Origin: Sulfurimonas denitrificans DSM 1251
Lineage (GTDB): Bacteria; Campylobacterota; Campylobacteria; Campylobacterales; Sulfurimonadaceae
Direction: 5' to 3'
Assembly (NCBI RefSeq): GCF_000012965.1
Contig: NC_007575.1
Location: forward strand, 1,798,001-1,862,000
Length of the DNA stretch: 64,000 nucleotides
The translations under genes were made by a program, and so were the position numbers. Under the pieces are notes generated by a model. It was given only the letters and a program-made list of their open reading frames with translations, was not told the origin of the DNA and made no database searches. Below are positions 1-64,000 of this stretch, one piece after another (position 1 is the stretch's first letter; each line of letters opens with the position of its first letter).

Positions 1-1380
1 ACTATCCAAAGTTACATTATCAACACCAGCTCCACCAGTATATGTTGCAGTATCACCACCGATTGTGATTGTAGTTGTACCAGTTGTAGCAGATGTGTTT
101 ACAGATGTAAGCGTATCTGCCTCATCTCCATCCATAGTTAAACTAGCAGAACCAGAAACTGTTAATGTAGTAAGTGCAGTCAAAGTTGCGCCTGTTAAAT
201 CAAGTGCATTTGTTCCAGCTACAGTTAATGTAGTTGCTGCAGCAGCATCTAAATCAATATCAGAATCTGCATTCGCTGTAGTGATGTTAATTGTAGTATA
301 TGTACCAGAATTATCATCAACAACTGAACCTGCTGTTACATTATCAACAGTAAGAGCTAAAGTTGTAGCTGTAGCATTTGTTATTGTAAGGTCTTGAGCA
401 CTATTTGCAATGCTTAATGTTGTTAATGCATCAGAAGTAATTGTAGATGATGCACCATATCCATCAAGAGTTACAGTTGCAATTGTGTCTGTAGTAGTAG
501 CACCATCAGCAATAACAACAGCACCACCAACGATACCAGCAACACCAGTTACTGCAGTAGTTGCACTTGAACCATTCACAACAGTTACAGCAGCTGTACC
601 AGTACCAGTATTTGCTATATTAGTTCCATCATTTGCTTTAACAACGCTTGTAAATACAACAGTATTACTGCTTGTACCACTCACGGCACCTGTTGTATAG
701 TCTGAACTTAATGCACCTGTATAGACACCTTTAGTTGCTGCACCATGAGTAGCACCAGCTGCTAAATTTTCGAATATTGTTGCAGCTTCAGTTGCAGTCA
801 TAGCCGCAGAAGCAGTAAAAGTTAAACCATCAAGGATAACTGTTTGACCAATAGTTAATGCACTGAAAACAACTGTTGCAGTCTCGTTAGCACCAGCAAC
901 AGCATCAACAGCATCAACAGCAGTAACAGCAGCGTCTTGGTTTACAGTTACAGTTGTTGTGTTATTACCACCAGTTACTGTAACATCACTTTGAGTTCTT
1001 GTACCAGAACCATTTGCAGGCATTGCAGATACAGCAGAAGTAGATGAAAATGCAGTTTGATTTACAGTAACAGTTGTACCGCCATCAATTGTAATTGCAC
1101 CAAGAACATTAGCTCCATCATTAGCTGCATCATCAGCAGTAGCATCATATGCTGTACCTGTTGAAGTTACACTTATTGCACCTGTAGGAATTGGGTTTGC
1201 CGCACCTGCTGATTGACCAATATCAATAGTACCCGTCGTAGCCTTTGCAGCAGTAACAGTTACATCTGTTCCGCCATCAATTGCTATGTCACCAGTAGTT
1301 TGATTTGTATCTGTTACAGTGATTGCACCAACAGCACCTGTCGTAGCACCAATAGTAATATCTTTAGTTAACGTTCCAGT
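1..1380 (-). pseudogene. S-layer/RTX-like surface protein, 5'-truncated paralogue (3' end beyond window)
   Basis: The minus strand is open from 1380 to the window edge and encodes a Thr/Ala/Val/Gly/Asp-rich beta-type sequence with no aromatic-rich or catalytic segment. It includes the phrases TVTVNQ, LDGYGAS and TYTGGAGVDNVTL. The same order of motifs is found inside the large surface protein at 8726-12160 (for example LDSYGATS and TYTGGAGNDMVTI), so the two are paralogues. The DUF4214 N-terminal region, start codon and ribosome binding site are missing: coding similarity stops abruptly at 1380, where unrelated AT-rich sequence begins. The simplest reading is truncation by the mobile element starting at 1381. 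It could instead be a promoterless silent cassette for surface-protein variation. No frameshift was found in the blocks checked between 661 and 1380. Confidence 0.75.
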
Positions 1381-1512
1381 TTACCCTACCCTAAAAATAG
1401 TCTATTTTACACCTTTTTACCCTCTATAAAGCCCTTAAATAAGGGAAAATGAAAGTTTCATATCTTCTTAGTGATTTTTAGCTCTAATTTCTTGCTGGCA
1501 CAGTGCTGGCAG
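1381..1512. repeat. Left end of the TA-array element (imperfect inverted copy of the right end)
   Basis: Read on the minus strand, this segment goes from a GCCAGC-type motif pair through AAATTAGAGCTAAA to GGTGTAAAATAGAC, TATTTTTAGGG and TAGGGTAAA, then meets the S-layer coding sequence. The right end at 5350-5511 shows the same order: GCCGACC pair, AAATTGAGCTAAA, GGTGTCTCTAAAAC, TATTTTGGGAC, TAGGGGTAAAA. This is an alignment by eye, with gaps, so percent identity is not given. Confidence 0.5.
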
Positions 1513-1602
1513 AGATTGAATGTAAAAGTAGATGAATGGTACTTGATGAAGCTCTATATCAAGGGAAATTGCAGCTAGAATGTTGCTGGCATATTGCTGG
1601 CA
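1494..1602. repeat. Two pairs of GCTGGCA direct repeats, 11-bp period (cassette 1)
   Basis: GCTGGCA occurs at 1494 and 1505, and again at 1585 and 1596. Both pairs have a 4-bp spacer (CAGT and TATT), giving an 11-bp period, about one helical turn. The block from about 1541 to 1607 is repeated with few changes before the second module (about 2252-2323), including the shared GAAGCTCTATATC phrase. The arrangement resembles arm-type recombinase binding sites; this is inference. Confidence 0.6.
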
Positions 1603-1672
1603 GCAGGTTAAATTTTAAGCTAGTTATAATGTTTAGAATATGCTTTTTAAGAGAAAACATAAAGAACTATGG

Positions 1673-1678
1673 TATAAT
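1673..1678 (+). promoter_or_regulatory. -10 element TATAAT, leaderless promoter of brnT
   Basis: GGTATAAT is followed by exactly six bases (TTTGGT) and then the ATG of brnT at 1685. Transcription would start at or next to the start codon, leaving no room for a ribosome binding site. None is visible. Confidence 0.5.
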
Positions 1679-1684
1679 TTTGGT

Positions 1685-1948
1685 ATGAAATTTGAATATT
1701 ATAGCAACAAATCAGATATTAATAAAGAGAAGCATGGTATAGACTTTGAGAAAGCTAAAGTGTTATGGGAAGATGATAACCTTTTAGAAGTTCCTCTACC
1801 TTTTAAAGAGGAAGTACGCCATTTATGCATAGGTAAAATTTTGAATAAACATTATTCTGCTGTAATTACATATCGAAGTAAAGCTATTCGTATTATATCT
1901 GTTAGAAGATCGAGAAAAGAGGAGATAAACGGCTATGAAAACAGTTAA
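1685..1948 (+). CDS. brnT: BrnT-family toxin (type II TA, RelE-like ribonuclease fold)
   Basis: This 87-residue protein has the BrnT (DUF497) pattern: MKFEYYSNKSD at the N-terminus, then KHGIDFEKA, then IRIISVRRSRKEE near the C-terminus, where family members keep catalytic Arg/His-type residues. BrnT toxins inhibit translation by RNA cleavage and are neutralised by BrnA. I chose the ATG at 1685 because BrnT proteins normally begin at this motif. A longer frame starting at 1640 adds 15 residues that do not fit the family; it too sits just behind a TATAAT (1625-1630). The gene overlaps brnA by 14 bp in the usual toxin-first order, and the pair is the first module of the array. Activity is inferred from family membership. 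Confidence 0.85.
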   Translation: MKFEYYSNKSDINKEKHGIDFEKAKVLWEDDNLLEVPLPFKEEVRHLCIGKILNKHYSAVITYRSKAIRIISVRRSRKEEINGYENS

Positions 1949-2162
1949 AGAGTTTGATGAGCTATTTGATAGTGGTGAAGATATATCAGAGTTTGTTGAT
2001 TACTCAAAAGCGACTAGACCAAATCTTGCCCAAAAGAGAGTTAATCTTGACTTACCAGTATGGATGATTGAAAAACTTGATAAGGAAGCAAAACGCTTGG
2101 GTGTTGCTAGACAAGCTATTATGAAAATGTTCTTAGCACAACATTTAGAAAAAGCAATATAA
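1935..2162 (+). CDS. brnA: BrnA-family antitoxin (ribbon-helix-helix)
   Basis: This 75-residue protein has an acidic N-terminal half that would contact the toxin and a C-terminal RVNLDLPVWMIEKLDKEAKRL segment typical of BrnA/CopG-type ribbon-helix-helix DNA-binding domains, ending in VARQAIMKMFLAQHL. It overlaps the end of brnT, so the pair is translationally coupled. BrnA both neutralises BrnT and represses the operon in characterised systems. Here the putative operator would lie between the GCTGGCA pairs and the TATAAT upstream of brnT. The gene is intact, so the pair can be a functional stabiliser of the element. Confidence 0.85.
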   Translation: MKTVKEFDELFDSGEDISEFVDYSKATRPNLAQKRVNLDLPVWMIEKLDKEAKRLGVARQAIMKMFLAQHLEKAI

Positions 2163-2171
2163 AAATAAAAT

Positions 2172-2202
2172 AGTACCTGAGTGGATTACCAACTCTAGCA
2201 CT
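2172..2202. terminator. Hairpin at cassette 1 / recombinase-remnant junction
   Basis: An imperfect inverted repeat (AGTACCTGAGTGG ... CCAACTCTAGCACT) follows brnA and precedes the remnant recombinase stop codon. It is the counterpart of the better-paired hairpins at 3021 and 4004, which sit in the same convergent position. A bidirectional terminator is likely; a recombination site is possible. Confidence 0.45.
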
Positions 2203-2237
2203 TAACTAGCTTCTCTTTGCTTTGTAATATAATGAAG
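2202..2237 (-). pseudogene. Remnant of the degenerate serine-recombinase C-terminus (copy 1)
   Basis: Read on the minus strand, this ends in the codons for LHYITKQREAS and a TAA stop. That matches the C-terminal tail of the intact gene at 4050-4604 (LLRHIARSKKSA) and even better the second remnant at 3048-3134 (LLRHIAKQRDKKSA). Only about a dozen codons survive. The position, directly after a module-end hairpin, is the same in all three copies, which is the main support for calling so short a fragment. Confidence 0.5.
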
Positions 2238-2300
2238 ATAATTTAGATTTGCCAGTACTCTTTGAAGCTCTATATCGAGGGAGATTGTAGTTGAAATTTT

Positions 2301-2318
2301 GCTGGCATATTGCTGGCA
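2301..2318. repeat. GCTGGCA direct-repeat pair, 11-bp period (cassette 2)
   Basis: GCTGGCA at 2301 and 2312, separated by TATT, is identical to the pair at 1585-1602 and followed by the same GCAGGTTA. The 50 bases to the left also match the block before the first module. Only one pair is present here, unlike the first and third modules. Confidence 0.6.
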
Positions 2319-2372
2319 GCAGGTTATAATGTTTATATTTGGTAGTTTTGGTAAGATGTAGCTTTATTGTGA

Positions 2373-2378
2373 TATAAT
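2373..2378 (+). promoter_or_regulatory. -10 element TATAAT of the PIN toxin-antitoxin module
   Basis: GATATAAT lies 28 bases before the antitoxin start, with a ribosome binding site AAGGGAG at 2394-2400. The module therefore has its own promoter rather than depending on an array promoter. Confidence 0.5.
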
Positions 2379-2406
2379 ATTAGATAAATTATTAAGGGAG
2401 CCAAAG

Positions 2407-2619
2407 ATGAAAAGTTACACACTTGAATTTCAAAATGAGAGTCTTATAAATCAGGTTATGAACTTCTTTGAACAGCTGCCACAAAATGAGGTTCATATAA
2501 AAGAGAACAAGCAGCCATATTCAATAGATGATGACTTCATATCTTATCTAACCTCAAACCCTGTAGAAATTGCACATAACGATAGCTTTCTAACTAGGGA
2601 AGATGCGAATGTGCGATAA
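2407..2619 (+). CDS. Putative antitoxin of PIN-domain toxin
   Basis: This 70-residue protein opens with MKSYTLEFQNESLINQVMNFFEQLPQNEV. The third module's antitoxin (MRTVTLKIEDDYFDKIISFLEILPKKAV) shares this layout, so the two antitoxins are related in their N-terminal parts. The rest is acidic and probably wraps the toxin. No classical DNA-binding motif is obvious. A good ribosome binding site (AAGGGAG) precedes the ATG, and the gene overlaps the toxin by 17 bp. The antitoxin assignment rests on size, overlap with a PIN-domain gene and similarity to the other array antitoxin. Confidence 0.75.
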   Translation: MKSYTLEFQNESLINQVMNFFEQLPQNEVHIKENKQPYSIDDDFISYLTSNPVEIAHNDSFLTREDANVR

Positions 2620-3016
2620 AGTATTTATAGATACTAATATAATTCTGTATGCGATAAGCACTCAGGATGCTGATAAACGTTCTATTGCAACACCTATAGT
2701 TCTGTCAGATGCTACAATAAGTGCACAAGTTATCAATGAAGCAAGTGTCAATCTACTAAAAAAACTAAAATTCAGTGAAGAGATGATTCAGAAGTTTGTA
2801 GATAGTTCTTATCACAGATATAATGTTGTTGAACTTACAAGGAATGTTTTTATAAGGGCTTCTGAGCTAAGAGAAAAATACAACTTCTCATACTATGACA
2901 GCATTATTGTATCTGCTGCTATAATAGCTAATTGCACAATCCTTTACTCTGAAGACATGCAACATGAACTAATTGTAGATAACCGCTTAAAAATCATCAA
3001 CCCATTTAAAAAATAA
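2603..3016 (+). CDS. PIN-domain toxin (VapC-like ribonuclease)
   Basis: This 137-residue protein has the conserved acidic residues of PIN-domain nucleases: FIDTNIILYA near residue 9, INEASVNLL near 46, YYDSIIVSAA near 98 and ILYSEDMQ near 117. Such toxins are Mg-dependent endoribonucleases that cut tRNA or rRNA. ATGs at 2603 and 2609 are both possible; both overlap the antitoxin. The gene ends just before the hairpin at 3021 and a fossil of the recombinase gene. All four metal-binding acids appear present, so the protein is probably active, though the RNA target cannot be read from the sequence. Confidence 0.85.
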   Translation: MRMCDKVFIDTNIILYAISTQDADKRSIATPIVLSDATISAQVINEASVNLLKKLKFSEEMIQKFVDSSYHRYNVVELTRNVFIRASELREKYNFSYYDSIIVSAAIIANCTILYSEDMQHELIVDNRLKIINPFKK

Positions 3017-3020
3017 AATA

Positions 3021-3048
3021 GTGCCAGAGTGGAAACCCACTCCAGCAC
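3021..3048. terminator. Hairpin at cassette 2 / recombinase-remnant junction
   Basis: GTGCCAGAGTGG and CCACTCCAGCAC form a 12-bp imperfect stem with an A-rich left flank and a T-run to the right (TCTTTTTAT), so it could end transcription from both directions. Nearly the same hairpin occurs at 4004-4033 beside the intact recombinase gene. Confidence 0.6.
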
Positions 3049-3134
3049 TAAGCACTCTTTTTATCTCTTTGCTTTGCAATATGCCTAAGCAGAGTTGACC
3101 TACCTACACTAAATCGTTAACGTACTAATTTGGC
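3048..3134 (-). pseudogene. Remnant of the degenerate serine-recombinase C-terminus (copy 2)
   Basis: On the minus strand, 3116 to 3048 reads RFSVGRSTLLRHIAKQRDKKSA and a TAG stop. The intact protein at 4050-4604 ends RFRVGRSTLLRHIARSKKSA. Five more codons upstream (AKLVR) can still be aligned, with one in-frame stop between. The match covers the recognition helix of the C-terminal helix-turn-helix and is too long and too well placed to be chance. It is direct evidence that an earlier copy of the recombinase gene stood here. Confidence 0.75.
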
Positions 3135-3241
3135 AATGAAAAGTAAACAAACTTTTCTTAGTATTTTTAGCCCTAAAACTCCCTAAAAACCGAGGAAGTA
3201 AAAGTTTGATAGAAGAGTGCTATTTTTTAGATAAATTTCTT

Positions 3242-3350
3242 GCTGGCATATTGCTGGCAAAAAATGAATTATGAAATGTACAATTGAGGCTCTTTAAAGT
3301 ACGACAATAAGGAAAATCATAAAAAAAAAGTTACTGGCATATTGCTGGTA
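3242..3350. repeat. Two pairs of GCTGGCA-type direct repeats, 11-bp period (cassette 3)
   Basis: GCTGGCA at 3242 and 3253, then ACTGGCA at 3333 and GCTGGTA at 3344, each pair with a TATT spacer. As in the first module, two pairs stand about 80-90 bp apart. The sequence to the left (3160-3241) contains TTCTTAGT...TTTTTAGC and ATTTCTTGCTGGCA, as in the element's left end at 1465-1500. This suggests a relic of an older element end inside the array. Confidence 0.6.
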
Positions 3351-3413
3351 ACTTAGTATATTTTTTAGCTTATTTTAAGTTTTTAGGTTTGATTATTAGA
3401 GATGGATTTTTGG

Positions 3414-3419
3414 TATAAT
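3414..3419 (+). promoter_or_regulatory. Extended -10 (TGGTATAAT) of the RelE-like module
   Basis: TGGTATAAT stands 30 bases before the antitoxin ATG at 3450, with the ribosome binding site AAAAAGGAG at 3434-3442. It marks a private promoter for the third module. Confidence 0.5.
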
Positions 3420-3449
3420 CATACTTAAGATTAAAAAAGGAGTTTGACA

Positions 3450-3647
3450 ATGAGAACTGTAACTTTAAAAATTGAAGATGATTATTTTGATAAAATCATT
3501 TCTTTTTTAGAAATACTCCCTAAAAAAGCTGTAAAAATTGAACAGCAAGATGAAGAAAAAAAACTAAAAGAAATAGAAAAAAACATAATTTGTGCATTTG
3601 ACGACATTAAACAAGGAAGAACTAAAAAAATTAGGACTGTTGCTTGA
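3450..3647 (+). CDS. Putative antitoxin of RelE-like module
   Basis: This 65-residue protein opens MRTVTLKIEDDYFDKIISFLEILPKKAVKIE, close in layout to the second module's antitoxin. A Lys/Glu-rich helical stretch and a short tail ending IRTVA follow. The ATG at 3450 has a strong ribosome binding site (AAGGAG); a TTG six bases upstream is less likely. Its stop codon overlaps the TTG start of the toxin (TTGA). It probably blocks the toxin by its helical C-terminal part and may autoregulate. Function is inferred from context. Confidence 0.75.
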   Translation: MRTVTLKIEDDYFDKIISFLEILPKKAVKIEQQDEEKKLKEIEKNIICAFDDIKQGRTKKIRTVA

Positions 3648-4003
3648 GTTCTCTTCTCGGTGTTATTATCGAGGAAACTGAAACTTTTGCCAAAGCTGTA
3701 AAACAACTTCAAAAACAATTTAAAAATGTAGAAACGGATTGTGATGAGTTTGTGCATAATATCAAGACTATAGACAATTTAGGTGTAAATTTAGGCAGTG
3801 GAGTTTATAAAGTACGAATTGCAAATAGTGATAAAAAAAGCGGTAAAAGTTCTGGTTACAGGCTTATCTCATATTTAAAACTTATTGATAACAAACTCTA
3901 CCTTATGTATGTTTACGACAAAAGTGACCTTGGCACTGTATCTGAAAAACAAATAGACGCATTAATTAAAAAAACCATTCTTGAAAAAACAAATAAAGAA
4001 TAA
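3644..4003 (+). CDS. RelE/HigB-like toxin
   Basis: This 119-residue basic protein has a RelE-superfamily profile: a helical N-terminus (FAKAVKQLQKQFKNV), then GVYKVRIANSDKKSGKSSGYRLISYL and LYLMYVYDKSDLG, the beta-strand core in which RelE-type ribonucleases carry basic catalytic residues. It starts at a TTG that overlaps the antitoxin stop by two bases, so it is translated by coupling. It is the last and apparently youngest module, directly facing the intact recombinase pair. The specific RelE subfamily is not certain from sequence alone. Confidence 0.75.
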   Translation: MSSLLGVIIEETETFAKAVKQLQKQFKNVETDCDEFVHNIKTIDNLGVNLGSGVYKVRIANSDKKSGKSSGYRLISYLKLIDNKLYLMYVYDKSDLGTVSEKQIDALIKKTILEKTNKE

Positions 4004-4033
4004 ATGCCAAAGTGGATTATCCCACTCCAGCAT
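4004..4033. terminator. Hairpin between RelE-like toxin and recombinase gene
   Basis: ATGCCAAAGTGG and CCACTCCAGCAT pair around a short loop, between two convergent genes. It starts at the toxin stop codon and ends 16 bp from the recombinase stop. The near-identical hairpin at 3021 has the same neighbours, which shows that the junction has been copied as a unit. Confidence 0.6.
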
Positions 4034-4049
4034 TTGAATTTGACTTTAT

Positions 4050-4604
4050 TTACGCACTCTTTTTACTCCTAGCAATATGCCGCAGTAGCGTACTTCTTCC
4101 TACTCTAAATCTATTGGCAACTTGTCGTGAGGTATTATTCTGCTTTAGCTCTATAGCTTTTAACACCTCTTTAGCACTAAGTTTTGGTGGTCTGCCTAAT
4201 CTTCTACATTCATCTTTTGCTTTAGAGATACCATAAGCTTGTTTTTCTACTCTTATATCCTCTATAAACTCGCTTAGAAAAAAGAGTAGTTCATCAAGGT
4301 TATAGCTATTTGAAGAGATAAACTGCTGTTTGGTAGCTTGTAGGATTATATGTTTTTCTTCAAAAGTAAACATAAGTTCTAAAAGAGTTTGAACACTGCT
4401 AGAGAGGATTGATAATCTTGTCACTGCTAAAATATCGCCGCAATGAAGTATCTCTACTACTTGAGCAAGTTTTACTTTGCTTTGATAATTGAGATTCTCT
4501 TTTGGTTCAACATAGATTTTACTACACCCTGCAGCTATAAGAAGTTCTGATTGTTCTTCTATCTCCTCTTTGTTTGTGGCTCTGATATATCCTATCTTTT
4601 TCAT
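4050..4604 (-). CDS. Degenerate serine recombinase (resolvase/invertase family), catalytic residues lost
   Basis: This 184-residue protein has the resolvase layout: an N-terminal domain opening MKKIGYIRATNKEEIEEQ, a long helix near residues 100-125, then RLGRPPKLSAKEVLKAIEL and a C-terminal helix-turn-helix (VANRFRVGRSTLLRHIARS). In active family members the segment is G-Y-x-R-V-S with the nucleophilic serine at residue 10; here residue 10 is threonine. The conserved L-D-R-L-x-R motif is replaced by RLSILSSS, so both active-site arginines are missing too. It should bind DNA but not cut it. The gene overlaps the upstream tyrosine recombinase by 4 bp (ATGA), so the two are made together. It may act as a DNA-binding partner or regulator; that is inference. 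Confidence 0.8.
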   Translation of the reverse strand: MKKIGYIRATNKEEIEEQSELLIAAGCSKIYVEPKENLNYQSKVKLAQVVEILHCGDILAVTRLSILSSSVQTLLELMFTFEEKHIILQATKQQFISSNSYNLDELLFFLSEFIEDIRVEKQAYGISKAKDECRRLGRPPKLSAKEVLKAIELKQNNTSRQVANRFRVGRSTLLRHIARSKKSA

Positions 4605-5203
4605 CGTATCATCGCTCCTTTGACATCTGCATCTGTTGGCTTGATATATCCCATAGTGGTTTTTACATCACTATGACCTATAAACTTTGAGATGATTTTT
4701 GTATTGATACCTTTTGCTCCCATCTCAGTTATAAGACCTTGTCGGAATGAGTGGGAGGTGTAGCCGTCTCCTAAGATGGATTTCATTACCTCGTTGACTT
4801 GAGCGATAAATGTAAATGGATGGATTCCTTCTCTTTTGTTTTGGCTGCTTCCTTTACTTATCACTTTTATTTGCAAGTCGGTGTCGGTTGTTATACTAAG
4901 TAGCTTTTTAAGTTGCTTTTGAAATTCATCACCTGCAAAGAGTTTGCGTTCACTTTTGGTTTTTAGTAAGAGAAGTTTTGTTTCACCTGTATCTAGTAGC
5001 TCTTTGATATGTAAGAGTTTCATCTGTTGTAGTTCATTAAGTCTTAGACCTGTGAAGTATAAAATTGTAAAAGCACGAAGTAGATTATCTTTGGTGTTGG
5101 GTCGTAGTGACTCATCGCCTCTGATTGCACTCATTAACTTTTTATACTCTTGTTCGGTTACTGATTCTTTTATCCGTTTGAGTGTTGGTTTTTTCTTTTT
5201 CAT
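4601..5203 (-). CDS. Tyrosine recombinase/integrase, short form (catalytic domain)
   Basis: This 200-residue protein is a phage-integrase-family catalytic domain with the expected residues: Arg in TGLRLNEL (near 54), HSFR (H151 and R154), GHSDVKTT (H177) and the tyrosine nucleophile in MGYIKP (Y186). It has no separate N-terminal SAM-like core-binding domain, so it is shorter than typical 300-400-residue integrases. It is the first gene of the two-gene recombinase operon and reads away from the right end of the element, as integrase genes beside an attachment end often do. It is the likely enzyme for insertion or excision of the array. Confidence 0.85.
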   Translation of the reverse strand: MKKKKPTLKRIKESVTEQEYKKLMSAIRGDESLRPNTKDNLLRAFTILYFTGLRLNELQQMKLLHIKELLDTGETKLLLLKTKSERKLFAGDEFQKQLKKLLSITTDTDLQIKVISKGSSQNKREGIHPFTFIAQVNEVMKSILGDGYTSHSFRQGLITEMGAKGINTKIISKFIGHSDVKTTMGYIKPTDADVKGAMIR

Positions 5204-5325
5204 CTCATTTCCTTATATTGTCTCCTTGTTTAGGGGTGTTTTATGGGGTTTTATTTTTGGTGGCGTGGTTGGAGGGGCTTTAAAATAGAAAAGTATGTGG
5301 GCTTGTTGGAAGTATAGTCAAGGGT

Positions 5326-5522
5326 GAAAAACCTTGTCAAGTAGGCATTGCCGACCATTTGCCGACCAAATTGAGCTAAAGTCTCTTTAAAAGTGTCTTT
5401 AAACCCTCTTGGGTTTTGGGACGGGGTAAAAAAGATGAGAAATCCTTTTGATATAAGGCTTTGAGGTGTCTCTAAAACTATTTTGGGACAGTAGGGGTAA
5501 AATCGCCCACCAATTGCCCACC
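5326..5522. repeat. Right end of the TA-array element with paired 7-bp motifs (copy 1 of 3)
   Basis: This holds GCCGACC at 5350 and 5361 and GCCCACC at 5505 and 5516. Each pair has a 4-bp spacer and 11-bp period, the same geometry as the GCTGGCA pairs. Between them lie two related blocks ending in GGGGTAAAA (near 5418 and 5494). It lies 120-320 bp upstream of the integrase start. Copies occur at 6545-6895 and within 7110-7306, so 5204-5690 is non-coding end sequence rather than an undetected gene. Confidence 0.55.
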
Positions 5523-5690
5523 ATTTTAGGTCGTTTTAAGTTTGAAAGAAATTTATGAATTTTAGAAGTTGTTACTTGTTGTAGCAGATTTGAGTGTTTG
5601 GGGTGGTTTTAGGTGTCTTTGAAATATATTGTTTGGGTGTGAAATGTGTTGGTTTTTTGGTGTGTTGCGTTTGGTGGTGGTCGGCTGGGA

Positions 5691-6437
5691 TTATTTTAAA
5701 ATTGTATTGATTGTTTTGGTACTTAGGTTTATAAATTCTGCTATTTCACTTTTTGTATATCCATATTCAAAAGCTTTTTTAATATTTTCATTTCTGTTAA
5801 TATCACGGTCTTGTTCAAAAAAAGTTTCTAATCTTTTTTTGAGAACTTTTAAATTGCCCTCTTTTGTTGTTATAAGCTTTGGAGATTTATAAACTATATC
5901 TATAGCATCTATATCCATTTCACTACTTAAATAATCTGAGTATTCATCATAAGTCATCTCAAAAATCATAGAATCGTTTAAAAGTTCAAAGTAGTTGTGT
6001 TTATATTTCCATTGAAAAAAAGATTGGTATTTATAAAGAGCAACATCCTGTACCATATTTGCTTTTATGGGATTTCTCTCTATATACTTTGCTACTATCC
6101 AAAAATGAGCATCATCAAATAGGGGATATGATTTGTATCTACCCTGCCAAAGATGACCGCTTCTTGTGTACTTTTTGTTAAAGTATTTTGCATATTTATC
6201 ATTTACAAACTGCATAGCTTTAGAGAGATTGGTTTGTTTTGTTTCTAAAAGAATATGATAGTGATTTGTCATAAGACAAAATGCGTGGATAATGAGTTCA
6301 TAATCTTTGGAGGCTTTAAGTAAAAGATCTAAAAAAAACTCATAATCTTCTAGTTCAAGATAGATAGATCTTCTCTCTACTCCACGATTTACAATATGAT
6401 AATAACATGGTTCTTGGTATCGTTCTTTTCTTGGCAT
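5691..6437 (-). CDS. REP-associated tyrosine transposase (RAYT, Y1/HUH family), copy A
   Basis: This 248-residue protein has the hallmarks of the TnpA-REP family: YYHIVNRGVERR near the N-terminus, the metal-binding HUH motif as FCLMTNHYHILLE (H59 and H61), and YAKYFNKKY with GHLWQGRYKS around residues 82-104, which supplies the catalytic tyrosine. A C-terminal helix-turn-helix-like tail (YTKSEIAEFINLSTKTI) follows. Such enzymes act on short palindromic REP sequences. Copies of GGTGCCTGACACC start 55 bp beyond its start codon. Its 5' leader contains no strong ribosome binding site. Confidence 0.9.
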   Translation of the reverse strand: MPRKERYQEPCYYHIVNRGVERRSIYLELEDYEFFLDLLLKASKDYELIIHAFCLMTNHYHILLETKQTNLSKAMQFVNDKYAKYFNKKYTRSGHLWQGRYKSYPLFDDAHFWIVAKYIERNPIKANMVQDVALYKYQSFFQWKYKHNYFELLNDSMIFEMTYDEYSDYLSSEMDIDAIDIVYKSPKLITTKEGNLKVLKKRLETFFEQDRDINRNENIKKAFEYGYTKSEIAEFINLSTKTINTILK

Positions 6438-6491
6438 GTAGTATTATAGTGAAATATGTATTAATTTTAAATTAAGTTTTGTTCCCATAAT

Positions 6492-6538
6492 GGTGCCTGA
6501 CACCCCTTTTTCATGTTCCCATAATGGTGCCTGACACC
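6492..6538. repeat. REP-like palindrome GGTGCCTGACACC, two copies
   Basis: Copies at 6492 and 6526, each preceded by GTTCCCATAAT and followed by CCCTTTT. The GGTG/CACC arms with a CCTGA centre can form a small hairpin. They adjoin the 5' side of transposase copy A, as expected for RAYT substrates. Confidence 0.75.
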
Positions 6539-6544
6539 CCTTTT

Positions 6545-6895
6545 GAAAAACCTTGTCAAGTAGGCATTGCCGACCATTTGCCGACCAAATTGAGCTAAAG
6601 TCTCTTTAAAAGTGTCTTTAAACCCTCTTGGGTTTTGGGACGGGGTAAAAAAGATGAGAAATCCTTTTGATATAAGGCTTTGAGGTGTCTCTAAAACTAT
6701 TTTGGGACAGTAGGGGTAAAATCGCCCACCAATTGCCCACCATTTTAGGTCGTTTTAAGTTTGAAAGAAATTTACGAATTTTAGTAGATGTAACTGTTTG
6801 TAGCAAATGTGGGTGTTTGGGGTGGTTTTGGTGTATGTTGGATTGGTGGTTTTGAGTTGGGTTTTTGGTGTGTGGGTTGTGTGTGGTCGGCTAGA
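6545..6895. repeat. Element right end, copy 2 of 3 (diverged, without transposase)
   Basis: From GAAAAACCTTGTC this matches 5326-5570 almost base for base (GCCGACC pair at 6569, GCCCACC pair near 6727). It then diverges, but keeps the GTGTTTGGGGTGG and GGTCGGCT landmarks to about 6895. The transposase gene that follows the other two copies is missing. No coding region is supported here, although short open frames exist. Confidence 0.65.
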
Positions 6896-6930
6896 ATAGG
6901 TAAAGGAAAGTTTAAGGAAAGTCCCGTTTA

Positions 6931-7018
6931 GGTGCCTGACACCCTTTTTTTCCATAATGGCATAATGGTGCCTGACACCCCTTTTTTAAGTTTTGTTCCC
7001 ATAATGGTGCCTGACACC
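6931..7018. repeat. REP-like palindrome GGTGCCTGACACC, three copies
   Basis: Copies at 6931, 6967 and 7006. The first follows GTCCCGTTTA, the others CATAAT. All are followed by a T-run. They lie between the second right-end copy and direct repeat B. Confidence 0.75.
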
Positions 7019-7067
7019 CTTTTTGCTTTTTACTTATTTTTGCTCTTCATTATGATGTGCCGACCGC

Positions 7068-8295
7068 AATAGAAAAGTATGTGGGCTTGTTGGAAGTATA
7101 GTCAAGGGTGAAAAACCTTGTCAAGTAGGCATTGCCGACCATTTGCCGACCAAATTGAGCTAAAGTCTCTTTAAAAGTGTCTTTAAACCCTCTTGGGTTT
7201 TGGGACGGGGTAAAAAAGATGAGAAATCCTTTTGATATAAGGCTTTGAGGTGTCTCTAAAACTATTTTGGGACAGTAGGGGTAAAATCGCCCACCAATTG
7301 CCCACCATTTTAGGTCGTTTTAAGTTTGAAAGAAATTTATGAATTTTAGAAGTTGTTACTTGTTGTAGCAGATTTGAGTGTTTGGGGTGGTTTTAGGTGT
7401 CTTTGAAATATATTGTTTGGGTGTGAAATGTGTTGGTTTTTTGGTGTGTTGCGTTTGGTGGTGGTCGGCTGGGATTATTTTAAAATTGTATTGATTGTTT
7501 TGGTACTTAGGTTTATAAATTCTGCTATTTCACTTTTTGTATATCCATACTCAAAAGCTTTTTTAATATTTTCATTTCTGTTAATATCACGGTCTTGTTC
7601 AAAAAAAGTTTCTAATCTTTTTTTGAGAACTTTTAAATTGCCCTCTTTTGTTGTTATAAGCTTTGGAGATTTATAAACTATATCTATAGCATCTATATCC
7701 ATTTCACTACTTAAATAATCTGAGTATTCATCATAAGTCATCTCAAAAATCATAGAATCGTTTAAAAGTTCAAAGTAGTTGTGTTTATATTTCCATTGAA
7801 AAAAAGATTGGTATTTATAAATAGCAACATCCTGTACCATATTTGCTTTTATGGGATTTCTCTCTATATACTTTGCTACTATCCAAAAATGAGCATCATC
7901 AAATAGGGGATATGATTTGTATCTACCCTGCCAAAGATGACCGCTTCTTGTGTACTTTTTGTTAAAGTATTTTGCATATTTATCATTTACAAACTGCATA
8001 GCTTTAGAGAGATTGGTTTGTTTTGTTTCTAAAAGAATATGATAGTGATTTGTCATAAGACAAAATGCGTGGATAATGAGTTCATAATCTTTGGAGGCTT
8101 TAAGTAAAAGATCTAAAAAAAACTCATAATCTTCTAGTTCAAGATAGATAGATCTTCTCTCTACTCCACGATTTACAATATGATAATAACATGGTTCTTG
8201 GTATCGTTCTTTTCTTGGCATGTAGTATTATAGTGAAATATGTATTAATTTTAAATTAAGTTTTGTTCCCATAATGGTGCCTGACACCCCTTTTT
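7068..8295. repeat. 1.23-kb direct repeat, copy B (element right end + RAYT)
   Basis: Second copy of 5284-6511. It is preceded by an extra GCCGACC at 7060. The copy carries the third right-end segment (GCCGACC pair from 7134, GCCCACC pair from 7289) and the second transposase gene. Confidence 0.85.
7475..8221 (-). CDS. REP-associated tyrosine transposase (RAYT, Y1/HUH family), copy B
   Basis: Identical in length to copy A at 5691-6437 and differing by one residue (Ile for Leu in DVAIYKY). The HUH motif NHYH and the YAKYFNKKY segment are intact, so it is predicted active. Six REP-like palindromes follow on its 5' side between 8276 and 8602. RAYT genes are usually single-copy domesticated genes, so two near-identical intact copies 1.8 kb apart point to recent tandem duplication rather than ordinary transposition. 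Confidence 0.9.
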   Translation of the reverse strand: MPRKERYQEPCYYHIVNRGVERRSIYLELEDYEFFLDLLLKASKDYELIIHAFCLMTNHYHILLETKQTNLSKAMQFVNDKYAKYFNKKYTRSGHLWQGRYKSYPLFDDAHFWIVAKYIERNPIKANMVQDVAIYKYQSFFQWKYKHNYFELLNDSMIFEMTYDEYSDYLSSEMDIDAIDIVYKSPKLITTKEGNLKVLKKRLETFFEQDRDINRNENIKKAFEYGYTKSEIAEFINLSTKTINTILK

Positions 8296-8602
8296 TGCAA
8301 AAAGAGAGAAAAGAAGAAGAAAGGAAAAATTAAGTTTTATTCCTGTTTAGGTGCCTGACACCCTTTTTTAAGCAGAAGTAAAAGATTAATAAAAAACTAA
8401 GAAAAGTTTCAAAAGAGTGCCTGACACCCTTTTTTTGGTATCGTTCTTTTCTTGGCATGTAGTATTATAGTGAAATATGTATTAATTTTAAATTAAGTTT
8501 TGTTCCCATAATGGTGCCTGACACCCTTTTTCAAAGAAAAAAATAAGAAAAGTTTCAAAAGCGTGCCTGACACCCTTTTTTCCTGTTTAGGTGCCTGACA
8601 CC
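8276..8602. repeat. REP-like palindrome cluster, six copies
   Basis: GGTGCCTGACACC at 8276, 8350, 8513 and 8590, with one-base variants at 8416 (AGTGCC...) and 8562 (CGTGCC...). Leaders fall into three types: GTTCCCATAAT, TCCTGTTTA, and AAGTTTCAAAAG. The 8222-8725 gap is filled by these repeats, a transposase 5'-end fragment and a terminator. Confidence 0.75.
8435..8525 (-). pseudogene. Third partial copy of the RAYT 5' end and leader
   Basis: 8435-8525 repeats 8198-8288: the first seven or so codons of the transposase, its start codon (CAT at 8456-8458 on the plus strand), the AT-rich leader and the GGTGCCTGACACC palindrome. The rest of the gene is absent. It shows that RAYT-proximal sequence has been copied repeatedly at this spot. 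Confidence 0.7.
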
Positions 8603-8620
8603 CTTTTTAAGAAAGCAGAA

Positions 8621-8650
8621 AGCCCCACTCCGAAGAGTGAGGCTTTGAGT
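8621..8650 (-). terminator. Rho-independent terminator of the S-layer-like gene
   Basis: AGCCCCACTC and GAGTGAGGCT form a 10-bp stem with one mismatch around a CGAA loop, 80 bp beyond the stop codon at 8726. On the minus strand it is followed by a T-rich stretch. Confidence 0.7.
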
Positions 8651-8725
8651 TTCTCCTTTGGACTTTTAAGGGTCTTTGGGGAGAGGTTTTAAACTTTACT
8701 TTTGAGGGTAGAGTTTGAGTTTGGA

Positions 8726-11700
8726 TTATAGACTGATTATGTCTAATGTTCCGTTTGTTGTACTGTATGATGCAGTTGAAAGATCAACTAGACCATTTAT
8801 TTTAATGATAGTATCTGCACCATTATCAAATACGCCATTGTTACTAACATCTTGAACGATATAAGTTGCTGCAGTAGCACCTGTACCAATTTGGAACCAA
8901 GCGATACCTGAAGTATTACCAGTATTTGCAACTGATGCAGCTTCTTGAGCATATTGTTCTAGAGTTGAGTTAGGGTCAAGTGTAATTTTTGATGAAACAA
9001 AGTTAGTTGCAGCAGTGTTAAACTTGATAGTTTCACCAACAGCTAAATCTGTAATATAAGCACCTGCACCTGAGTTTGCAGCTAAGAATCCACTTACATC
9101 AAATGTATCAATACCGTTTCCACCTGTTAATTGAACAAAGCTTGCAACGCTTCCAGATACGATAAGTGTATCATTACCGTCTCCACCGATAGCAACATCA
9201 TTTGCACCTTTAAGTGTAATAGTGTCATTAGCAGATCCACCTGTTACAGTTGTAGCACCTGTATCGCTTGCATTAGTTGTAACAGTAATAGCACCTGTCA
9301 TAGTTGATGCATTGATAGTTGCAACTTCAGTTGTAGCAGCACTTAATGTTAACGTTAAGTTACCAGCTCCATCAACTTTTAATAATGTTGCTTTATTAGC
9401 ATCAATTGCTAAAGTGTTTGTAGAAACATTTTCAACAGTTCCCGTTTTAGTTAAATCTGTATCGTTTGCAGTAATATTGATTGTTTCAATATTATTAGCT
9501 TTGAATGAACCAAGATTCGCACCCGTTGTACCGTTTGTAACAACATTAACTACATCTGTAAGACCAGTGTCTGTAGTAAGTTTTGCTTCTACACTACCAG
9601 CTTTATCTAATTGAACTGTTGCGTTTGCAAGCATTTTATCAAATAATATACCTACATTAGCTACAGCGATAGTAGTGCCTCCTGTAGTATCATTATATGC
9701 AACACCTTGAAGTGTATTACTTAAATCATCAGCAGCTAGTACTAAGTCTGCAGCACCAGTAGCAGTTACTTTTCCTGCACCAAGTGCAACAGCTTTAGAA
9801 TCCACTGCAGCATTAATCGCTGTGTTAAAGTCTCCTATAGCTGTCCCTGCTAAAGTAGCAGTATAAAGAGTACCATTGTAAACGAAAGTAAATGTTTCAC
9901 CTGATGTAGCAGCAGTAACAGCGCCAGTAAATGTAGAACCTGATGTACCATTACTTATAACATAGTTGATAGCATCCATGTTCTCTAGCTTAACTGTAGC
10001 TGCTGTTGCTACTGTACCAACACTTAATCTTTCAAATCCACTGATTTTATCTGCGAATAGTTTATCACTTGCAGTTAAAGAAGCTGCACTTGCTGCTGCC
10101 ATAGCGATTGTGTCTTTAGTACCTGTTCCAGCTTTAACTTCAACAGTTGGTACTACTACAGTTCCAACTAATGTTAATTTGTTATCACCGTTTCCTAAGT
10201 CGATTGCTTTAGTTGCAGTTGTACCTATTGTTACCATATCGTTACCAGCACCACCAGTGTAAGTAGCATTTGTAGCATCGATAGTAGTAGTTACAGTACC
10301 TGTAGTTCCTGTTGTTGTAACAGAAGTGATATTAGCAGATTCTGAACCTTCTAATGTAAGACCAGCAGTACCTGTAACAGTTACTGTTTTAAGTCCTGAA
10401 CCTACAGAAGCAGCAGATAAGTTTAGTAAGCCTGTACCATCAACATTTAATGTTTCAAGTCCATTGTCTGTATTTACTAATTTAACATTGTTAGCTCCAG
10501 TTGAAGTAACATTTAAAGTTTTTGGAGCAGCTGTAAATGTTAAATCTGATGCAACAGCAGTACCATTAAGGTTTAAATCATATCCTACATTTGAAAGTGT
10601 AAGAGCTAGCGTGTCTGCAGTGTCTGCAACTGTCAAATCAACTGTTTCAGCTACATTTGATAGGTTAAGTGTTGCAAGTTTAGTTGTAGCAAGTGCTGTT
10701 GTACCAATATCAGAAGTTGCACCATAACTATCAAGAGTGATAGATGTTAATGTGTGAGCAGCATTATCGTCAATTAAAACTTTACCTGCAGTAACACCCA
10801 TAACACCTGTTTTAGCAACAACAGCATCTACAGCAGCTACTAAAGCACCAACAGAAGATACACCAACAGATGCTCCATTGTTTGTAATTGCAGTTGCAGT
10901 GCTAAGTGAAGTTGAGAACACTACTTTAGAGTGTGTTGAATCTACAACTGTTGCTGTTGCAGCAGAAGTGAATTTGTCAGCCGTTATAATTGTAGCACCA
11001 TCAGAATAAACACCTAATGTTGCAGCAGCATTACCTTGCTTATCACCAGCTACTAAGCTAACGAATGCAGATGCAGCTTCAGCAGCAGTTAATATTTTGT
11101 TTGCTGTGAATGTAAGAGTTCCACCGTTGATAGCTAATGAAGCTACTGCTCCCTTTGCCATATCTGTGAAAGTAATTTCTTGAGTTCCTGCAGTTCCAGC
11201 TTTAGCTATAACTGCATCTATTTTATTTACTGCAGTATCTTGCTTAACTGTTACATTAGTTGTAGTAGCACCTGCAACTATAGTTACAGCACCTTGAGTG
11301 ATTGTGTTGTTACCAGTATCAGTTGCAGCAGCAGAAGCATCACTTGTAGCTACTTGTGTTACAGAGATAGTTTTACCACCAGTTACGCCAATAGCACTTA
11401 ATGTTGAGTCAGCTGTTGCAGCTGTATATGCAGCACCTGTTTGGTTAACTACTACATCACCTACTGGAGCAGTTCCACCAGTACCAACAGCTATAGTGTC
11501 AGCATTTGTACCAGCAGCTGTACCCATTTTAGTAGCATTAACTGTTACATCTTTAGCACCAAAAATAGTGTTAGCAAGAGTTGAAGCACCTACATTATCT
11601 TCTGAAATTGCAGCAGTAACATTAGTAGTTGCAGCAGCAGTAGCAGTTATTGCACCAGCACCAGCTTTAACAATTTTTAAATCTGTTAAATCAGTAATAG

Positions 11701-12160
11701 CTGAAGTATTGATATTAGCACCTAAAGTAGCAGTAACTTCAATAACTTCTACATTACTCATGCTAGGAGTAAGAATAGCAGTAGTAGCTATAGTATCTGT
11801 AGAAATCTTAAGTGTATCTACACCATTACCACCATTTACTGCATCAAGTGAACTTAATGTATTTAATTCTGCAGAAGTAGAGATTGAACCATTGAAAGTG
11901 TCATTAGCCTCAGTACCTACTAAGTTGTCAAGACCTTTAGTTAAATTAAAAGTCTCACCAACATTAATAGCCCCAGAAACTGCTTCAGTTGCAGCATCAA
12001 CTGTTGCATGATCAGAAGTGATATTTGCTAATTGAGCAGTAGCGATATCATCAGAAACACCATCAACGATAACAGCTTGAACAGCAAATTCTGCTTGGTT
12101 AGCTAAACGAATACCATCAGTATTACCTGTTGCGCCAGCTGCTTCTAACATTGCTTTCAT
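8726..12160 (-). CDS. Large S-layer/RTX-like surface protein, main part downstream of a frameshift
   Basis: The 1144-residue open frame is Thr/Ala/Val/Asn/Asp/Gly-rich, almost free of Cys, Trp and Arg, and built of repetitive beta-strand units. Near the C-terminus it has glycine-Asp repeats of the RTX type (GGSANDTITL, IGGDGNDTLIV, GGNGIDTFDV), which suggests Ca-binding and type I secretion. The frame really begins upstream at 12483: just before its first Met it reads QLDNSSVTGYTRGNI, which continues the DUF4214 domain of the adjacent frame. So the annotated Met at 12160 is not a true start. The neighbouring polysaccharide export genes fit a surface-anchored layer. A truncated paralogue lies at 1-1380. 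Exact family (S-layer versus RTX adhesin) is uncertain. Confidence 0.75.
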   Translation of the reverse strand: MKAMLEAAGATGNTDGIRLANQAEFAVQAVIVDGVSDDIATAQLANITSDHATVDAATEAVSGAINVGETFNLTKGLDNLVGTEANDTFNGSISTSAELNTLSSLDAVNGGNGVDTLKISTDTIATTAILTPSMSNVEVIEVTATLGANINTSAITDLTDLKIVKAGAGAITATAAATTNVTAAISEDNVGASTLANTIFGAKDVTVNATKMGTAAGTNADTIAVGTGGTAPVGDVVVNQTGAAYTAATADSTLSAIGVTGGKTISVTQVATSDASAAATDTGNNTITQGAVTIVAGATTTNVTVKQDTAVNKIDAVIAKAGTAGTQEITFTDMAKGAVASLAINGGTLTFTANKILTAAEAASAFVSLVAGDKQGNAAATLGVYSDGATIITADKFTSAATATVVDSTHSKVVFSTSLSTATAITNNGASVGVSSVGALVAAVDAVVAKTGVMGVTAGKVLIDDNAAHTLTSITLDSYGATSDIGTTALATTKLATLNLSNVAETVDLTVADTADTLALTLSNVGYDLNLNGTAVASDLTFTAAPKTLNVTSTGANNVKLVNTDNGLETLNVDGTGLLNLSAASVGSGLKTVTVTGTAGLTLEGSESANITSVTTTGTTGTVTTTIDATNATYTGGAGNDMVTIGTTATKAIDLGNGDNKLTLVGTVVVPTVEVKAGTGTKDTIAMAAASAASLTASDKLFADKISGFERLSVGTVATAATVKLENMDAINYVISNGTSGSTFTGAVTAATSGETFTFVYNGTLYTATLAGTAIGDFNTAINAAVDSKAVALGAGKVTATGAADLVLAADDLSNTLQGVAYNDTTGGTTIAVANVGILFDKMLANATVQLDKAGSVEAKLTTDTGLTDVVNVVTNGTTGANLGSFKANNIETINITANDTDLTKTGTVENVSTNTLAIDANKATLLKVDGAGNLTLTLSAATTEVATINASTMTGAITVTTNASDTGATTVTGGSANDTITLKGANDVAIGGDGNDTLIVSGSVASFVQLTGGNGIDTFDVSGFLAANSGAGAYITDLAVGETIKFNTAATNFVSSKITLDPNSTLEQYAQEAASVANTGNTSGIAWFQIGTGATAATYIVQDVSNNGVFDNGADTIIKINGLVDLSTASYSTTNGTLDIISL

Positions 12161-12198
12161 GATATTACCACGAGTATAACCTGTAACAGAAGAGTTAT

Positions 12199-12483
12199 CT
12201 AGTTGGCTAACCAGTTCTCAAGTCCACCAGCATCTGGTGTTCTACCGAATACATTTGAATATATTTTTGTAATATATTCATCATTTGTCATAGCTGAAGG
12301 ATACTTAGCTTTATATTCAGCTTGATTTGAGAAATCTTCTGAGATTTGCTTATAAGTCATCAAACCTGCTGTGTATTGATTCATCCAGTTTGAAAGACCT
12401 GCCGCGTCCGGTGCTCTATTGAAAGCTGCGATGTAAATTTTTGTAATTTCCAAACGAGCTATTGAAATTGTATCTAGTGCCAT
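12199..12483 (-). CDS. DUF4214 N-terminal part of the S-layer-like protein, cut by frameshift
   Basis: This 94-residue frame starts MALDTISIARLEITKIYIAAF with a ribosome binding site (AGGAGA) and holds two DUF4214-type repeats (FNRAPDAAGLSNWMNQ, FGRTPDAGGLENWL). It ends in LAN and a stop, where family members continue with QLD...VTRGN. That continuation is present one frame over (Q-L-D-N-S-S-V-T), so one base is missing or two are extra between about 12199 and 12207. With the frame restored, the product would be about 1250 residues. DUF4214 is common in secreted RTX-type and S-layer-like proteins. Sequencing error, real inactivation or programmed shift are all possible. Confidence 0.75.
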   Translation of the reverse strand: MALDTISIARLEITKIYIAAFNRAPDAAGLSNWMNQYTAGLMTYKQISEDFSNQAEYKAKYPSAMTNDEYITKIYSNVFGRTPDAGGLENWLAN

Positions 12484-12503
12484 ATATTCTCCTTTTTAAT
12501 TTT

Positions 12504-12517
12504 AGTGTGATCACACT
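12504..12517. promoter_or_regulatory. 14-bp perfect palindrome in the S-layer gene leader
   Basis: AGTGTGATCACACT lies 21 bp upstream of the start codon, between the predicted transcription start and the ribosome binding site. It could be a repressor operator or a stabilising 5' hairpin in the mRNA. It resembles half of a CRP-type site but lacks the 6-bp spacer. Confidence 0.4.
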
Positions 12518-12535
12518 TAAATATTTAGCGATAAC

Positions 12536-12564
12536 ATACTAACTCATTTTTGCTTATATGTCAA
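12536..12564 (-). promoter_or_regulatory. Sigma70-type promoter of the S-layer-like gene
   Basis: On the minus strand TTGACA (12564-12559) is followed after 17 bp by TAGTAT (12541-12536). This is the only clear -35/-10 pair in the 186-bp gap before the gene. Transcription would start near 12529, giving a leader of about 46 bases. Confidence 0.5.
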
Positions 12565-12669
12565 GCAAATCTCATATATAAAGCTTCTTTTATATAGCAA
12601 AAATTTGTTTTTTATAATCAGCGATTAGTTGATGTAAAGAGAAGTTTTAAGCTAATGGATAAAAGTGTC

Positions 12670-14160
12670 TCATTTTATCTCTAAAGCAAAGCAGAGAGAG
12701 GAGGTTGAATCCATTTTTTGAAACCAAGTTACGCTTTCTTGAACCATATCTGCTTTGATGAGATAGTGCCCCCTTTGCAACCCTTTTTTTATCTCTAAAT
12801 ATAGAGGTATTGTTACTCCACTACTTATAGCATGTGGAAGTGGTGTTCTGATACCATCACTTAGCAGAATTTGTCCTTCTTTGGACTCTATATGATAAGA
12901 TAAATTTATGCTGTATGCACCTGAACTTAGATGTTGCCATGTTTGGTTGCTCGTGTTTGTAACTTTGAGGTGGATTTTACACTCTTTGTTCTCTTCGCAG
13001 TATAGAGGGAGTTCTTCTTGTAGCTCTATCTTTGCTTTATACTCTGTTAGTGGGGCTGCTTTATCTTTGAAGTCTTCTGCTTTAAAAGGAGCTAACCAAT
13101 CAAAAGTGGCAATATCAAGAGTGTTGTTTTTATACTCTTTTAGTAGTTTTAAATCATGTTTTAGAAGAGCGCCATGTGGTGCACCCCAAACTACAACTAC
13201 AGGAAGAAGTAGATAGAGGGCTACTAAAAGATAGGTTGTGTTTTGTTTTATCTTCTGCCATAGCTCTTTGTCCATCATAACCCAAAAAAAGAGCGATGGA
13301 AAGAGTACAATCAAGCCTACTCTTGTTTGGTCACCAACAATTGCTGTGAGAGAGAAAACTACTGCAACTGCAACTAGAAATGGCCAAAGTTTTTTGGCAT
13401 TTGTTGCAACTACTATCCAGCCTACTCCTAGCAGTGAATAGAGGATAGTAAAGGATGATGATTTGAACATGGATAAAAAAAGTTCTAGATTGTTTTGTAG
13501 GTAGCTGTTTCTATCTCCACTTAAACCTACGTTCATAAAATAGAACCAAAAGCTTAAGAGAAGTTTTCCTGCTAAAATAGATAGAGTAATAATGGCTAAA
13601 CGTTTTAATAGTGATAAGTGTTGTTTATCTTTTGAGATAAGATAAGAGAGTGTGAGAGAGCCTGAGAGAAGTAAAAAGGCAGAGAAACCTTGTTCAAAAT
13701 GTTGAAGCCCTAGCAAAATGGCGGGTAAGATAACTATGGGGCGATTTAGAGATAGCATGATTAGTAGCATTAGCAGCAGAGTCATACCATCCATTCCAAC
13801 CCAATAAAATGGAATCATAAAGAGAGGGAAGGTAACTGCTAGTAGTAACTTATGCTGATGAATCGCTACTTCTTTACCATGGTGGTATATAAACCAGATA
13901 GCAAACACAATGAAGAACAGAGTAGAGATAAATAGTGTGTAGAGAGCGTATGCTAGTAGTGATTTTCCACCTAGAAGCTTAAATAATAGAGGCTCAAAAT
14001 AGTTTGTATAGATATAGTGAGCATTTGGATCATCAAAGGGAACTTTAGTAAGGCTTTGAGAGACCATATGTTGCATACTAAGGTTTGGCATAGCCCAGAT
14101 GCCTGTGTTGGCGATTACTATGAAAAGTGAGAGAAGAGTAATCGCTACAATATGTTTCAT
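12670..14160 (-). CDS. Polytopic inner-membrane protein of unknown function
   Basis: This 496-residue protein starts with a hydrophobic segment (MKHIVAITLLSLFIVIANTGI) and has about nine more membrane spans to residue 330. A soluble C-terminal domain of about 160 residues then has a beta-rich look (SGAYSINLSYHIES, SGVTIPLYLEIKKGL). After the first span there is an external loop with FDDPNAHYIYTNYFEPLLFKLL. The topology resembles GT-C-type glycosyltransferases or polymerases, but no diagnostic motif was recognised. It lies between the two-domain glycosyltransferase and the S-layer gene, on the same strand, so a role in surface glycan or S-layer glycosylation is plausible but unproven. Confidence 0.6.
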   Translation of the reverse strand: MKHIVAITLLSLFIVIANTGIWAMPNLSMQHMVSQSLTKVPFDDPNAHYIYTNYFEPLLFKLLGGKSLLAYALYTLFISTLFFIVFAIWFIYHHGKEVAIHQHKLLLAVTFPLFMIPFYWVGMDGMTLLLMLLIMLSLNRPIVILPAILLGLQHFEQGFSAFLLLSGSLTLSYLISKDKQHLSLLKRLAIITLSILAGKLLLSFWFYFMNVGLSGDRNSYLQNNLELFLSMFKSSSFTILYSLLGVGWIVVATNAKKLWPFLVAVAVVFSLTAIVGDQTRVGLIVLFPSLFFWVMMDKELWQKIKQNTTYLLVALYLLLPVVVVWGAPHGALLKHDLKLLKEYKNNTLDIATFDWLAPFKAEDFKDKAAPLTEYKAKIELQEELPLYCEENKECKIHLKVTNTSNQTWQHLSSGAYSINLSYHIESKEGQILLSDGIRTPLPHAISSGVTIPLYLEIKKGLQRGHYLIKADMVQESVTWFQKMDSTSSLCFALEIK

Positions 14161-14175
14161 CTGTTTTTCTTTGTT

Positions 14176-16692
14176 TTAAAGTTCTAGTACATGTAACAAC
14201 TGTTTTGTACTTTCTCTCCATGTAAGCCATGGCATTTTGTCTGATTTTGGATGGTTGTCTTGTTTGTAGAGCTTTAGCCATGAGAGAGTTGCATCTGCTA
14301 AAGTAGATGGTTCATTATTGTTTGTAAAGTAGTATGCGTACTTAGATGCGACTTCTCTAAAGACGGGTATATCTCTTGCGATGATGGGGAGACTATGCTG
14401 GGCTGCTTCTATGAGTGGCAGACCAAAACCCTCGCCCTCACTTGGGGCTATGAGACAAGATGAGTTTATGTAAACTTGTTCTAGGTACTCATCGCTTATG
14501 GCGTTGAGCCAGAAGAGTCTGTTGTTTTGCTCATTGTGCTCTTTGAGGTTTAGGATAAAATCATCCATCATCCAGCCATCTTTTCCTACTATGACTAAGT
14601 TTACATCGACTCCATCTGCCCAGAGTTTTTCAAAGGCAGCTAATGTTTGCTTGTGTCCTTTTCTGGGTTCTATAGTTCCTACTGTGAGGAATGTTACTCT
14701 TTTGCTCATCTCTTTTAATACGAAATCGGTATCTTTTGTGAGTCCAGATGAGGGCATGGAGTTTTTTACATCAGCACCAAGGTTAAATGAAGCGTACTGT
14801 AGTGGTCTATCTCTTTTTAGATTAGCTGCAACTACCCACGCTTGAACCTCCTCTGAGACAGCGTTTGAGATGCTTATGAGTTTGTCGGATACTTTTGTGA
14901 TGGTTGTAAGCCAGTTTGTATGTGTGAGACTGCCTCCTTGTGGCCACCACTGGGGATGTAAAATAGGCAATATGTCATAAACAACAAAGGCTATCTTAAC
15001 TCCACGGTTGCGCCACTGAGTAAATAAATCATACTTTTGTGCATGGTAAACATCACCGCTTAAGTCCAATCCTAAAAAAACATCTCCGTTTTTTGGCTCA
15101 AGGGGATAGTTCTTTTCTTGTAAAAGAGTCTGCGTGAAGTTATGTTCATAATCAGACGCTCTGTAGTATGCCCAATAGTTATCTTCATGGGAGAGATAGA
15201 CTAAGTTTAGGTTGTAACCATTTGGAGTATTTTTATAAAGTTCTGAGATAACAGATCTTACTACTCTTTGGATACCTGTTCCAAAATCCTGTTTTGCTAA
15301 TATAGAGATGTCTATGAAGAGGTTTGGATTTGAGTTGTTTTGCATGTTTAGCTCAAGGGAGTGAGCTACACTTAAAAGAGTAGAGTTATATTCTTCTGTT
15401 TTAGCTATTTTTAAAATAGTGGCAATTTTGGTGTATAAATCGGTGCTGTTTTCTTTGAACTTTTTTATATTAGGCGAGCCATTTACTAAGTTTTCAATTG
15501 CTTTTATCGCAACTTTTGCACTTTTATCCCAAGAAAATTTTTGAGCCTGAAGAGTTGCATGACTTTTAAGTTTTATGTTCAGTGTTTCATTTTCTAAAAC
15601 TTCTTCTATTTTACTTGCTATAGAATCAACAGAGTAAGGATCGAACATTGCCTCTTTGAGACCTATGACTTCAGGCATACTAGTTGTATTTGAACCTATA
15701 GAAGCTGTGCCACAAGACATTGCCTCAAGTAAAGGCAAGCCAAAACCTTCATGTATTGAGGGGAAAACAAATAGATCAGCGATGTTATACAGAGCAACTA
15801 AATCTTCATCGCTTACATAACCCGTAATAACTAAGTCATCTATATTTTCTTTTTTTGCAATTGTGTTAAGATAGTCTCTATTTTTATCATCTACTTTGCT
15901 GAGAATTACCAACTGATAATCTTTTTTTATGGAAGATGATAATTTACTAAATGCAGCAATAAGGTTTTCAAAATTTTTACGTTTATCAAAACCACCTGGT
16001 GCGTACATAATAATCTTTTTTTTGATTGAATATTTAGACTTTAAGTATTTTTGTTCTTCTTGTGAGAAAAAAATAGGTTTAAACATATCGCTTACTGCTG
16101 AGGAGATAGCGGTAGTTTTATCTGGTAAAAACTGTAATTGTTCTATAGCTTCTTTACAAGAACTCTTCGATACGCCAAGTAGCAAATCAGCATTTTTAAG
16201 AAATTCTATTTTGCGATGATAATAAGTGTGTTGTGCCTGTTGCAATAAATAAATTTCAGGATAGATATATGGGATTAAATCATGTAACAATATAACAGTT
16301 TTTATATTGTCATCAAATTTTTTCACACTCGTGAGGGCATCATCAAGGTAGCCTTCAAAAAGGCTTGTTATAAACACTACATCAGGGTTGAGACTTGAGA
16401 GAAATTGTTCACGTATAAGTTCTGATATCTCTCTTCGTAAGGTATTTTTAGAGACACTTTCTTTTACAGGAGAAGGTGCATACCAAACTTTAATGTTTTC
16501 TTGAGCGAGTAAGCCTTCAAAAGCAGCTCTAATTGGTTCTATAGTTTCTACAAAAAGTCCATTTAGTGCTATTAAAACTTCATTGTTACCTCTATTACGC
16601 GCTATTGCTTGTGCTATAGATAATGAAGAGCGCCCAATACCACGGAAACGGCTCTCTGTTTGCGCTCCTTGTAAATCAATAACTATTCTCAT
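14176..16692 (-). CDS. Two-domain GT4-type glycosyltransferase
   Basis: This 838-residue protein is a tandem fusion. The first domain (about 1-400) opens MRIVIDLQGAQTESRFRGIGR and carries the nucleotide-sugar motif FPSIHEGFGLPLLEAMSCG. The second (about 455-838) has GTGIQRVVRSVISELYKN near its start and PSEGEGFGLPLIEAAQHS. Both keep the E-x7-E signature of GT4 retaining enzymes. Such fusions occur in O-antigen or S-layer glycan loci and often make alternating mannose or related linkages. The second domain resembles the separate glycosyltransferase at 19822-20976 (TGIQRVVKEF, FVGTLEPRKN), so the two are related. It stands 3 bp after the FkbM gene in a Wzm/Wzt operon. Sugar specificity cannot be read from the sequence. 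Confidence 0.85.
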   Translation of the reverse strand: MRIVIDLQGAQTESRFRGIGRSSLSIAQAIARNRGNNEVLIALNGLFVETIEPIRAAFEGLLAQENIKVWYAPSPVKESVSKNTLRREISELIREQFLSSLNPDVVFITSLFEGYLDDALTSVKKFDDNIKTVILLHDLIPYIYPEIYLLQQAQHTYYHRKIEFLKNADLLLGVSKSSCKEAIEQLQFLPDKTTAISSAVSDMFKPIFFSQEEQKYLKSKYSIKKKIIMYAPGGFDKRKNFENLIAAFSKLSSSIKKDYQLVILSKVDDKNRDYLNTIAKKENIDDLVITGYVSDEDLVALYNIADLFVFPSIHEGFGLPLLEAMSCGTASIGSNTTSMPEVIGLKEAMFDPYSVDSIASKIEEVLENETLNIKLKSHATLQAQKFSWDKSAKVAIKAIENLVNGSPNIKKFKENSTDLYTKIATILKIAKTEEYNSTLLSVAHSLELNMQNNSNPNLFIDISILAKQDFGTGIQRVVRSVISELYKNTPNGYNLNLVYLSHEDNYWAYYRASDYEHNFTQTLLQEKNYPLEPKNGDVFLGLDLSGDVYHAQKYDLFTQWRNRGVKIAFVVYDILPILHPQWWPQGGSLTHTNWLTTITKVSDKLISISNAVSEEVQAWVVAANLKRDRPLQYASFNLGADVKNSMPSSGLTKDTDFVLKEMSKRVTFLTVGTIEPRKGHKQTLAAFEKLWADGVDVNLVIVGKDGWMMDDFILNLKEHNEQNNRLFWLNAISDEYLEQVYINSSCLIAPSEGEGFGLPLIEAAQHSLPIIARDIPVFREVASKYAYYFTNNNEPSTLADATLSWLKLYKQDNHPKSDKMPWLTWRESTKQLLHVLEL

Positions 16693-16694
16693 AT

Positions 16695-17723
16695 CTAAGC
16701 CTTTTTTTTGCTGCGCATTATTGTACTCTCTAACTCATGATATATTTTTTTGGCATTTGGAGTGAGATGCTCAAGAGATCTAGGGTAGTTCTTAGATGTC
16801 AAACTCTCCTCATCATTTATGTTTTGAGGGAGTTTTTTTTTTGATGATTTATTACGAATCCATCGCACTATATCACCCATAGAGCGCAGAGGTTTTGTAA
16901 GTTTCCATGATTTGCTTTTTGTGAGCATTTCATAGTGTTGCCATGCAGTTATTGCATTTTGTTCCTCTTCTTGGGCTCTTGCGTTTGCTTCGTTTAGTTG
17001 GATAAGAGCTGATTGGGCTTCGCATTGGGAATCTGCATAACCTGCTACGATAAAATCATCAAATATATTTGGCGGATATTTAAAAGATGGTAGCAGTTCT
17101 TGGTGCTGGGGTGATATGTAAAAACGGTTTAAGCCATCTGCATAAGCAAAGATATAATCTGCTTCTATCAAGATATATTCCCACTCTTGATGATTCTCAA
17201 CTTGGCTCATTGGCATAGTTGCCTCTACAACAACTATCCATGGACGAAATTTACTCCAGTCGTTGCCTCTGATGACTTTTGCTTCTAAACCTTCAACATC
17301 AACTTTTAAAAAATGAATCTCTTTGTCTTTAGTATATTCTTGGCATATATGGCTTAGTGTTGTTAGAGTAACTTTTGATGGAGTTACATGTAAGCCGATT
17401 TTTTCATGGCTTTGTGCAATGTTTTTATCTAGTGATGAGAGCCCTGCATTTTGAGAAAAGTAGATATTTGTTTCGCCTGTGGTGTCACTTATGGCAACTT
17501 TTAGGTTTATATCACGCTCTCTTTTAGTGAGATATTGCTCATGAAGCTGTGGGTTTGGTTCTATGTTTATGCCACTCCAACCATTATCATAAAAAGCTTT
17601 TGTTACAGAATCATCATCTGGCGAATATGCCCCAACATCTATATAAAAGCCTTTTTTTATATGTTTTAGTGCTCGCCAAAGCATTACATCTTCAAAATTT
17701 TGTGCATAAGAGATAAAACTCAT
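16695..17723 (-). CDS. FkbM-family methyltransferase
   Basis: This 342-residue protein opens SYAQNFEDVMLWRALKHI and has FYIDVGAYSPDDDSVT, the SAM-binding loop, then GINIEPNPQLHEQY and FLKVDVEGLEAKVIRG, all typical of FkbM methyltransferases that act on sugar hydroxyls. A coiled, charged C-terminal extension (about 230-342, with EEEQNAITAWQHYEMLTKS) is added. The gene overlaps wzt by 4 bp (ATGA). In ABC-exported polymannose systems a methyl or methyl-phosphate cap ends the chain and is recognised by the Wzt C-terminal domain. A capping role is therefore an attractive inference here. Confidence 0.85.
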   Translation of the reverse strand: MSFISYAQNFEDVMLWRALKHIKKGFYIDVGAYSPDDDSVTKAFYDNGWSGINIEPNPQLHEQYLTKRERDINLKVAISDTTGETNIYFSQNAGLSSLDKNIAQSHEKIGLHVTPSKVTLTTLSHICQEYTKDKEIHFLKVDVEGLEAKVIRGNDWSKFRPWIVVVEATMPMSQVENHQEWEYILIEADYIFAYADGLNRFYISPQHQELLPSFKYPPNIFDDFIVAGYADSQCEAQSALIQLNEANARAQEEEQNAITAWQHYEMLTKSKSWKLTKPLRSMGDIVRWIRNKSSKKKLPQNINDEESLTSKNYPRSLEHLTPNAKKIYHELESTIMRSKKKA

Positions 17724-18952
17724 ACTTCTCTCCTGATTGTTATTTTTGGCTCATTCCAAGATAGACCTACAAAGTGGTTTTTATCTATGTTTACTACGTT
17801 AAATACCAGTGCCATATCTTGCCATTCATAGTTTGAAGTTAAATGTGTGTCTCTATCTACTAGTGCTGTTTGAACGGAGTAGCTTCCTTCTCCAAAATTT
17901 GCAGGAAAGGCGATGGTAAAACTATAATATTCTCCATTTTTTACATCATGAAGTACTTGTTTCATAAGCCAAGTGTTTGTTCCAAAGAGTACCTGTCCTA
18001 AGCGGTCTTTTATGCCATAGCCTAATACAAGTGAATGGAGATCACTTTGTGCTTTTATCTTTATCCTTAGCTCAACCAAATCACCGACACCTACGGTCTC
18101 GACTTTGTCTCCAGCTTCATTATAAAGTCCAATCTCATTTAGTACTGCTTCACCTGTGCCACATGTAGTTTTTACTTTGCCATCTTCTTGTGTATGAAGT
18201 GAGATTGTGCTGTTCTCTTTTTGTGCGATTAGAGCATTGTAGTAGTCTGTCACTTCTTCTGGATTGCCATCTTTTAGTAGATGCCCTTTTTCAAGGAGTA
18301 TAGCACGGTCGCATAGTGCTAAGATAGCACCTTTGTCATGGGAGACAAAGAGTAGGCTCGTTCCACTGTCACGGTATCTGCGTATGCGCTCAAAACTTTT
18401 GTGTTGGAAGTAAGTATCTCCAACTGATAGAGCCTCATCGATAATAAGAATCTCAGGACGAAACGCTGTTGCTACAGAAAAAGCTACACGCATCTGCATA
18501 CCGCTGCTGTAGAGGCGAACTGGTTTATCAAAGTAGTCTGCTATTTCGGAAAATGACTCGATATCTGAGATAACAGTATCTATCTGCTCAAGTGAGTACC
18601 CCATCAAGCCTGCTGAATGATAGGCATTTTGTCTGCCTGTGAGATCTGGATGAAAACCCATGCCTAACTCTAGTATGGCTGCAATTCTGCCCTTACATGT
18701 AACGCTTCCTTGAGTTGGTTTTAGTGTGCCTGTAATTATTTTTAGTAGAGTACTCTTCCCTGCTCCATTTTGACCGATGATGCCTACTGCTTCACCTGGC
18801 TGAATGGAAAAAGTGATATCTTCGAGTGTGCAGATTTGACTGACTGATTTGAAGCCTAAGCCAAACCATGAGAGGATTCGTCGCCACTCACTGCGATATG
18901 TTTTATAAACTTTTGTAATGTTCTTAACTTCTAGTATAAACTCTTTACTCAT
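17720..18952 (-). CDS. wzt: Polysaccharide ABC exporter, ATP-binding subunit with glycan-binding domain
   Basis: The 410-residue protein starts at the ATG at 18952, which overlaps the permease stop by 4 bp; the longer frame upstream lies inside the permease gene. It has Walker A (GQNGAGKST), signature LYSSGMQMRV and Walker B (EILIIDEAL), with the GVGDLV and LVLGYGIKDRLGQVLFG segments of a Wzt C-terminal carbohydrate-binding domain at about 270-410. Wzt proteins with this domain recognise the modified end of the O-polysaccharide before export. Pairing with the upstream Wzm and the downstream methyltransferase supports an end-capped, ABC-exported glycan. Confidence 0.92.
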   Translation of the reverse strand: MSKEFILEVKNITKVYKTYRSEWRRILSWFGLGFKSVSQICTLEDITFSIQPGEAVGIIGQNGAGKSTLLKIITGTLKPTQGSVTCKGRIAAILELGMGFHPDLTGRQNAYHSAGLMGYSLEQIDTVISDIESFSEIADYFDKPVRLYSSGMQMRVAFSVATAFRPEILIIDEALSVGDTYFQHKSFERIRRYRDSGTSLLFVSHDKGAILALCDRAILLEKGHLLKDGNPEEVTDYYNALIAQKENSTISLHTQEDGKVKTTCGTGEAVLNEIGLYNEAGDKVETVGVGDLVELRIKIKAQSDLHSLVLGYGIKDRLGQVLFGTNTWLMKQVLHDVKNGEYYSFTIAFPANFGEGSYSVQTALVDRDTHLTSNYEWQDMALVFNVVNIDKNHFVGLSWNEPKITIRREV

Positions 18953-19740
18953 AGTACATCCGCCATCTCTTCGTTTGCGCGAAAAAACATAAACAGTGCC
19001 AAGAAAATAGATATTAGCGCTATGGTTATTGGGTAGATAAGAGTGTTGAAGTCTATTGATTTTGAGTAAACAAAAATATTTTGATAGCTTAAGATAACTC
19101 CTGTCATAGGGTTTATAAGTAAAATATCTTGATATTTTGGAGGCAAAATAGTTGAAACATAGACAATAGGTGTTAACCAAAACCAAAATTGTAATAAAAT
19201 TGGCATCATTTGACCGATATCTCTCATAAATACATTTAATATCCCAAGTGTCAAACCCAATCCTAAGGCTAGAGCTAGAGTAATGGCAACTAAGAGTGGA
19301 AACCATAACAGAGCAAATGTAGGAGTATGTCCTAATAGCCCAAATACAACCAATACTGCCATAAATAAAAACATATTGTTTATCAGTGCAGAGCCTGTAA
19401 CTATCAGAGGAAGTGCTATTTTTGGGAATGCCATTTTTTTAATAAGATTTGCATTTTCTATAAAAATGTTTAGACTTTTAGTAAAAACTTCACTAAAGAG
19501 CGACCATGAGAGCATACCTGCCATGAGATATATTGCGTATGCGTATTGGCTATCTATGCCTGGTAGTTTTGCTGAGAGTACAGCTGAGAGTACTAACGCA
19601 TATATGGCTACCTGAGCAAGCGGGTTTAAAACAATCCATATTCCGCCCAAGCGACTGCGGATGAAACGTGTTTTAAACTCTGTTTTAATTGAGCTTATGA
19701 TAAAAAAACGATAAGCCCAAATTGCTCTTAGTTGGTTCAT
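18949..19740 (-). CDS. wzm: Polysaccharide ABC exporter, permease subunit
   Basis: This 263-residue ABC-2 type permease opens MNQLRAIWAYRFFIISSIKTEFKTRFIRSRLGGIWIVLNPL, the classic Wzm/KpsM N-terminal signature. Six membrane spans follow, including FWFWLTPIVYVST and the final LISIFLALFMFFR. It is the first gene of an overlapping operon (wzm, wzt, FkbM, two-domain GT). It forms the channel through which the lipid-linked polysaccharide crosses the inner membrane. Confidence 0.93.
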   Translation of the reverse strand: MNQLRAIWAYRFFIISSIKTEFKTRFIRSRLGGIWIVLNPLAQVAIYALVLSAVLSAKLPGIDSQYAYAIYLMAGMLSWSLFSEVFTKSLNIFIENANLIKKMAFPKIALPLIVTGSALINNMFLFMAVLVVFGLLGHTPTFALLWFPLLVAITLALALGLGLTLGILNVFMRDIGQMMPILLQFWFWLTPIVYVSTILPPKYQDILLINPMTGVILSYQNIFVYSKSIDFNTLIYPITIALISIFLALFMFFRANEEMADVL

Positions 19741-19821
19741 GTATGCTTGTTCTCACTTTGTGTTTATAATTTTAATTGTGATTTTATCATCATATACATA
19801 ATAGCCTCTTTATTTAACTCT

Positions 19822-20976
19822 TCAAAATTCACTAAAAAATGGATGGATTGTTTCATAAAACATATCCCATGTTTTTGTTTTAAAGTTTTGTTTTATATGT
19901 TTTCTTCTTTGATTATAGAGTGTTGGATTATTGTAATAAAAGAGGATGGTCTCTATCAACTCTTCTGTGGAGTCGTGGAGTATGTAGTGTACAAAATCTT
20001 GCCCAACTTCGTGCATCGAGCTATTTTTGGAAGTTATGACTATGTTTGCATGTTGGAGCGCTTCTGTTATTGGTAGTCCGTAACCTTCGTATTTTGATAA
20101 GTATGTTACTAAGAAGGCATTTTGATAAAAATGACTTAGAGTGTTGTCATCAATATCATTTAACCAAAAGAGTTGTTTATCTTTTAGTTTGTGTGTTTCT
20201 ATCTTTTGAATCAAGTGCTCGATTTTCCAACCTTGTTTGCCTATGAAAATAAGATTTAAATCTGGATGCGTTTTGGCTAAAATCTCAAAAGCATCAAGTA
20301 CGTTTTCTTGGTTTTTTCTAGGTTCGAGTGTTCCGACAAAGAGAATATATTTTTTCTTGAGAAGTCTTTTAATGTAGTGATTTTCAAGGGGGGTGTTTAT
20401 CTTGAAAAAATCCGCACCCAAGGCAACAACTTCTGTTTTAATCTCTCTGGTGATGTTTAGACTCTCTTTATAGTGTAAAAAATCATTTTTTGCAGAATAT
20501 GAATCGCAAAAAACCATATCACTATGTTGGTAGAGAGCATTTAAAAAAGTTGGAAAATTTTGAGCTGTTATCTCATTAGCAAAGTTTGGTAGTATGATTG
20601 GTGTTAAATCGTATATGAAATTAAAAATTAAAAAGCCGTTTTCTTTTAATATAGGATACAAAAGCGCTCTATTTAGCGGTGCATTCCAAGTAGCATCAAG
20701 CTCAAAGAGTATGGTAGGCTCTGTAGGCTTAATTGAGAATATATCTATTGTAGTTTTTTTTACAAAAGTGTAGTTTTGAATGTCAGTTAAGAACTCTCTT
20801 ATCTCACTGTTTTGAAGTAGCTCCATAGAGTTTATATCTGCATTGTAAGAGATGATTTTATAAAAAATATTTTCTCTGTTTTCTAAAGCTCTTTTTAAAA
20901 ATTCTTTAACAACTCTTTGTATTCCTGTGTTTGCTCTGCTCTTATTTAGTTGAGTTATATCTAGGTATATTGTCAT
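19822..20976 (-). CDS. GT4-type glycosyltransferase
   Basis: This 384-residue protein opens MTIYLDITQLNKSRANTGIQRVVKEF and has FVGTLEPRKNQENVLDAF and SKYEGYGLPITEALQHA, the nucleotide-sugar binding region of GT4 enzymes. It is closely related to the second domain of the protein at 14176-16692. It lies 10 bp downstream of manC and 81 bp before wzm. Use of GDP-mannose as donor is plausible because of manC, but not shown. Confidence 0.87.
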   Translation of the reverse strand: MTIYLDITQLNKSRANTGIQRVVKEFLKRALENRENIFYKIISYNADINSMELLQNSEIREFLTDIQNYTFVKKTTIDIFSIKPTEPTILFELDATWNAPLNRALLYPILKENGFLIFNFIYDLTPIILPNFANEITAQNFPTFLNALYQHSDMVFCDSYSAKNDFLHYKESLNITREIKTEVVALGADFFKINTPLENHYIKRLLKKKYILFVGTLEPRKNQENVLDAFEILAKTHPDLNLIFIGKQGWKIEHLIQKIETHKLKDKQLFWLNDIDDNTLSHFYQNAFLVTYLSKYEGYGLPITEALQHANIVITSKNSSMHEVGQDFVHYILHDSTEELIETILFYYNNPTLYNQRRKHIKQNFKTKTWDMFYETIHPFFSEF

Positions 20977-20985
20977 TTAGTATAT

Positions 20986-22353
20986 TTATGACCTTTTATA
21001 ATCATCTTTTACCCTTACAATATCATCTTCGCCTAAATAGTCACCTATTTGAGTCTCTATGATAACAAGCGGGAGTTTTCCTGCATTTTCAAGGCGGTGC
21101 AACTCACCCATGGGAATATATATGGATTCGTTTGCTCTTAGAGGGATTTCTCTCTCGCCAAGTGTTACTACTGCTGTTCCGCTTACTACCGTCCAGTGCT
21201 CGCTTCTGTGAAAATGTTTTTGAAGTGATAGTCTGCCGCCTGGTTTTACTTCTATGCGTTTTATCTTATACTTTGGGTTATCTTCTAGTATGGTGTATGT
21301 TCCCCATGGGCGATGAGCTGTTAGGTGAATATTGTGAAGTTCGCTGTCGCCTCTTACCTTTTGGACAATCTCTTTTACTTTTTGAGATGCGCCTTTTTTT
21401 GAGATGAGGAGTGCATCGCCTGTGTCAACAATGATTAGGTCTTCTATGTCAACTGTTGCTATTTTTCTCTCATTTCCATATATGAGGTTATTTTTACTAT
21501 CTATTTGAACATAATTTTTGTTTATGGTGTTACCATTTTCATCTTTTGGCAACTCTTCATAGAGTGCGTCAAAACTTCCTACATCCGACCAATCTATGTC
21601 TGAGGGAACTACTTTTACTTTTGATGATTTCTCCATAACTGCATAGTCAATAGAATCCTCAGGGATGGCTAACATATCATCATAATCTATGCGTATTAGA
21701 TTTTGGATTTTGGCATTTTGCAGTGCTCTCTTTGATGCTTCGTAAATTTGAGGGGAGTGCTTTTTTAGTTCATCCAAAAAAACTCCAGCTTTAAAGCAGA
21801 ACATCCCGCTGTTCCAGTAGTAGTTTCCTGCTCCAAGATACTTTGAGGCAGTAGAGAAATCTGGTTTTTCATGAAAGGCTTTTACATCATTGCCATTGGC
21901 TTCTATATAGCCAAATCCTGTTTGGGCAAAGGATGGTTTTATGCCAAATGTGACAAGATTGCCAGATTGAGCTAAGATTTTTGCTTCTTTGGTTACTTTG
22001 TCATACTCACTCTCATTTTTAATCAGATGATCGGAGGGGGTAACGAGAACTATATCCTCACTATCTAGCGCCATACAAGCAAGAGCAATAGCTGGAGCAG
22101 TGTTTCTGCCTAGAGGCTCTAGTAGATACTTGTTATTTGATTTTTTAAGTTCTTGGAGCTGGTCTGAAGCTAAAAAATATTGTTGAGCATTTGAGACTAT
22201 AAACTGAGAATCGCATATCTTAGAGTTTCTCTGTACTGTTAGTTGAAATAGTGATTTATCATCAAAAAGTTTTACAAACTGTTTTGGCATTAGTGTTCTG
22301 CTTATTGGCCAAAGTCTTGTGCCATTTCCACCGCATAATATTATATTTATCAA
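20986..22353 (-). CDS. manC: Mannose-1-phosphate guanylyltransferase / mannose-6-phosphate isomerase
   Basis: This 455-residue bifunctional enzyme has the nucleotidyltransferase motif CGGNGTRLWPISR at the N-terminus, FGIKPSFAQTGFGYIEA and FHEKPDF in the middle, and a C-terminal cupin domain (about 345-455) with LSLQKHFHRSEHW and LGEREIPLRANESIYIP. It makes GDP-mannose for the surrounding glycosyltransferases. The start is a TTG at 22353; the nearest good ribosome binding site (GAGGAG) is about 13 bp upstream, slightly far. No manB is nearby. Confidence 0.93.
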   Translation of the reverse strand: MINIILCGGNGTRLWPISRTLMPKQFVKLFDDKSLFQLTVQRNSKICDSQFIVSNAQQYFLASDQLQELKKSNNKYLLEPLGRNTAPAIALACMALDSEDIVLVTPSDHLIKNESEYDKVTKEAKILAQSGNLVTFGIKPSFAQTGFGYIEANGNDVKAFHEKPDFSTASKYLGAGNYYWNSGMFCFKAGVFLDELKKHSPQIYEASKRALQNAKIQNLIRIDYDDMLAIPEDSIDYAVMEKSSKVKVVPSDIDWSDVGSFDALYEELPKDENGNTINKNYVQIDSKNNLIYGNERKIATVDIEDLIIVDTGDALLISKKGASQKVKEIVQKVRGDSELHNIHLTAHRPWGTYTILEDNPKYKIKRIEVKPGGRLSLQKHFHRSEHWTVVSGTAVVTLGEREIPLRANESIYIPMGELHRLENAGKLPLVIIETQIGDYLGEDDIVRVKDDYKRS

Positions 22354-22415
22354 AGTTATCGAATCTCCTCTTACATGTACAAAACTTAAAAAAACAGTTA
22401 ATTTAATAAGGCGAT

Positions 22416-22421
22416 ATTATA
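22416..22421 (-). promoter_or_regulatory. -10 element of the manC-wzm-wzt transcript
   Basis: TATAAT on the minus strand in the 150-bp divergent gap gives a leader of about 55 bases before manC. A TACATGTA palindrome (about 22374) lies in the leader. Confidence 0.45.
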
Positions 22422-22509
22422 CACAAAATTATTGCTCAAGATTCATCTGAGCTAATAACATTTTGAAGAATATAGTAAGTGAGGGGAGTCGCTTTTATTT
22501 AGTTTGTGG

Positions 22510-22515
22510 CATAAT
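22510..22515 (+). promoter_or_regulatory. Extended -10 (TGGCATAAT) of the phosphoglycosyltransferase gene
   Basis: TGGCATAAT lies 27 bp upstream of the ATG at 22543. It overlaps the GTG at 22504 that would give a longer frame, so that GTG is not transcribed and cannot be the start. Confidence 0.5.
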
Positions 22516-22542
22516 CGCTCAAAAAAGAGAATTTTATACGAT

Positions 22543-23463
22543 ATGTTGATTTTAGGTAATAAATATAGTTTTACGCAGCTTGAGCTTGAGAGGCTGGAGG
22601 GAAGATTTAAAAATATTGTTATTATCGAGTGTTCTCAAAGAGAGCAGAGTGAAGTGCTACTTGAGATTGAAGCTGCTTTTGATTTGAGAGATTTTGAGAT
22701 GCTTGTGCTTAATGCTAAGGTAAAAGTTAGTGATGAGATTATGAGCTATTTGAGAGAGAAGCAGTTTAAGGTGGATAAATCAAAGCTCAAAATCATCTCT
22801 GTAGAGGAGTTTATGGAGGAGTTTTTGTATAAATGCTATATAGCTGAGGAGAGTGAAGCTTTAGATGGCTTGAAGCCCTACTCCACTTGGCAATATATGC
22901 AAAAAAGGGCAATAGACTACTTTGGAGTGTTTTGGCTCTTTTTCTTCTCGTGGCCTGTTATGTTGCTATGTTTAAAAAAGATAAAAGAGCAGAGTTACGG
23001 CGGAGTTCTCTTTGAGCAGGAGAGAGTTGGGCTAAATGGAGAGGTGTTTAGGTGTACAAAATTTAGAACTATGCATGAGGGCTCACATCACGACCCATAC
23101 ACAAGGGAGAATGACAGTAGAATATTTCCTTTTGGCAATATTATGAGAAGAAGAAGGTTAGATGAGCTTCCACAAATGATAAATATTTTAAAGGGGGAGA
23201 TGCATCTTATTGGTCCTAGAGCTGAGTGGGATATACTTGTGGAGTCTTATAAAAAAGAGATTCCGCACTACAATGAGAGGCATTTAGTCAAACCCGGAAT
23301 TACTGGTTGGGCGCAGGTTAACTACCCTTATGGTGCAAACATAGAAGATTCAAAGCAGAAACTTATGTATGATTTGTACTACATCAAGCACTGGAGTATA
23401 GGTTTGGAGCTTAGAGTTGTCTATAAAACAGCCATGACTGTTATGGGCAAAAAAGGGTTATAG
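22543..23463 (+). CDS. Undecaprenyl-phosphate sugar-1-phosphate transferase (bacterial sugar transferase family)
   Basis: The 306-residue protein has a variable N-terminal part, one membrane segment (FGVFWLFFFSWPVMLLCL) and the conserved C-terminal WbaP/WcaJ-type domain: KFRTMHEGSHHDP, NIMRRRRLDELPQMIN, LIGPRAEWD and KPGITGWAQVNYPYG. Such enzymes start surface glycans by moving a sugar-1-phosphate onto undecaprenyl phosphate at the inner face of the membrane. It is divergent from the manC operon. The N-terminal region is shorter than the four-span WbaP type. The sugar cannot be assigned. Confidence 0.9.
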   Translation: MLILGNKYSFTQLELERLEGRFKNIVIIECSQREQSEVLLEIEAAFDLRDFEMLVLNAKVKVSDEIMSYLREKQFKVDKSKLKIISVEEFMEEFLYKCYIAEESEALDGLKPYSTWQYMQKRAIDYFGVFWLFFFSWPVMLLCLKKIKEQSYGGVLFEQERVGLNGEVFRCTKFRTMHEGSHHDPYTRENDSRIFPFGNIMRRRRLDELPQMINILKGEMHLIGPRAEWDILVESYKKEIPHYNERHLVKPGITGWAQVNYPYGANIEDSKQKLMYDLYYIKHWSIGLELRVVYKTAMTVMGKKGL

Positions 23464-24612
23464 AGAGCATGCCTCGTTGATGGCAGTTGCGCAAGTAACC
23501 GCACTGCTAAATGCCCACTGAAAATTATAGCCGCCTAGCTCTCCTGTTACATCTACAACTTCGCCTATAAAGTGTAGGTTTTGTACATGTAGGGACTCTA
23601 GCGTGTATGGATTTAGCTCCTCACTTAGGACTCCGCCACGACAAACTTCAGCTTTGCTAAAACCAAAATTTCCAGCGGGAGAAAACTCATAGTTGTGTAT
23701 CTTTTGTAACTTCTCTCTCATTTGAGCTGTTATCTTTTTACACTCAATGTCTTCGACACCAAGCGCTTCAAGCAGCGCTTTTGATAGCCTCTTTGGCAGA
23801 GGAATAATTGAACTCAGTAGCTTTTTGCTATCGCTCAAAAGAGAGAAGATATGGCTATTTGGTAGAAAATCCAGCGATATAGTTCCCTTTTGCCAATAGA
23901 GTGATGCAGATAAAATCGCTGGTCCGCTTATGCCTTTGTGTGTAAAGAGAAGCTCCTCTTTTAGGATTTTATCACCAACTCTTACATGTACATAACAGCT
24001 AAGTCCGCTAAGCTCCCTCATCCAAAACTGCTCCCTTTGGATAGTTAAACCTACAAGAGCGGGGTGGAAATCTTTTACTTTTATGTTAAAGCTTTTTGCA
24101 ATTTGCAGACCTATATCTGTAGCTCCAAGAGTTGCGTAACTTTTAGCGCCAGTTGCTACTACAACTGTTTTTGCTCTTAGAGTCTCTTTTGAGGTTTTGA
24201 CTTCAAAGAGTTCTGTTTTGCTTACATGTAGGATGTTTTCACTTAAGCGCAGTTCCACACCTCTTATCTCTTTTTTTAAAATATCTATAATCTCATCAGA
24301 GGATTTTTTACAAAAGTAGTAGCGCTCTTTTCTCAATTCTGACTCAAGTCCTCTTACATGTAGATAATGGAGCAAATCATCTTTGGAGAATTTTTCTAAT
24401 GATGCGCAAACAAAATCATAATCTGCTTCATAGTTGTTTGGGGTTACTTCTATGTTTGTAAAATTGCACTTTGAGCCGCCTGAAATCTTTAGTTTTTGAG
24501 CTATTTTGCTGTTGCCCTCAACAATGGCAACGCTCAATTTTTTATCTAGATTTGCAGCGCACATAAGGGAGCTTGCTCCTGCACCAAGTATTAAGACATC
24601 ATATATTTTCAT
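23458..24612 (-). CDS. HI0933-family flavoprotein (BaiN/RdsA-type oxidoreductase)
   Basis: The 384-residue protein starts MKIYDVLILGAGASSLMCAANL, a FAD-binding dinucleotide motif, followed by KLKISGGSKCNFTN, VVVATGAKSYATLGATDIG and the family C-terminal GEVVDVTGELGGYNFQWAFSSA. The frame can be extended to 24690, but the ATG at 24612 fits the family start and lies exactly six bases behind a TATAAT, predicting a leaderless mRNA. HI0933-family enzymes are diverse; the physiological substrate is unknown. It converges with the phosphoglycosyltransferase gene, overlapping by 6 bp. Confidence 0.87.
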   Translation of the reverse strand: MKIYDVLILGAGASSLMCAANLDKKLSVAIVEGNSKIAQKLKISGGSKCNFTNIEVTPNNYEADYDFVCASLEKFSKDDLLHYLHVRGLESELRKERYYFCKKSSDEIIDILKKEIRGVELRLSENILHVSKTELFEVKTSKETLRAKTVVVATGAKSYATLGATDIGLQIAKSFNIKVKDFHPALVGLTIQREQFWMRELSGLSCYVHVRVGDKILKEELLFTHKGISGPAILSASLYWQKGTISLDFLPNSHIFSLLSDSKKLLSSIIPLPKRLSKALLEALGVEDIECKKITAQMREKLQKIHNYEFSPAGNFGFSKAEVCRGGVLSEELNPYTLESLHVQNLHFIGEVVDVTGELGGYNFQWAFSSAVTCATAINEACSL

Positions 24613-24672
24613 GGCAAAATTATACTTTACGCTCCCTTTAGATATAATACAAAAAAAAATAAAGTAGAAATA
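24613..24672. promoter_or_regulatory. Divergent promoters, flavoprotein and rimO
   Basis: On the minus strand TATAAT (24624-24619) is followed by TTTGCC and the flavoprotein ATG. On the plus strand TATAAT at 24643-24648 leads to rimO after a short A-rich leader. Two promoters share only 60 bp. Confidence 0.55.
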
Positions 24673-25992
24673 ATGGGCAATAAACTCCACATAGTATCTC
24701 TTGGATGCACAAAAAACTTAGTTGATACAGAGGTGATGATGGGCAAACTTCAAAACTTTGAACTTACCGACAATCAAAGTGATGCTGATGTTATCATCGT
24801 AAATACATGTGGCTTTATAGATGCTGCAAAACAGGAGTCAATAAACACTGTTCTTAATCTACATGATGCAAGAAAAGAGGACTCTGTTTTGGTTATGGCT
24901 GGATGTCTTAGTGAGCGATATAAAGAGGAGTTAGCCAAAGATATGCCAGAGGTTGACATCTTTACGGGTGTTGGCGATTATGACAAGATAGATGAACTTT
25001 TGGTTGAGAAAAAGAGTAGATTCTCAGAAGCAGTTTACCTCATTGATGGTGCAGAGCGTGTAGTTACTGGCTCGACTTATCACGCTTACATAAAGCTCTC
25101 AGAGGGGTGTAACCAGACATGTAGTTTTTGCGCTATTCCATCTTTTAAGGGGAAGTTGAACTCAAGAACTTTAGACTCTATCGCTAAAGAGGTTGAGAGT
25201 CTTGTAAAAAAAGGGTATTGGGATTTCTCTTTTGTATCACAAGACTCAAGCTCATACCTAAGAGATAAAAATGTAAAAGACGGGCTAAGTCTCTTAATAC
25301 AAAGAGTTGAGCTAATTGAGGGGGTAAAGAGTGCTAGAATCCTCTATCTTTATCCATCTACTACATCTATGGCGCTGCTTAAAAATATAGCAAAAAGTGA
25401 GATATTTCATAACTACTTTGATATGCCTATTCAGCATATAAATGATGATATGTTGCGCATTATGAAGAGAGGTTTTGGCAAAAAGCAGACGCTAGAGCTT
25501 TTAGAGTTTATGAAAAGCTTACCTAACTCATTTATACGCACAAGCTTTATAGTTGGACATCCTGGGGAGAGCCAAGAGATGTTTGATGAGATGTGCAAGT
25601 TTGCTTCTAGTTTTGGGTTTGAGCGCATAAATGTTTTTGCCTATTCAGATGAAGAGACAACTCCAGCACATGAGATGAGCGATAAGATTGCAGCAAAAGT
25701 TATAAATAAAAGAGCATCTATTTTAGGCAAAATTGCTGCAGATGTTATGCAGGCATCTTTAAAAAAAGAGATTGGCAAAGAGACTCTCCTTGTCATAGAT
25801 AAAGAGAGCGATGAGCATGAGTATCTCCTTAGTGCTAGAAAAATTCTCTGGGCGCCAGATATAGATGGTGAGATTTATGTAAATGACAGAAGTGGCGAAG
25901 AGGAGCTTAATTTTGGAGCGATTTATAACGCAGAGATAACTGATATGGTTGGAAATATATTAACTGCAACAACAAAGAATGCTTCAAGATAA
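24673..25992 (+). CDS. rimO: Ribosomal protein S12 methylthiotransferase
   Basis: This 439-residue radical SAM enzyme has the N-terminal MTTase domain (IVSLGCTKNLVDTEVM, VNTCGFI, VMAGCLSERY), the SAM cluster motif EGCNQTCSFCAIPSFKG, IRTSFIVGHPGE and a C-terminal TRAM domain. It adds a methylthio group to an aspartate of ribosomal protein S12. The sequence is RimO-like rather than MiaB-like in its N-terminus; MiaB is separately present at 32126. It overlaps tilS by 14 bp, so the two are cotranscribed. Confidence 0.93.
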   Translation: MGNKLHIVSLGCTKNLVDTEVMMGKLQNFELTDNQSDADVIIVNTCGFIDAAKQESINTVLNLHDARKEDSVLVMAGCLSERYKEELAKDMPEVDIFTGVGDYDKIDELLVEKKSRFSEAVYLIDGAERVVTGSTYHAYIKLSEGCNQTCSFCAIPSFKGKLNSRTLDSIAKEVESLVKKGYWDFSFVSQDSSSYLRDKNVKDGLSLLIQRVELIEGVKSARILYLYPSTTSMALLKNIAKSEIFHNYFDMPIQHINDDMLRIMKRGFGKKQTLELLEFMKSLPNSFIRTSFIVGHPGESQEMFDEMCKFASSFGFERINVFAYSDEETTPAHEMSDKIAAKVINKRASILGKIAADVMQASLKKEIGKETLLVIDKESDEHEYLLSARKILWAPDIDGEIYVNDRSGEEELNFGAIYNAEITDMVGNILTATTKNASR

Positions 25993-26968
25993 AATCCTCT
26001 CAAAACTGAGAGACAAAAAAAATCTTCTAGCTTTCTCAGGCGGAGCGGACTCTAGCGCTCTGTTTTTTCTTCTTACACAAGAGAGTATCCCTTTTGATAT
26101 TGCCATAGTAAATTATGGAATTAGAGAGCAAAGCAGAGATGAAGTTGCTTACGCAAAAGAGCTATCTGCAGCCAATAATATTACATGTCATATATATAAT
26201 GCGCCAAAAATAGAGCAAAACTTTGAAGCAAAAGCCAGAGAGATAAGATATGAATTTTTCTCAAAACTCTCTCTGGAGAATAGCTATGAAAACCTCTTAA
26301 CCGCTCATCATCTTGGAGATAGATTTGAGTGGTTTTTAATGCAGTTTTGCAAAGGGGCTGGATGTGCTGAGATTGCAGGGATGCAGAGTGTTCAAAAAAG
26401 AGGCTCTTACACCATCATCCGCCCTCTTTTGCATCTGGAGAAGAGAGAACTCATAGAGTATCTCCATCGCATAAAGGCACGCTATTTTGAGGATGAGAGT
26501 AACTTGGATGAGAGCATAAAGAGAAACTACTTTAGACATAACCACACAACTCCTCTGCTAGAGAGACATCTTGAGGGAATCAGAAAAAGTTTTGCTTATT
26601 TGGATGAAGATAGAGAGGCTCTAATAGAAAAAGCTGATATAAAAGTAATAGACAAATTTGCTTACTTTAAACGTTTGAATACTCAAAGAAGTAATATCTT
26701 TGCAATAGATAAATATCTAAAATCACAGCTCTACATGTTAAGTGCAAATGAGAGAGATTTGTTAAGGGAGCAGAAGAGTTTAGTAGTTGGCAGAAAATTT
26801 GTTATAAACCAGAGCAGAAAGTTTGTCTTTATAGCTCCATATATTACAAAAGTAGTAATGAGTAGCGAGTTTAAAGAGGAGTGCAGAGTTTTAAAAATAG
26901 AGCCAAAACTGCGCAACTATCTATACGAAAACAGGGAAGTTTTTTTAAAGATAAAAGAGCTATTTTAG
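25979..26968 (+). CDS. tilS: tRNA(Ile)-lysidine synthetase
   Basis: This 329-residue ATP-pyrophosphatase has the PP-loop LLAFSGGADSSALFFLL at residue 15, then NYGIREQSRDE, TAHHLGDRFEWFLMQFCKG and IIRPLLHLEKREL. It modifies the CAU anticodon of minor tRNA-Ile to read AUA, an essential step. At about 330 residues it lacks the extended C-terminal domain of E. coli TilS; short forms are normal in Campylobacterota. It overlaps the end of the convergent MscS gene by 9 bp. Confidence 0.92.
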   Translation: MLQDKILSKLRDKKNLLAFSGGADSSALFFLLTQESIPFDIAIVNYGIREQSRDEVAYAKELSAANNITCHIYNAPKIEQNFEAKAREIRYEFFSKLSLENSYENLLTAHHLGDRFEWFLMQFCKGAGCAEIAGMQSVQKRGSYTIIRPLLHLEKRELIEYLHRIKARYFEDESNLDESIKRNYFRHNHTTPLLERHLEGIRKSFAYLDEDREALIEKADIKVIDKFAYFKRLNTQRSNIFAIDKYLKSQLYMLSANERDLLREQKSLVVGRKFVINQSRKFVFIAPYITKVVMSSEFKEECRVLKIEPKLRNYLYENREVFLKIKELF

Positions 26969-28147
26969 AGTGCCAATCTCTCCTGAGGGCTCTTGATATA
27001 ACTTTAACTCAAACTCCCTAAGCGCCACTAGAAGATGGTCGAAAATATCGGACTGGATATCTTCATACTCTGCCCACTTATTTTTGTTGCTAAAAGCATA
27101 TACTTCGAGTGGGATTCCTTTTGAAGTTGGCTGTAGCTGTCTTACAAGAAAGGTGAAATTTTTGTTATCGATGTTTGGGTTGTTTATCAAATATCTCTTT
27201 ACATACTCTCTAAATGTTCCTATATTTGTCAGTTTTCTCTCATTTAGTGTAACTTTATGGGTTGTATCGACTACTTTTGTTTTTTCATGGAGGTAATCTT
27301 TTAAAATCTCTATCTCAGAGAGTTTTTCTAAAAGCTCTGGTGTACAAAATTTTATGGAGTTGGCATCTATAAAAAGAGAGCGCTTTATGCGCCTTCCTCC
27401 ACTTTGTGACATTCCTCTCCAGTTTTTAAAAGAGTTTTCCATAAACTTATATGTGGGGATAGTAACGATTGTTTTATCCCAGTTTTGAACTTTTACCGAG
27501 TGGAGTGCGATATCTATAACCTCTCCATCAGCACCAAAATTTGGAGCTTCTATCCAGTCACCTACTTTAAATAAATCGTTTGCTGTGATTTGAACACTTG
27601 CAACAAGAGAGAGAATAGTATCTTTAAATATAAACATAAGAACTGCTGTAAACGCCCCTACTCCGCTTAAAACGCCCCACAGAGATATGCCAAATAATAT
27701 ACATATCGCAACAATAGTGCCTAGAATATATACAACCATTTTGATTAGTTGGATATAACCTTTTATGGGCTTATCTTTAGATATATCATAGGCGCTGTAA
27801 ATTTCTAAGATTCCTGATAAAAATTTATCTACTATCTTTATTGCGACTATTGCTATCCAAAATTCTACTATATTGGAGATGGCGCTACTTATGTTTTGAG
27901 GATAAAACTTTAGTGAAAATAGAATTATAAGAGGTGGGATAATCTTTATGAGCTCTTCAAAAAAACCAATCTTTAAGAAGATATCATCCCAGCTATTTTT
28001 TGTTTTATGGATAAATTTGTGTATGACTCTTAGGAGATATTTTTTTGATAGATAGTAGAGCAGTATTGAGATAAAAAGGGTTACTACCGCCAATATAAAG
28101 AGTTCAAAAATGGTTTCAATGGAGAGAATATTGATTAGATTTTGCAT
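26960..28147 (-). CDS. Mechanosensitive ion channel, MscS family
   Basis: This 395-residue protein has five predicted N-terminal spans, the MscS pore helix and beta-domain (GVGAFTAVLMFIFKDTILSLVAS, then FKVGDWIEAPNFGADGEV and TIVTIPTYKFMENSFKNW) and a soluble C-terminal region. It would release solutes on hypo-osmotic shock. It is the last gene of a long minus-strand run beginning at 33684. Confidence 0.9.
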   Translation of the reverse strand: MQNLINILSIETIFELFILAVVTLFISILLYYLSKKYLLRVIHKFIHKTKNSWDDIFLKIGFFEELIKIIPPLIILFSLKFYPQNISSAISNIVEFWIAIVAIKIVDKFLSGILEIYSAYDISKDKPIKGYIQLIKMVVYILGTIVAICILFGISLWGVLSGVGAFTAVLMFIFKDTILSLVASVQITANDLFKVGDWIEAPNFGADGEVIDIALHSVKVQNWDKTIVTIPTYKFMENSFKNWRGMSQSGGRRIKRSLFIDANSIKFCTPELLEKLSEIEILKDYLHEKTKVVDTTHKVTLNERKLTNIGTFREYVKRYLINNPNIDNKNFTFLVRQLQPTSKGIPLEVYAFSNKNKWAEYEDIQSDIFDHLLVALREFELKLYQEPSGEIGTLK

Positions 28148-28171
28148 ATTTTTCCATTCAAATTTTAGAAG

Positions 28172-28711
28172 TTACTTAGTTGTGTTGGAATCACTCTTAT
28201 TGTTATAGACTCTCATTGTAAAAGATGATTTTATCATCTCACCCTCTCTTTTAAAGTTAATAGGGAAATTTACCCCTATTATCCAATCACTCTTATTTAG
28301 TGAGTCAAGGAAATCATAAAAGCCCTTAGGTGAACTAATCTCGGAGGTAGTATTTACTTCATAAACGCTAAAGCCATCCTCTTCCCCAAGCGGTTGGACT
28401 TTTGAAACATCTAAAGAGCTGAAATATGCTCTATGCTGCTTTACAAATCTCTCTTGGTTAAATTCTGCCTCAAAGGCTTCTATGGAGTGAAGATGCTCAC
28501 TGCTGAGTTTTTGAAGGATAACTTCTTTCTCAACTGCAAAATCGCTTAACTGTTTTAACTCTTGACTCTCTTTAGCCAACTCTGCTCTTTTGATTCTGTA
28601 CTCTTTTCCCTCTGGAATTAAAACTGCAAACGAAAAGATTAGAACAAAAACAAGCAGAAAAAGGGATACTGCCAAAAGATAGGTATTTTGTCTTGAGAAA
28701 TTAATCTTCAT
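28172..28711 (-). CDS. PilO-like type IV pilus/competence alignment protein
   Basis: The 179-residue protein starts at the ATG at 28711 (ribosome binding site GGAGGT); an upstream ATG at 28741 lies inside the previous gene and is less likely. A single N-terminal membrane segment (TYLLAVSLFLLVFVLIFSFAVL) is followed by a coiled coil and a mixed alpha/beta domain. That is the PilO layout, although sequence motifs are weak. It overlaps the PilN-like gene by 11 bp and follows a PilM-like gene, so the three probably form the inner-membrane platform of a DNA-uptake or pilus-type machine. Confidence 0.6.
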   Translation of the reverse strand: MKINFSRQNTYLLAVSLFLLVFVLIFSFAVLIPEGKEYRIKRAELAKESQELKQLSDFAVEKEVILQKLSSEHLHSIEAFEAEFNQERFVKQHRAYFSSLDVSKVQPLGEEDGFSVYEVNTTSEISSPKGFYDFLDSLNKSDWIIGVNFPINFKREGEMIKSSFTMRVYNNKSDSNTTK

Positions 28712-29255
28712 TTTCCACCTCCCCTTTGTTATCTTCATCAAGCTTAATCTCTTCGTTATCTATATAGTTTGTTGAGACAAAACGGAGCCAACCATTTTTA
28801 TCTGGGTAGAAACTGCTATAGGTTCTATGAAAGATAGAGCGCAGTGGAGCATGAAGCATAAAGTTATAAACATCTTTATTTGGAGTTATTCCATATAGAA
28901 CAAGTCCATCTTGCATAATTTTAGCTTCTGAGAGAGTTATTCTGATAGGAACTAAGTCAAAGAGGTTTGCTATACTCTCTTTTAATACGCTGTTTTTTGT
29001 AAATATCTTCTCACTAAAGAGGACTTGCTTCTCTATATCTTCTATCTCTTGGCTCATTTTTACTATGTTTTGATTAAATTTTGTTTTTTGTTCATTTATC
29101 TCAAATAGATCTTTATCAAATCTATAATCTTTAAAAAGTAAAAAAGCGTAAGTAGAAAAAAGCATAAAAATAGTCGCACTAAAAAAGGTCAAAAGAAGTT
29201 GTAAATCTTTTGTAAAAACAGTTTTAACCCTTGGTTTTATATAACTATATTTCAT
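28701..29255 (-). CDS. PilN-like type IV pilus/competence protein
   Basis: This 184-residue protein has a short cytoplasmic N-terminus (MKYSYIKPRVKTVFTKDL), one membrane span (LLLTFFSATIFMLFSTYAFLLF), a coiled coil to about residue 100 and a ferredoxin-like periplasmic part (LVPIRITLSEAKIMQDGLVLYG, typical of PilN/GspL-type folds). Single-span plus coiled coil plus LVP...I-L-S is the PilN pattern. It starts one base after the stop of the PilM-like gene. Confidence 0.65.
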   Translation of the reverse strand: MKYSYIKPRVKTVFTKDLQLLLTFFSATIFMLFSTYAFLLFKDYRFDKDLFEINEQKTKFNQNIVKMSQEIEDIEKQVLFSEKIFTKNSVLKESIANLFDLVPIRITLSEAKIMQDGLVLYGITPNKDVYNFMLHAPLRSIFHRTYSSFYPDKNGWLRFVSTNYIDNEEIKLDEDNKGEVENED

Positions 29256-30248
29256 CTATATCTCTGCCTTTGCCATCTCGCAAAGTGCGCTGCCTAGATC
29301 TATTTTTCTTATAAAGACGTTTAAAAAAATCTCCTCTTCAAGATAATTTTTAAGATCACTACTTACGCCTACTCCATCTGCTATGTATGCACTCTCAATA
29401 AATTGACTTTTATATTTTGGATCTTTATAAAAAGTGTTTAAGGCGCTTTGAATAAGAGTAAATCTCTGATAATCTTCATTAAATCCACTATCGGAAATAG
29501 TCTCTGTTCTATCGTCCATATCTTGAATCTCTACATTATCGGAAAACTCATCTATCCCCTCTCCATCATCCAAATCTTCAATATTTGTAAAGTCATCAAA
29601 TCCAGAGGAGTCGTCTTCGACTGTAATCTCTTCTAAATCAATCCCTTGCATCTCTTCATACTCATCTAAAGAGGTGTCCATCAAAATATCTTCACCATTT
29701 TTGCTATGTTGCATGCTTAAATACTGGGCATAGAGCAGGTTTGTGTTATCAAATATTGTAAAAGAGAGAGCGCTCTCCTCAAGCAGTATAAACATAGAGA
29801 GAGTAGTGTCTATCTTATCTTTGAAAAAATTAGCTAAAAGCGCAAAAGGCGAGAAGATAAAGTCAACGCCTATGCTTCTGTACTCATGTTTTATCGCTTC
29901 TAAATCATACTCTGATGTGTAAAATGCCCAATTTTTTGAGTAGCACTTATGTTCAGAGGAGTTAATATTACAATATTTACTCATTTCACTAACGATACAT
30001 GTAGGAACAGCCCCTTGCAAAGAGGAGCCATCTAAGATGGAAATGTAACAAAAAGGGGAGGTTTTATAATACGCGGAGATAAATTCATACATTTTAGCGT
30101 TGAGAGTAGTTGTATCAAAACTTTTATGTAAACTCTGCTCTACTCTTTTTTTTGAACAAACTTCAACATATACGACTGTTTGTGAATTTTGTACAATTAT
30201 ATTTATAAAAACTTTTGTATATAAATATTCTAAAAGTTTTCCAATCAT
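29256..30248 (-). CDS. PilM-like protein with acidic insertion (competence/pilus platform)
   Basis: The 330-residue protein begins MIGKLLEYLYTKVFINIIVQ at the ATG at 30248, which overlaps the xerH stop (ATGA). A TTG at 30266 gives a slightly longer frame. Its fold is not obvious by motif, but its place before PilN- and PilO-like genes suggests the ATPase-fold PilM analogue, as in the competence systems of Campylobacter. A striking acidic insertion of about 75 residues (about 195-270, rich in Asp/Glu with phrases such as FDDFTNIEDLDDGEGIDEF) interrupts the domain. Assignment is by context. Confidence 0.5.
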   Translation of the reverse strand: MIGKLLEYLYTKVFINIIVQNSQTVVYVEVCSKKRVEQSLHKSFDTTTLNAKMYEFISAYYKTSPFCYISILDGSSLQGAVPTCIVSEMSKYCNINSSEHKCYSKNWAFYTSEYDLEAIKHEYRSIGVDFIFSPFALLANFFKDKIDTTLSMFILLEESALSFTIFDNTNLLYAQYLSMQHSKNGEDILMDTSLDEYEEMQGIDLEEITVEDDSSGFDDFTNIEDLDDGEGIDEFSDNVEIQDMDDRTETISDSGFNEDYQRFTLIQSALNTFYKDPKYKSQFIESAYIADGVGVSSDLKNYLEEEIFLNVFIRKIDLGSALCEMAKAEI

Positions 30249-31057
30249 GACTCTTTGACTCCGCAAAGTGGATGAGCCATATTATAGTTTTGTTGTTTCA
30301 AAGCACTGCCCAATTTAGTATATATCTGTGTTGTTGCCATAGAAGAGTGTCCAAGTAACTCACTGACATCTGCTATAGGCGCATTACCATTGAGTAGCTG
30401 TGATGCAAAAGAGTGACGAAGCTGATGAGGAGAAACTTTCAATCCAACCCTTCTAAAGACTTTTGTAATGATATATCTTAGACTGTTTTCGCTTAATTTT
30501 TCGCCATTTTTTTCAAAAACAAACTTTTTATGTGGTGATTTGCTTAAATACTCATCTAGAACTTTTTTGCTCTGCTCTAAGAGCGGTACATCTCTTTGTT
30601 TGGAGCCTTTTCCAATAACTCTAACCCACTCATCAGAGACATTTTTTAACTCTAATGAGGCGAGTTCAGAGATTCTAAGCCCTAGTGTATAAAAAAGAGT
30701 AACCACCACTCTCTCATCCAAAGAAGCTAAGTTTATGGCTTCGATGATATTTACATGTGATATCGGTTTTGGTAATGTTTTTGCAACTTTAATGCTATCA
30801 TCACCCTTTAACATAACGCTTATCTCATTATCGTTTAAGTAGTCTGCAAATGAGCGAATTGCACTTAGTTTTTTACTGATTGTTTTAGGGTTTAGCGTTG
30901 AAATCTTAATACGATATGGCATAAGATTTAAGAGGATATGATTTTTATCTTGCACAAATTCTATGCTCTTTAGTGCTTCTGTGATGGACTCATCATAGCT
31001 TTTAATTGTAAGGTCTGAGTAGCCTCTAATATCCTCTAGATATTTTAGAAACTCCAC
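30245..31057 (-). CDS. xerH: XerH-type tyrosine recombinase
   Basis: The protein has the N-terminal SAM-like domain (FLKYLEDIRGYSDLTIKSYDESI) and catalytic residues LGLRISEL (Arg), HQLRHSFASQLL (His and Arg), LGHSSMATTQIY (His and Tyr). Campylobacterota use a single Xer protein (XerH) at a dif-H site for chromosome dimer resolution; this is the best candidate in the window. I favour a GTG start at 31057 (270 residues), directly after the upstream stop. An ATG at 31138 would add 27 residues lying inside the previous gene that do not match Xer N-termini. No dif-like site was recognised here. Confidence 0.8.
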   Translation of the reverse strand: MEFLKYLEDIRGYSDLTIKSYDESITEALKSIEFVQDKNHILLNLMPYRIKISTLNPKTISKKLSAIRSFADYLNDNEISVMLKGDDSIKVAKTLPKPISHVNIIEAINLASLDERVVVTLFYTLGLRISELASLELKNVSDEWVRVIGKGSKQRDVPLLEQSKKVLDEYLSKSPHKKFVFEKNGEKLSENSLRYIITKVFRRVGLKVSPHQLRHSFASQLLNGNAPIADVSELLGHSSMATTQIYTKLGSALKQQNYNMAHPLCGVKES

Positions 31058-31061
31058 TTTT

Positions 31062-31520
31062 TTAGTTTTTATTAACTTTTTCAAGAAGCTTCTCAAATTT
31101 ACTATAATACTCAGCACTCTCATTAATAAGAGTCTCATCCGTTATCACACTTGGCGCCAATTTTACATAAGAGCTAATCATAATATTACACATCATTCTT
31201 ATTTTTGCTTTATCGGCCTCAGATATTCTCTCATGCGTTGCTATCTCATCTATTACTTGCATATATTTTTTTGCATCTTGGATATAGCTAACATATTTTA
31301 GTGATGTTTGAGATTGCGTCATGATTGTAGATGCCATTCTGTTGTACAAATCCAAACTAAAAGCCTCTTTTGCCAAAGAGTAAGCTTTGTCATACTCTGC
31401 AATCTCAAAATAATACTTTGCCTTGAGGGATTTTTCATAAGATGGATTTATTAAAAAATAGGTCGCCATAATAAAGAGCAAAAAGATAGCAAAAGCTGGG
31501 ATAAAAAATTTATTTTTCAT
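31062..31520 (-). CDS. Small membrane-anchored protein of unknown function
   Basis: This 152-residue protein has an N-terminal membrane anchor (FFIPAFAIFLLFIMATYFL) followed by helices with a tetratricopeptide flavour (AKYYFEIAEYDKAYSLAKEAFSLD). It overlaps the LPLAT gene by 11 bp and is followed at once by xerH. I do not recognise a family. The helical-repeat look suggests a protein-protein adaptor in the periplasm or at the inner membrane. Confidence 0.65.
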   Translation of the reverse strand: MKNKFFIPAFAIFLLFIMATYFLINPSYEKSLKAKYYFEIAEYDKAYSLAKEAFSLDLYNRMASTIMTQSQTSLKYVSYIQDAKKYMQVIDEIATHERISEADKAKIRMMCNIMISSYVKLAPSVITDETLINESAEYYSKFEKLLEKVNKN

Positions 31521-32133
31521 GTTTTAAAAGCCCCTCTTTAATCAATTTTTTTGCACTCAAAGTGTCCATATCGCTTACATCAATGGGAGCAGTAGAGTAG
31601 TAATTTAGTGTACCAAATGGCTTAGGAATTTTAAACTTATCCCAGCTCTTTAACTGCCAAAATTTTGTCGGCTTTATCTCAACTAAAACTATTTTTGCCT
31701 TTGTTTTTTGCGCCATAGCTATTATACCATCAGCTACTTCATGACGAGGACCTTTTGGTCCATCTGGAGTTATTCCTATATCATAGCCATCTTTTATGGC
31801 AGAGATTGCCTGTATCAAAACTCTTGCTGCGTTTCTGTTAGTTGAGCCTGCAATGGTTCCTAATCCAAAATATTTTATTGTTTTTGAGATTAACATTCCA
31901 TCAAAATGGCTTGAAATAAGAACTTTTGCATGTGGAGTTTTTCTATATTTTGAGTAGAGATAAGGGAGCATTAAAAGCTCTCCATGCCAACATGCAAAGA
32001 TTGTTGGCTCATTAGAGATGGTATCTGGAGAGTGAAACTCTTTTTTGTTTGTAGCATAAAGAAGTCTCATAAGTAGCGAAGCTATAAAAGGAACAACTAA
32101 AAGTGCAAATGCACGAAGCAGCCTCTTAGCCAA
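31510..32133 (-). CDS. Lysophospholipid acyltransferase family protein (DUF374)
   Basis: This 207-residue protein has [15 protein letters not shown] with the His-containing acyltransferase motif, then [26 protein letters not shown] and [14 protein letters not shown]. These are the DUF374/LPLAT signatures of enzymes related to lipid A acyltransferases. A membrane-lipid or lipid A acylation role is likely. It overlaps miaB by 8 bp. Confidence 0.85.
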
Positions 32134-33433
32134 CTATTTCTCCACTTAGGATAGTTCTTCCAATGTCTGTTATCTTTACATCTCTAAACTCTCCAAGGAG
32201 TTCATCAGAGCCTTTTACTTTTATGAGCAAGTTGTTATCACTTCTACCACTTGCATAGTAGTCTTGATTTAAATCTTCAAAATAGACACGATATATTTTT
32301 CCAAGATGCGTTTTGTTTTTTTCATCTAGTATGTTAACTGCTAAGTTTTGAAGGGTAGTAAGTCTGCTTGATGCCACATCTTCATCTACTATATTTGTAA
32401 AGTGTTCAGCTTCTGTCTCTGGACGAGGTGAGTACTTAAATGAGAAAATCTGATCAAACTTAACTTCTCTCATAATAGAGAGTGTCTCTTCAAAATCTTC
32501 ATCACTCTCACCTGGAAAAGCGACGATTATGTCAGTGCTTATACTTACATCAGGCGACATAGCTCTTAATTTTTGAACTCTATTTAAAAACCACTCTTTA
32601 GTATAGCCTCTTTTCATATCTTTTAAAACTTTGCTAGAGCCGCTTTGAAGTGGCATGTGCATTGATTTACAAATTTTTGGGTTTGAGGAAAACTCCTCTA
32701 TAAACTCATCATCCATGTGAAAAGGGTGAGGAGATGTAAAGCGGATTCTCTCAAGCGCATCTATCTTGCTAAGGCGGCGAAGAAGTTCACTAAAGCTAAC
32801 CTTTTCATGTTCACCTGAGAAACGGCGACCATAGTTGTTTACGTTTTGTCCTAAGAGAAAAATCTCTTTTGCACCGCCTTTTACAGCTTTTTGTGCTTCA
32901 CGTAAAATAAGTTCTGTTGGGATTGATATCTCTTCTCCACGTGTTTTTGGAACTATACAGTATGTGCAAGATTTATCACATCCTATTGAGATATTTATGT
33001 ATGCTTTATATGGAGATGTTCTAAAATCATTAAAAGCAAATTCGCTCTCATCATAATTTATATCTATCTCCACTGCTCTTTCTTTGTGTAAAACTTCACT
33101 TATCTTAGATACATTTCTTGCACCCAAAACAAAGCTTACATAAGGTGCACGTTTGATTATCTCTTCTCCAAGGTGTGAAGCTGTACAGCCACAAACACCT
33201 ATCTTTGCACCCTCTTTTTTCCTTTTGTTGAAAACTCCCAGTTCTGAGAAGAGTTTTGCTACAGGCTTTTCTCTAACTGAACAAGTGTTAATTATGATTA
33301 AATCTGCGCTCGAGAGGTCATTTGTGGTTTCATAACCCTCTTTCTCGCTTAGCTCTGCAATCATATGCTCACTGTCTCGTGAGTTCATTGCACAACCTAA
33401 AGTCTCAATAAAAAGTTTCTTCATACCCTGCAT
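32126..33433 (-). CDS. miaB: tRNA-2-methylthio-N6-dimethylallyladenosine synthase
   Basis: This 435-residue enzyme has the MTTase domain ([35 protein letters not shown]), radical SAM motif [43 protein letters not shown] and a C-terminal TRAM domain. It thiomethylates A37 of tRNAs reading UNN codons. ATGs at 33433 and 33424 are both possible, and neither has a convincing ribosome binding site. It belongs to a minus-strand run from 33684 to 26960. Confidence 0.93.
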
Positions 33434-33438
33434 AATTT

Positions 33439-33684
33439 TTAGTTAATTATATGAACTTGGTACATGTACTCTCCATCTGAGAGTCCGTATTTTACTTCGT
33501 TCATATAAAAGCTTTTTCCTTTTGCCTCAAAATAATCTTGAAGCTCTAGTAAATCTTTGTGTGAATTTTCTTTATCAAAGTAAAAAATCACGCTCTCATC
33601 TTTTTCAACTGCAGCCTCAATTTTCGCTAATTCTGCTTTTTTTGGCTTTGCTGTAACATCAGTTCTTGCAAATTTCAAATCCAT
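33439..33684 (-). CDS. HP0268-family protein
   Basis: This 81-residue protein matches Helicobacter pylori HP0268 as I remember that family: [34 protein letters not shown] and YMYQVHIIN correspond to its central and C-terminal blocks. HP0268 has been reported as a small nuclease; whether this is its role in cells is unclear. A ribosome binding site (AAGGAT) and a TATAAT at 33726-33721 mark it as first gene of the miaB-to-mscS run. The family is characteristic of Campylobacterota and supports the taxonomic call. Confidence 0.8.
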
Positions 33685-33720
33685 TTTTTATCCTTATTTT
33701 TGTGCACTATATTTTCTTGC

Positions 33721-33726
33721 ATTATA
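33721..33726 (-). promoter_or_regulatory. -10 element for the HP0268-miaB operon
   Basis: TATAAT on the minus strand, about 35 bp upstream of the ATG at 33684. Confidence 0.45.
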
Positions 33727-33775
33727 GTTAAACTCTACTAAAATTCGCATTAAAGATGCTTTTATGCTATTTTGG

Positions 33776-33781
33776 TATAAT
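33776..33781 (+). promoter_or_regulatory. Extended -10 (TTGGTATAAT) for nusA
   Basis: TTGGTATAATGCC lies about 77 bp upstream of nusA, divergent from the HP0268 promoter. The leader of about 70 bases shows no clear riboswitch or stable hairpin. Confidence 0.5.
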
Positions 33782-33857
33782 GCCACTCTCCATAAGAACT
33801 CCCTTATATTTTTTAGCACTGTTTTTTATGAGATAACTCTTAATCAAGGATATAATA

Positions 33858-35000
33858 ATGGAAAAAATTTTAGATATAGTTGAAGCAATAGCAAATGAAA
33901 AAGGTCTCAAGTCAGACAAAGTTAAAGAGGCTCTAAAAGCAGCTTTTATACAAACAGCAAAGAGAATAATTAACTCAAAATTTGCCTTTGAAGCTGTAAT
34001 TAATACTCAAACAAAAACTATTGATATCATTCAAACAATCACAGTTGTCTCAGATAGTGATGAGAGATTAAAAGATGAAGAGATTGCACCTGCATATATC
34101 TCTATCACAGAAGCAAGAGAGTATGACGATCAGGTAGAACTTGATGATCAGCTGCAGATTCCACATGACTTAGAAGAGTATGGAAGAACTGCTGCATCTC
34201 AGCTACACAGAGAGATTGAGTACCATATTCAAAGAGTTGTAGAAGATGAGATTTTTAACAAGTACAAATCAAAAATAGGCTCTCTTGTAAATGGGCGAGT
34301 TACAAGAGTTGACAATCAAAACTCTACCTATATAGAGATAGATGAAATTCGTGCAGTTTTACCTATAAAAAACCGTATTAAAGGTGAAATTTTCAAAGTT
34401 GGAGACCACTTAAAAGCGGTTGTTAGACGTGTTGATATGAATAAAGAGAATGGCATACAGATAGAGCTTTCACGAACTTCTCCTAAGTTTTTAGAAGAAC
34501 TTTTGGCACTTGAAGTTCCAGAGATTTCAGATGGAACTGTAATCGTGGAGAGAAGTGCTCGTATTCCTGGTGAGAGAGCAAAAGTAGCACTCTTTAGCAC
34601 GCATCCACAAGTTGATGCTGTTGGTGCAACTGTTGGTGTAAAAGGTGTTCGTATAAATGCTGTTAGCCAAGAGCTAATTGGTGAGAACATAGATTGCATA
34701 GAGTACACAACTATTCCTGAGTTATTTATATCTAGAATTATGAGTCCTGCTATCATCTCAAATGTTGAGATACTAAAAGATGAAAACGGAGAGGCTCAAA
34801 AAGCGATAATAACTCTGCCTACAGATCAAAAATCAAAAGCGATAGGTAAGAATGGTATAAATATCCGTCTTGCTTCAATGCTGAGTGGATTGAACATCGA
34901 GCTTGTAGAGAGCGATGTAAAAGTTGCCCAAATGAGTGACATGCAAGATAATAAAGAGCAAAAAGAGGGCGTTGATGCACTTAAGGCGTTGTTTAACTGA
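33858..35000 (+). CDS. nusA: Transcription termination/antitermination factor NusA
   Basis: This 380-residue protein has the N-terminal RNA-polymerase-binding domain (MEKILDIVEAIANEKGLKSDKVKEAL), an S1 domain (about 135-200, GSLVNGRVTRVDNQNSTYIEID) and two KH domains (about 200-345, VGVKGVRINAVSQEL and SKAIGKNGINIRLASML). The acidic C-terminal repeats of E. coli NusA are absent, as is usual for this phylum. It stands alone on the plus strand rather than in the usual rimP-nusA-infB operon. Confidence 0.93.
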   Translation: MEKILDIVEAIANEKGLKSDKVKEALKAAFIQTAKRIINSKFAFEAVINTQTKTIDIIQTITVVSDSDERLKDEEIAPAYISITEAREYDDQVELDDQLQIPHDLEEYGRTAASQLHREIEYHIQRVVEDEIFNKYKSKIGSLVNGRVTRVDNQNSTYIEIDEIRAVLPIKNRIKGEIFKVGDHLKAVVRRVDMNKENGIQIELSRTSPKFLEELLALEVPEISDGTVIVERSARIPGERAKVALFSTHPQVDAVGATVGVKGVRINAVSQELIGENIDCIEYTTIPELFISRIMSPAIISNVEILKDENGEAQKAIITLPTDQKSKAIGKNGINIRLASMLSGLNIELVESDVKVAQMSDMQDNKEQKEGVDALKALFN

Positions 35001-35035
35001 TTTAAAACACTTTCTGAGCAAAGCCCACAAAGATG

Positions 35036-35055
35036 GTAGGGACAATTGTCCCTAC
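35036..35055. repeat. 20-bp perfect palindrome downstream of nusA
   Basis: TAGGGACAATTGTCCCTA with one more G-C pair on the outside. There is no T-run, so it is not a textbook terminator. It lies in the 151-bp gap between convergent nusA and the permease gene and could still block both transcripts. Similar palindromes are often dispersed repeats; no second copy was seen here. Confidence 0.5.
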
Positions 35056-35151
35056 AACCACCTAAAGCTACATATATCTTTTCATATATGAGAAATTATT
35101 GACACTCTTTAGCTTTCTAAAACTACTTATTTCTCAATCAAAATATAAAAG

Positions 35152-36111
35152 TTAGTTTCTCTTCATGTATGGATTTAACTTTAGGAGTATGACATCTGCC
35201 ACCATATTTCCAACTAACGTTAAAAATGCTGTTATCATCAAAGTTCCCATAATTATTGGGTAATCACGACTCATTGCACTCATATAAAATAGCTGCCCCA
35301 TCCCCTCTATGCCAAAAATTGACTCTAAAATTACACTTCCGCCTATTAGCCCAGGAAGAGAGAGACCAAGAAGTGTAACAATTGGAGGAAGAAGATTTGG
35401 AAGTATGTAGTAGCGCAGCAGCTCTTTTTTTTCTATTCCTCTAGAGAGTGCAAAATAGTAGTAGTCACTCTTTAGTATCTCTAGTGTGAGGGAGCGAACA
35501 TAGATTATCATGCTTCCTAGCCCCACAAATATCATCACACCTACTGGCAAAACCAAGTGCCATGCCATATCAAGATAGTAATTTACACCCCCTTTTGGCT
35601 CTATTGAGTGCAAACCTGCTATTGGAAAAATATCTAGCGTTGTAGAGAAAAATATGATAAAAAGAAGTGCAAGATAAAAAGATGGCATAGAAAAAGAGAT
35701 TAAAGAGATTTGACGAATAAGGTAATCACTCTTTTTTTCATAATTTAGAGCGGCTTTTACCCCTAAGTACAAAGATAGAGCAAAGACGCTAAGAAGTGCT
35801 GTAATATTCATAATCAGAGTAATTGGCAGACGTTTTAGTATCTCGCTTGTTACATCTTGCCCACTAACGAAAGAGATACCAAAATTTAGTCTTGAGATAT
35901 TTAAAATCCAGTCAAAATATTGTACATGTAGAGGTTTGTCAAGCCCATAAACAGCCTTTAGTGCGTTAATGGCTGCTGGTGTCATGTTTGGATTTAACTC
36001 TCCTGCGCCAAAAAAGCTATTTGGTGCTGCATGTATTGCTAAAAATGAAATAAGTGAGATAAGAAAAAGCATAAATAAAATGTATGTAAGTTTTTTTAGT
36101 AATTCCATCAT
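35152..36111 (-). CDS. ABC transporter permease, dipeptide/oligopeptide (DppB/OppB) family
   Basis: This 319-residue protein has an N-terminal span (LTYILFMLFLISLISFLAIHAAP), the family GLDKPLHVQYFDWI and NFGISFVSGQDV segments, and the cytoplasmic loop YYYFALSRGIEKKELLRYYILPN close to the EAA motif. It would import peptides or nickel with a second permease, an ATPase and a binding protein, but none of these is adjacent. The start ATG at 36111 lies exactly six bases after a TATAAT and has no ribosome binding site, predicting a leaderless mRNA. Confidence 0.88.
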   Translation of the reverse strand: MMELLKKLTYILFMLFLISLISFLAIHAAPNSFFGAGELNPNMTPAAINALKAVYGLDKPLHVQYFDWILNISRLNFGISFVSGQDVTSEILKRLPITLIMNITALLSVFALSLYLGVKAALNYEKKSDYLIRQISLISFSMPSFYLALLFIIFFSTTLDIFPIAGLHSIEPKGGVNYYLDMAWHLVLPVGVMIFVGLGSMIIYVRSLTLEILKSDYYYFALSRGIEKKELLRYYILPNLLPPIVTLLGLSLPGLIGGSVILESIFGIEGMGQLFYMSAMSRDYPIIMGTLMITAFLTLVGNMVADVILLKLNPYMKRN

Positions 36112-36117
36112 AGGAGG

Positions 36118-36123
36118 ATTATA
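36118..36123 (-). promoter_or_regulatory. -10 element, leaderless promoter of the peptide permease gene
   Basis: TATAAT on the minus strand, then CCTCCT, then ATG. The CCTCCT is the complement of a ribosome binding site, not a site itself, which strengthens the case that the mRNA starts at the ATG. Confidence 0.5.
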
Positions 36124-36201
36124 TCAAAAAAGTTTGCTACAAAACTCATTTTCCAAAAAAATAAGAGGGAAAATGAATTTTCTATTTAAAAAGTCTCTTA
36201 G

Positions 36202-36861
36202 CTAGAAACTTGTACTTATTGTGGCTATAAGGTTATCCTGATTTGGATTATTATCCATCTCAATACCTACATAAGAGATGCCTACTTCAAATTTGCCTAG
36301 CGCTTTAGTAATTCCAACGTTGTAGTAGTTTCCTACTTTGTCATAATCACCATAAAGAGCGCTCAATGTTAATTCCATTACAAGAGGTGCCGATAAACTT
36401 ACTTCCCATGCATCAGTAGGATCTAACTCATCTGTTTTAATTCCGCTGTAATATTTTGCACCAATATTTACAACTTCGAAATCTTTACTTAGCCCAATAT
36501 ATGCTTCTGCAAAGTTAAGCTCTTTAGATTGATTGGGATATGAATAGCTAATTAATCCAACATCATAACCAATTCCATATAGTTCACCTGCGTAACCACC
36601 ATATATATCTAACTCTAAAGAGGCTCTATTTTCAGCACCAAATTCTACATTTGAACCAAATACACCTAAGTACAAGCCTTTATAGCCTAAATCAAGGGCG
36701 CCTTGAAGTGCAGCAGAGTTATCACTTTGAGTCATACCTCTCCAAATATAGTTGCTAGTAAGAGCCATTTTTGAACTAATAGTTACATCAGATGCCTCAT
36801 CTGCCCCAAATAAAACAGTTACAGCTAAAGCTGCAGTTAGAGTAATTTTACTCAATTTCAT
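36202..36861 (-). CDS. TorF-family putative outer-membrane porin
   Basis: The 219-residue protein starts at the ATG at 36861 (ribosome binding site AAAGGA); the frame upstream adds 12 unlikely residues. It has a signal peptide (MKLSKITLTAALAVTVLFGADEAS), then ALTSNYIWRGMTQSDNSAALQGALDLGY, the conserved opening of the TorF/Gcw_chp family, and alternating beta strands ending in a terminal Phe (ATISTSF), as needed for outer-membrane insertion. Substrate is unknown. Confidence 0.82.
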   Translation of the reverse strand: MKLSKITLTAALAVTVLFGADEASDVTISSKMALTSNYIWRGMTQSDNSAALQGALDLGYKGLYLGVFGSNVEFGAENRASLELDIYGGYAGELYGIGYDVGLISYSYPNQSKELNFAEAYIGLSKDFEVVNIGAKYYSGIKTDELDPTDAWEVSLSAPLVMELTLSALYGDYDKVGNYYNVGITKALGKFEVGISYVGIEMDNNPNQDNLIATISTSF

Positions 36862-36950
36862 CTTATATCCTTTTTGCTGATAGGAAAATTTTATCATATC
36901 AAACTAAGAAGCCATTCAATAAACTGAGTAAATTTTAATCAGTTTTTAAA

Positions 36951-38506
<1,556 letters not shown>

Positions 38507-38509
38507 AAC

Positions 38510-39709
38510 TTAACCTTTTTTTCTTATTAAAGATGCCACGCCTGGTAAAATTTTGCCCTCAAGGAGCTCCAGAGAGGCTCCTCCTCCAGTTGAGATAAAT
38601 GTCATCTCATCATCAACGCCAATTCTTTGCACCAAGTCGGCTGTATCGCCACCACCAACAATTGTTGTAGCGTAACTATCTGCAACAAAATGTGCTATTT
38701 TATTTGAGCCACGTGCAAATTTATCCATCTCATAAACACCCATTGGACCATTCCAAAGGACTGTTTGAACATCACTTAAAACCTCTCCATAGAGTCTAAC
38801 TGTAGCTGGTCCTATGTCTAATCCCATCCAAAGAGGCGGAATCTCTTGATATGAGACAATTTTGCTTATAGCATCCTCTGAGAATTTATCGGCAACTACC
38901 ACATCAACGGGGAGATAAAATTTAACTCCAAGTTTTTTTGCTTCATCCATAATTCGCCCAGCCTCTTCCAATAAGTCATCCTCAACAAGTGAGGCACCTA
39001 TATCGTAGCCCAGTTTTTTCAAAAATGTAAAAGCCATTCCGCCACCAATTAGAACCTTATCTACACGTGGAAGTAAGTTTATAAGAGCTTCTAGTTTTCC
39101 AGAAACCTTACTTCCTCCTACTATTGCAGCAAAAGGACGTACTGGATTTTGTATGATTTTGCCCAAAAAATCTATCTCTTTTTGAAGTAAAAATCCTGCT
39201 GCTTTATGTTTGTCGTCAAAAAAATGTGTAATTCCCTCAACAGAAGCATGAGCACGATGGCTTACACCAAAAGCATCATTTATGTAAAAATCTGCCATTG
39301 ATGCCAACTTTTTTGAAAGTTCCTTATCGTTTTTTGTCTCACCCGCTTCATAACGAAGATTCTCAAGCATTAAGACTTGACCAGATTTAAGTTCAGACGC
39401 TCTCTTTAGTGCGTCCTCTCCAACAACGTCGCTTGCGAGATCAACTTCTCTTCTTAAGAGATGCTGTATTCTCCTTGCAATTGGGATAAGTGAATACTTA
39501 TCAACAACTTCTCCCTCTGGGCGACCAAGATGAGATGCTAAAATTACTGCACACTCCTGATCAAGACAGTAGTTTATAGTAGATACTGCTGAGCGAATGC
39601 GTCTGTCATCTGAGATATTTCCAAACTCATCCATCGGCACATTAAAATCACATCTTATAAAAACTTTCTTACCAGCTAAATCTAAATTTTTAATATTTAA
39701 TAGTTCCAA
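38510..39709 (-). CDS. pgk: Phosphoglycerate kinase
   Basis: This 399-residue protein has the family signatures [19 protein letters not shown] at the N-terminus, [23 protein letters not shown] and the nucleotide-binding [16 protein letters not shown]. It interconverts 1,3-bisphosphoglycerate and 3-phosphoglycerate with ATP, in glycolysis or gluconeogenesis. It lies 8 bp after gap. Confidence 0.95.
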
Positions 39710-39717
39710 ATGCTATC

Positions 39718-40716
39718 CTATTTGCTAATGTGTAGTGCCATGTCTAAGAGTCTTGTAGAGTACCCCCACTCATTGTCATACCAAGCCATAATTTTTACCA
39801 TATCGCCATCTATTACCTGAGTTAAATCCTCTGCGACAATAGCGCTATATTCGCATCCAACAAAATCTTGAGATACTCTCATCTCTTTATCCATTAAGAT
39901 TATTCCTCTCAAAGAGCCCTCTGCAGCTTTGTTAAATACAGCAGTAACTTCTTGTATTGTCGTTTTTTTCTTTACGATTACGTTTAAATCAACCATAGAG
40001 ACGTTAGGAGTTGGAACACGAACGCTTTGCCCGTGAAGTTTGCCTTTGAGTTGTGGAAGAACCAGTCCAATAGCCTTTGCTGCACCTGTCGTAGTAGGTA
40101 TCATATTTATAGCTCCAGCACGTGCTCTGCGCTTATCTTTTGAGTGTTTTACATCTAAGATATTTTGATCATTTGTATATGAGTGGATGGTTGTCATAAG
40201 ACCTTTTTCTATTCCAAAAGCATCATCTAATACTTTTGCTATTGGTCCTAAACAGTTTGTAGTACATGAAGCATTTGAAACAATGCTCTCGCCTTTATAA
40301 AGATGTTCATTTACACCTATTACAAATGTTGGTGTGTCATCTTTTGCTGGAGCAGAAAACAGAACTTTTTTAATTCCATTATTGATATGAATTTGAGCAT
40401 CTTTTTGACTTAAAAATACACCTGTACACTCTAAAACCATATCTGCACCACACTCAGCAAATTTAAGATTTTTTGGATCACGATCACTAAAAACTCTGAT
40501 TTTTTTACCATCAATAGTGATGTTATCTTCATCAACCTGCACTACTTCACTCTTAAATGTTCCATGAACAGAGTCGTTCTTAAGAAGATAAAGCATCATA
40601 TCCATGCTTGCCATGTCATTTATTGCAACTATCTCTACATCATCTCTTGTTGCGGCAATTCGAGCCACACAGCGACCGATTCTACCAAATCCGTTAATTG
40701 CTATTTTTAGTGCCAT
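39718..40716 (-). CDS. gap: Glyceraldehyde-3-phosphate dehydrogenase
   Basis: This 332-residue protein has the NAD-binding INGFGRIGRCVARIA, the catalytic Cys in SNASCTTNCLGPIAKVL, the His in HSYTNDQNILD and the C-terminal WYDNEWGYSTR. It is first in the gap-pgk-tpiA-fabI run. In an autotrophic or mixed-feeding organism of this phylum it probably works mainly in the gluconeogenic direction. Confidence 0.95.
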   Translation of the reverse strand: MALKIAINGFGRIGRCVARIAATRDDVEIVAINDMASMDMMLYLLKNDSVHGTFKSEVVQVDEDNITIDGKKIRVFSDRDPKNLKFAECGADMVLECTGVFLSQKDAQIHINNGIKKVLFSAPAKDDTPTFVIGVNEHLYKGESIVSNASCTTNCLGPIAKVLDDAFGIEKGLMTTIHSYTNDQNILDVKHSKDKRRARAGAINMIPTTTGAAKAIGLVLPQLKGKLHGQSVRVPTPNVSMVDLNVIVKKKTTIQEVTAVFNKAAEGSLRGIILMDKEMRVSQDFVGCEYSAIVAEDLTQVIDGDMVKIMAWYDNEWGYSTRLLDMALHISK

Positions 40717-40765
40717 TATATTTCCTAATTAAAATAAAAATTGGGCAATTTTACCTAAAGTTAGT

Positions 40766-40771
40766 TATAAT
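40766..40771 (+). promoter_or_regulatory. -10 element of nadD, near-leaderless
   Basis: TATAAT ends 11 bp before the nadD ATG at 40783, predicting a leader of about 5 bases and no ribosome binding site. Confidence 0.45.
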
Positions 40772-40782
40772 TCGCTTTAAAT

Positions 40783-41331
40783 ATGGATACAATCGCACTT
40801 TTTGGTGGCTCATTCGACCCACCGCATATCGGTCATGAGGCTATTATAGAGGCTTTAAAGAAATTTAAAGATATTGATAAAATTATAATAATGCCGACGT
40901 TTTTAAATCCTTTTAAATCAAATTTTTACGCTCCTTCTTCACTTAGAGTGAAATGGCTCAGAGAAATTTTTAAAGAGGAGAAGAGAGTTGAAGTATCAGA
41001 TTATGAAGTTTTACAAAATAGACAAGTTCCAACCATAGAGACAGCAAAACACCTCTTAGAGAGTTATAAAAAAATATATCTTGTAATAGGTGCTGATAAT
41101 CTTGCTAAACTTAGGGATTGGAATAGTTACGATGAGCTAAAAGAGCTTGTTACTTTTGTAGTAGCCACAAGAGATGATATAGAGATTCCAGATGAGTTTA
41201 TAATGCTAAGCGTTGATGAAAAAATATCATCAACGCAGCTAAGAGAGAATATACAACTCTCAAAACTGCCAAAGAAGTGTGCAAAAGAGATATATGATTT
41301 TTATAAGGAAGAGCATTGCAAAACAGAATAG
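40783..41331 (+). CDS. nadD: Nicotinate-nucleotide adenylyltransferase
   Basis: This 182-residue nucleotidyltransferase has the GGSFDPPHIGHEAII motif with the HIGH-type signature, LVIGADNLAKLRDW, and the ISSTQLREN-type C-terminal motif (KISSTQLRENI). It adenylylates nicotinate mononucleotide in NAD synthesis. It overlaps rsfS by 16 bp. Confidence 0.93.
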   Translation: MDTIALFGGSFDPPHIGHEAIIEALKKFKDIDKIIIMPTFLNPFKSNFYAPSSLRVKWLREIFKEEKRVEVSDYEVLQNRQVPTIETAKHLLESYKKIYLVIGADNLAKLRDWNSYDELKELVTFVVATRDDIEIPDEFIMLSVDEKISSTQLRENIQLSKLPKKCAKEIYDFYKEEHCKTE

Positions 41332-41651
41332 AGAAAATAACAGACGTTTTAGATAAAAATAAAGCAGAAAATATAGAGGTTTTTGATTTAAGAGAGAAAA
41401 ACTACTTTGTAGATTATGCGATTATAGCATCATCTCTTGGTTCAAGACATACATCAGCTCTTTTGGATCATCTCAAAAATGAGCTAAAACCAGCAGAAAA
41501 ATTTAATGCAGTTGATGAGAGTAGTGATTGGATTGTTGTGGATTTAGGCGATGTTCTCATACACATCATGACACCTGAATACAGAGTAAAATATGATATG
41601 GAGAGCTTTTTAGCATCTCTTTCTAATGGCAAAGAGGGTATGCCTCTTTAA
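41316..41651 (+). CDS. rsfS: Ribosomal silencing factor RsfS
   Basis: This 111-residue protein has VFDLREKNYFVDYAIIAS and DWIVVDLGDVLIHIMTPEYR, the RsfS (Iojap) core. RsfS binds ribosomal protein L14 and blocks subunit joining during starvation. The nadD-rsfS pairing is a common bacterial arrangement. Confidence 0.92.
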   Translation: MQNRIEKITDVLDKNKAENIEVFDLREKNYFVDYAIIASSLGSRHTSALLDHLKNELKPAEKFNAVDESSDWIVVDLGDVLIHIMTPEYRVKYDMESFLASLSNGKEGMPL

Positions 41652-41673
41652 TTTTATTTGCTTTTTACAAAAG

Positions 41674-41699
41674 CTTCACGCATCTTCTCGTGCGTGAGA
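41674..41699. terminator. Hairpin between convergent rsfS and mltF-like genes
   Basis: TCACGCA and TGCGTGA form a 7-bp perfect stem with an 8-base loop. On the minus strand it is followed by a short T-rich run, so it may end the mltF-like transcript. Confidence 0.45.
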
Positions 41700-41722
41700 A
41701 AAAATCAATCCTACTAAAATAT

Positions 41723-43138
41723 TTACTTTGTTGTTAAAGACACCTCAACATCATTTTTTTGTAAAATATCCCTATAATCGTAAATTGCATCTACATATTT
41801 AACAGCTTCGTTTCCTCTTGCATAGCCATGTTTAAGGGTTCTATAATATTTTTTCTGCGAAAGCATTGGTAAAACTTTTTTCAAATCTGCCCAGCTATTT
41901 TGGTTTAATCCTAGTTGCTGCGCCAGTTTTTGAGCATCAGCTACGTGCCCCAATCCAACATTATAAGCAGCAAGAGCAAATTTAAGGCGATCTTCTCCCG
42001 TCACATCAGCATGAACGCTTTTTATCATCTGATCTAGATGTTTTGCTCCACCAAAAATACTCTCCTGTGGATCAATTCTATTTTTGACTCCTAGCATAGA
42101 TGCTGTATCTTGTGTTAGCATCATCAATCCTCTAACACCTGTATAGCTTACTGCGTTTGGATTCCAGTGAGACTCTTGATAAGAGAGTGCCGCTAGTGCT
42201 GAGTAGGGAATTTCATATTTAACAGCCGCCTCTTTAAAATAACTCTCATATTTTGGCAATCTTGTTTTAATTCTTTTGTAAAACATAACAGTGTCATAGT
42301 AATCAAAAAAGAGGACATAACTGTAGTAGTGATCTTTAAGCCTTGCCATCTCTCCGCTTTGATTTACCGTATTTAACCAAGAGTACATGTCATTTTTTAA
42401 CATCTTAGAATCTGGGGTTAAAATCCACGCTTGTTGTCTTCTGTTGCTTATATCAAAAGCAAGTACAATATTTTTAAAATAGCGCTGATTCAACGCATAT
42501 ATGTTTGAGTCTATTATTGTGCAGTCTATCTCATGCGTATCTACTTGCGAGATGAGCTCTTCAGTTGAATATTCGGCTGTATATGTAGCATTAATATCAA
42601 ATCCCTCTTTTTTCAAACTCTCAATAGTCTCGCTATAACTAGTGCTATCGCCTACAACTACTCTTAAGCCTGAGAGGCTATCTGCATCACTTGGAAATCT
42701 TCCATCTAAGAGCAGTGATTTATTGCAGACTACCTGTTCTTGGGCTTCAAAATATGATGGACCAAAGTTAAACTCTTTTTCTCTCTCTGGTGTTTTTGTC
42801 AAAGATGCGGATGTTATATGAATATCTGGATTTTTACTAAGCTCTAGCGCTTCTTTTATAGTATTTGCTGTGGTTATATTTAGCTTTACACCTAAGTGAT
42901 TTGCGTATGATTCAAGTAAATCGTACTCAAAGCCTTTTGGTCCATCTGAGCCAATATAGTAAGTTGATGGCGCATTAAGAAGTACTACATTAAGAGCTCC
43001 ACTTTTTTTAATCTTCTTTAAAGTGCTCTCTTTTATCATCTTGTATGCGTCATTGTAAAGCGCATGTGTCATCCAGCCAAATGCAAAGAAACTTATTGCA
43101 AAAAGTGCAACAGATCCTCTCTTCATATATTTATTCAT
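41723..43138 (-). CDS. mltF: MltF-like membrane-bound lytic murein transglycosylase
   Basis: This 471-residue protein has a membrane anchor ([19 protein letters not shown]), a periplasmic solute-binding domain (about 40-280, with [15 protein letters not shown]) and a C-terminal SLT domain with catalytic Glu in [27 protein letters not shown] and [13 protein letters not shown]. This two-domain layout is MltF. It cleaves peptidoglycan glycan strands and is regulated by the binding domain in characterised homologues. Confidence 0.88.
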
Positions 43139-43161
43139 AGCAGTAGTTTATCTCTCAAAAC

Positions 43162-44436
43162 TTACGCAAAAATAAAACGGTTAATCCCATTTTCATACTC
43201 ATGTGCTAGAACCTGATTGTGGGCTTTTAAGATAGAGTCAACAAGATATAATCCAAGTCCAAAACTATTTTTAGAAGGGTTGTCTTTTGTAAAAGGCTCT
43301 ATATAATACTGAAGAGGATGAGCTATACATTCACCCCTGCTCTCAAAGGCTAACTCATGCCCTTTTATAAGAATCTTTACATGTGAATCAATAGAGTACT
43401 TTATGCCATTATCTATCATATTTTTTATAGCTGTTGTATAGAGCCTAAAATTTGCATTTATCTTATGTACCGCATCAACCTCAACAGTTATACTACTTCG
43501 CTCTATCATCGCCATATCTATTGCGCCATCTATTATATCAACAAGCCGATACTCTTTAAAATCTGTTTTATCTCCCATACATGTAACCTCTTCAATGAGA
43601 GCAAACTCATTTACAAGTGACTCAAGACGACCAAATATGGAGCTAAATCTATCTTTTTGTTTTTGTGACTCTAACATCTGAGTTGCAATAGTACCTTTTG
43701 CGATTGGTGTTTTTAGCTCATGCATAATATTTCTTAAAAACAGAGTCCTTGACTCTAGTATAAGATTTATCTTCTCTCTTGTTGCTTCTAGTTCATTTGA
43801 GACAAGTGCTATTTCATCGTGTCCATTTGCCTTAAAAGAGACATTCATATCTCCATCACCATAAAGTGCAATCTTTTTTCTAAGCCTAATAAGAGGTCGA
43901 AGTTTTCTTAAAATCAGCACAAATGAGACAGAAATAATAAAGATTATAACCAGATATGAGTAGGCAACATTCCAGTATTTATATGGTTTTAGCTCTTCAT
44001 CCAAAATAAGTACCGAAGAGGAAGGTGACTGAAGATAGAAGTATATTTTTCTATTAAACTCAAGCATAGTAGCTGTTAAATCTGTTACAATTTGCTTTGT
44101 ATAGAAACCATTTCCAGAGAAAAGCAAAGAGGAATTCACATTTTGAAAATCTTTTTTCTTTAAAATCTTTGCATTTTTTAAAACTATCTCAATATCTTTT
44201 TCATCTTTTTCTAAAACAAAATTGTAAACTGCCAAATTTGCTTCAAGCATAATTTGAGAATCTACTTTTTGTTGATGTTGTTGATATATTTGAGTGATAA
44301 TAGCGTGTTTTGTGAAGATATTGTTTATGTAGTTTTGTTTGTTAAGTTGAAAAAATTTCCAAAATACAACACTCACGCTCACTAAAGTAACAGTGAGCGC
44401 AAATAGAACAGTTATTAAGACGGCATGTTTGCGCAT
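43162..44436 (-). CDS. Sensor histidine kinase
   Basis: This 424-residue kinase has two membrane spans (near 5-28 and 155-175) around a periplasmic sensor of about 125 residues, a HAMP-like linker, the phospho-acceptor H-box RNIMHELKTPIAKGTIA, the N-box IKNMIDNGIKYS and a G-box FGLGLYLVDSIL. It is partnered with the response regulator 26 bp upstream. The layout resembles the ArsS acid-response kinase of Helicobacter, but the signal cannot be read from sequence. Confidence 0.9.
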   Translation of the reverse strand: MRKHAVLITVLFALTVTLVSVSVVFWKFFQLNKQNYINNIFTKHAIITQIYQQHQQKVDSQIMLEANLAVYNFVLEKDEKDIEIVLKNAKILKKKDFQNVNSSLLFSGNGFYTKQIVTDLTATMLEFNRKIYFYLQSPSSSVLILDEELKPYKYWNVAYSYLVIIFIISVSFVLILRKLRPLIRLRKKIALYGDGDMNVSFKANGHDEIALVSNELEATREKINLILESRTLFLRNIMHELKTPIAKGTIATQMLESQKQKDRFSSIFGRLESLVNEFALIEEVTCMGDKTDFKEYRLVDIIDGAIDMAMIERSSITVEVDAVHKINANFRLYTTAIKNMIDNGIKYSIDSHVKILIKGHELAFESRGECIAHPLQYYIEPFTKDNPSKNSFGLGLYLVDSILKAHNQVLAHEYENGINRFIFA

Positions 44437-44462
44437 TGGTTTATCTCCTAAAACAATGAGAA

Positions 44463-45125
44463 CTATTTAAGAAGTTTATATCCAACGCCTCTAACAGATT
44501 CGATTAGAGATTTGTCTCCAAGTTTATTTCTTATTCTACCGACCATAACATCAATACTTTTGTTTGAAGAGTCTTCATTTATAGCATTTACATTATGAAT
44601 CAAATCTTCTCTTGAAACCACTAAACCTTGCTTTGCAATCATATATGAGAGTATGCCAAATTCAGCATTTGTAAGGTCTATGTTTCTTCCGCGATATGTA
44701 ATCATCATCGAAGACATGTCACATTTAAAGTCGCTCTTTGACTCCTCTTTTTGTTGTGATTTTGCTTCATAACGTCTTAAAACTGAGTGGATTCTAGCCT
44801 CAAGTTCTCTGGGATCGTAAGGCTTTGGAATATAATCATCCGCACCAAGTTCTAACGCTTTTACTTTATCTGTTACATCACTTCTAGCTGAAGAGATGAT
44901 TATAGGTATGTCTTGACGCTCACGAATTGCTTCACAAACTTCTAAACCATCCATTCCAGGAAGAGTTAAATCAAGGATAACCAAATCAAATGGTTCCAAC
45001 TTTAAGATACTAACCGCTTTAAAAGGGTCATCTTCTGTAACAACATCAAATCCAAACTGCTGTAAGTACTCCGTAAGAATTTCAGCAAGTTCCAAATCAT
45101 CTTCAATCATTAATATTTTTTTCAT
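44463..45125 (-). CDS. OmpR-family response regulator
   Basis: The 220-residue protein has a receiver domain with acidic pocket IEDDLELA, phospho-acceptor Asp52 in LVILDLTLPGMDG and Lys in IPKPYDPRELEARI, followed by a winged-helix domain (SVRGVGYKLLK). The start at ATG 45125 is preferred; a TTG at 45131 is also possible. It is first in a two-gene operon with the kinase. The ArsR/ArsS type is a reasonable comparison, not proven. Confidence 0.9.
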   Translation of the reverse strand: MKKILMIEDDLELAEILTEYLQQFGFDVVTEDDPFKAVSILKLEPFDLVILDLTLPGMDGLEVCEAIRERQDIPIIISSARSDVTDKVKALELGADDYIPKPYDPRELEARIHSVLRRYEAKSQQKEESKSDFKCDMSSMMITYRGRNIDLTNAEFGILSYMIAKQGLVVSREDLIHNVNAINEDSSNKSIDVMVGRIRNKLGDKSLIESVRGVGYKLLK

Positions 45126-45180
45126 GCTCAAATCTTAACAGAGATCAAATAATAGCTAGTTAATGGTTTTGATTTCATCA

Positions 45181-45696
45181 TTAATTAAGAGACTTTTTCA
45201 AGTCTGTTATAAACTCTGTAATATCGTCATGTAAGGCCTGTAAATCCTCTTCATGCTCCACTTCATCTGCTAATATTTGAGAAACAATATCATAAGTAAC
45301 TATATCTTTATCTCTTGTCATATCAACTAGTGTTGAGTAGATAGATATAGCACACTGCTCGCCTTTGATAGAGTCTTGCAGTATATTTACAACATCAAAG
45401 TGTGTTGGTTCTTCATATCCACAATTTGTATGTGTAAACCAATCTTTTGGATTTAGCAGAGGAGTACCGCCTAGTTGTAAAATTCTGTCCGCTACCATGT
45501 TAGCATGTCTTAGCTCATCTGCTGCATGCTGCGTAAGTTCCGCAATAGCCGCATCTTTCATAATTCCTTTTACAACTTTAGCTTCAATAAAGTATTGATA
45601 ATATGCCAACCACTCATCAGCATAAGCTCTGTTTAATATAGTGATTATCTCACTAATCTCTAAACCTTTGATAATCGAATTTCCAAACTTTGCCAT
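45181..45696 (-). CDS. Ferritin-like (Dps/bacterioferritin-type) protein
   Basis: This 171-residue four-helix protein carries the di-iron ligands as DEWLAYYQY on helix A, HAADELRHANMV on helix B, KGEQCAISIY on helix C and LADEVEHEEDL on helix D. There is no rubredoxin domain, which argues against rubrerythrin. It probably stores or oxidises iron and protects against peroxide. It stands just downstream of the feoAB operon on the same strand with its own ribosome binding site (AAGGAG), fitting iron handling. Confidence 0.82.
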   Translation of the reverse strand: MAKFGNSIIKGLEISEIITILNRAYADEWLAYYQYFIEAKVVKGIMKDAAIAELTQHAADELRHANMVADRILQLGGTPLLNPKDWFTHTNCGYEEPTHFDVVNILQDSIKGEQCAISIYSTLVDMTRDKDIVTYDIVSQILADEVEHEEDLQALHDDITEFITDLKKSLN

Positions 45697-45760
45697 AACT
45701 TACTCCTTAAAGTGTTTTTATCTCTACTAGTATAGTTCTTTGAGTCTTAAATTATAATTT

Positions 45761-47896
45761 TTACTCCAAGAACTTTGTAATATTGTAAGCTATGAAAGCT
45801 AATGAATAAGCTGCTATGGAAGTAAATGTCAAGAGATAAAAGAAGTATTTTATTCCTCCAGCTTCACGTGTAAAGACGACTGAAGCAGCCAAACAAGGCA
45901 GATAAATCATTATTACAACAATAAAAGCAACCGCAGAAGCAAAAGGAATATTTTTTGAAATTATCTCTTTTAGTGAACTATTCTGCTCATCTACATCATT
46001 ACCAAGTGAGTACAAAACGCCAAGTGTTGAAACAACTACCTCTTTAGCAGCGAGTCCCGTTTGAAGTGCTACACTCATCTTCCAATCAAAACCAAGCGGT
46101 GCAAAAATAGGCTCAGAAAACATTCCAATTTGACCTAAATAGCTCTGTTTTAGATGCTCTTGTGCAAAGCTATTTTCAAACTCTCTCTTTTCTTCTTCGC
46201 TTGTTGCGCTCTCTATTTTTGCATCAAAACTCTCTTGTAGCTCCACATTATGTGGATAGTTACTAAAAAACCAGATAAGAATTGAAGCTGCTGCTATAAA
46301 TGTACCAGCTTTTTTTAGATACATCAAAGTCTTTGTAACAACTGTATGCCAAATAAGTTTTAATGATGGAAGTCTATACTTTGGCATCTCCATAACAAAA
46401 GGCTCATCCACACCCTTAAATGCTGTAAGTTTTAAAATCTTAGCAGCTAGCAAACCAATTGCAGCTCCAGTTATATAGATAGCAAATAGGATATTTCCAG
46501 CCATACTCTCAGAAAAAAATGCACCTGCAAAAAGTACGTAAACAGGCAGTCTAGCCCCACAACTCATAAATCCTATGATAAAAAGAGTAAGAAGTCTGTC
46601 TCTATCGTTCTTTAATATTCTAGCTGACATGTAAGCGGGAATCGAGCAGCCAAAACCAGTGACCAGCGGGATAAAAGATTGTCCATGAAGTCCAAACTTG
46701 TGAAAGAAACCATCTAGCAAGAATGCTACTCTTGACATATAACCAGTACTCTCCAAAAGAGCAATACCAACAAAGAGTATCGCTATATTTGGAACAAAAA
46801 GCACAACAGCACCAACTCCAGCTATGACTCCATCTACGATTAAAGAGCGTATATCATCATTTGCAATTGTCGCTCCTACAGTCTCACCTAGCCATGAGAA
46901 AAAGCCATCAATCCAATCCATAGGAATAGAACCTATCTCAAAAGTCAACTGAAAAAGAGACCACATAAAAAACAGAAATATAGGAATTCCAAAAATATTG
47001 TGTATTAAAACAGCATCTATTTTATCTGTTAGCGTTCTCTTCTGTATCTCTTTGGCATATTTTAAAACTTCATGTATCACACCTCTGTTAAAAGCTGCAT
47101 ATTCAGAGGCAAAAGCCTCTTTTATATCATCACTCTCATGGTGGAGTTCTATATGTTTTAGAGCCTCTATAACTAGTGGTTGCAGCTCTGTCCAGATAGG
47201 ATTGTCATGCAACTTTGCATAAGTTTTTTTCTCACCTTTTAAAATATTTATAGCTACATTTCTATAAGAGTTTTCATCTTTGTATTTATGCTTTGCCAAA
47301 CTGCGCACAATCAAAGATATCTCCTCTTCAACTGCTTCACTAAAGAGAAGTTTATTTTCAATTTTTTCACTCTCAAACTCATCTATAAGAGCTTTTATAA
47401 GTGTCTCAATTCCAAATTTTGTAGCAGCGGAGACTTTTATACATGTAATGCCAAGTATAAGAGACATCTGCTTGTCATCTATCTCTATGCCCTCTTTTTG
47501 TGCCTCATCACTCATATTTAAAGCGATAACAATTTTTTTGCCTATACTCATAAGTTCAGCAGTTAATTGGAGGTTTTTCTCTAAGTTTGTAGAATCAACA
47601 ACATTGACAATCAAATCATAATGCTCTTTATAAAGATAATCAGTTGTAACTCTCTCTTCAATAGAGTACTCACTTAGAGCGTAAGTTCCTGGAAGATCTA
47701 CAACAGTAAAATGGTAATCTTTATAGTCAAAAAGAACTTCGCTCTTCTCCACTGTAACGCCTGTAAAATTTCCTACATGTAGATTCGCTTTTGAGATAGA
47801 GTTGATAAGCATGCTCTTTCCAACATTTGGCTGACCAACTAGTGCAATTTTTATATGTTTTGCTGTAATAGGACAGCTTTTTGCTACGCTTTTCAT
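45761..47896 (-). CDS. feoB: Ferrous iron transport protein B
   Basis: This 711-residue protein has an N-terminal G domain (IALVGQPNVGKSMLINS, FTVVDLPGTYALSEYS with the switch region, NVVDSTNLEKNL) and Gate domains with GFGCSIPAYMSARIL and the second LQTGLAAKEVVVSTLG. It imports Fe(II) across the inner membrane. It overlaps feoA by 4 bp, and a Fur-type site lies upstream of feoA. Confidence 0.95.
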   Translation of the reverse strand: MKSVAKSCPITAKHIKIALVGQPNVGKSMLINSISKANLHVGNFTGVTVEKSEVLFDYKDYHFTVVDLPGTYALSEYSIEERVTTDYLYKEHYDLIVNVVDSTNLEKNLQLTAELMSIGKKIVIALNMSDEAQKEGIEIDDKQMSLILGITCIKVSAATKFGIETLIKALIDEFESEKIENKLLFSEAVEEEISLIVRSLAKHKYKDENSYRNVAINILKGEKKTYAKLHDNPIWTELQPLVIEALKHIELHHESDDIKEAFASEYAAFNRGVIHEVLKYAKEIQKRTLTDKIDAVLIHNIFGIPIFLFFMWSLFQLTFEIGSIPMDWIDGFFSWLGETVGATIANDDIRSLIVDGVIAGVGAVVLFVPNIAILFVGIALLESTGYMSRVAFLLDGFFHKFGLHGQSFIPLVTGFGCSIPAYMSARILKNDRDRLLTLFIIGFMSCGARLPVYVLFAGAFFSESMAGNILFAIYITGAAIGLLAAKILKLTAFKGVDEPFVMEMPKYRLPSLKLIWHTVVTKTLMYLKKAGTFIAAASILIWFFSNYPHNVELQESFDAKIESATSEEEKREFENSFAQEHLKQSYLGQIGMFSEPIFAPLGFDWKMSVALQTGLAAKEVVVSTLGVLYSLGNDVDEQNSSLKEIISKNIPFASAVAFIVVIMIYLPCLAASVVFTREAGGIKYFFYLLTFTSIAAYSLAFIAYNITKFLE

Positions 47897-48123
47897 ATCT
47901 TTTCTACCTCTATTAAATCAGCTTCTTTTGCTCTTAGAGCCAGCCTTGTATTACCTACTTTTATCTCTATTGTACTTTTTGCAGGAGCATACTCTAAGAC
48001 TTCTACAATCACATCTTTCATAACACCAAAAGAGATGAGTCTCTGTTTTAACTCTGCATCTGCATTTAGTTTTGTAACTCTTACTACACAAGCTTTTTTA
48101 CATTCACTTAATTTTTTTTTCAT
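47893..48123 (-). CDS. feoA: Ferrous iron transport protein A
   Basis: This 76-residue SH3-like protein reads ACVVRVTKLNADAELKQRLISFGVMKDVIVEVLEYAP and VGNTRLALRAKEADLIEV, the FeoA pattern. It assists FeoB. TATAAT at 48155-48150 on the minus strand and a Fur-like site at 48180-48196 precede it. Confidence 0.9.
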   Translation of the reverse strand: MKKKLSECKKACVVRVTKLNADAELKQRLISFGVMKDVIVEVLEYAPAKSTIEIKVGNTRLALRAKEADLIEVEKI

Positions 48124-48179
48124 TTTTTTATCTTTTATTTTTATCTAGTATTATAAAGTAAAACGCACGTTAATATATA

Positions 48180-48196
48180 ATGATAATAAATATCAT
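48180..48196. promoter_or_regulatory. Fur-box-like site upstream of feoAB
   Basis: ATGATAATAAATATCAT is an inverted repeat with ATGATA/TATCAT arms, matching the GATAATGATAATCATTATC-type Fur consensus. It lies about 25 bp upstream of the feoA -10, so Fur binding would repress iron uptake when iron is plentiful. Confidence 0.6.
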
Positions 48197-48214
48197 ATTA
48201 AATATCGGTTAAAA

Positions 48215-49531
48215 TCAAAAACTATATGAAGCAAACACTCTTATATTTTCCCAATCTCCATCATTACTTCCACTATTTTCTTTGTCGCTGTTTTTAACAT
48301 ATATAGCTGCAATAGTTAGATTTTCATTCGCTTTATATTCAAAACCTAGATTTTGTTCTATTATATGCTCTTTTGCCTGCAAAGAGTTTGCATCTCCATC
48401 AAAATCTCCATAAGCATACATAAAACCAAATTTACCAATTCTATAAGTAATACCCATAACAATGGCTTTTGCATCCCTATCCGCCGTAATAGCATCAATA
48501 ATCATAGAATCCATATTTGTGTACAAGGTTCCTCCTCCAAAACCAGAAAAACTTCTTTTATCCGCTTCTCTTTTGGATTTATTATACGCAGCAGATATAG
48601 CAAAATCTTCAAATATTACAAACTCTGCCATAACGCCATATATGGAAGAGTCTATTGCGCTATCGTGTGATTCTTTCTGATTTAAATACTGTGCGTTTGC
48701 GTGGATAGCATAGTTTTGTGATATAGCTAAGTGGAGTGAAATATCTGCGTAAAGAGAAGAGTTTGCAACATTTCCTGTTGCACTGTTTGGATTTGTATCT
48801 TTTGATATATCATAATACCAAACTCTTGTATCTAAAAATTTTGTAGAGTATGAAATTCCACCAAAATATGTTCCATCATCTCCAGTATCTGACCAATGAT
48901 TTGAAGGAGATAGCTCTGTGTCAACTCCTTGCCATTTTGTTAGCAATCCGCCAGTTAGCATTAACCCTTCATTTTCATAAGTTGCTATATACGCTTCAAA
49001 CGTATTTAAAATCATTCTAATGTCATCGCTGTCTGCTAATGGAGTATCTATTAATTGACGTCCTGCACGAAGATTTAATCCATCGTTTTTATAATTTATA
49101 TAAGCTTGAGAGAGTTCAATATAACTCCCTTTTTCTGAAGATATTTCACTATTTTGTTTTGTATCATCACCTGTTGCAAAATTTATATCTTGTGCGGCTG
49201 TAACCTCCATAGCAGCGTTAAAACCTTTATACTCCGCAAGTTCATATTTTAAAATACCGCCAATGGCAGTTGCATACTGATTTTGGGCTTCATTGCTGTT
49301 ATAACCAGAGTATAACACTCTGGCTTGCCCTGAAATAGTAGAGTCTTTAAAAACATGTTTTGCACGATCAACTGTTGAGACCTCTTTTTCATCAGGTTTT
49401 GAGACATTGTCAATTATACCTCTAATAGAGTGCTCTCTATCTTTTATATTTTGAGATGCTTCTTGTGCAGCATTTGCGTTAATATTAAAAATAAAAAGAG
49501 TGGCAAATGCGCTAAGAACTATTTTTTTAAT
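48215..49531 (-). CDS. Outer-membrane porin with apparent AUU start codon
   Basis: Open frame search from GTG gives 367 residues starting at 49318, but the same frame continues upstream without stop through a clear signal peptide: IKKIVLSAFATLFIF-NINANA then AQEASQN. The only start candidates there are ATT at 49531 or ATA at 49534. AAAGGG lies 9 bp before the ATT, an ideal distance. If the ATT were ATG the protein would begin MKKIVLSAF, a perfect signal peptide. The mature part has beta strands such as GLNLRAGRQLIDTPLADSD and ends IRVFASYSF, an outer-membrane barrel C-terminus; an OprD-like porin is the best guess. The start could be a real AUU, a start-loss mutation or a base error. Confidence 0.7.
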   Translation of the reverse strand: MKKIVLSAFATLFIFNINANAAQEASQNIKDREHSIRGIIDNVSKPDEKEVSTVDRAKHVFKDSTISGQARVLYSGYNSNEAQNQYATAIGGILKYELAEYKGFNAAMEVTAAQDINFATGDDTKQNSEISSEKGSYIELSQAYINYKNDGLNLRAGRQLIDTPLADSDDIRMILNTFEAYIATYENEGLMLTGGLLTKWQGVDTELSPSNHWSDTGDDGTYFGGISYSTKFLDTRVWYYDISKDTNPNSATGNVANSSLYADISLHLAISQNYAIHANAQYLNQKESHDSAIDSSIYGVMAEFVIFEDFAISAAYNKSKREADKRSFSGFGGGTLYTNMDSMIIDAITADRDAKAIVMGITYRIGKFGFMYAYGDFDGDANSLQAKEHIIEQNLGFEYKANENLTIAAIYVKNSDKENSGSNDGDWENIRVFASYSF

Positions 49532-49565
49532 TATTTTTAACCCTTTATTAAAAACTTATCCTGAA

Positions 49566-49615
49566 TGATAATCAATATCAACTTACATATAACTTAATAT
49601 TGATAACTCTTATCA
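49566..49615. promoter_or_regulatory. Two Fur-box-like sites between the porin gene and pssA
   Basis: TGATAATCAATATCA at 49566-49580 and TGATAACTCTTATCA at 49601-49615 are near-perfect palindromes of the Fur type. The second has perfect 6-bp arms. They lie 35-85 bp upstream of the porin start and suggest iron control of that porin. Confidence 0.5.
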
Positions 49616-49683
49616 TCTCCCATCTTGTTAAAATTTTATAGTAGAATCTTTTTTTAGATTATTATCTCAATTAAAAGATTATT

Positions 49684-50241
49684 ATGAAATTTTTATACAA
49701 CTCATCATCTCACTTTAATTTAGCAAATATGTTTACTTTTGTAAATATTACTGCTGGCTTGTTAGCTCTCTACTTCATAACTCAGGAGAACTTTTTTCTT
49801 GCAATTATTTTAGCTTGGATTGGCGGAGCTTTTGATATTTTTGATGGAAAAATTGCTAGAAAATATAAACTCTCAAATGAGTTTGGCATACAACTAGATA
49901 GCTTTGCAGATTTTTTAAGCTTTGTGCTTGTTCCCGTATTTCTCATATTTCAAGCCATTTATAGCAGTAGTTTCTCTGGTGTCATGCTTCTTATAGCTGG
50001 AGCCATTAGCGTTTATTATGTAATTTCTGGGCTTAGAAGACTCATAGAGTTCAACATAAACTCAGACGCTGGAGAGGTTAGCAGACACTTTATAGGCGTT
50101 CCTACTCCTCTTGGTGCAATCTTGCTTTGGCTAGTTTACTTAGCACAAACTTATAGTCTAATACCCTCTTTTATAGTTTTTTTCTTAATGGTTGCTATTG
50201 GTTGGAGCTTAAACTCAAAAATAAAAGTACCGCATCCATAA
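49684..50241 (+). CDS. pssA: CDP-diacylglycerol-serine O-phosphatidyltransferase
   Basis: This 185-residue membrane enzyme has the CDP-alcohol phosphatidyltransferase motif D-G-x2-A-R-x8-G-x3-D-x3-D, seen in FDGKIARKYKLSNEFG followed by IQLDSFAD. Spans before and after make a small six-helix protein. It makes phosphatidylserine for phosphatidylethanolamine synthesis. It converges with the DoxX gene, with 2 bp between stops. Confidence 0.88.
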   Translation: MKFLYNSSSHFNLANMFTFVNITAGLLALYFITQENFFLAIILAWIGGAFDIFDGKIARKYKLSNEFGIQLDSFADFLSFVLVPVFLIFQAIYSSSFSGVMLLIAGAISVYYVISGLRRLIEFNINSDAGEVSRHFIGVPTPLGAILLWLVYLAQTYSLIPSFIVFFLMVAIGWSLNSKIKVPHP

Positions 50242-50243
50242 AT

Positions 50244-50627
50244 CTATTTTGAGTTTAGTGCGTACTTTCCACTTCCTAACATAAATATAATAACAGACAT
50301 CATAAGATACAAAAATGGCAACTCAAAAACAGGTGCGCCATGTTTGCCTAAAGAAAACAGAGCTCCTCCATACGCCAAAAAAATCGCAGCTACCATATTT
50401 AGCCCCAGTATTACTGACGCAGCTCTAACATAAACACCAAGTATTATAAATATAGGTATGACAACCTCACCAACATAAACACCATAAGCTAAAAACTGTG
50501 GTGCTCCAGCACTAACTAGAAGATGTTTGACTCCATCAATACCGTTTATAATCTTATCTAACCCATGAAAAAGCATCATAACTCCGACACTAAGCCTTAG
50601 CAGTAATTTTGCAATGTCGTTACTCAT
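50244..50627 (-). CDS. DoxX family membrane protein
   Basis: This 127-residue protein has four membrane spans with LLRLSVGVMMLFHGLDKI at the N-terminus, GVYVGEVVIPIFIILG in the middle and FELPFLYLMMSVIIFMLG near the end, the DoxX/DUF417-like pattern. Its role is uncertain; relatives take part in redox or membrane-integrity functions. It overlaps the small upstream gene by 4 bp. Confidence 0.85.
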   Translation of the reverse strand: MSNDIAKLLLRLSVGVMMLFHGLDKIINGIDGVKHLLVSAGAPQFLAYGVYVGEVVIPIFIILGVYVRAASVILGLNMVAAIFLAYGGALFSLGKHGAPVFELPFLYLMMSVIIFMLGSGKYALNSK

Positions 50628-50821
50628 TTTATCTCCTTAACTTCTCTAAATCTGCAACTTCCAACCAAGATAACCTTAGAATTTTTTATAGCCTCTTTTA
50701 TATATTTAAGCGTTCCCTCTGGATCTGCGTCGCCTACTTCTTGTGCTATTATCTTTAAAATATCACTCTCTGAGGTAACTCTATATACTTTTTCATAGCT
50801 GTATTGTGTCTCTATCTTCAT
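50624..50821 (-). CDS. Small conserved-looking protein of unknown function
   Basis: This 65-residue protein (MKIETQYSYEKVYRVTSESDILKIIAQEVGDADPEG ... VILVGSCRFREVKEIK) has no membrane segment and no motif I recognise. It is coupled to the DoxX gene (ATGA overlap) and preceded by an AT-rich promoter-like stretch, so it is probably real. Confidence 0.6.
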   Translation of the reverse strand: MKIETQYSYEKVYRVTSESDILKIIAQEVGDADPEGTLKYIKEAIKNSKVILVGSCRFREVKEIK

Positions 50822-50984
50822 TTTTTTCTCTTTTTCTCTATCGATTCTCTTTTAAAATTATATAATAATAGCTAAAAATTCAAATATAGCGTAATTATAG
50901 TAGCTACAAACGCCCTATCTACACAATATCAACTTAAACAATTCTAAATATAATTTATTTTACAAAAAAGAGAATATATTTGGG

Positions 50985-50990
50985 TATAAT
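50985..50990 (+). promoter_or_regulatory. Extended -10 (TGGGTATAAT) of the DEAD-box helicase gene
   Basis: TATAAT lies 72 bp upstream of the start, giving an unusually long leader of about 65 bases for this window. The leader contains the hairpin at 51017-51034. Confidence 0.5.
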
Positions 50991-51016
50991 TCGCCAAATA
51001 TTCTAGGGGAAGGTGC

Positions 51017-51034
51017 CATGTCATTAGTGACATG
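51017..51034 (+). promoter_or_regulatory. Leader hairpin upstream of DEAD-box helicase
   Basis: CATGTCA-TTAG-TGACATG forms a perfect 7-bp stem with a four-base loop in the 5' leader, about 20 bp before the ribosome binding site. It could stabilise the mRNA or serve autoregulation by the helicase. Confidence 0.45.
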
Positions 51035-51062
51035 CTTGTATCATCTCCTATCTTAAAGGAAA

Positions 51063-52688
51063 ATGATGCAAGAAAATGCACAAACACAGACAGAAGAAAA
51101 GTTGATCACATTTGATGATTTAGGTTTAAAAAAAGAGATACTTCGCAGTGTCAAAGATGCTGGATTTACAGTTCCAAGTCCTATTCAAGCAGCGGCAATT
51201 CCGTTTATATTAGCGGGGCGTGACATAGTTGGTCAAGCTCATACAGGAACAGGTAAAACAGCGGCATTTGGTCTTCCAGCACTTAACAATATCAACCCTA
51301 ATGATGGTGTTGGCATACTAGTTATCACTCCAACGCGTGAACTAGCGACTCAGGTAAGTGATGAACTTTTCAAATATGGCAGAAACATAGGCGCTAGAAC
51401 TGTAACAGTTTATGGCGGAAGCTCTTATAACAGACAAATTGACTTAATCCAAAGAGGTGCAAGTGTTGTTGTCGCAACTCCAGGAAGACTCTTGGACATA
51501 CTCAAAAAGAACCTTTTAAAAGATTTTGCTCCTAGCATAGTTGTTCTTGATGAAGCTGATGAGATGCTAGATATGGGCTTTTTAGATGATATTAATGAGA
51601 TTTTCTCATACTTACCATCAAATCGTCAAACACTTCTATTCTCAGCTACTATGCCAAAGCCAATCAAGCTTCTTGCTGAGAGAATCTTAGATAATCCTGA
51701 ATTTATAAGTATCACAAAAGGTGAAACTACAAATACAGATATAAACCAAGAGTACTATGTAATTGAAGAGAGTGAGAGAGATGACGCTATTATCCGTTTG
51801 ATGGACGCTGAAGCTTGTCAAAAGTCTATTGTATTTTGTAGAACAAAAAGCGAAGTAGATAGACTATCAAATGTTTTATCAAGCGCTGGATATTTAGCAA
51901 ATGGTTTACATGGAGATATGGAACAACGCCAACGTGAAACAGTGATTAAAGGTTTTAAAAACAATGGTGTTAAAGTTTTAGTTGCAACAGACGTGGCAGC
52001 TCGTGGAATACATGTAGATAATATTTCACATGTATTTAACTACCATATTCCTTTTGATCCTGAATCTTATGTTCATAGAATTGGGCGAACAGGACGTGCT
52101 GGAACTAAAGGTAAAGCAATTACGCTTTTAACTCCTCTTGAGTTTAAAGAACTTCAACGTATTAAAACTAAAGTTGGAACTACTATGACTCACGCCTTTG
52201 TTCCAAGTAAAAATGATTTGCGCGCAATTAACCTAAAATCAATAGCTACTTCAATTGAAGAGCATAACATTTATGATGAGGCACATCAGATTTTAGATAT
52301 GTTAAAAGAGGATATTGATGAGCCGACTATCATGTTTAAACTTGTATCTATGATTTTAGATAGACAGGCAATTCAAGGACCAAATAGCATAGGAATTCCT
52401 GCTGAGAAACTAGCAGCTATCTTAGAACGTGCTGATAAGAGAAGAGATTCTAAAGGTGGACGTGGAAACTTCCGTGGAAACAGAAGCGCTCGCCCAAGTG
52501 GCGATAGAAATCGCTCTGGAAGTGGAGATAGAAACCGCTCTTCAAGCAGTAGTGATAGACCTCGCTCAAGTGAGGGTGGCGACAGAAATGCTCGCCCAAG
52601 TGGCGGTGGTTACCGTGGAACTTCAAGCACAGGTGAGAGAAGCCGCCCAAGCGGTGATAGAAATCGCACAAGCAGAAGCAGAGACTAA
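51063..52688 (+). CDS. deaD: DEAD-box RNA helicase (DeaD/CsdA-like)
   Basis: This 541-residue protein has the Q motif (FDDLGLKKEILRSVKDAGFTVPSPIQ), motif I AHTGTGKTAAF, Ia PTRELATQ, II VLDEADEML, III FSATMP, IV-VI SIVFCRTKSEVDRLS, ATDVAARGIH and HRIGRTGRAG. The C-terminal 80 residues are a low-complexity Arg/Gly/Ser/Asp tail with repeats of RPSGDRNRS type that would bind RNA. It probably helps ribosome assembly and RNA turnover, especially in the cold. ATGs at 51063 and 51066 are both served by AAAGGA. Confidence 0.93.
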   Translation: MMQENAQTQTEEKLITFDDLGLKKEILRSVKDAGFTVPSPIQAAAIPFILAGRDIVGQAHTGTGKTAAFGLPALNNINPNDGVGILVITPTRELATQVSDELFKYGRNIGARTVTVYGGSSYNRQIDLIQRGASVVVATPGRLLDILKKNLLKDFAPSIVVLDEADEMLDMGFLDDINEIFSYLPSNRQTLLFSATMPKPIKLLAERILDNPEFISITKGETTNTDINQEYYVIEESERDDAIIRLMDAEACQKSIVFCRTKSEVDRLSNVLSSAGYLANGLHGDMEQRQRETVIKGFKNNGVKVLVATDVAARGIHVDNISHVFNYHIPFDPESYVHRIGRTGRAGTKGKAITLLTPLEFKELQRIKTKVGTTMTHAFVPSKNDLRAINLKSIATSIEEHNIYDEAHQILDMLKEDIDEPTIMFKLVSMILDRQAIQGPNSIGIPAEKLAAILERADKRRDSKGGRGNFRGNRSARPSGDRNRSGSGDRNRSSSSSDRPRSSEGGDRNARPSGGGYRGTSSTGERSRPSGDRNRTSRSRD

Positions 52689-52699
52689 AAAACTTCTAA

Positions 52700-52726
52700 A
52701 AACCCGATACATTTCGGGTTTTTTAC
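52700..52726 (+). terminator. Rho-independent terminator after the DEAD-box helicase gene
   Basis: AACCCGA and TCGGGTT form a 7-bp stem followed by TTTT, 12 bp after the stop codon. Confidence 0.8.
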
Positions 52727-52863
52727 AACTTTTACATTGAAAAAAATTGCAGCTTTTGCAATCTTTGACAAATCTTCAAAAAAATATTTTACCAACTTTT
52801 TTATAAAAACCATCCCTCTATGAGCAGTATAAATTAGATATAATTTACAAAAAAAGAGAAAAT

Positions 52864-53232
52864 ATGATTATCTATGAAGATGATGAATTTTATGTTGAAA
52901 ATGAAAAAAGCGAGATTCCATGGCTAAAAATTTTTACAAAAGAGCCATACAGAGAGTTAGGCGATGTTCCAAAAGATTTAAGAGTAAAAATATGGGAAGT
53001 TTATGACGCCATTGAAGATGAGATGAGAGCATACTACAATCCAAAAAAAATAAATATGGCATCATTTGCAAATATGCTACCTCGTGTTCATATACATGTA
53101 ATGGCTAGATTTGAAGAAGATAGCTACTTTCCAAACCCAATGTGGGGAGAGAAACTAAGAGTAGCAAAATTAAATCTTCCAGATGAAGAGAAGTTTTTTA
53201 AAAAAGTTAAAGAAGCTCTACAAAACAGATAA
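52864..53232 (+). CDS. HIT-family protein
   Basis: This 122-residue protein contains PRVHIHVMARFEEDSYF, with a His-x-His-x-x motif typical of the HIT nucleotide hydrolase superfamily, after an N-terminal half with IPWLKIFTKEPYRELGDVP. Family members hydrolyse or transfer nucleotidyl groups. The HIT motif is slightly shortened (H-I-H-V-M rather than three histidines), so it may be a divergent branch. It stands alone before the nos genes. Confidence 0.78.
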   Translation: MIIYEDDEFYVENEKSEIPWLKIFTKEPYRELGDVPKDLRVKIWEVYDAIEDEMRAYYNPKKINMASFANMLPRVHIHVMARFEEDSYFPNPMWGEKLRVAKLNLPDEEKFFKKVKEALQNR

Positions 53233-53317
53233 CTTAAGAGCAAACTTTAACAATGGGCATCTATTTTTAGAGCTTGAATCTTAAGTTAATTTTACTCCGA
53301 AGCAATATAATTTGATG

Positions 53318-53323
53318 TATAAT
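53318..53323 (+). promoter_or_regulatory. -10 element for the cytochrome c-nosZ operon
   Basis: TTTGATGTATAAT lies about 45 bp upstream of the cytochrome gene. The TTTGAT half resembles half of an FNR/CRP-type site, but no full inverted repeat is visible. Confidence 0.4.
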
Positions 53324-53368
53324 AAAAACAGCTGCAATTAAAGTAACATTAAATTGAAAGAGGTTTTT

Positions 53369-54667
53369 ATGAATATCACTTTATTGATGTCAAGAGTCTT
53401 TGGCGCTCTCGCCTTAGTACTTTTATTATATGGATTTGTTATACCCTCGGTAGGCTTCAATGGAACTCTTGAGCGCATCAAAGATAACAAAATTGAAGAT
53501 ATCCCCTCATACGTCTATCCACTTTGGAATTTTTATCAAAAGGGCAGATACATTGGTGTAAATACCCAAAAAGATGCAAGAGGCAACTTAGAAAAAATGG
53601 TTGAAATATCTGAAGAGATAGGTGTGCCATCACTTCCCGTATGGAACTTTTCACTTGAAGCACCAAACTATCCAAAAGAGGCTTTTCCTTATGGGCTTCC
53701 AGTATATATCCACTTTGATGGCCTCAGCGGAGAGGTTCATGAGATGAACACCATTAACCACTATGTAGGAATGGCTCGCATGGAGAGAGGCGGAATATAT
53801 GAAAGCTCTCTTGCTCCTTATGCACTAATTGCATTGGCAATTGTACTTATGCTCTTTATCATTTATGAGAAAAAGTGGCTTAATTGGCTTATGGCGATTC
53901 CCGTACTTCTTCCTTTTTTATTTTTGGGAATTTATGGCTATTGGTTATATTGGTTTGGGCATAACCTTCATTCAGGAGCTATTACAATAGAGCCATTTAC
54001 GCCTGTAATTTTTGGTGATGGAAAAGTAGCGCAATTTACTACTCATGCCTACCCTGCTACAGGTTTTTGGGTTTTATTAGCTATTAGCATCTTCTCTTTG
54101 ATAGCATGGTATTTTAGATCAAAATCTAAAAAAACAGACTCTTTAACAAAAGCAACCTATCTGCAACACTCTATTTTTATTGTTACTCTATTGTTAGGTA
54201 TTGGAGCTAGCGCGTATGTTTTAAAAACTGATATAGAAGTAGATACACTTGCTAAAGTCACTGCCCTTATTGAGAGTTCAAAAGAGTCTAAGGCACCACT
54301 GATTAAAGAGGTATTAGAGATTACTCAAGAGCAAAAACAACAAGAAAAGGATGCTCTTATAAAAGAGAGAGAAGATCAAAGAAAAGAGCAGGAACAAAAG
54401 ATAAAAGCTCTAGAAAAAAGAGCTGGATCTGCTGGAAAATTTAAAGTAAGTCCAATGTACAAAAGTAGTTGTGCTCCATGTCATGGCAATAGTGGAGAAG
54501 GAAGTGTTGGACCAAAACTTGTTGGATTCAGCAAAGATGAGTTACTTAAAAAATTACTCGATTTCAAAGCAAATGAAGATGATATGCACATAGCTGTTTT
54601 TGATTCCTTGTCAAATGAGAATTTACAAGAGCTCTCTGAAGAGATTGCAATATTTGAGAATCAATAG
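53369..54667 (+). CDS. Membrane protein with C-terminal monoheme cytochrome c (nos-associated)
   Basis: The 432-residue protein starts at the ATG at 53369 (ribosome binding site AAAGAGG); an upstream TTG adds five residues. It has an N-terminal span, a periplasmic domain, a block of four spans (about 150-300) with HNLHSGAITIEPFTPVIFGDGKVAQFTTHAYPATGF, a Lys/Glu coiled coil, and a cytochrome c domain with CAPCHGNSGEGSVGPKLVG. It is 20 bp upstream of nosZ. The position and heme suggest electron delivery from the quinone/cytochrome pool to NosZ; it resembles the NosB plus cytochrome genes of Wolinella-type clusters fused in one protein. The assignment is inference. Confidence 0.75.
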   Translation: MNITLLMSRVFGALALVLLLYGFVIPSVGFNGTLERIKDNKIEDIPSYVYPLWNFYQKGRYIGVNTQKDARGNLEKMVEISEEIGVPSLPVWNFSLEAPNYPKEAFPYGLPVYIHFDGLSGEVHEMNTINHYVGMARMERGGIYESSLAPYALIALAIVLMLFIIYEKKWLNWLMAIPVLLPFLFLGIYGYWLYWFGHNLHSGAITIEPFTPVIFGDGKVAQFTTHAYPATGFWVLLAISIFSLIAWYFRSKSKKTDSLTKATYLQHSIFIVTLLLGIGASAYVLKTDIEVDTLAKVTALIESSKESKAPLIKEVLEITQEQKQQEKDALIKEREDQRKEQEQKIKALEKRAGSAGKFKVSPMYKSSCAPCHGNSGEGSVGPKLVGFSKDELLKKLLDFKANEDDMHIAVFDSLSNENLQELSEEIAIFENQ

Positions 54668-54687
54668 ACAAAATAGAGGAGAATAGC

Positions 54688-57282
54688 GTGAAAAAATATT
54701 TGCAGATTGTTTATGGTGCACTTTTAGGAGTGTTAGTTATAGTGCAAAGTGCGACTGCTGAGTCAGAGTTTCAAAAAGTTATGCAAAAGCGTGGTCTTAG
54801 CGAAAAAGACGCACTCGCTGCATTAAAAGTTTATAACCCTAGCGGCAAGCATGACGAATATTATGCTTTTGTCAGCGGAGGACAATCTGGTCAAGTGATG
54901 GTTTATGGCATCCCATCTATGAGAATTTTAAAATATATTGCAGTTTTCGCCCCAGAACCATGGCAAGGCTATGGTTTTGACACTGATTCAAAAGAGATTT
55001 TAAGACAAGGAAACATCAGAGGAAGAGAGATTAATTGGGGAGATACACACCATCCAGCGCTCTCTGAGAGTGATGGAAAATATGATGGAAAATATCTCTT
55101 TATCAACGACAAGGCAAATGCAAGAATTGCTGTAATTGATTTAAAATACTTTGAAACTTCACAAATCGTAGTAAATCCAATCTTCAAATCAAGCCACGGA
55201 GGCGCATTTGTAACTCCAAATACAGACTATATTCTTGAATCTTGCCAATACGCAGCCCCTTTTACAAATGATTATTATCCTATGGAGGCGTATGAAGAGG
55301 TTTATCGAGGTGGAGTAACGTTTTGGAAATTTGACAAAAAAAACGGAAAAATTTCACAGCAAGACTCTTTTACTCTTGAACTCCCTCCTTATATGCAAGA
55401 TTTAACAGATGCAGGCAAAGGTATCTCGGATGGATGGGCATTTACAAACTCTTTTAATTCAGAGCTCTATACAGGAGGCATAGAAAAAGGGCTTCCTCCT
55501 TTTGAAGCTGGATGTAGCCGCAACGATATGGACTACCTACATGTATATAACTGGAAAAAATTAGCTGAGCTTGTAAAAGATGACAAAAATGTTAAAGTAA
55601 TAAATGGACATAGAGTCATACCCATAGAAATAGCTGTTAAAAACAACGCACTTTTCTTAATTCCTGAAAATAAATCTCCTCATGGAGTTGATGTAAACCC
55701 AGATGGACAGTACATAATAGTTTCAGGCAAACTAGATACCCACGCATCTGTTTATGATTTTAAGAAGATTCTAAAGCAGATTGAGAACAAAGAATTTGCC
55801 TCAAAAGATAGTTATGGCATACCAATTTTAGATATTAAAAAATCTCTACATGGACAGTTAGAACTTGGACTTGGGCATCTGCACAATACATTTGGCAAGG
55901 AAGATGGCACAATTTATAGCTCTTTATATGTTGATTCTCAAGTCGTAAAATGGAATTACAAACAGCTAAAACTTTTAGATAGAACAAATATACACTATAA
56001 CGTTGGACACCTTGAAGCAATGGAGGGCAAATCTGCTGACCCTCAAGGAGAGTATCTCATCGCTCTAAATAAACTCTCTATTGATAGATTTTTGCCCGTT
56101 GGTCCATTACATCCGCAAAATAACCAGCTCATAGATATTGGTGGTAAAAAAATGGAACTTCTTGTTGATATGCCTGTTCCACTTGGAGAGCCACATCAAG
56201 CCGCTTCAATTAGAGCAAGTAAGATTCATACGGAAGTCAGATATAACATGGGAACTAATTCAAAGACTCTCAAACCACATGTAGGAAAAACTCTCGCTGG
56301 ACAAGAGAGAATTGAGAGAAAAGGAAATCATGTTTATATCTACTCCACAATGGTACGCTCACATATAAATCCTGAACATATTACTCTTAACAAAGGAGAT
56401 AAGGTTACGATGTATATTACCAATTTAGAGCGTGCTCAGGATGAGACTCACGGCTTTACAATTGATCATCATAACATCCACGCCTCTGTGGAACCTGGAG
56501 AGAGTGTCCAGTTGGACTTTGTAGCAGATATTGAAGGTGTCTTTCCTTACTACTGTACAGAATTTTGCTCTGCACTTCATATTGAAATGCTTGGATATAT
56601 GCTAGTTAAAGACCCAAATAAAGATTATGGGTGGATTCAAAAAACAAAAATCAAAGGACTCTCCAAGGAGGAGTTACAAAAAGAGTATGAAAAAATCTTA
56701 GCAAATAATGAAGCAACCAACAGTGTTATAGATTCACTCTTTAAATTTTTTGAAGATAGAGGATATGCAAAATATCCTACTGTAAAGAATCTAGTAGATG
56801 ATGCAAAAGATCAATATACCAAAATAGATTCTGAGCGAGAAAAAGCAACAAAAGCATACAACGAAAAAAATCTCGAAAATGCAGTTCTTTTTGAAAATAT
56901 GGTATGGCAATATATGATTAAAACCGCTGATTCTGCTATTAGAGCTAAAGATCTTTTGGTCACAAATTTAGCTACAAAAAAATCAGCAGGGGCAAAAAAA
57001 GGAGAAGAGGTATTTCATGAAGGAGGATGTTCTGGCTGTCATGTTGTCGGTAGAGTCAGCTCTGGTCCTGATTTGATAGGTGTTCTTAAGCGACATAGAA
57101 ACGCAGAGAAATGGGTCGCAGAGTATATCAAAAACCCAGAGAGTAAATTTAAAGAACCCTACATGGAGAGATTGATTAAGTTTTTCAACCTAAAGATGCC
57201 AAATCAAAACATGAAAGACGAAGAGATTAAAGATATCATAGAATATTTTAAATGGATAGATGAAAATGCTGATTTGTTTTGA
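54688..57282 (+). CDS. nosZ: Nitrous oxide reductase, clade II, with fused cytochrome c
   Basis: This 864-residue periplasmic enzyme reduces N2O to N2. It starts at GTG (ribosome binding site GAGGAGA) with a Sec signal (IVYGALLGVLVIVQSATAES), not a twin-arginine signal, which marks clade II NosZ. The beta-propeller carries CuZ histidines (WGDTHHPALSES, SHGGAFVTP, SPHGVDVNPDG, LGLGHLHNTFG, HYNVGHLEAMEG). The CuA site is CTEFCSALHIEMLGYM. The C-terminal 120 residues add a cytochrome c with CSGCHVVGRVSSGPDL, as in Wolinella and Sulfurimonas. The usual nosD, nosF, nosY and nosL maturation genes do not follow; a terminator and fabH come next. Confidence 0.96.
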   Translation: MKKYLQIVYGALLGVLVIVQSATAESEFQKVMQKRGLSEKDALAALKVYNPSGKHDEYYAFVSGGQSGQVMVYGIPSMRILKYIAVFAPEPWQGYGFDTDSKEILRQGNIRGREINWGDTHHPALSESDGKYDGKYLFINDKANARIAVIDLKYFETSQIVVNPIFKSSHGGAFVTPNTDYILESCQYAAPFTNDYYPMEAYEEVYRGGVTFWKFDKKNGKISQQDSFTLELPPYMQDLTDAGKGISDGWAFTNSFNSELYTGGIEKGLPPFEAGCSRNDMDYLHVYNWKKLAELVKDDKNVKVINGHRVIPIEIAVKNNALFLIPENKSPHGVDVNPDGQYIIVSGKLDTHASVYDFKKILKQIENKEFASKDSYGIPILDIKKSLHGQLELGLGHLHNTFGKEDGTIYSSLYVDSQVVKWNYKQLKLLDRTNIHYNVGHLEAMEGKSADPQGEYLIALNKLSIDRFLPVGPLHPQNNQLIDIGGKKMELLVDMPVPLGEPHQAASIRASKIHTEVRYNMGTNSKTLKPHVGKTLAGQERIERKGNHVYIYSTMVRSHINPEHITLNKGDKVTMYITNLERAQDETHGFTIDHHNIHASVEPGESVQLDFVADIEGVFPYYCTEFCSALHIEMLGYMLVKDPNKDYGWIQKTKIKGLSKEELQKEYEKILANNEATNSVIDSLFKFFEDRGYAKYPTVKNLVDDAKDQYTKIDSEREKATKAYNEKNLENAVLFENMVWQYMIKTADSAIRAKDLLVTNLATKKSAGAKKGEEVFHEGGCSGCHVVGRVSSGPDLIGVLKRHRNAEKWVAEYIKNPESKFKEPYMERLIKFFNLKMPNQNMKDEEIKDIIEYFKWIDENADLF

Positions 57283-57303
57283 TTGTATAGATTAATTGCA
57301 TAA

Positions 57304-57331
57304 CTCAGATAAAAGATTATTTTTATCTGAG
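57304..57331. terminator. Bidirectional terminator between nosZ and fabH
   Basis: CTCAGATAAAA and TTTTATCTGAG pair perfectly over 11 bp around a six-base loop, 22 bp after the nosZ stop and 47 bp from the convergent fabH stop. Confidence 0.7.
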
Positions 57332-57377
57332 CTTATTAGTTATAAAGAAAAGATAATAATTATATAACTGTTTTTGC

Positions 57378-58376
57378 CTATTTTAACGGTGAAAAAGGAA
57401 CCAATGCACTTCCCCAAGTAAGCCCTCCGCCAAAAGCATCAAGGAGCATAAGCTCTCCTGCTTTTAACTTTCCACTCTCATATATATCATTTATTGCCAT
57501 TGGGATAGATGCGCCTGAAGTATTTCCAAACTTCTCAACAGTAAGCACTACTTGTTCATCGTTTAGCTTTAATGCATCGCCAACTGCTTTTATGATTCTA
57601 AGATTTGCTTGATGTGGAACAAAATGCTTAATCTCTGAACTCTCTATGTTGTTATCTTGCAAAATTTCAATAACATCTTTAGTGAGAGTTTTAACAGCAA
57701 CTTTAAAAGTCTCGTTGCCCTTCATCTGCATAAAACAGCTCTTAGCTTCTTGATCTAGAGTATCATGAATAGAGCCGCTTCCGCCATTTGGAGACATCAG
57801 CAAATCCGCAAACTCTCCATCTGCTCCAGTGTGAATATCTATAATTGCTTCACTTTTATCATCAGTTGCACTTATAATAGCCGCTCCAGCACCATCACCA
57901 AAAAGAATACATGTACCTCTGTCTGTATAATCAGTTATAGAGGATAACTTCTCCGCACCAATTATTAAGACATTTTTTTTCATTCCCGATTCTATAAATG
58001 CTTTTGCAATAGAGAGTATGTAAACAAATCCTGTACATGCAGCAGAGATATCAAAAGCTGTAACATTTTCAAGACCTAGTTTTGTGCTTATTATAGTAGC
58101 AGTTGAGGGCATGCAAAAATAGTCTGGCGAAATAGTAGCACAAACTATCATATCGATTTTGTTCTTTTCTATACCGCTTCTCTCAATAGCAATCTGGGCA
58201 GCTTTTGCTCCCATATCACTTGTAAATTCACCATCTGCTGCAATATGTCTCTCTTTTATACCTGTTCGTTTAGTTATCCACTCATCAGTAGTATCAACCA
58301 TTTTTGACAAATCTTCATTCGAGAGGATTTTAGAAGGGACATAAGCACCTATTGAGCGAAATGCAGCATACGCCAT
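57378..58376 (-). CDS. fabH: 3-oxoacyl-[acyl-carrier-protein] synthase III
   Basis: This 332-residue thiolase-fold enzyme has the catalytic Cys in [12 protein letters not shown], His in [11 protein letters not shown] and Asn in [12 protein letters not shown], with [15 protein letters not shown] at the N-terminus. It condenses acetyl-CoA with malonyl-ACP to start fatty acid synthesis. Its start overlaps the plsX stop by one base (TAATG), so the two are coupled. Confidence 0.95.
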
Positions 58377-59374
58377 TAATTTTCCCTATTTTTTAAGGTT
58401 TCAAGTCTTTGAATAATATGCCCATTTACACCAGTATCAACATAGCTTATAGCCTGAAATATTGCATTTTTTATAGCTTTTGGATTGCTTTTTCCATGAC
58501 TAACAATAACACAACCTTGAATACCGATAAGCGGAGCACCACCTATCTCTGCGTAATCCATCTGTTTTTTAAGTAATACAAAAACTTTTCTCATTAAGAG
58601 TGCACCTGTAATTGCTACTGGTGATTTTCTTATGTACTCTTTTATAAGCCCAGTTATAGTTGAAGCAACACCCTCTGAAGCTTTAAGAACTAAATTTCCT
58701 ACAAAACCATCACACACTATTACATCGCAGCTTGCATTGAAAATGTCACTTCCCTCAACATTTCCCTTAAAGCCTTTATACCCTTCAAGAAGTTTGAATG
58801 TAGCTTTTGTAAGCTCATTTCCTTTGCTCTTCTCTTCTCCATTTGCCAATAATCCGATTGATGGTGTAGTAATTTTGAACATATCCTCAGCGTAACAACC
58901 ACCCATAACAGCAAACTGCATCAAGTGTTCTGCTTTGGAATCAACATTTGCACCAACATCTAGTATAACAGATCTGCGAGAACTTTTTGTAGGCATAAGT
59001 GCTACAAGCGCTGGTCTCAAAACACCCTTTAGACGTCCTAATCTAAGAGTAGCCAACGTCATTGTTGCACCACTGTGACCAGCGGATACAACTCCTTGTG
59101 CCTCTCCATTTTTCACTAATTCAATTGCTTTATAGATAGAACTCTCACTTCTCTTGAGTGCATCGGTAGCCGCATCATGCATAGATACAACATCATCGGC
59201 TTCGACTATAGAAATCTTATCTCTATAACGTTTTGGTAACAGAGGTAAAATTTCTGATTTTTTACCTACAAGAATAGGAATGAAAAGTTTTTGTTTGAGA
59301 GCTTGAATACAACCGTCTATAATTGGCTTGGGACCGAAATCCCCGCCCATTGCGTCAATAGCGATCTTCACCAT
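58376..59374 (-). CDS. plsX: Phosphate acyltransferase
   Basis: This 332-residue protein opens [19 protein letters not shown] and has [39 protein letters not shown] and [16 protein letters not shown], all PlsX signatures. It makes acyl-phosphate from acyl-ACP for phospholipid synthesis. It lies 3 bp after rpmF, the conserved rpmF-plsX-fabH order. Confidence 0.94.
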
Positions 59375-59377
59375 TGA

Positions 59378-59527
59378 CTATTTATACTCACCAGTTGTTG
59401 GGTTAATGTGGTGTGGAAGTTTATAAGTTCCATCTTTATCTTTAACTGGTTTAGCTAAAGTGATTTTGTAGTGAGTTCTTCTCTTTGCTGAACGTGAATG
59501 AGAGACTCTTCTCTTTGGTACTGCCAT
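59378..59527 (-). CDS. rpmF: 50S ribosomal protein L32
   Basis: A 49-residue protein, [19 protein letters not shown] and so on to PTTGEYK. The MAVPKR-SxSR opening is diagnostic. It lacks the Cys zinc ribbon of some L32 proteins. It lies between the YceD-like gene and plsX, the standard order. Confidence 0.95.
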
Positions 59528-59549
59528 AATATAATCCTTTCTATTTTAT

Positions 59550-59930
59550 TTAAAACGCTTCTTCATAAGAAGCACTATTTTTCTTGCAATTTTCACAGCT
59601 TTTGTAGTCACTTTTTATAAGTTCTATCTCCGAGTTCATAAGCTCTTTTAAATCCAATGTAGAGTCTAATGACTCAACAACATCTAAAAGTGTATCTTCA
59701 CTCTTTGTGTAGATTCCATCAGAGATAAAAAATTCTATATCTTCATCTACCTCAAGTTTAAACTCTTCGGCGCAAACATCGCAATCTGTGTTAATTACCC
59801 CATTTAATTGTGCTTTTAGCAAAATTAATTTGTCGGCATCATACTGTAAAAAACCTTTAAAAGTTATTTTATCAGACTCAACTTCAAAGTCAAGTGGAGT
59901 TTTACCGACCTTTATAAGAGATACTTTCAA
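59550..59930 (-). CDS. YceD/DUF177-like protein (large-subunit rRNA accumulation)
   Basis: This 126-residue acidic protein has DCDVCAEEF in the middle and CENCKKNSASYEEAF at the end, the paired Cys motif of the YceD/DUF177 family. Family members sit just upstream of rpmF, as here, and have been linked to 23S rRNA accumulation. The sequence is divergent, so the name rests on motif and position. Confidence 0.8.
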   Translation of the reverse strand: MKVSLIKVGKTPLDFEVESDKITFKGFLQYDADKLILLKAQLNGVINTDCDVCAEEFKLEVDEDIEFFISDGIYTKSEDTLLDVVESLDSTLDLKELMNSEIELIKSDYKSCENCKKNSASYEEAF

Positions 59931-59939
59931 AATATCTAC

Positions 59940-60353
59940 TTAAGAAATTTCTCTCTCAGAGAAAAAGAAAGCGATTTCAACAGCCGCATTTTCTAAAGAG
60001 TCACTTCCATGAACAGCATTTGCATCTATATTTTCAGCAAAATCTGCACGAATTGTTCCAGCTTCCGCCTCTTTAGGATTAGTAGCTCCCATTAAGTTAC
60101 GGTTTTTAATTAGTGCGCCTTCGCCCTCTAATACTGAAACAACTACTGGACCGCTAATCATAAAGTCAACTAAATCACCAAAGAAAGGTCTCTCAGAGTG
60201 AACAGCATAAAAAGCCTCTGCATCTGCGCGTGAGAGCTGCATTTTTCTAGTTGCTGCTATTTTAAGACCATTACTCTCAAAACGATCTAAAATCTTACCG
60301 ACAACACCTTTAGCAACGGCATCTGGTTTTATTATTGATAGTGTGCGTTCCAT
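59940..60353 (-). CDS. ndk: Nucleoside diphosphate kinase
   Basis: This 137-residue protein has [39 protein letters not shown] and the phosphohistidine loop [20 protein letters not shown]. The ATG at 60353 is served by AGGAG; a TTG one codon earlier is not needed. It balances nucleoside triphosphate pools. Confidence 0.95.
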
Positions 60354-60457
60354 CAAATCTCCTATAAATATATAAAATTAGGGTGGAATGATATCTAAAA
60401 AAGATTTGATTTTAAATTAAAAAGATAAATTTAGGATTAAAAACGGGTAAATGCGAG

Positions 60458-60489
60458 AATCACAAAGCGAAAATGCTTTGTGATTTTTA
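60458..60489. terminator. Hairpin downstream of the ferredoxin gene
   Basis: AATCACAAAGC and GCTTTGTGATT form a perfect 11-bp stem, 10 bp beyond the ferredoxin stop. The T-run is on the plus strand, so it may insulate in both directions. Confidence 0.6.
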
Positions 60490-60494
60490 AAAAA

Positions 60495-60779
60495 TTATTC
60501 TACTACAGCCTTGCCAATTCCACGCATGCTCTCTGTAATGTCTTCACGATGAGCAGGACTCTCACCTACAACATCCCAAGTAATACACCCTTCAGTTGGA
60601 CATGCAGTAGCACATGCTGGTTCATCATGATGGCCAACGCACTCTACACATTTATTAGCATAAACATAGTAAACTTCTTCACCAGTCGGGTTATCATCCT
60701 CATCTACAATTGCTTCTACTGGACACTCATCAATGCAAGCGCCGCAGTTAATACATGTATCACCAATAATTACTGCCAT
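60495..60779 (-). CDS. Alvin-type 2[4Fe-4S] ferredoxin
   Basis: This 94-residue protein has cluster I as CINCGACIDECPVEA and cluster II as CVECVGHHDEPACATACPTEGC, with the longer loop between the second and third Cys that defines the Allochromatium (Alvin) ferredoxin type, and a helical C-terminal extension. Very low-potential ferredoxins of this class serve the reductive TCA cycle enzymes in this phylum; that role is inference. Confidence 0.92.
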   Translation of the reverse strand: MAVIIGDTCINCGACIDECPVEAIVDEDDNPTGEEVYYVYANKCVECVGHHDEPACATACPTEGCITWDVVGESPAHREDITESMRGIGKAVVE

Positions 60780-60912
60780 TAGGATTCTCCTATTATTAAT
60801 TTCGTGGTAAGTTTAACAAAAGATTTTTAAAGATAGCTAAAACAGCATAGATAAAAACGCAATAAGAAGAATTTGTTACGCTTTTTATATATAAAAAATG
60901 ACCCAATTAAAG

Positions 60913-62091
60913 TTAGTTTATTTTTAGGTATTTTTTAATATCCTCTACTCTGTTTGTAAGCTCCCATGTAAAGCCCTCTTCTTCTCTTCCAAAGTGCCCA
61001 TAAACAGCTGTTTTTCTGTAAATAGGACGTAACAAATCTAGAGATTTTATAATACCTTTTGGAGTTAAATCAAAGAGCTCTTTTACACAAGACTCTATCT
61101 TTTTCTCTTCAACTATCGCAGTGTTGTGCGTATCTATCATGATAGAAACAGGTGCTGAAATACCTATTGCATAGGCTATTTGTATGGTAACTCTATCACA
61201 AACTCCAGCAGCAACTAGATTTTTTGCTACATGGCGGCATGCGTATGCAGCGCTTCTATCGACTTTTGTAGGGTCTTTGCCTGAAAATGCGCCGCCACCA
61301 TGAGGGCAACTTCCGCCATAAGTATCAACTATTATTTTTCGCCCTGTCAAACCTGCATCACCTTGTGGTCCGCCGATTACGAACTTTCCAGTTGGGTTGA
61401 TATGAAAAAGAGTTTTTTCACTCATCAACTCAGCTGGAATAACAGCTCTTATAACATCCCTTATAACATCTTCACGTATCTTCTCTTGCGATACCTCTGG
61501 AGCATGTTGAGTTGAGACAACTACTGCTTCAACACTCACTGGTTTATCTCCAATGTACTTTACGCTTATTTGCGCTTTTCCATCTGGACGTAAATATGGA
61601 ATGATGCCCTCTTTGCGAACTTCAGCTAAACGTCTGGTTAAGAGGTGAGCCAAATATATCGGTAGAGGCATTAAAACATCTGTTTCACGACAAGCATAAC
61701 CAAACATAAGTCCTTGATCACCTGCTCCAATCTCTCCATCCAAGAGAGTTACACCTTGTGTTATATCTGGAGATTGCTCTCCTATGCCATTTAGCACAGC
61801 AGCAGAACGATAATCAAACCCATAAGTTGCATCCGTATAGCCTATCTCTTGAACAACTCGTCTTACAATCTCTTGCATTGGTGCATAAGCTGTAGTTTTC
61901 AGTTCGCCTGCAATTACACAAAAACCATTTGACACCAGTGTTTCACACGCTACATGTGCACTAGGATCATGTTCAATAATATAATCCAAAATTGCATCAC
62001 TAATCTGATCTGCCATCTTATCAGGGTGCCCTTCTGTTACAGACTCTGAAGTGAAAATGTACTCTTTTAAAGTTTTTTCTTCTTTTGTCAT
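60913..62091 (-). CDS. metK: S-adenosylmethionine synthetase
   Basis: This 392-residue protein has [54 protein letters not shown] and the [19 protein letters not shown] loop. It makes SAM from methionine and ATP, used here by RimO, MiaB and the FkbM enzyme. No SAM riboswitch is visible in the 185-bp gap upstream. Confidence 0.95.
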
Positions 62092-62276
62092 CGATTTTCC
62101 TTATTGAAATATGAAGTTTCTCTTCATAAATCAGCGAAAGTATAGCAAAAAAAATTATATGAAAAATCTCAAACTTTTATTATTTCTTAAAGCTTTTTTT
62201 AACTTAAATATATTGTATTTTGATTAGCATACTTCTGTTAGAATTTTACAAATTTAACTAATTCAAGGACATAAAT

Positions 62277-62873
62277 ATGTTAGTAACAAATCAAGCTCCA
62301 GACTTCAGCGCAACGGCGGTTTTAGCAGATGGGTCAATCGTTGAAAACTTTAAACTCTCAGAAAATTTTGGAAAAAAAGGTACAGTTTTGTTTTTCTATC
62401 CACTAGACTTTACTTTTGTATGTCCATCTGAAATCATTGCGTTTTCTCATAGAATAGAGGAGTTTAAGAGTCGTGATGTAAATGTAATTGGTGTTTCAGT
62501 TGATAGCCAATTTTCACACTTTGCATGGAGAGAGACTCCAGTAAACAGCGGTGGTATCGGTCGCATAAAATACCCTCTTGTTGCAGACCTTACAAAACAA
62601 ATCTCAAGAGATTATGATGTGCTCTTTGGCGAGTCTGTTGCACTTCGTGGCTCATTCTTGATTGATGGAAAAGGTGTTGTACGTCATGCTGTTATAAATG
62701 ACTTGCCACTTGGAAGAAATATTGATGAGATGATTCGTATGGTTGACGCTATGCAGTTTACTGATGAGCATGGTGAAGTTTGTGCGGCAGGATGGCAAAA
62801 AGGTGATGAGGGAATGAAAGCTTCTACTGAGGGTGTTGCTGAGTACTTATCAAAGCACGAAAATAACCTATAA
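62277..62873 (+). CDS. 2-Cys peroxiredoxin (AhpC/Prx1 family)
   Basis: This 198-residue protein has the peroxidatic Cys in FYPLDFTFVCPSEIIAF, the catalytic Arg in LRGSFLIDGKGVVRH and the resolving Cys in HGEVCAAGWQKG. It reduces hydrogen peroxide and organic peroxides. An AAGGAC ribosome binding site lies 6 bp before the ATG. Confidence 0.94.
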   Translation: MLVTNQAPDFSATAVLADGSIVENFKLSENFGKKGTVLFFYPLDFTFVCPSEIIAFSHRIEEFKSRDVNVIGVSVDSQFSHFAWRETPVNSGGIGRIKYPLVADLTKQISRDYDVLFGESVALRGSFLIDGKGVVRHAVINDLPLGRNIDEMIRMVDAMQFTDEHGEVCAAGWQKGDEGMKASTEGVAEYLSKHENNL

Positions 62874-62885
62874 ATTTCTCTTTAT

Positions 62886-62912
62886 AAACTCTCACATGTA
62901 GTGAGGGTTTAT
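62886..62912 (+). terminator. Terminator after the peroxiredoxin gene
   Basis: ACTCTCAC and GTGAGGGT pair around ATGTA, followed by TTATT, 12 bp beyond the stop. One G-T pair is needed. Confidence 0.55.
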
Positions 62913-63049
62913 TACTCTCTATCTAAGCTCTGCATCGCTTTGTCTGAAGCATTTTTTGCTCTATTGTAGTGATACTCATCCACTTTTTTTGCGCATGCAC
63001 TAAAACTTACCGCTAAAATAACAGCTAAAACAGTTATAACTCTACTCAT
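62912..63049 (-). CDS. Small putative lipoprotein, 45 residues
   Basis: On the minus strand the ATG at 63049 (ribosome binding site GGAGA) encodes MSRVITVLAVILAVSFSACA followed by KKVDEYHYNRAKNASDKAM and QSLDRE. A lipoprotein signal with Cys at residue 19 (FSAC) and a short charged mature peptide give it a look like a mini Lpp. No family was recognised. It lies between the peroxiredoxin terminator and the helicase gene. Confidence 0.65.
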   Translation of the reverse strand: MSRVITVLAVILAVSFSACAKKVDEYHYNRAKNASDKAMQSLDRE

Positions 63050-63079
63050 TTAAAATCTCCGTTTTAATCTATTTTACGA

Positions 63080-64000
63080 TTATAGCATAGCGCTATTTTT
63101 TACAAACCTCATCGCCTTGTTATTTACAAAAATAATATCTCTCCACTGCCTCTTTGGAGCGATAAGATTTAATCGTTTTGGATTTGAACTTCTTGAAATC
63201 GCCACATAAAACTGAGATGGCGCAAAAATTTCATTACTCTGTATAACTAAGTCCACAATCGACATCCCTTGTGATTTGTGGATTGTTATGGCGTATGAGG
63301 GCTTGATTGGAAACTGAAAGATACTAAAGAGACTCTCTTCTACAAACTGAAGTTTTGCATCTACACTCTTTTGAACCCAATGAGATTTATTTTGCGCAAC
63401 TCTCTCTAATTTTATAACAATCAAATCACTTTTTTGTACATAAACATAAGTAGCGTCAATATTTACAACAACTCCTCGCTCTCCATTAAAATAGTTCCAT
63501 GAGTTTCTCGTAAAGAGAACAGGTGCACCTATCTTTATCTCTAAAGTTCTCTCAATTCTTGCATCATCCATAAAACGCTCTACATCTGCATCTTTAACAC
63601 TCTTTACATGTTTGATTATTTGAGCCTCTTTTGTATGAAGTTCACTATCAAGCAGAGCTAACTGAGCTCTATTATGCATGGCTGCAGAGTCGTTTTTTGC
63701 AAATAAAAAAGTAAATTCGCTTAAATCTTGCGGTAGTGGCTTTATATAACTATTTAACTCATTATGGACATCTTCATCCACAAAACCCTCTCTTACTTTA
63801 GCTAAAAGCTCTATAAACTCCTTGTCATCTGTTCTATATATATGAGTTAGCTCAACTATCTCAAAATTAAACTTCTCCCAAATGGCAGACTCAAAAGCAA
63901 AATGCACCTCTGAATATCCACGAACAACTGGAGGAAGCTGTAAAAAATCGCCAACGACTAGAAGCATACCTTTGAAGTTGCTTTGTTCTAAACGAAGAGC
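63080..64000 (-). CDS. Pif1/RecD-like helicase, C-terminal part (5' end beyond window)
   Basis: The frame is open to the right edge (ALRLEQSNFKGMLLVVGDFLQLPPV), so the visible 306 residues are the C-terminal part. GDFLQLPPV is the Pif1-type motif III, then VELTHIYRTDDKEFIELL (motif IV region), then GAPVLFTRNS, KPSYAITIHKSQGMSIVDLV (motif V) and FYVAISRSSNP (motif VI). Such helicases are 5'-3' DNA helicases for replication or repair. The Walker A part lies outside. Confidence 0.88.
   Translation of the reverse strand, partial: ALRLEQSNFKGMLLVVGDFLQLPPVVRGYSEVHFAFESAIWEKFNFEIVELTHIYRTDDKEFIELLAKVREGFVDEDVHNELNSYIKPLPQDLSEFTFLFAKNDSAAMHNRAQLALLDSELHTKEAQIIKHVKSVKDADVERFMDDARIERTLEIKIGAPVLFTRNSWNYFNGERGVVVNIDATYVYVQKSDLIVIKLERVAQNKSHWVQKSVDAKLQFVEESLFSIFQFPIKPSYAITIHKSQGMSIVDLVIQSNEIFAPSQFYVAISRSSNPKRLNLIAPKRQWRDIIFVNNKAMRFVKNSAML

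Follow-up and report, generated by a model that had tools for sequence, protein, structure and literature searches.

A degenerate serine recombinase translationally coupled to a minimal tyrosine recombinase in Sulfurimonas denitrificans and its possible role as an accessory protein

Several known recombination systems, some of which combine a catalytic recombinase with accessory proteins, lie close to the locus described here. Minimal tyrosine recombinases of the FimB/FimE type comprise about 200 residues and consist of the catalytic domain only; to our knowledge, they bring about promoter inversion with no resolvase-like protein dedicated to them. In Tn4651-type transposons, the tyrosine recombinase TnpS is accompanied by a dedicated resolution accessory protein, TnpT, which we do not know to be a relative of serine recombinases. 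Xer recombination at the plasmid sites cer and psi uses PepA together with ArgR or ArcA. These Xer accessory proteins are host enzymes and regulators, are unrelated to recombinases and are encoded outside the recombinase operon. They set the topology of XerCD recombination at plasmid sites without touching the recombinase (PMC2428073). Among the serine recombinases, resolvase with the inactivating S10A change is still functional at accessory sites II and III, where no catalysis is needed (PMC9943657). Finally, a hybrid system that is selective for topology was made by combining Cre-loxP with the accessory sites of resolvase (Kilbride 1999, 2006, cited in PMC9943657 and PMC2428073).

The stretch of DNA analysed here (the window) spans 64,000 nucleotides of Sulfurimonas denitrificans DSM 1251 (G000:C1:1798001-1862000, from a one-contig genome of 2,201,561 bases). 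Its minus strand carries the genes for a small serine recombinase of 184 residues (4050-4604) and a minimal tyrosine recombinase of 200 residues (4601-5203). The serine protein shares its fold, its two-domain layout and its helix-turn-helix (HTH) and GRP arm with the small serine recombinases (the Tn3 and gamma-delta resolvases, Sin, and the Gin and Hin invertases), and the nearest relatives of its clade are active resolvases from the same bacterial family. Unlike these, the clade has lost the active-site arginines and D67, as well as Ser10 in two members, and is coupled to a tyrosine recombinase. That partner is a catalytic-domain-only enzyme like FimB and FimE, and it differs from them in having a resolvase-like neighbour. 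With the Xer and TnpS/TnpT systems the pair would share a tyrosine recombinase that is joined by non-catalytic DNA-binding topology proteins in the first case and by a dedicated resolution accessory protein in the second. The Cre-Tn3 resolvase hybrid resembles it in combining tyrosine catalysis with resolvase architecture at accessory sites, as we propose below; the hybrid was built in the laboratory and has a resolvase active site, whereas the window pair is natural, its active site is degenerate and its mechanism is proposed. The pair would add a variant to the known recombination systems that use accessory factors. A natural combination of a dead resolvase and a tyrosine recombinase was not found in the open literature searched.

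The serine recombinase frame is intact. Its product matched the Pfam Resolvase family (E = 1e-9) and HTH_7 (24.0 bits; cut-off, 23.8), so that the resolvase N-terminal fold and the C-terminal HTH, the latter already described in an earlier note on this sequence, are both present; the DNA-binding domain also has the GRPP motif. Compared with Tn3 resolvase, the window protein has Thr at position 10, Lys in place of R45, and Ser, Ile and Ser in place of D67, R68 and R71, the DRxxR motif being replaced by SILSS. We compared these positions (Tn3 numbering) among the six copies of the clade. D67, R68 and R71 were kept in none of them, and R45 was replaced by Lys in all six. R8 was retained in the window and L042 and was Lys or Gln in the remaining four. 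Ser10 was kept in four copies, Thr10 being present in the window and L031. By comparison, S10, R8, R68 and R71 were all retained in 45 of 45 viral resolvase homologues. R8 and R68 have been assigned to contact with the scissile phosphate, and a contact has been proposed for R71 (PMC4499144). The earlier claim that both active-site arginines are lost therefore extends to the whole clade. The claimed loss of the nucleophile is real in the window; however, it is limited to two copies, is not a general feature of the clade and was not the primary event. The simplest reading of this pattern is that the arginines were lost first and that the nucleophile is now drifting. At the level of sequence, these results support the view of the earlier note that this is a non-cutting protein with an intact DNA-binding domain, and we infer that it would not cleave DNA in vitro.

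The predicted structure was in line with this assignment. An AlphaFold2 input of six sequences gave a pLDDT of 58, and an input of 51 sequences was used instead, which gave a resolvase fold with a pLDDT of 87.9. The best structural matches of the model were the Tn3 and gamma-delta resolvases, Sin and Gin, and the structure of Tn3 resolvase bound to site III matched with a Z score of 15.7; VIA-align served here as a second look for assigning the fold and not for ruling out other families. By descent and predicted fold, the 4050-4604 protein is a small serine recombinase whose active site is gone.

Homologues were searched in 228 genomes of the bacterial family and fell into three levels: near copies of 61-84% identity (two in G115 and one in G196), resolvases of about 34-38% identity whose active sites are complete, and a third group at greater distance. 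Two further near copies, L088 (77%) and L089 (74%), came from scanning 84,980 species genomes. Named relatives of the pair come from Sulfurimonas and other Campylobacterota MAGs. The clade was found neither in viral contigs nor, at a threshold of E 1e-30, in 396 further genomes of the phylum. In a tree of 33 proteins, the six copies formed a single clade with 100/100 support, whose stem measures 1.5 changes per site; its neighbours were active resolvases with VTRLDRCSRSV. No close homologue with intact arginines was found in the same neighbourhood, which would have marked the window copy as merely decaying. The dN/dS ratios, which are rough as several dS values are near saturation, were 0.07-0.29 for the serine gene across all 15 pairs (below 0.4 in every domain comparison) and 0.06-0.15 for the tyrosine gene. 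The window copy gave about 0.1 against L041, L042 or L088 at dS near 1, and pairs with L031 gave 0.2-0.3 with the exception of L031-L088 (0.11). The former catalytic domain mostly gave 0.13-0.31, a constraint nearly equal to that of the DNA-binding domain. With ratios of about 0.1-0.3 in both domains, the gene is being maintained rather than decaying.

The tyrosine recombinase gene encodes a Phage_integrase-family protein and lies directly upstream of the serine gene, with which it shares an ATGA overlap of exactly 4 bp, as first noted from the window. The short tyrosine gene stands in this position, with the same overlap, at all six loci (in L042 it ends at the contig edge), and no close homologue of the serine gene lacked this partner. 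R54, K81, H151, R154, H177 and Y186 are intact in the window protein and invariant among 13 tyrosine recombinase homologues. The match of the protein to the 263-position XerA model is confined to positions 90-260, indicating that the N-terminal core-binding domain is missing; the earlier note was right on this point. We then considered the two families apart from each other. The closest active resolvase relatives (about 36% identity) lack a tyrosine partner, and no resolvase lies beside tyrosine homologues of the same bacterial family whose identities are 72, 70, 60 and 56% and reach as low as about 30%. Tyrosine relatives of 43% identity are found on circular Arcobacter plasmids. Since the nearest active resolvases lack a tyrosine partner and more distant tyrosine relatives lack a serine one, the dead resolvase was recruited once, and it is an addition in one branch of the tyrosine recombinases. 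Because most of the tyrosine family is unpaired, the dead resolvase cannot generally replace the missing core-binding domain; the suggestion that it stands in for this domain fails on the relatives of 72% identity and below, which have no serine partner. A serine-tyrosine partnership as such is supported by linkage and by selection.

Two further features of the tyrosine genes were seen. The partial gene of L042 (1-231) looks mosaic, its N-terminal part being like L066/L067 and its C-terminal end like the window. On G088:C1 (L070, L071) there are five small tyrosine recombinase copies in the one chromosome, two of which have about 95% DNA identity across 2.5 kb in different surroundings.

Our main reading, to which we give a probability of roughly 0.45, is that the pseudo-resolvase acts as a DNA-binding accessory of the minimal tyrosine recombinase, probably in an architectural or topological capacity in a resolution-type reaction. 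The dead resolvase and the active-looking tyrosine recombinase would be made from one translationally coupled operon. The dead resolvase would attach to DNA close to the core site of the tyrosine recombinase, which in relatives may be the inverted repeat upstream of the gene. Dimer-dimer contacts of the kind that resolvase makes when bound to accessory sites II and III would hold two copies in synapse, and the synapse would permit tyrosine-catalysed resolution only with the right geometry. The earlier note had suggested that the protein may choose the site or the direction for its partner. Contact with the tyrosine recombinase, the binding site, synapsis and the resolution role are what we infer. 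Given that the fold and the DNA-binding domain are kept, the chemistry is lost and the tyrosine gene is linked, the simplest reading would be a natural arrangement like that of Cre with Tn3 resolvase. More tentatively, the locus may be a natural two-family machine in which the tyrosine recombinase provides the chemistry and the dead serine recombinase provides synapsis and topological selectivity. The existence of the tyrosine family elsewhere without a serine partner counts against the accessory role.

The region upstream of the tyrosine genes contains a candidate for the core site. A perfect or near-perfect inverted repeat precedes nine tyrosine genes, with or without a serine partner. It is of the type AAACNNNATAAAC-N7-GTTTATNNNGTTT, with arms of 10-14 bp and a centre of 6-9 bp, and stops 94-99 bp short of the start codon. 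The arms vary between lineages and the symmetry is maintained. Core sites of the dif, lox or FRT type have this geometry of inverted arms around a short centre. Seven genomes were searched with a pattern for one form of the repeat, and it matched only beside tyrosine genes. Found only there, and once per element, the repeat fits a resolution site better than integration and is likely to be the core site of the tyrosine recombinase. We also considered the small recombinase as the integrase of the element, which is less likely as only one core repeat was found per element. Two observations on the repeat count against the accessory role: it was not found upstream of the plasmid homologues of 43% identity, and the window copy lacks it and yet shows no relaxed selection. 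In the window, a block before the gene that the serine-paired clade has conserved (AAAAATAAAACCCCATAAAACACCCC; 5208-5284, minus strand) is cut at 5284, and the core repeat of the relatives is absent upstream of the tyrosine gene.

Two sequences were found in the serine-paired branch only, a palindrome, GGGCTTTAAAGCCC, and an invariant block, AAAAATAAAACCCCATAAAA, both of which lie between the core repeat and the gene. These are candidate binding sites, and the ATAAAACCCC repeats are candidate binding sites of the dead resolvase. Their position is also where a promoter would be expected. Resolvases commonly repress their own promoters, and the dead resolvase might mainly be a repressor or autoregulator of the tyrosine-serine operon, perhaps also of neighbouring genes, with no role in a recombination complex. 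The intact HTH and GRPP arm would suit such a protein. However, the former catalytic domain is constrained nearly as strongly as the DNA-binding domain, which exceeds the needs of a bare repressor, and a translationally coupled second gene suggests partners in stoichiometric amounts. We regard repression as the main function as somewhat unlikely.

The pair belongs to an integrative element that has collapsed in the window. The tyrosine upstream region is joined at 5284 straight to an integrase-side element end (5284-5700, minus strand), which has 98% identity to the sequence preceding a full-length Arm-DNA-bind_3 (DUF4102) integrase in G196:C152; the integrase, the cargo and the core repeat are missing. 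This end contains 11-bp-spaced direct repeats, TTGCCGACCATTTGCCGACC (5348-5367) and GCCCACCAATTGCCCACC (5505-5522), which are likely integrase arm sites, and equally spaced repeats precede the full-length integrase in G196:C152. A sigma70-like promoter (TTGACA-18-TATACT; 5311-5340, minus strand; 11 of 12 positions) came from the integrase side via the deletion and now faces the pair. With the core repeat and the full-length integrase deleted, the local pair has probably been stranded as what remains of an integrative element. The pair of G115 lies 11-12 kb from full-length integrases with the Arm-DNA-bind_3 domain; after its serine gene come a terminator, a toxin-antitoxin (TA) cassette, two repeats with 11-bp spacing that lie 91 bp apart, and a surface-protein gene whose start falls inside the junction.

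Since the same elements encode a full-length integrase, the dead resolvase could be a directionality factor or accessory of that integrase instead of the small tyrosine recombinase, which counts against our main reading. The pair adjoins the element end with its 11-bp-spaced repeats, and AGGGCTTTAWAG is present beside the tyrosine core as well as, in both G115 copies, 2.1-2.3 kb away at the element end. Nevertheless, the serine gene is translationally coupled to the small recombinase, and the window has retained the pair after losing the integrase. A service to the integrase is therefore unlikely in our judgement.

Several features surround the element. A surface-protein gene (1-1380, minus strand) has had its 5' end removed by the element junction. 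Large repetitive surface-protein genes start abruptly at the junction in the window (1-1380), L031 (6619-8862), L041 (11568) and L042 (2611), with the motif GGAATGTTGACT or GGAACGTTAACT near their starts, which suggests that the elements integrate inside such genes. On the other side, the window has two near-identical Y1 transposase genes of the REP-associated type (5691-6437 and 7475-8221), about ten GTGCCTGACACC-type repeats within 6478-8621, and a 300-bp block present three times (5284-5583, 6503-6802 and 7068-7367).

Downstream of the serine gene, a hairpin with a T-rich tail (4002-4035, minus strand) is kept after every copy and is read as the intrinsic terminator of the pair. Its T-rich tail, the convergent genes and its terminator score speak against an attC or other recombination site. 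Beyond it lie three TA cassettes on the plus strand, which end in identical terminators. Cassette 3, a small ORF with a RelE-like toxin (3444-4003), adjoins the serine gene and is preceded by a TGCCAGCA-type direct repeat pair 91 bp apart (3241-3350), taken as element-end arm sites. Cassette 2, a small ORF with a PIN toxin (2407-3016; hairpin, 3020-3049), is followed by a remnant of the serine-gene 3' end (3051-3116, minus strand) and preceded by a single TGCCAGCAATATGCCAGCA repeat (2300-2318). Cassette 1, of the BrnT/BrnA-like type (1640-2162; hairpin, 2172-2202), likewise has a serine remnant behind it (2203-2255, minus strand), and a second TGCCAGCA-type pair, again 91 bp apart, marks the element end (1493-1602). 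The TGCCAGCA repeats were set aside as dead-resolvase sites because similar 11-bp-spaced repeats precede full-length Arm-DNA-bind_3 integrases. An integron was also rejected, as the cassette hairpins match intrinsic terminators and the integron integrase model, with a cut-off of 265 bits, gave the recombinase a score of 31. In our reading, the array arose by repeated insertion and later deletion that spared the addiction genes. Comparable arrays were seen in L042 (819-2274), L088 (4747-7605) and L089 (1652-3061) besides the window (1640-4003). Their cassettes differ (BrnT, PIN, RelE, ParE-like and zeta-like ATPase), a common terminator hairpin closes each, and serine-gene 3' remnants of varying length lie between them, an apparent serial accretion of element ends. 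The 11-mer GGCATATTGCT of the element-end repeats (1493-3350) also occurs in the last serine codons (4050-4130) and may have directed the junctions from which the remnants stem.

It is conceivable that the pair itself drives the exchange or accretion of TA cassettes at the element end, for the cassettes in the window, L042, L088 and L089 are bounded by the terminator, a serine 3' remnant and, mostly, a repeat. The end points of the remnants vary, however, as repeated insertion and deletion with kept addiction genes predicts, and the tyrosine core repeat was not seen at cassette borders; we think this explanation improbable. Two others can be dismissed briefly. Four copies do retain Ser10, but a recombinase that still works through an unusual active site is scarcely credible when R68 and R71 are gone and R45 is Lys in every copy, R8 varies among Arg, Lys and Gln, Ser10 itself is drifting to Thr, and the phosphate contacts are assigned to R8, R68 and probably R71 (PMC4499144). 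Equally remote is a decaying pseudogene that is open by chance, which the collapsed element and the lost core repeat of the window might suggest, against a dN/dS of about 0.11 at dS near 1 and full-length frames in six lineages.

If the pseudo-resolvase is indeed an accessory of the tyrosine recombinase, the regulatory half of a resolvase would be separable from its chemistry by evolution and reusable with an unrelated catalytic family, and the pair would be a natural, compact, topology-gated tyrosine recombinase. It would also make it possible to test cleanly if synapsis by architecture alone can direct recombination without protein contacts between the families. A two-family recombination machine has until now only been built artificially; nature may have made one.

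Follow-up and report, generated by a model that had tools for sequence, protein, structure and literature searches.

Organization of the locus

The window analysed here comprises 64,000 nucleotides of the Sulfurimonas denitrificans DSM 1251 genome (positions 1798001-1862000 of a single contig of 2,201,561 bases) and harbors two RAYT genes, which encode Y1 HUH transposase-like proteins of 248 amino acids. The genes for RAYT copy 1 (5691-6437) and RAYT copy 2 (7475-8221) are both located on the minus strand, and their products differ by one residue. The two genes are part of a 1.2-kb tandem duplication, which is an addition to what the first-pass annotation of this DNA had described: positions 5278-6518 are 98.8% identical to positions 7062-8302, and the far end of the duplicated unit is found a third time as a partial copy of 270 nt (6537-6806, 95.2% identity). 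The partial transposase 5′ end that had been noticed among the repeats is real. This minus-strand fragment (8435-8513) contains the region upstream of a RAYT and about its first 7 codons; it joins the T-run of the hairpin at 8416 directly and forms a left-hand homology of 79 nt, from about position 8435, in front of the hairpin copy at 8513. A third close RAYT with two stops, thus broken, is encoded at genome positions 1793674-1794228, and a distant relative at 1790884-1791234. Adjoining the duplicated unit, a resolvase-like and a tyrosine-recombinase-like gene are positioned side by side (4050-5203), and BrnT-like, PIN-domain and RelE-like ORFs at 1640-4003 may be toxin-antitoxin genes.

Scanning the window with up to two mismatches gave eleven matches to the 13-mer GGTGCCTGACACC, all on the plus strand between 6492 and 8602, and no copy in the remainder of the 64 kb. 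Nine copies are exact and two carry a change of the first base, as the first-pass annotation had it. The exact copies start with copy 1 at 6492-6504, the centre of which is located about 61 nt upstream of the start codon of RAYT copy 1, followed by copies 2 (6526-6538), 3 (6931-6943), 4 (6967-6979) and 5 (7006-7018). Copy 6 (8276-8288) lies upstream of RAYT copy 2 and is followed by copy 7 (8350-8362), by copy 9 (8513-8525), where the RAYT 5′ fragment ends, and by copy 11 (8590-8602). The changed copies are copy 8 (8416-8428, first base A), which folds with outer AAAAG/CTTTT arms, and copy 10 (8562-8574, first base C). Each copy has a 4-bp stem (GGTG/CACC) and a 5-nt loop (CCTGA), with a weak predicted stability of about -3 kcal/mol as DNA; in AGTGCC copies the first base pair is gone. 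On the 3′ side all copies continue with one or two further C and then four to seven T. Three kinds of leader precede the copies, namely GTTCCCATAAT and shorter forms of it, TCCTGTTTA or CCCGTTTA, and TTTCAAAAG; both these leaders and the T-runs agree with the earlier description.

The count expected from shuffled sequence is 0.26, and none of 100 shuffles reached eleven copies. Together with the reversed-word control, which is absent from 397 Campylobacterota genomes, this leads us to reject a chance origin. A known RNA family and a phage origin were rejected too, as Rfam gave no matches at 4500-9500 and the doubled hairpin pattern was found in no stretch of the viral contigs.

In the whole genome the exact 13-mer occurs eleven times, nine times in the cluster and once each at 1796080 (1.9 kb outside the window) and 2040161. 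The exact 11-mer GTGCCTGACAC occurs 13 times, and 12 of these are contained in a 13-kb stretch with two intact RAYTs and the broken one. Nine more sites match the 11-mer with one mismatch, and five of these are no more than 6 kb away from the copy at 2040162. The cluster is a real, local expansion of an older hairpin. In the same genome, hairpin variants form a second group, degenerate in sequence (GTGCCTGTCAC and others), at 2040161-2045678 (positions 4162-9668 of locus L017), far from any RAYT found.

Classification of the enzyme

RAYT copy 1, the copy that was scanned, matches the Pfam domain PF01797 (Y1_Tnp, E=4e-17). Its score against the NCBIfam model NF047646 (REP_Tyr_transpos) is 66.3 bits, which is under the cut-off of 80 for this equivalog. 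The protein possesses the features of RAYT or TnpA-REP proteins (class 2 Y1 HUH), i.e. the Y1_Tnp domain, the HUH motif and the Y---NP motif, and an alignment of 11 RAYTs showed that NHYH and YIERNP are invariant or nearly so. In Foldseek, the predicted model (mean pLDDT 78.7) has its best fold match in 4er8, a structure of the E. coli RAYT in complex with a REP hairpin (E 3.5e-7, TM 0.72 by target length); a sequence profile also matches 4er8 (E 1.2e-7).

According to the account of Quentin et al. 2018 (PMC6006769), subclass 2.1 or group 1 is marked by NH[YF]H or NHVH, W[EQ] or FQ, YIELNP or Y[IV]HLNP, and a length of about 238 amino acids. The NHYH, WQ and 248 amino acids of the window RAYT fit these hallmarks, and YIERNP is one residue off YIELNP. 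The window RAYT resembles RAYT group 1/TnpAY1 subclass 2.1 as portrayed there in its Y1 HUH core, its motifs (NHYH, WQ and Y---NP), its length of about 240-250 amino acids and its C-terminal extension, and also in a patchy, cross-phylum distribution that is prominent in epsilonproteobacteria. Helix-turn-helix matches in the C-terminal region of the window RAYT are weak and below cut-offs; HTH_23 was found in 4 of the 11 aligned members, with a best E of 0.0018, which is weak. Long RAYT-like proteins (461-481 amino acids) with an extra C-terminal region are encoded at L016 (3871-5256), next to an ABC-transporter-like gene, and at L049 (5795-7237).

Genes next to the arrays

At 7 of the 18 Campylobacterota loci examined, a large Ala/Thr-rich, surface-protein-like ORF is found about 40-363 nt upstream of the first hairpin, always in the same relative orientation. 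These ORFs are located at 8726-12160 in the window, L016 10238-13381, L017 2-4120, L039 5040-8447, L041 1527-4676, L052 422-3205 and L060 3990-8000. Between the hairpins there are repeated small proteins of about 70-90 amino acids, probably membrane-bound, as if duplications had carried them (L039 8967-11618, L041 5038-7246, L017 4362-4604 and L040 7665-7919).

The hairpins might serve in transcription, as weak intrinsic terminators or as elements of mRNA 3′ ends, and have been kept because a hairpin with a T-run would stop transcription on the 3′ side of both the large surface-protein gene and the RAYT genes. The four to seven T after each window copy and the short distance at which the first copy follows the large ORF at those 7 loci would suit such a role. 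The stem has only four base pairs, however, with about -3 kcal/mol as DNA, and relative to the surface-protein gene and the RAYTs the run is an A-run that comes first, so that the signal would be antisense to both; moreover, the T-run is missing in many other lineages that keep the core. We consider this explanation very unlikely.

The same word in other genomes

The exact 13-mer is present in 8 of 397 Campylobacterota genomes and the reversed control in none. A scan of genome contigs for two copies 6-36 nt apart gave at least 116 stretches, and the array matches listed cover at least ten phyla by record title, some of which may be wrong for MAGs: Campylobacterota, Bacillota, Pseudomonadota, Planctomycetota and Myxococcota, as well as Armatimonadota, Spirochaetota, Actinomycetota, Acidobacteriota and Caldisericota. 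The first-pass annotation had proposed that the cluster is a candidate birthplace of a dispersed REP family. This proposal does not hold up, with only two exact 13-mers outside the cluster, neither of them preceded by GTTCCCATAAT or TCCTGTTTA, and with a word that already occurs in arrays of all these phyla and is dispersed in up to 360 copies in the Neobacillus genus.

From the motif-scan matches listed, one locus was taken per organism, for 45 organisms. A RAYT was detected at E<=1e-5 in 35 of these 45 genomes, and all 35 also pass 1e-10; after removal of seven genomes that had fed the search alignment the fraction is 28 of 38. For comparison, the same alignment at 1e-10 detected a RAYT in 8 of 61 genomes of a Bordetella-centred family. 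Of the ten motif-array genomes in which no RAYT was detected, several have arrays that look like ordinary coding tandem repeats, and some of the arrays listed are probably such repeats unrelated to RAYTs (e.g. L109). The 45 genomes hold 2 to 256 copies of the 12-mer each, against three reversed-control matches in total. In a literature search that covered running text, 18 papers contained the 11-mer in either orientation, and none of the 17 titles listed concerns bacterial repeats; Fig. 9 of PMC3733652 may show similar words.

Association of the hairpin with RAYT genes

The exact 11-mer is located within about 1.5 kb of a RAYT at 17 of 30 loci from motif genomes, at 24 of 30 loci from the Neobacillus genus and at 5 of 30 Campylobacterota loci; one further Campylobacterota locus has the GGGG form only and the other 24 have no such hairpin. 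In a Lachnospiraceae-centred family 1 of 26 loci has the 11-mer, in a genome that was itself found by the motif, and in a Bordetella-centred family 0 of 7. Seven RAYTs occur in two of these groups. Composition-shuffled words average 0.003-0.027 loci per group. At RAYT loci of motif genomes outside the search alignment, the 12-mer was present at 10 of 23, compared to 1.03 expected from genome density when relatives are counted as independent and genome sizes are rounded. The palindrome thus belongs with RAYT genes, as proposed earlier, both in the window genome and, far above expectation, in others; an even genome-wide spread with no enrichment near RAYTs was not what we found.

By title, the word is found beside RAYTs in six phyla: Campylobacterota, Bacillota, Planctomycetota (L199), Actinomycetota (L214), Pseudomonadota (L219) and Myxococcota (L220). 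The RAYTs adjoining the exact word are down to 28-34% identical to the window RAYT. L165 and L181 also hold the 11-mer. The fetched flanks of 65 of 116 RAYT loci contain no such hairpin. Near the RAYT of L168, which is 55% identical to that of the window, there is a different palindrome, AGCCAAATTGGCT, with three copies at 1369, 2749 and 3312, and three inverted pairs of CCCCGGGACGGGG surround a Lachnospiraceae-family RAYT (L265, 129-2086).

In the genus of Neobacillus sp. SuZ13 the hairpin word tracks one RAYT clade. In this sample of 60 genomes, copies were counted as 12-mers, and RAYT-A (E<=1e-80, 63-100% identity) was separated from RAYT-B (best match at E 1e-60 to 1e-80) by a cut chosen after the E-values had been seen. 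The 27 genomes with RAYT-A hold 24-360 copies each, the 19 with RAYT-B as best match 0-12 copies each, and the other 14 hold 0-223. At least 20 copies were present in 10 of the 33 genomes without RAYT-A, and four genomes in which no intact close RAYT was found (G404, G460, G474 and G480) have 195-223 copies. Fisher's test for at least 20 copies gives p 4e-9, uncorrected for relatedness and with the cut set post hoc. The exact 13-mer lies within about 1.5 kb of the RAYT at 24 of 27 RAYT-A loci, versus none of the three RAYT-B loci fetched.

Stem variants and phylogeny

Repeated 13-mers with the core GNCTGAC were collected from 123 RAYT loci. The word GGTGCCTGACACC is repeated at 26 loci, AGTGCCTGACACC at 7, GGGGTCTGACCCC at 5 (L166, L167, L259, L274 and L280) and GGTGTCTGACACC at 3 (L219, L222 and L283), in addition to eight rarer words. 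The stem variants, obtained from RAYT-first searches, keep CTGA in the loop. A repeated NNNGNCTGACNNN word is present at 42 of the 123 loci, seven of which are duplicates, whereas 122 permuted cores gave a mean of 0.66 and a maximum of 7. Of the 12 word types, 7 pair at position 1, all 12 at position 2 and 8 at position 3, and a stem would lead one to expect the change at position 3/11 from T-A to G-C.

This pairing bears on the possibility that the copies are operator sites, to which a helix-turn-helix in the C-terminal region of the RAYT would bind as duplex for autoregulation, the array being a decoy or by-product. At six loci of close Campylobacterota RAYTs (L012, L164 and L193-L196) the first copy upstream of the gene has its centre 59-61 nt ahead of the start codon, a spacing that an operator could explain and with which the weak C-terminal HTH-like matches are compatible. 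Retention of pairing at position 3 in 8 of the 12 repeated word types, on the other hand, points to a folded strand, and dispersed families of up to 360 copies lie away from RAYT genes. We therefore regard autoregulatory sites as highly improbable.

A tree was constructed from 116 loci (115 rows, with seven duplicates removed by hand), in which L199 and L214 are on long branches and their placement is unsure. The exact-word label requires 13 changes on the tree of 115 RAYTs (at least 12 by well-supported branches) compared to 33 when shuffled, i.e. far fewer than shuffled, yet far from one origin. Recent horizontal transfer of one RAYT-hairpin cassette between phyla, as opposed to retention or re-evolution in an old family, would account for the patchy distribution, with the 13-mer in so few of the Campylobacterota genomes. 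It fits poorly with these 12 or more changes and with the low identity of the RAYTs beside the exact word, and appears unlikely to us.

Proposed explanation and growth of the array

The best explanation is that the 13-mer is the cognate hairpin of a RAYT of group 1/subclass 2.1 and that the cluster is its REP-like array; for this reading we estimate a probability of roughly 0.75 on sequence comparisons. The pairing of enzyme and hairpin is likely, and growth of the array by joining of copies with a fixed end is a hypothesis. The word is enriched beside RAYTs, tracks one clade and folds as a short hairpin, its stem variants occur beside other RAYTs, and the spacing of 59-61 nt from the start codon at the six loci of close Campylobacterota RAYTs also speaks for the pairing.

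In the proposed mechanism, the RAYT would bind the hairpin in single-stranded DNA and cut at the T-run that follows the hairpin 3′, or close to this run; on the RAYT coding strand this is the A-run side. The array would grow as copies are joined with one end fixed at the cut and the other variable, as in a one-ended HUH reaction. Such joining would give truncated leaders, a RAYT 5′ fragment and a tandem RAYT copy. The same pair of enzyme and hairpin would have given rise to dispersed families in other lineages, Bacillaceae in particular. For E. coli-type RAYTs, cleavage at CT on both the 5′ and the 3′ side of the REP is reported (PMC8266576), and CT sits immediately 3′ of the window hairpin.

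Several features of the window match this mechanism. Its leaders represent a small number of sequences in versions of different length. Among pairs of copies with a shared left flank of at least 9 nt, 10 of 12 break within 3 nt of the preceding T-run. In all arrays taken together, 10 pairs have a left flank in common over 60 nt or more; nine of them share only 7-8 nt on the right, and the remaining one, from a tandem triple, shares 266 nt. RAYT 5′ fragments run straight into a hairpin in the window, in L052 (two) and in L060 (two), with different endpoints (about residues 7, 65, 92 and 43). The varied fragment ends and the shared left flanks suggest joints with one end fixed near the hairpin and the other variable.

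A general rule of a fixed and a variable end is not supported. The spread of left versus right lengths showed no difference in 24 perfect short tandem duplications from several phyla (swap p=0.42), a break at the preceding tail occurs in only 15 of 131 pairs from nine Campylobacterota arrays, and the copies of L066 have a fixed shared leader of 9-10 nt, unlike those of the window. Because the rule failed these tests of generality, we treat the growth mechanism as a hypothesis and the pairing as likely.

The short perfect duplications without left/right asymmetry would also be expected if the array were a minisatellite that ordinary slippage during replication, together with homologous exchange from one hairpin to another, had built up and that carries the RAYT along, and unequal exchange between two flanking hairpins could yield the 1.2-kb tandem RAYT copy. 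This would leave unexplained why the same word lies beside RAYTs in six phyla and how RAYT-internal joints arise where no hairpin existed before, and we rate it as rather improbable.

Comparison with known repeat families

According to Quentin et al. 2018 (PMC6006769), automatic as well as manual searches failed to find REP-like sequences for subclasses 2.1 and 2.3, and in the same survey 14.9% of strains are in a RAYT subclass without identified REP. The specific hairpin associated with the enzyme here sets it apart from subclass 2.1 as described in that text. Of the published TIRYTs, 20 of 26 are assigned there to subclass 2.1.

For the terminal inverted repeats (TIRs) of TIRYT genes, Di Nocera et al. 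2013 (PMC3733652) give the consensus GGGGWSAS. The variant GGGGTCAGACCCC, found beside RAYTs of two Lachnospiraceae-family, one Bordetella-family and two Campylobacterota genomes, fits this consensus, and the repeats are, like the TIRs described there, moderately abundant and partly clustered. The window word GGTGTCAG has no GGGG and does not fit GGGGWSAS. The window copies are also arranged head-to-tail in one orientation on the upstream side, unlike the inverted repeats that are described as flanking the TIRYT gene; inverted repeats on both sides of the gene are present at L199. Since GGGGTCAG fits GGGGWSAS, the window word appears to be a stem variant of the TIRYT TIR kind, which in our reading is a hairpin with a kept loop core.

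Similar to canonical REPs and REPINs, the window word is a short hairpin beside a RAYT, with dispersed copies and inverted doublets in other genomes: a hand count of doublets within 64 nt gave 8 among 30 copies in G422 and 7 among 28 in G426, and the window has no doublets of the REPIN type. Unlike canonical REPs, none of the 11 window copies has the GTAG/GTGG foot, and nine of the 11 exact 13-mers of the window genome are clustered and not dispersed, as opposed to the high dispersed copy numbers of other genomes. The core is moreover identical across phyla, whereas PMC6006769 refers to REPs as species-specific. IS200/IS605 elements (IS608, ISDra2) share a related HUH Y1 enzyme and subterminal hairpins, but we identified no element here that has two defined ends.

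Significance

Judged from these comparisons, the window hairpin is most likely the sequence that is cognate to a RAYT class for which none had been reported, and the finding matters because a published survey had found no such partner for this large RAYT group. As a more tentative and somewhat doubtful extension, one hairpin code, GGKGYCTGACMCC, may be an ancient substrate common to group-1 RAYTs across phyla, its 11-nt core kept or re-evolved unchanged beside enzymes at about 30% identity, with one-ended HUH growth of the arrays. If true, the second largest published RAYT subclass would gain its missing cognate sequence. The 13-nt hairpin, its stem variants and the occurrence in one genus of RAYT-A (with the word) and RAYT-B (without it) make the substrate of the class directly testable in vitro. 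A recognition word conserved across phyla would deviate from the rule of species-specific REPs.
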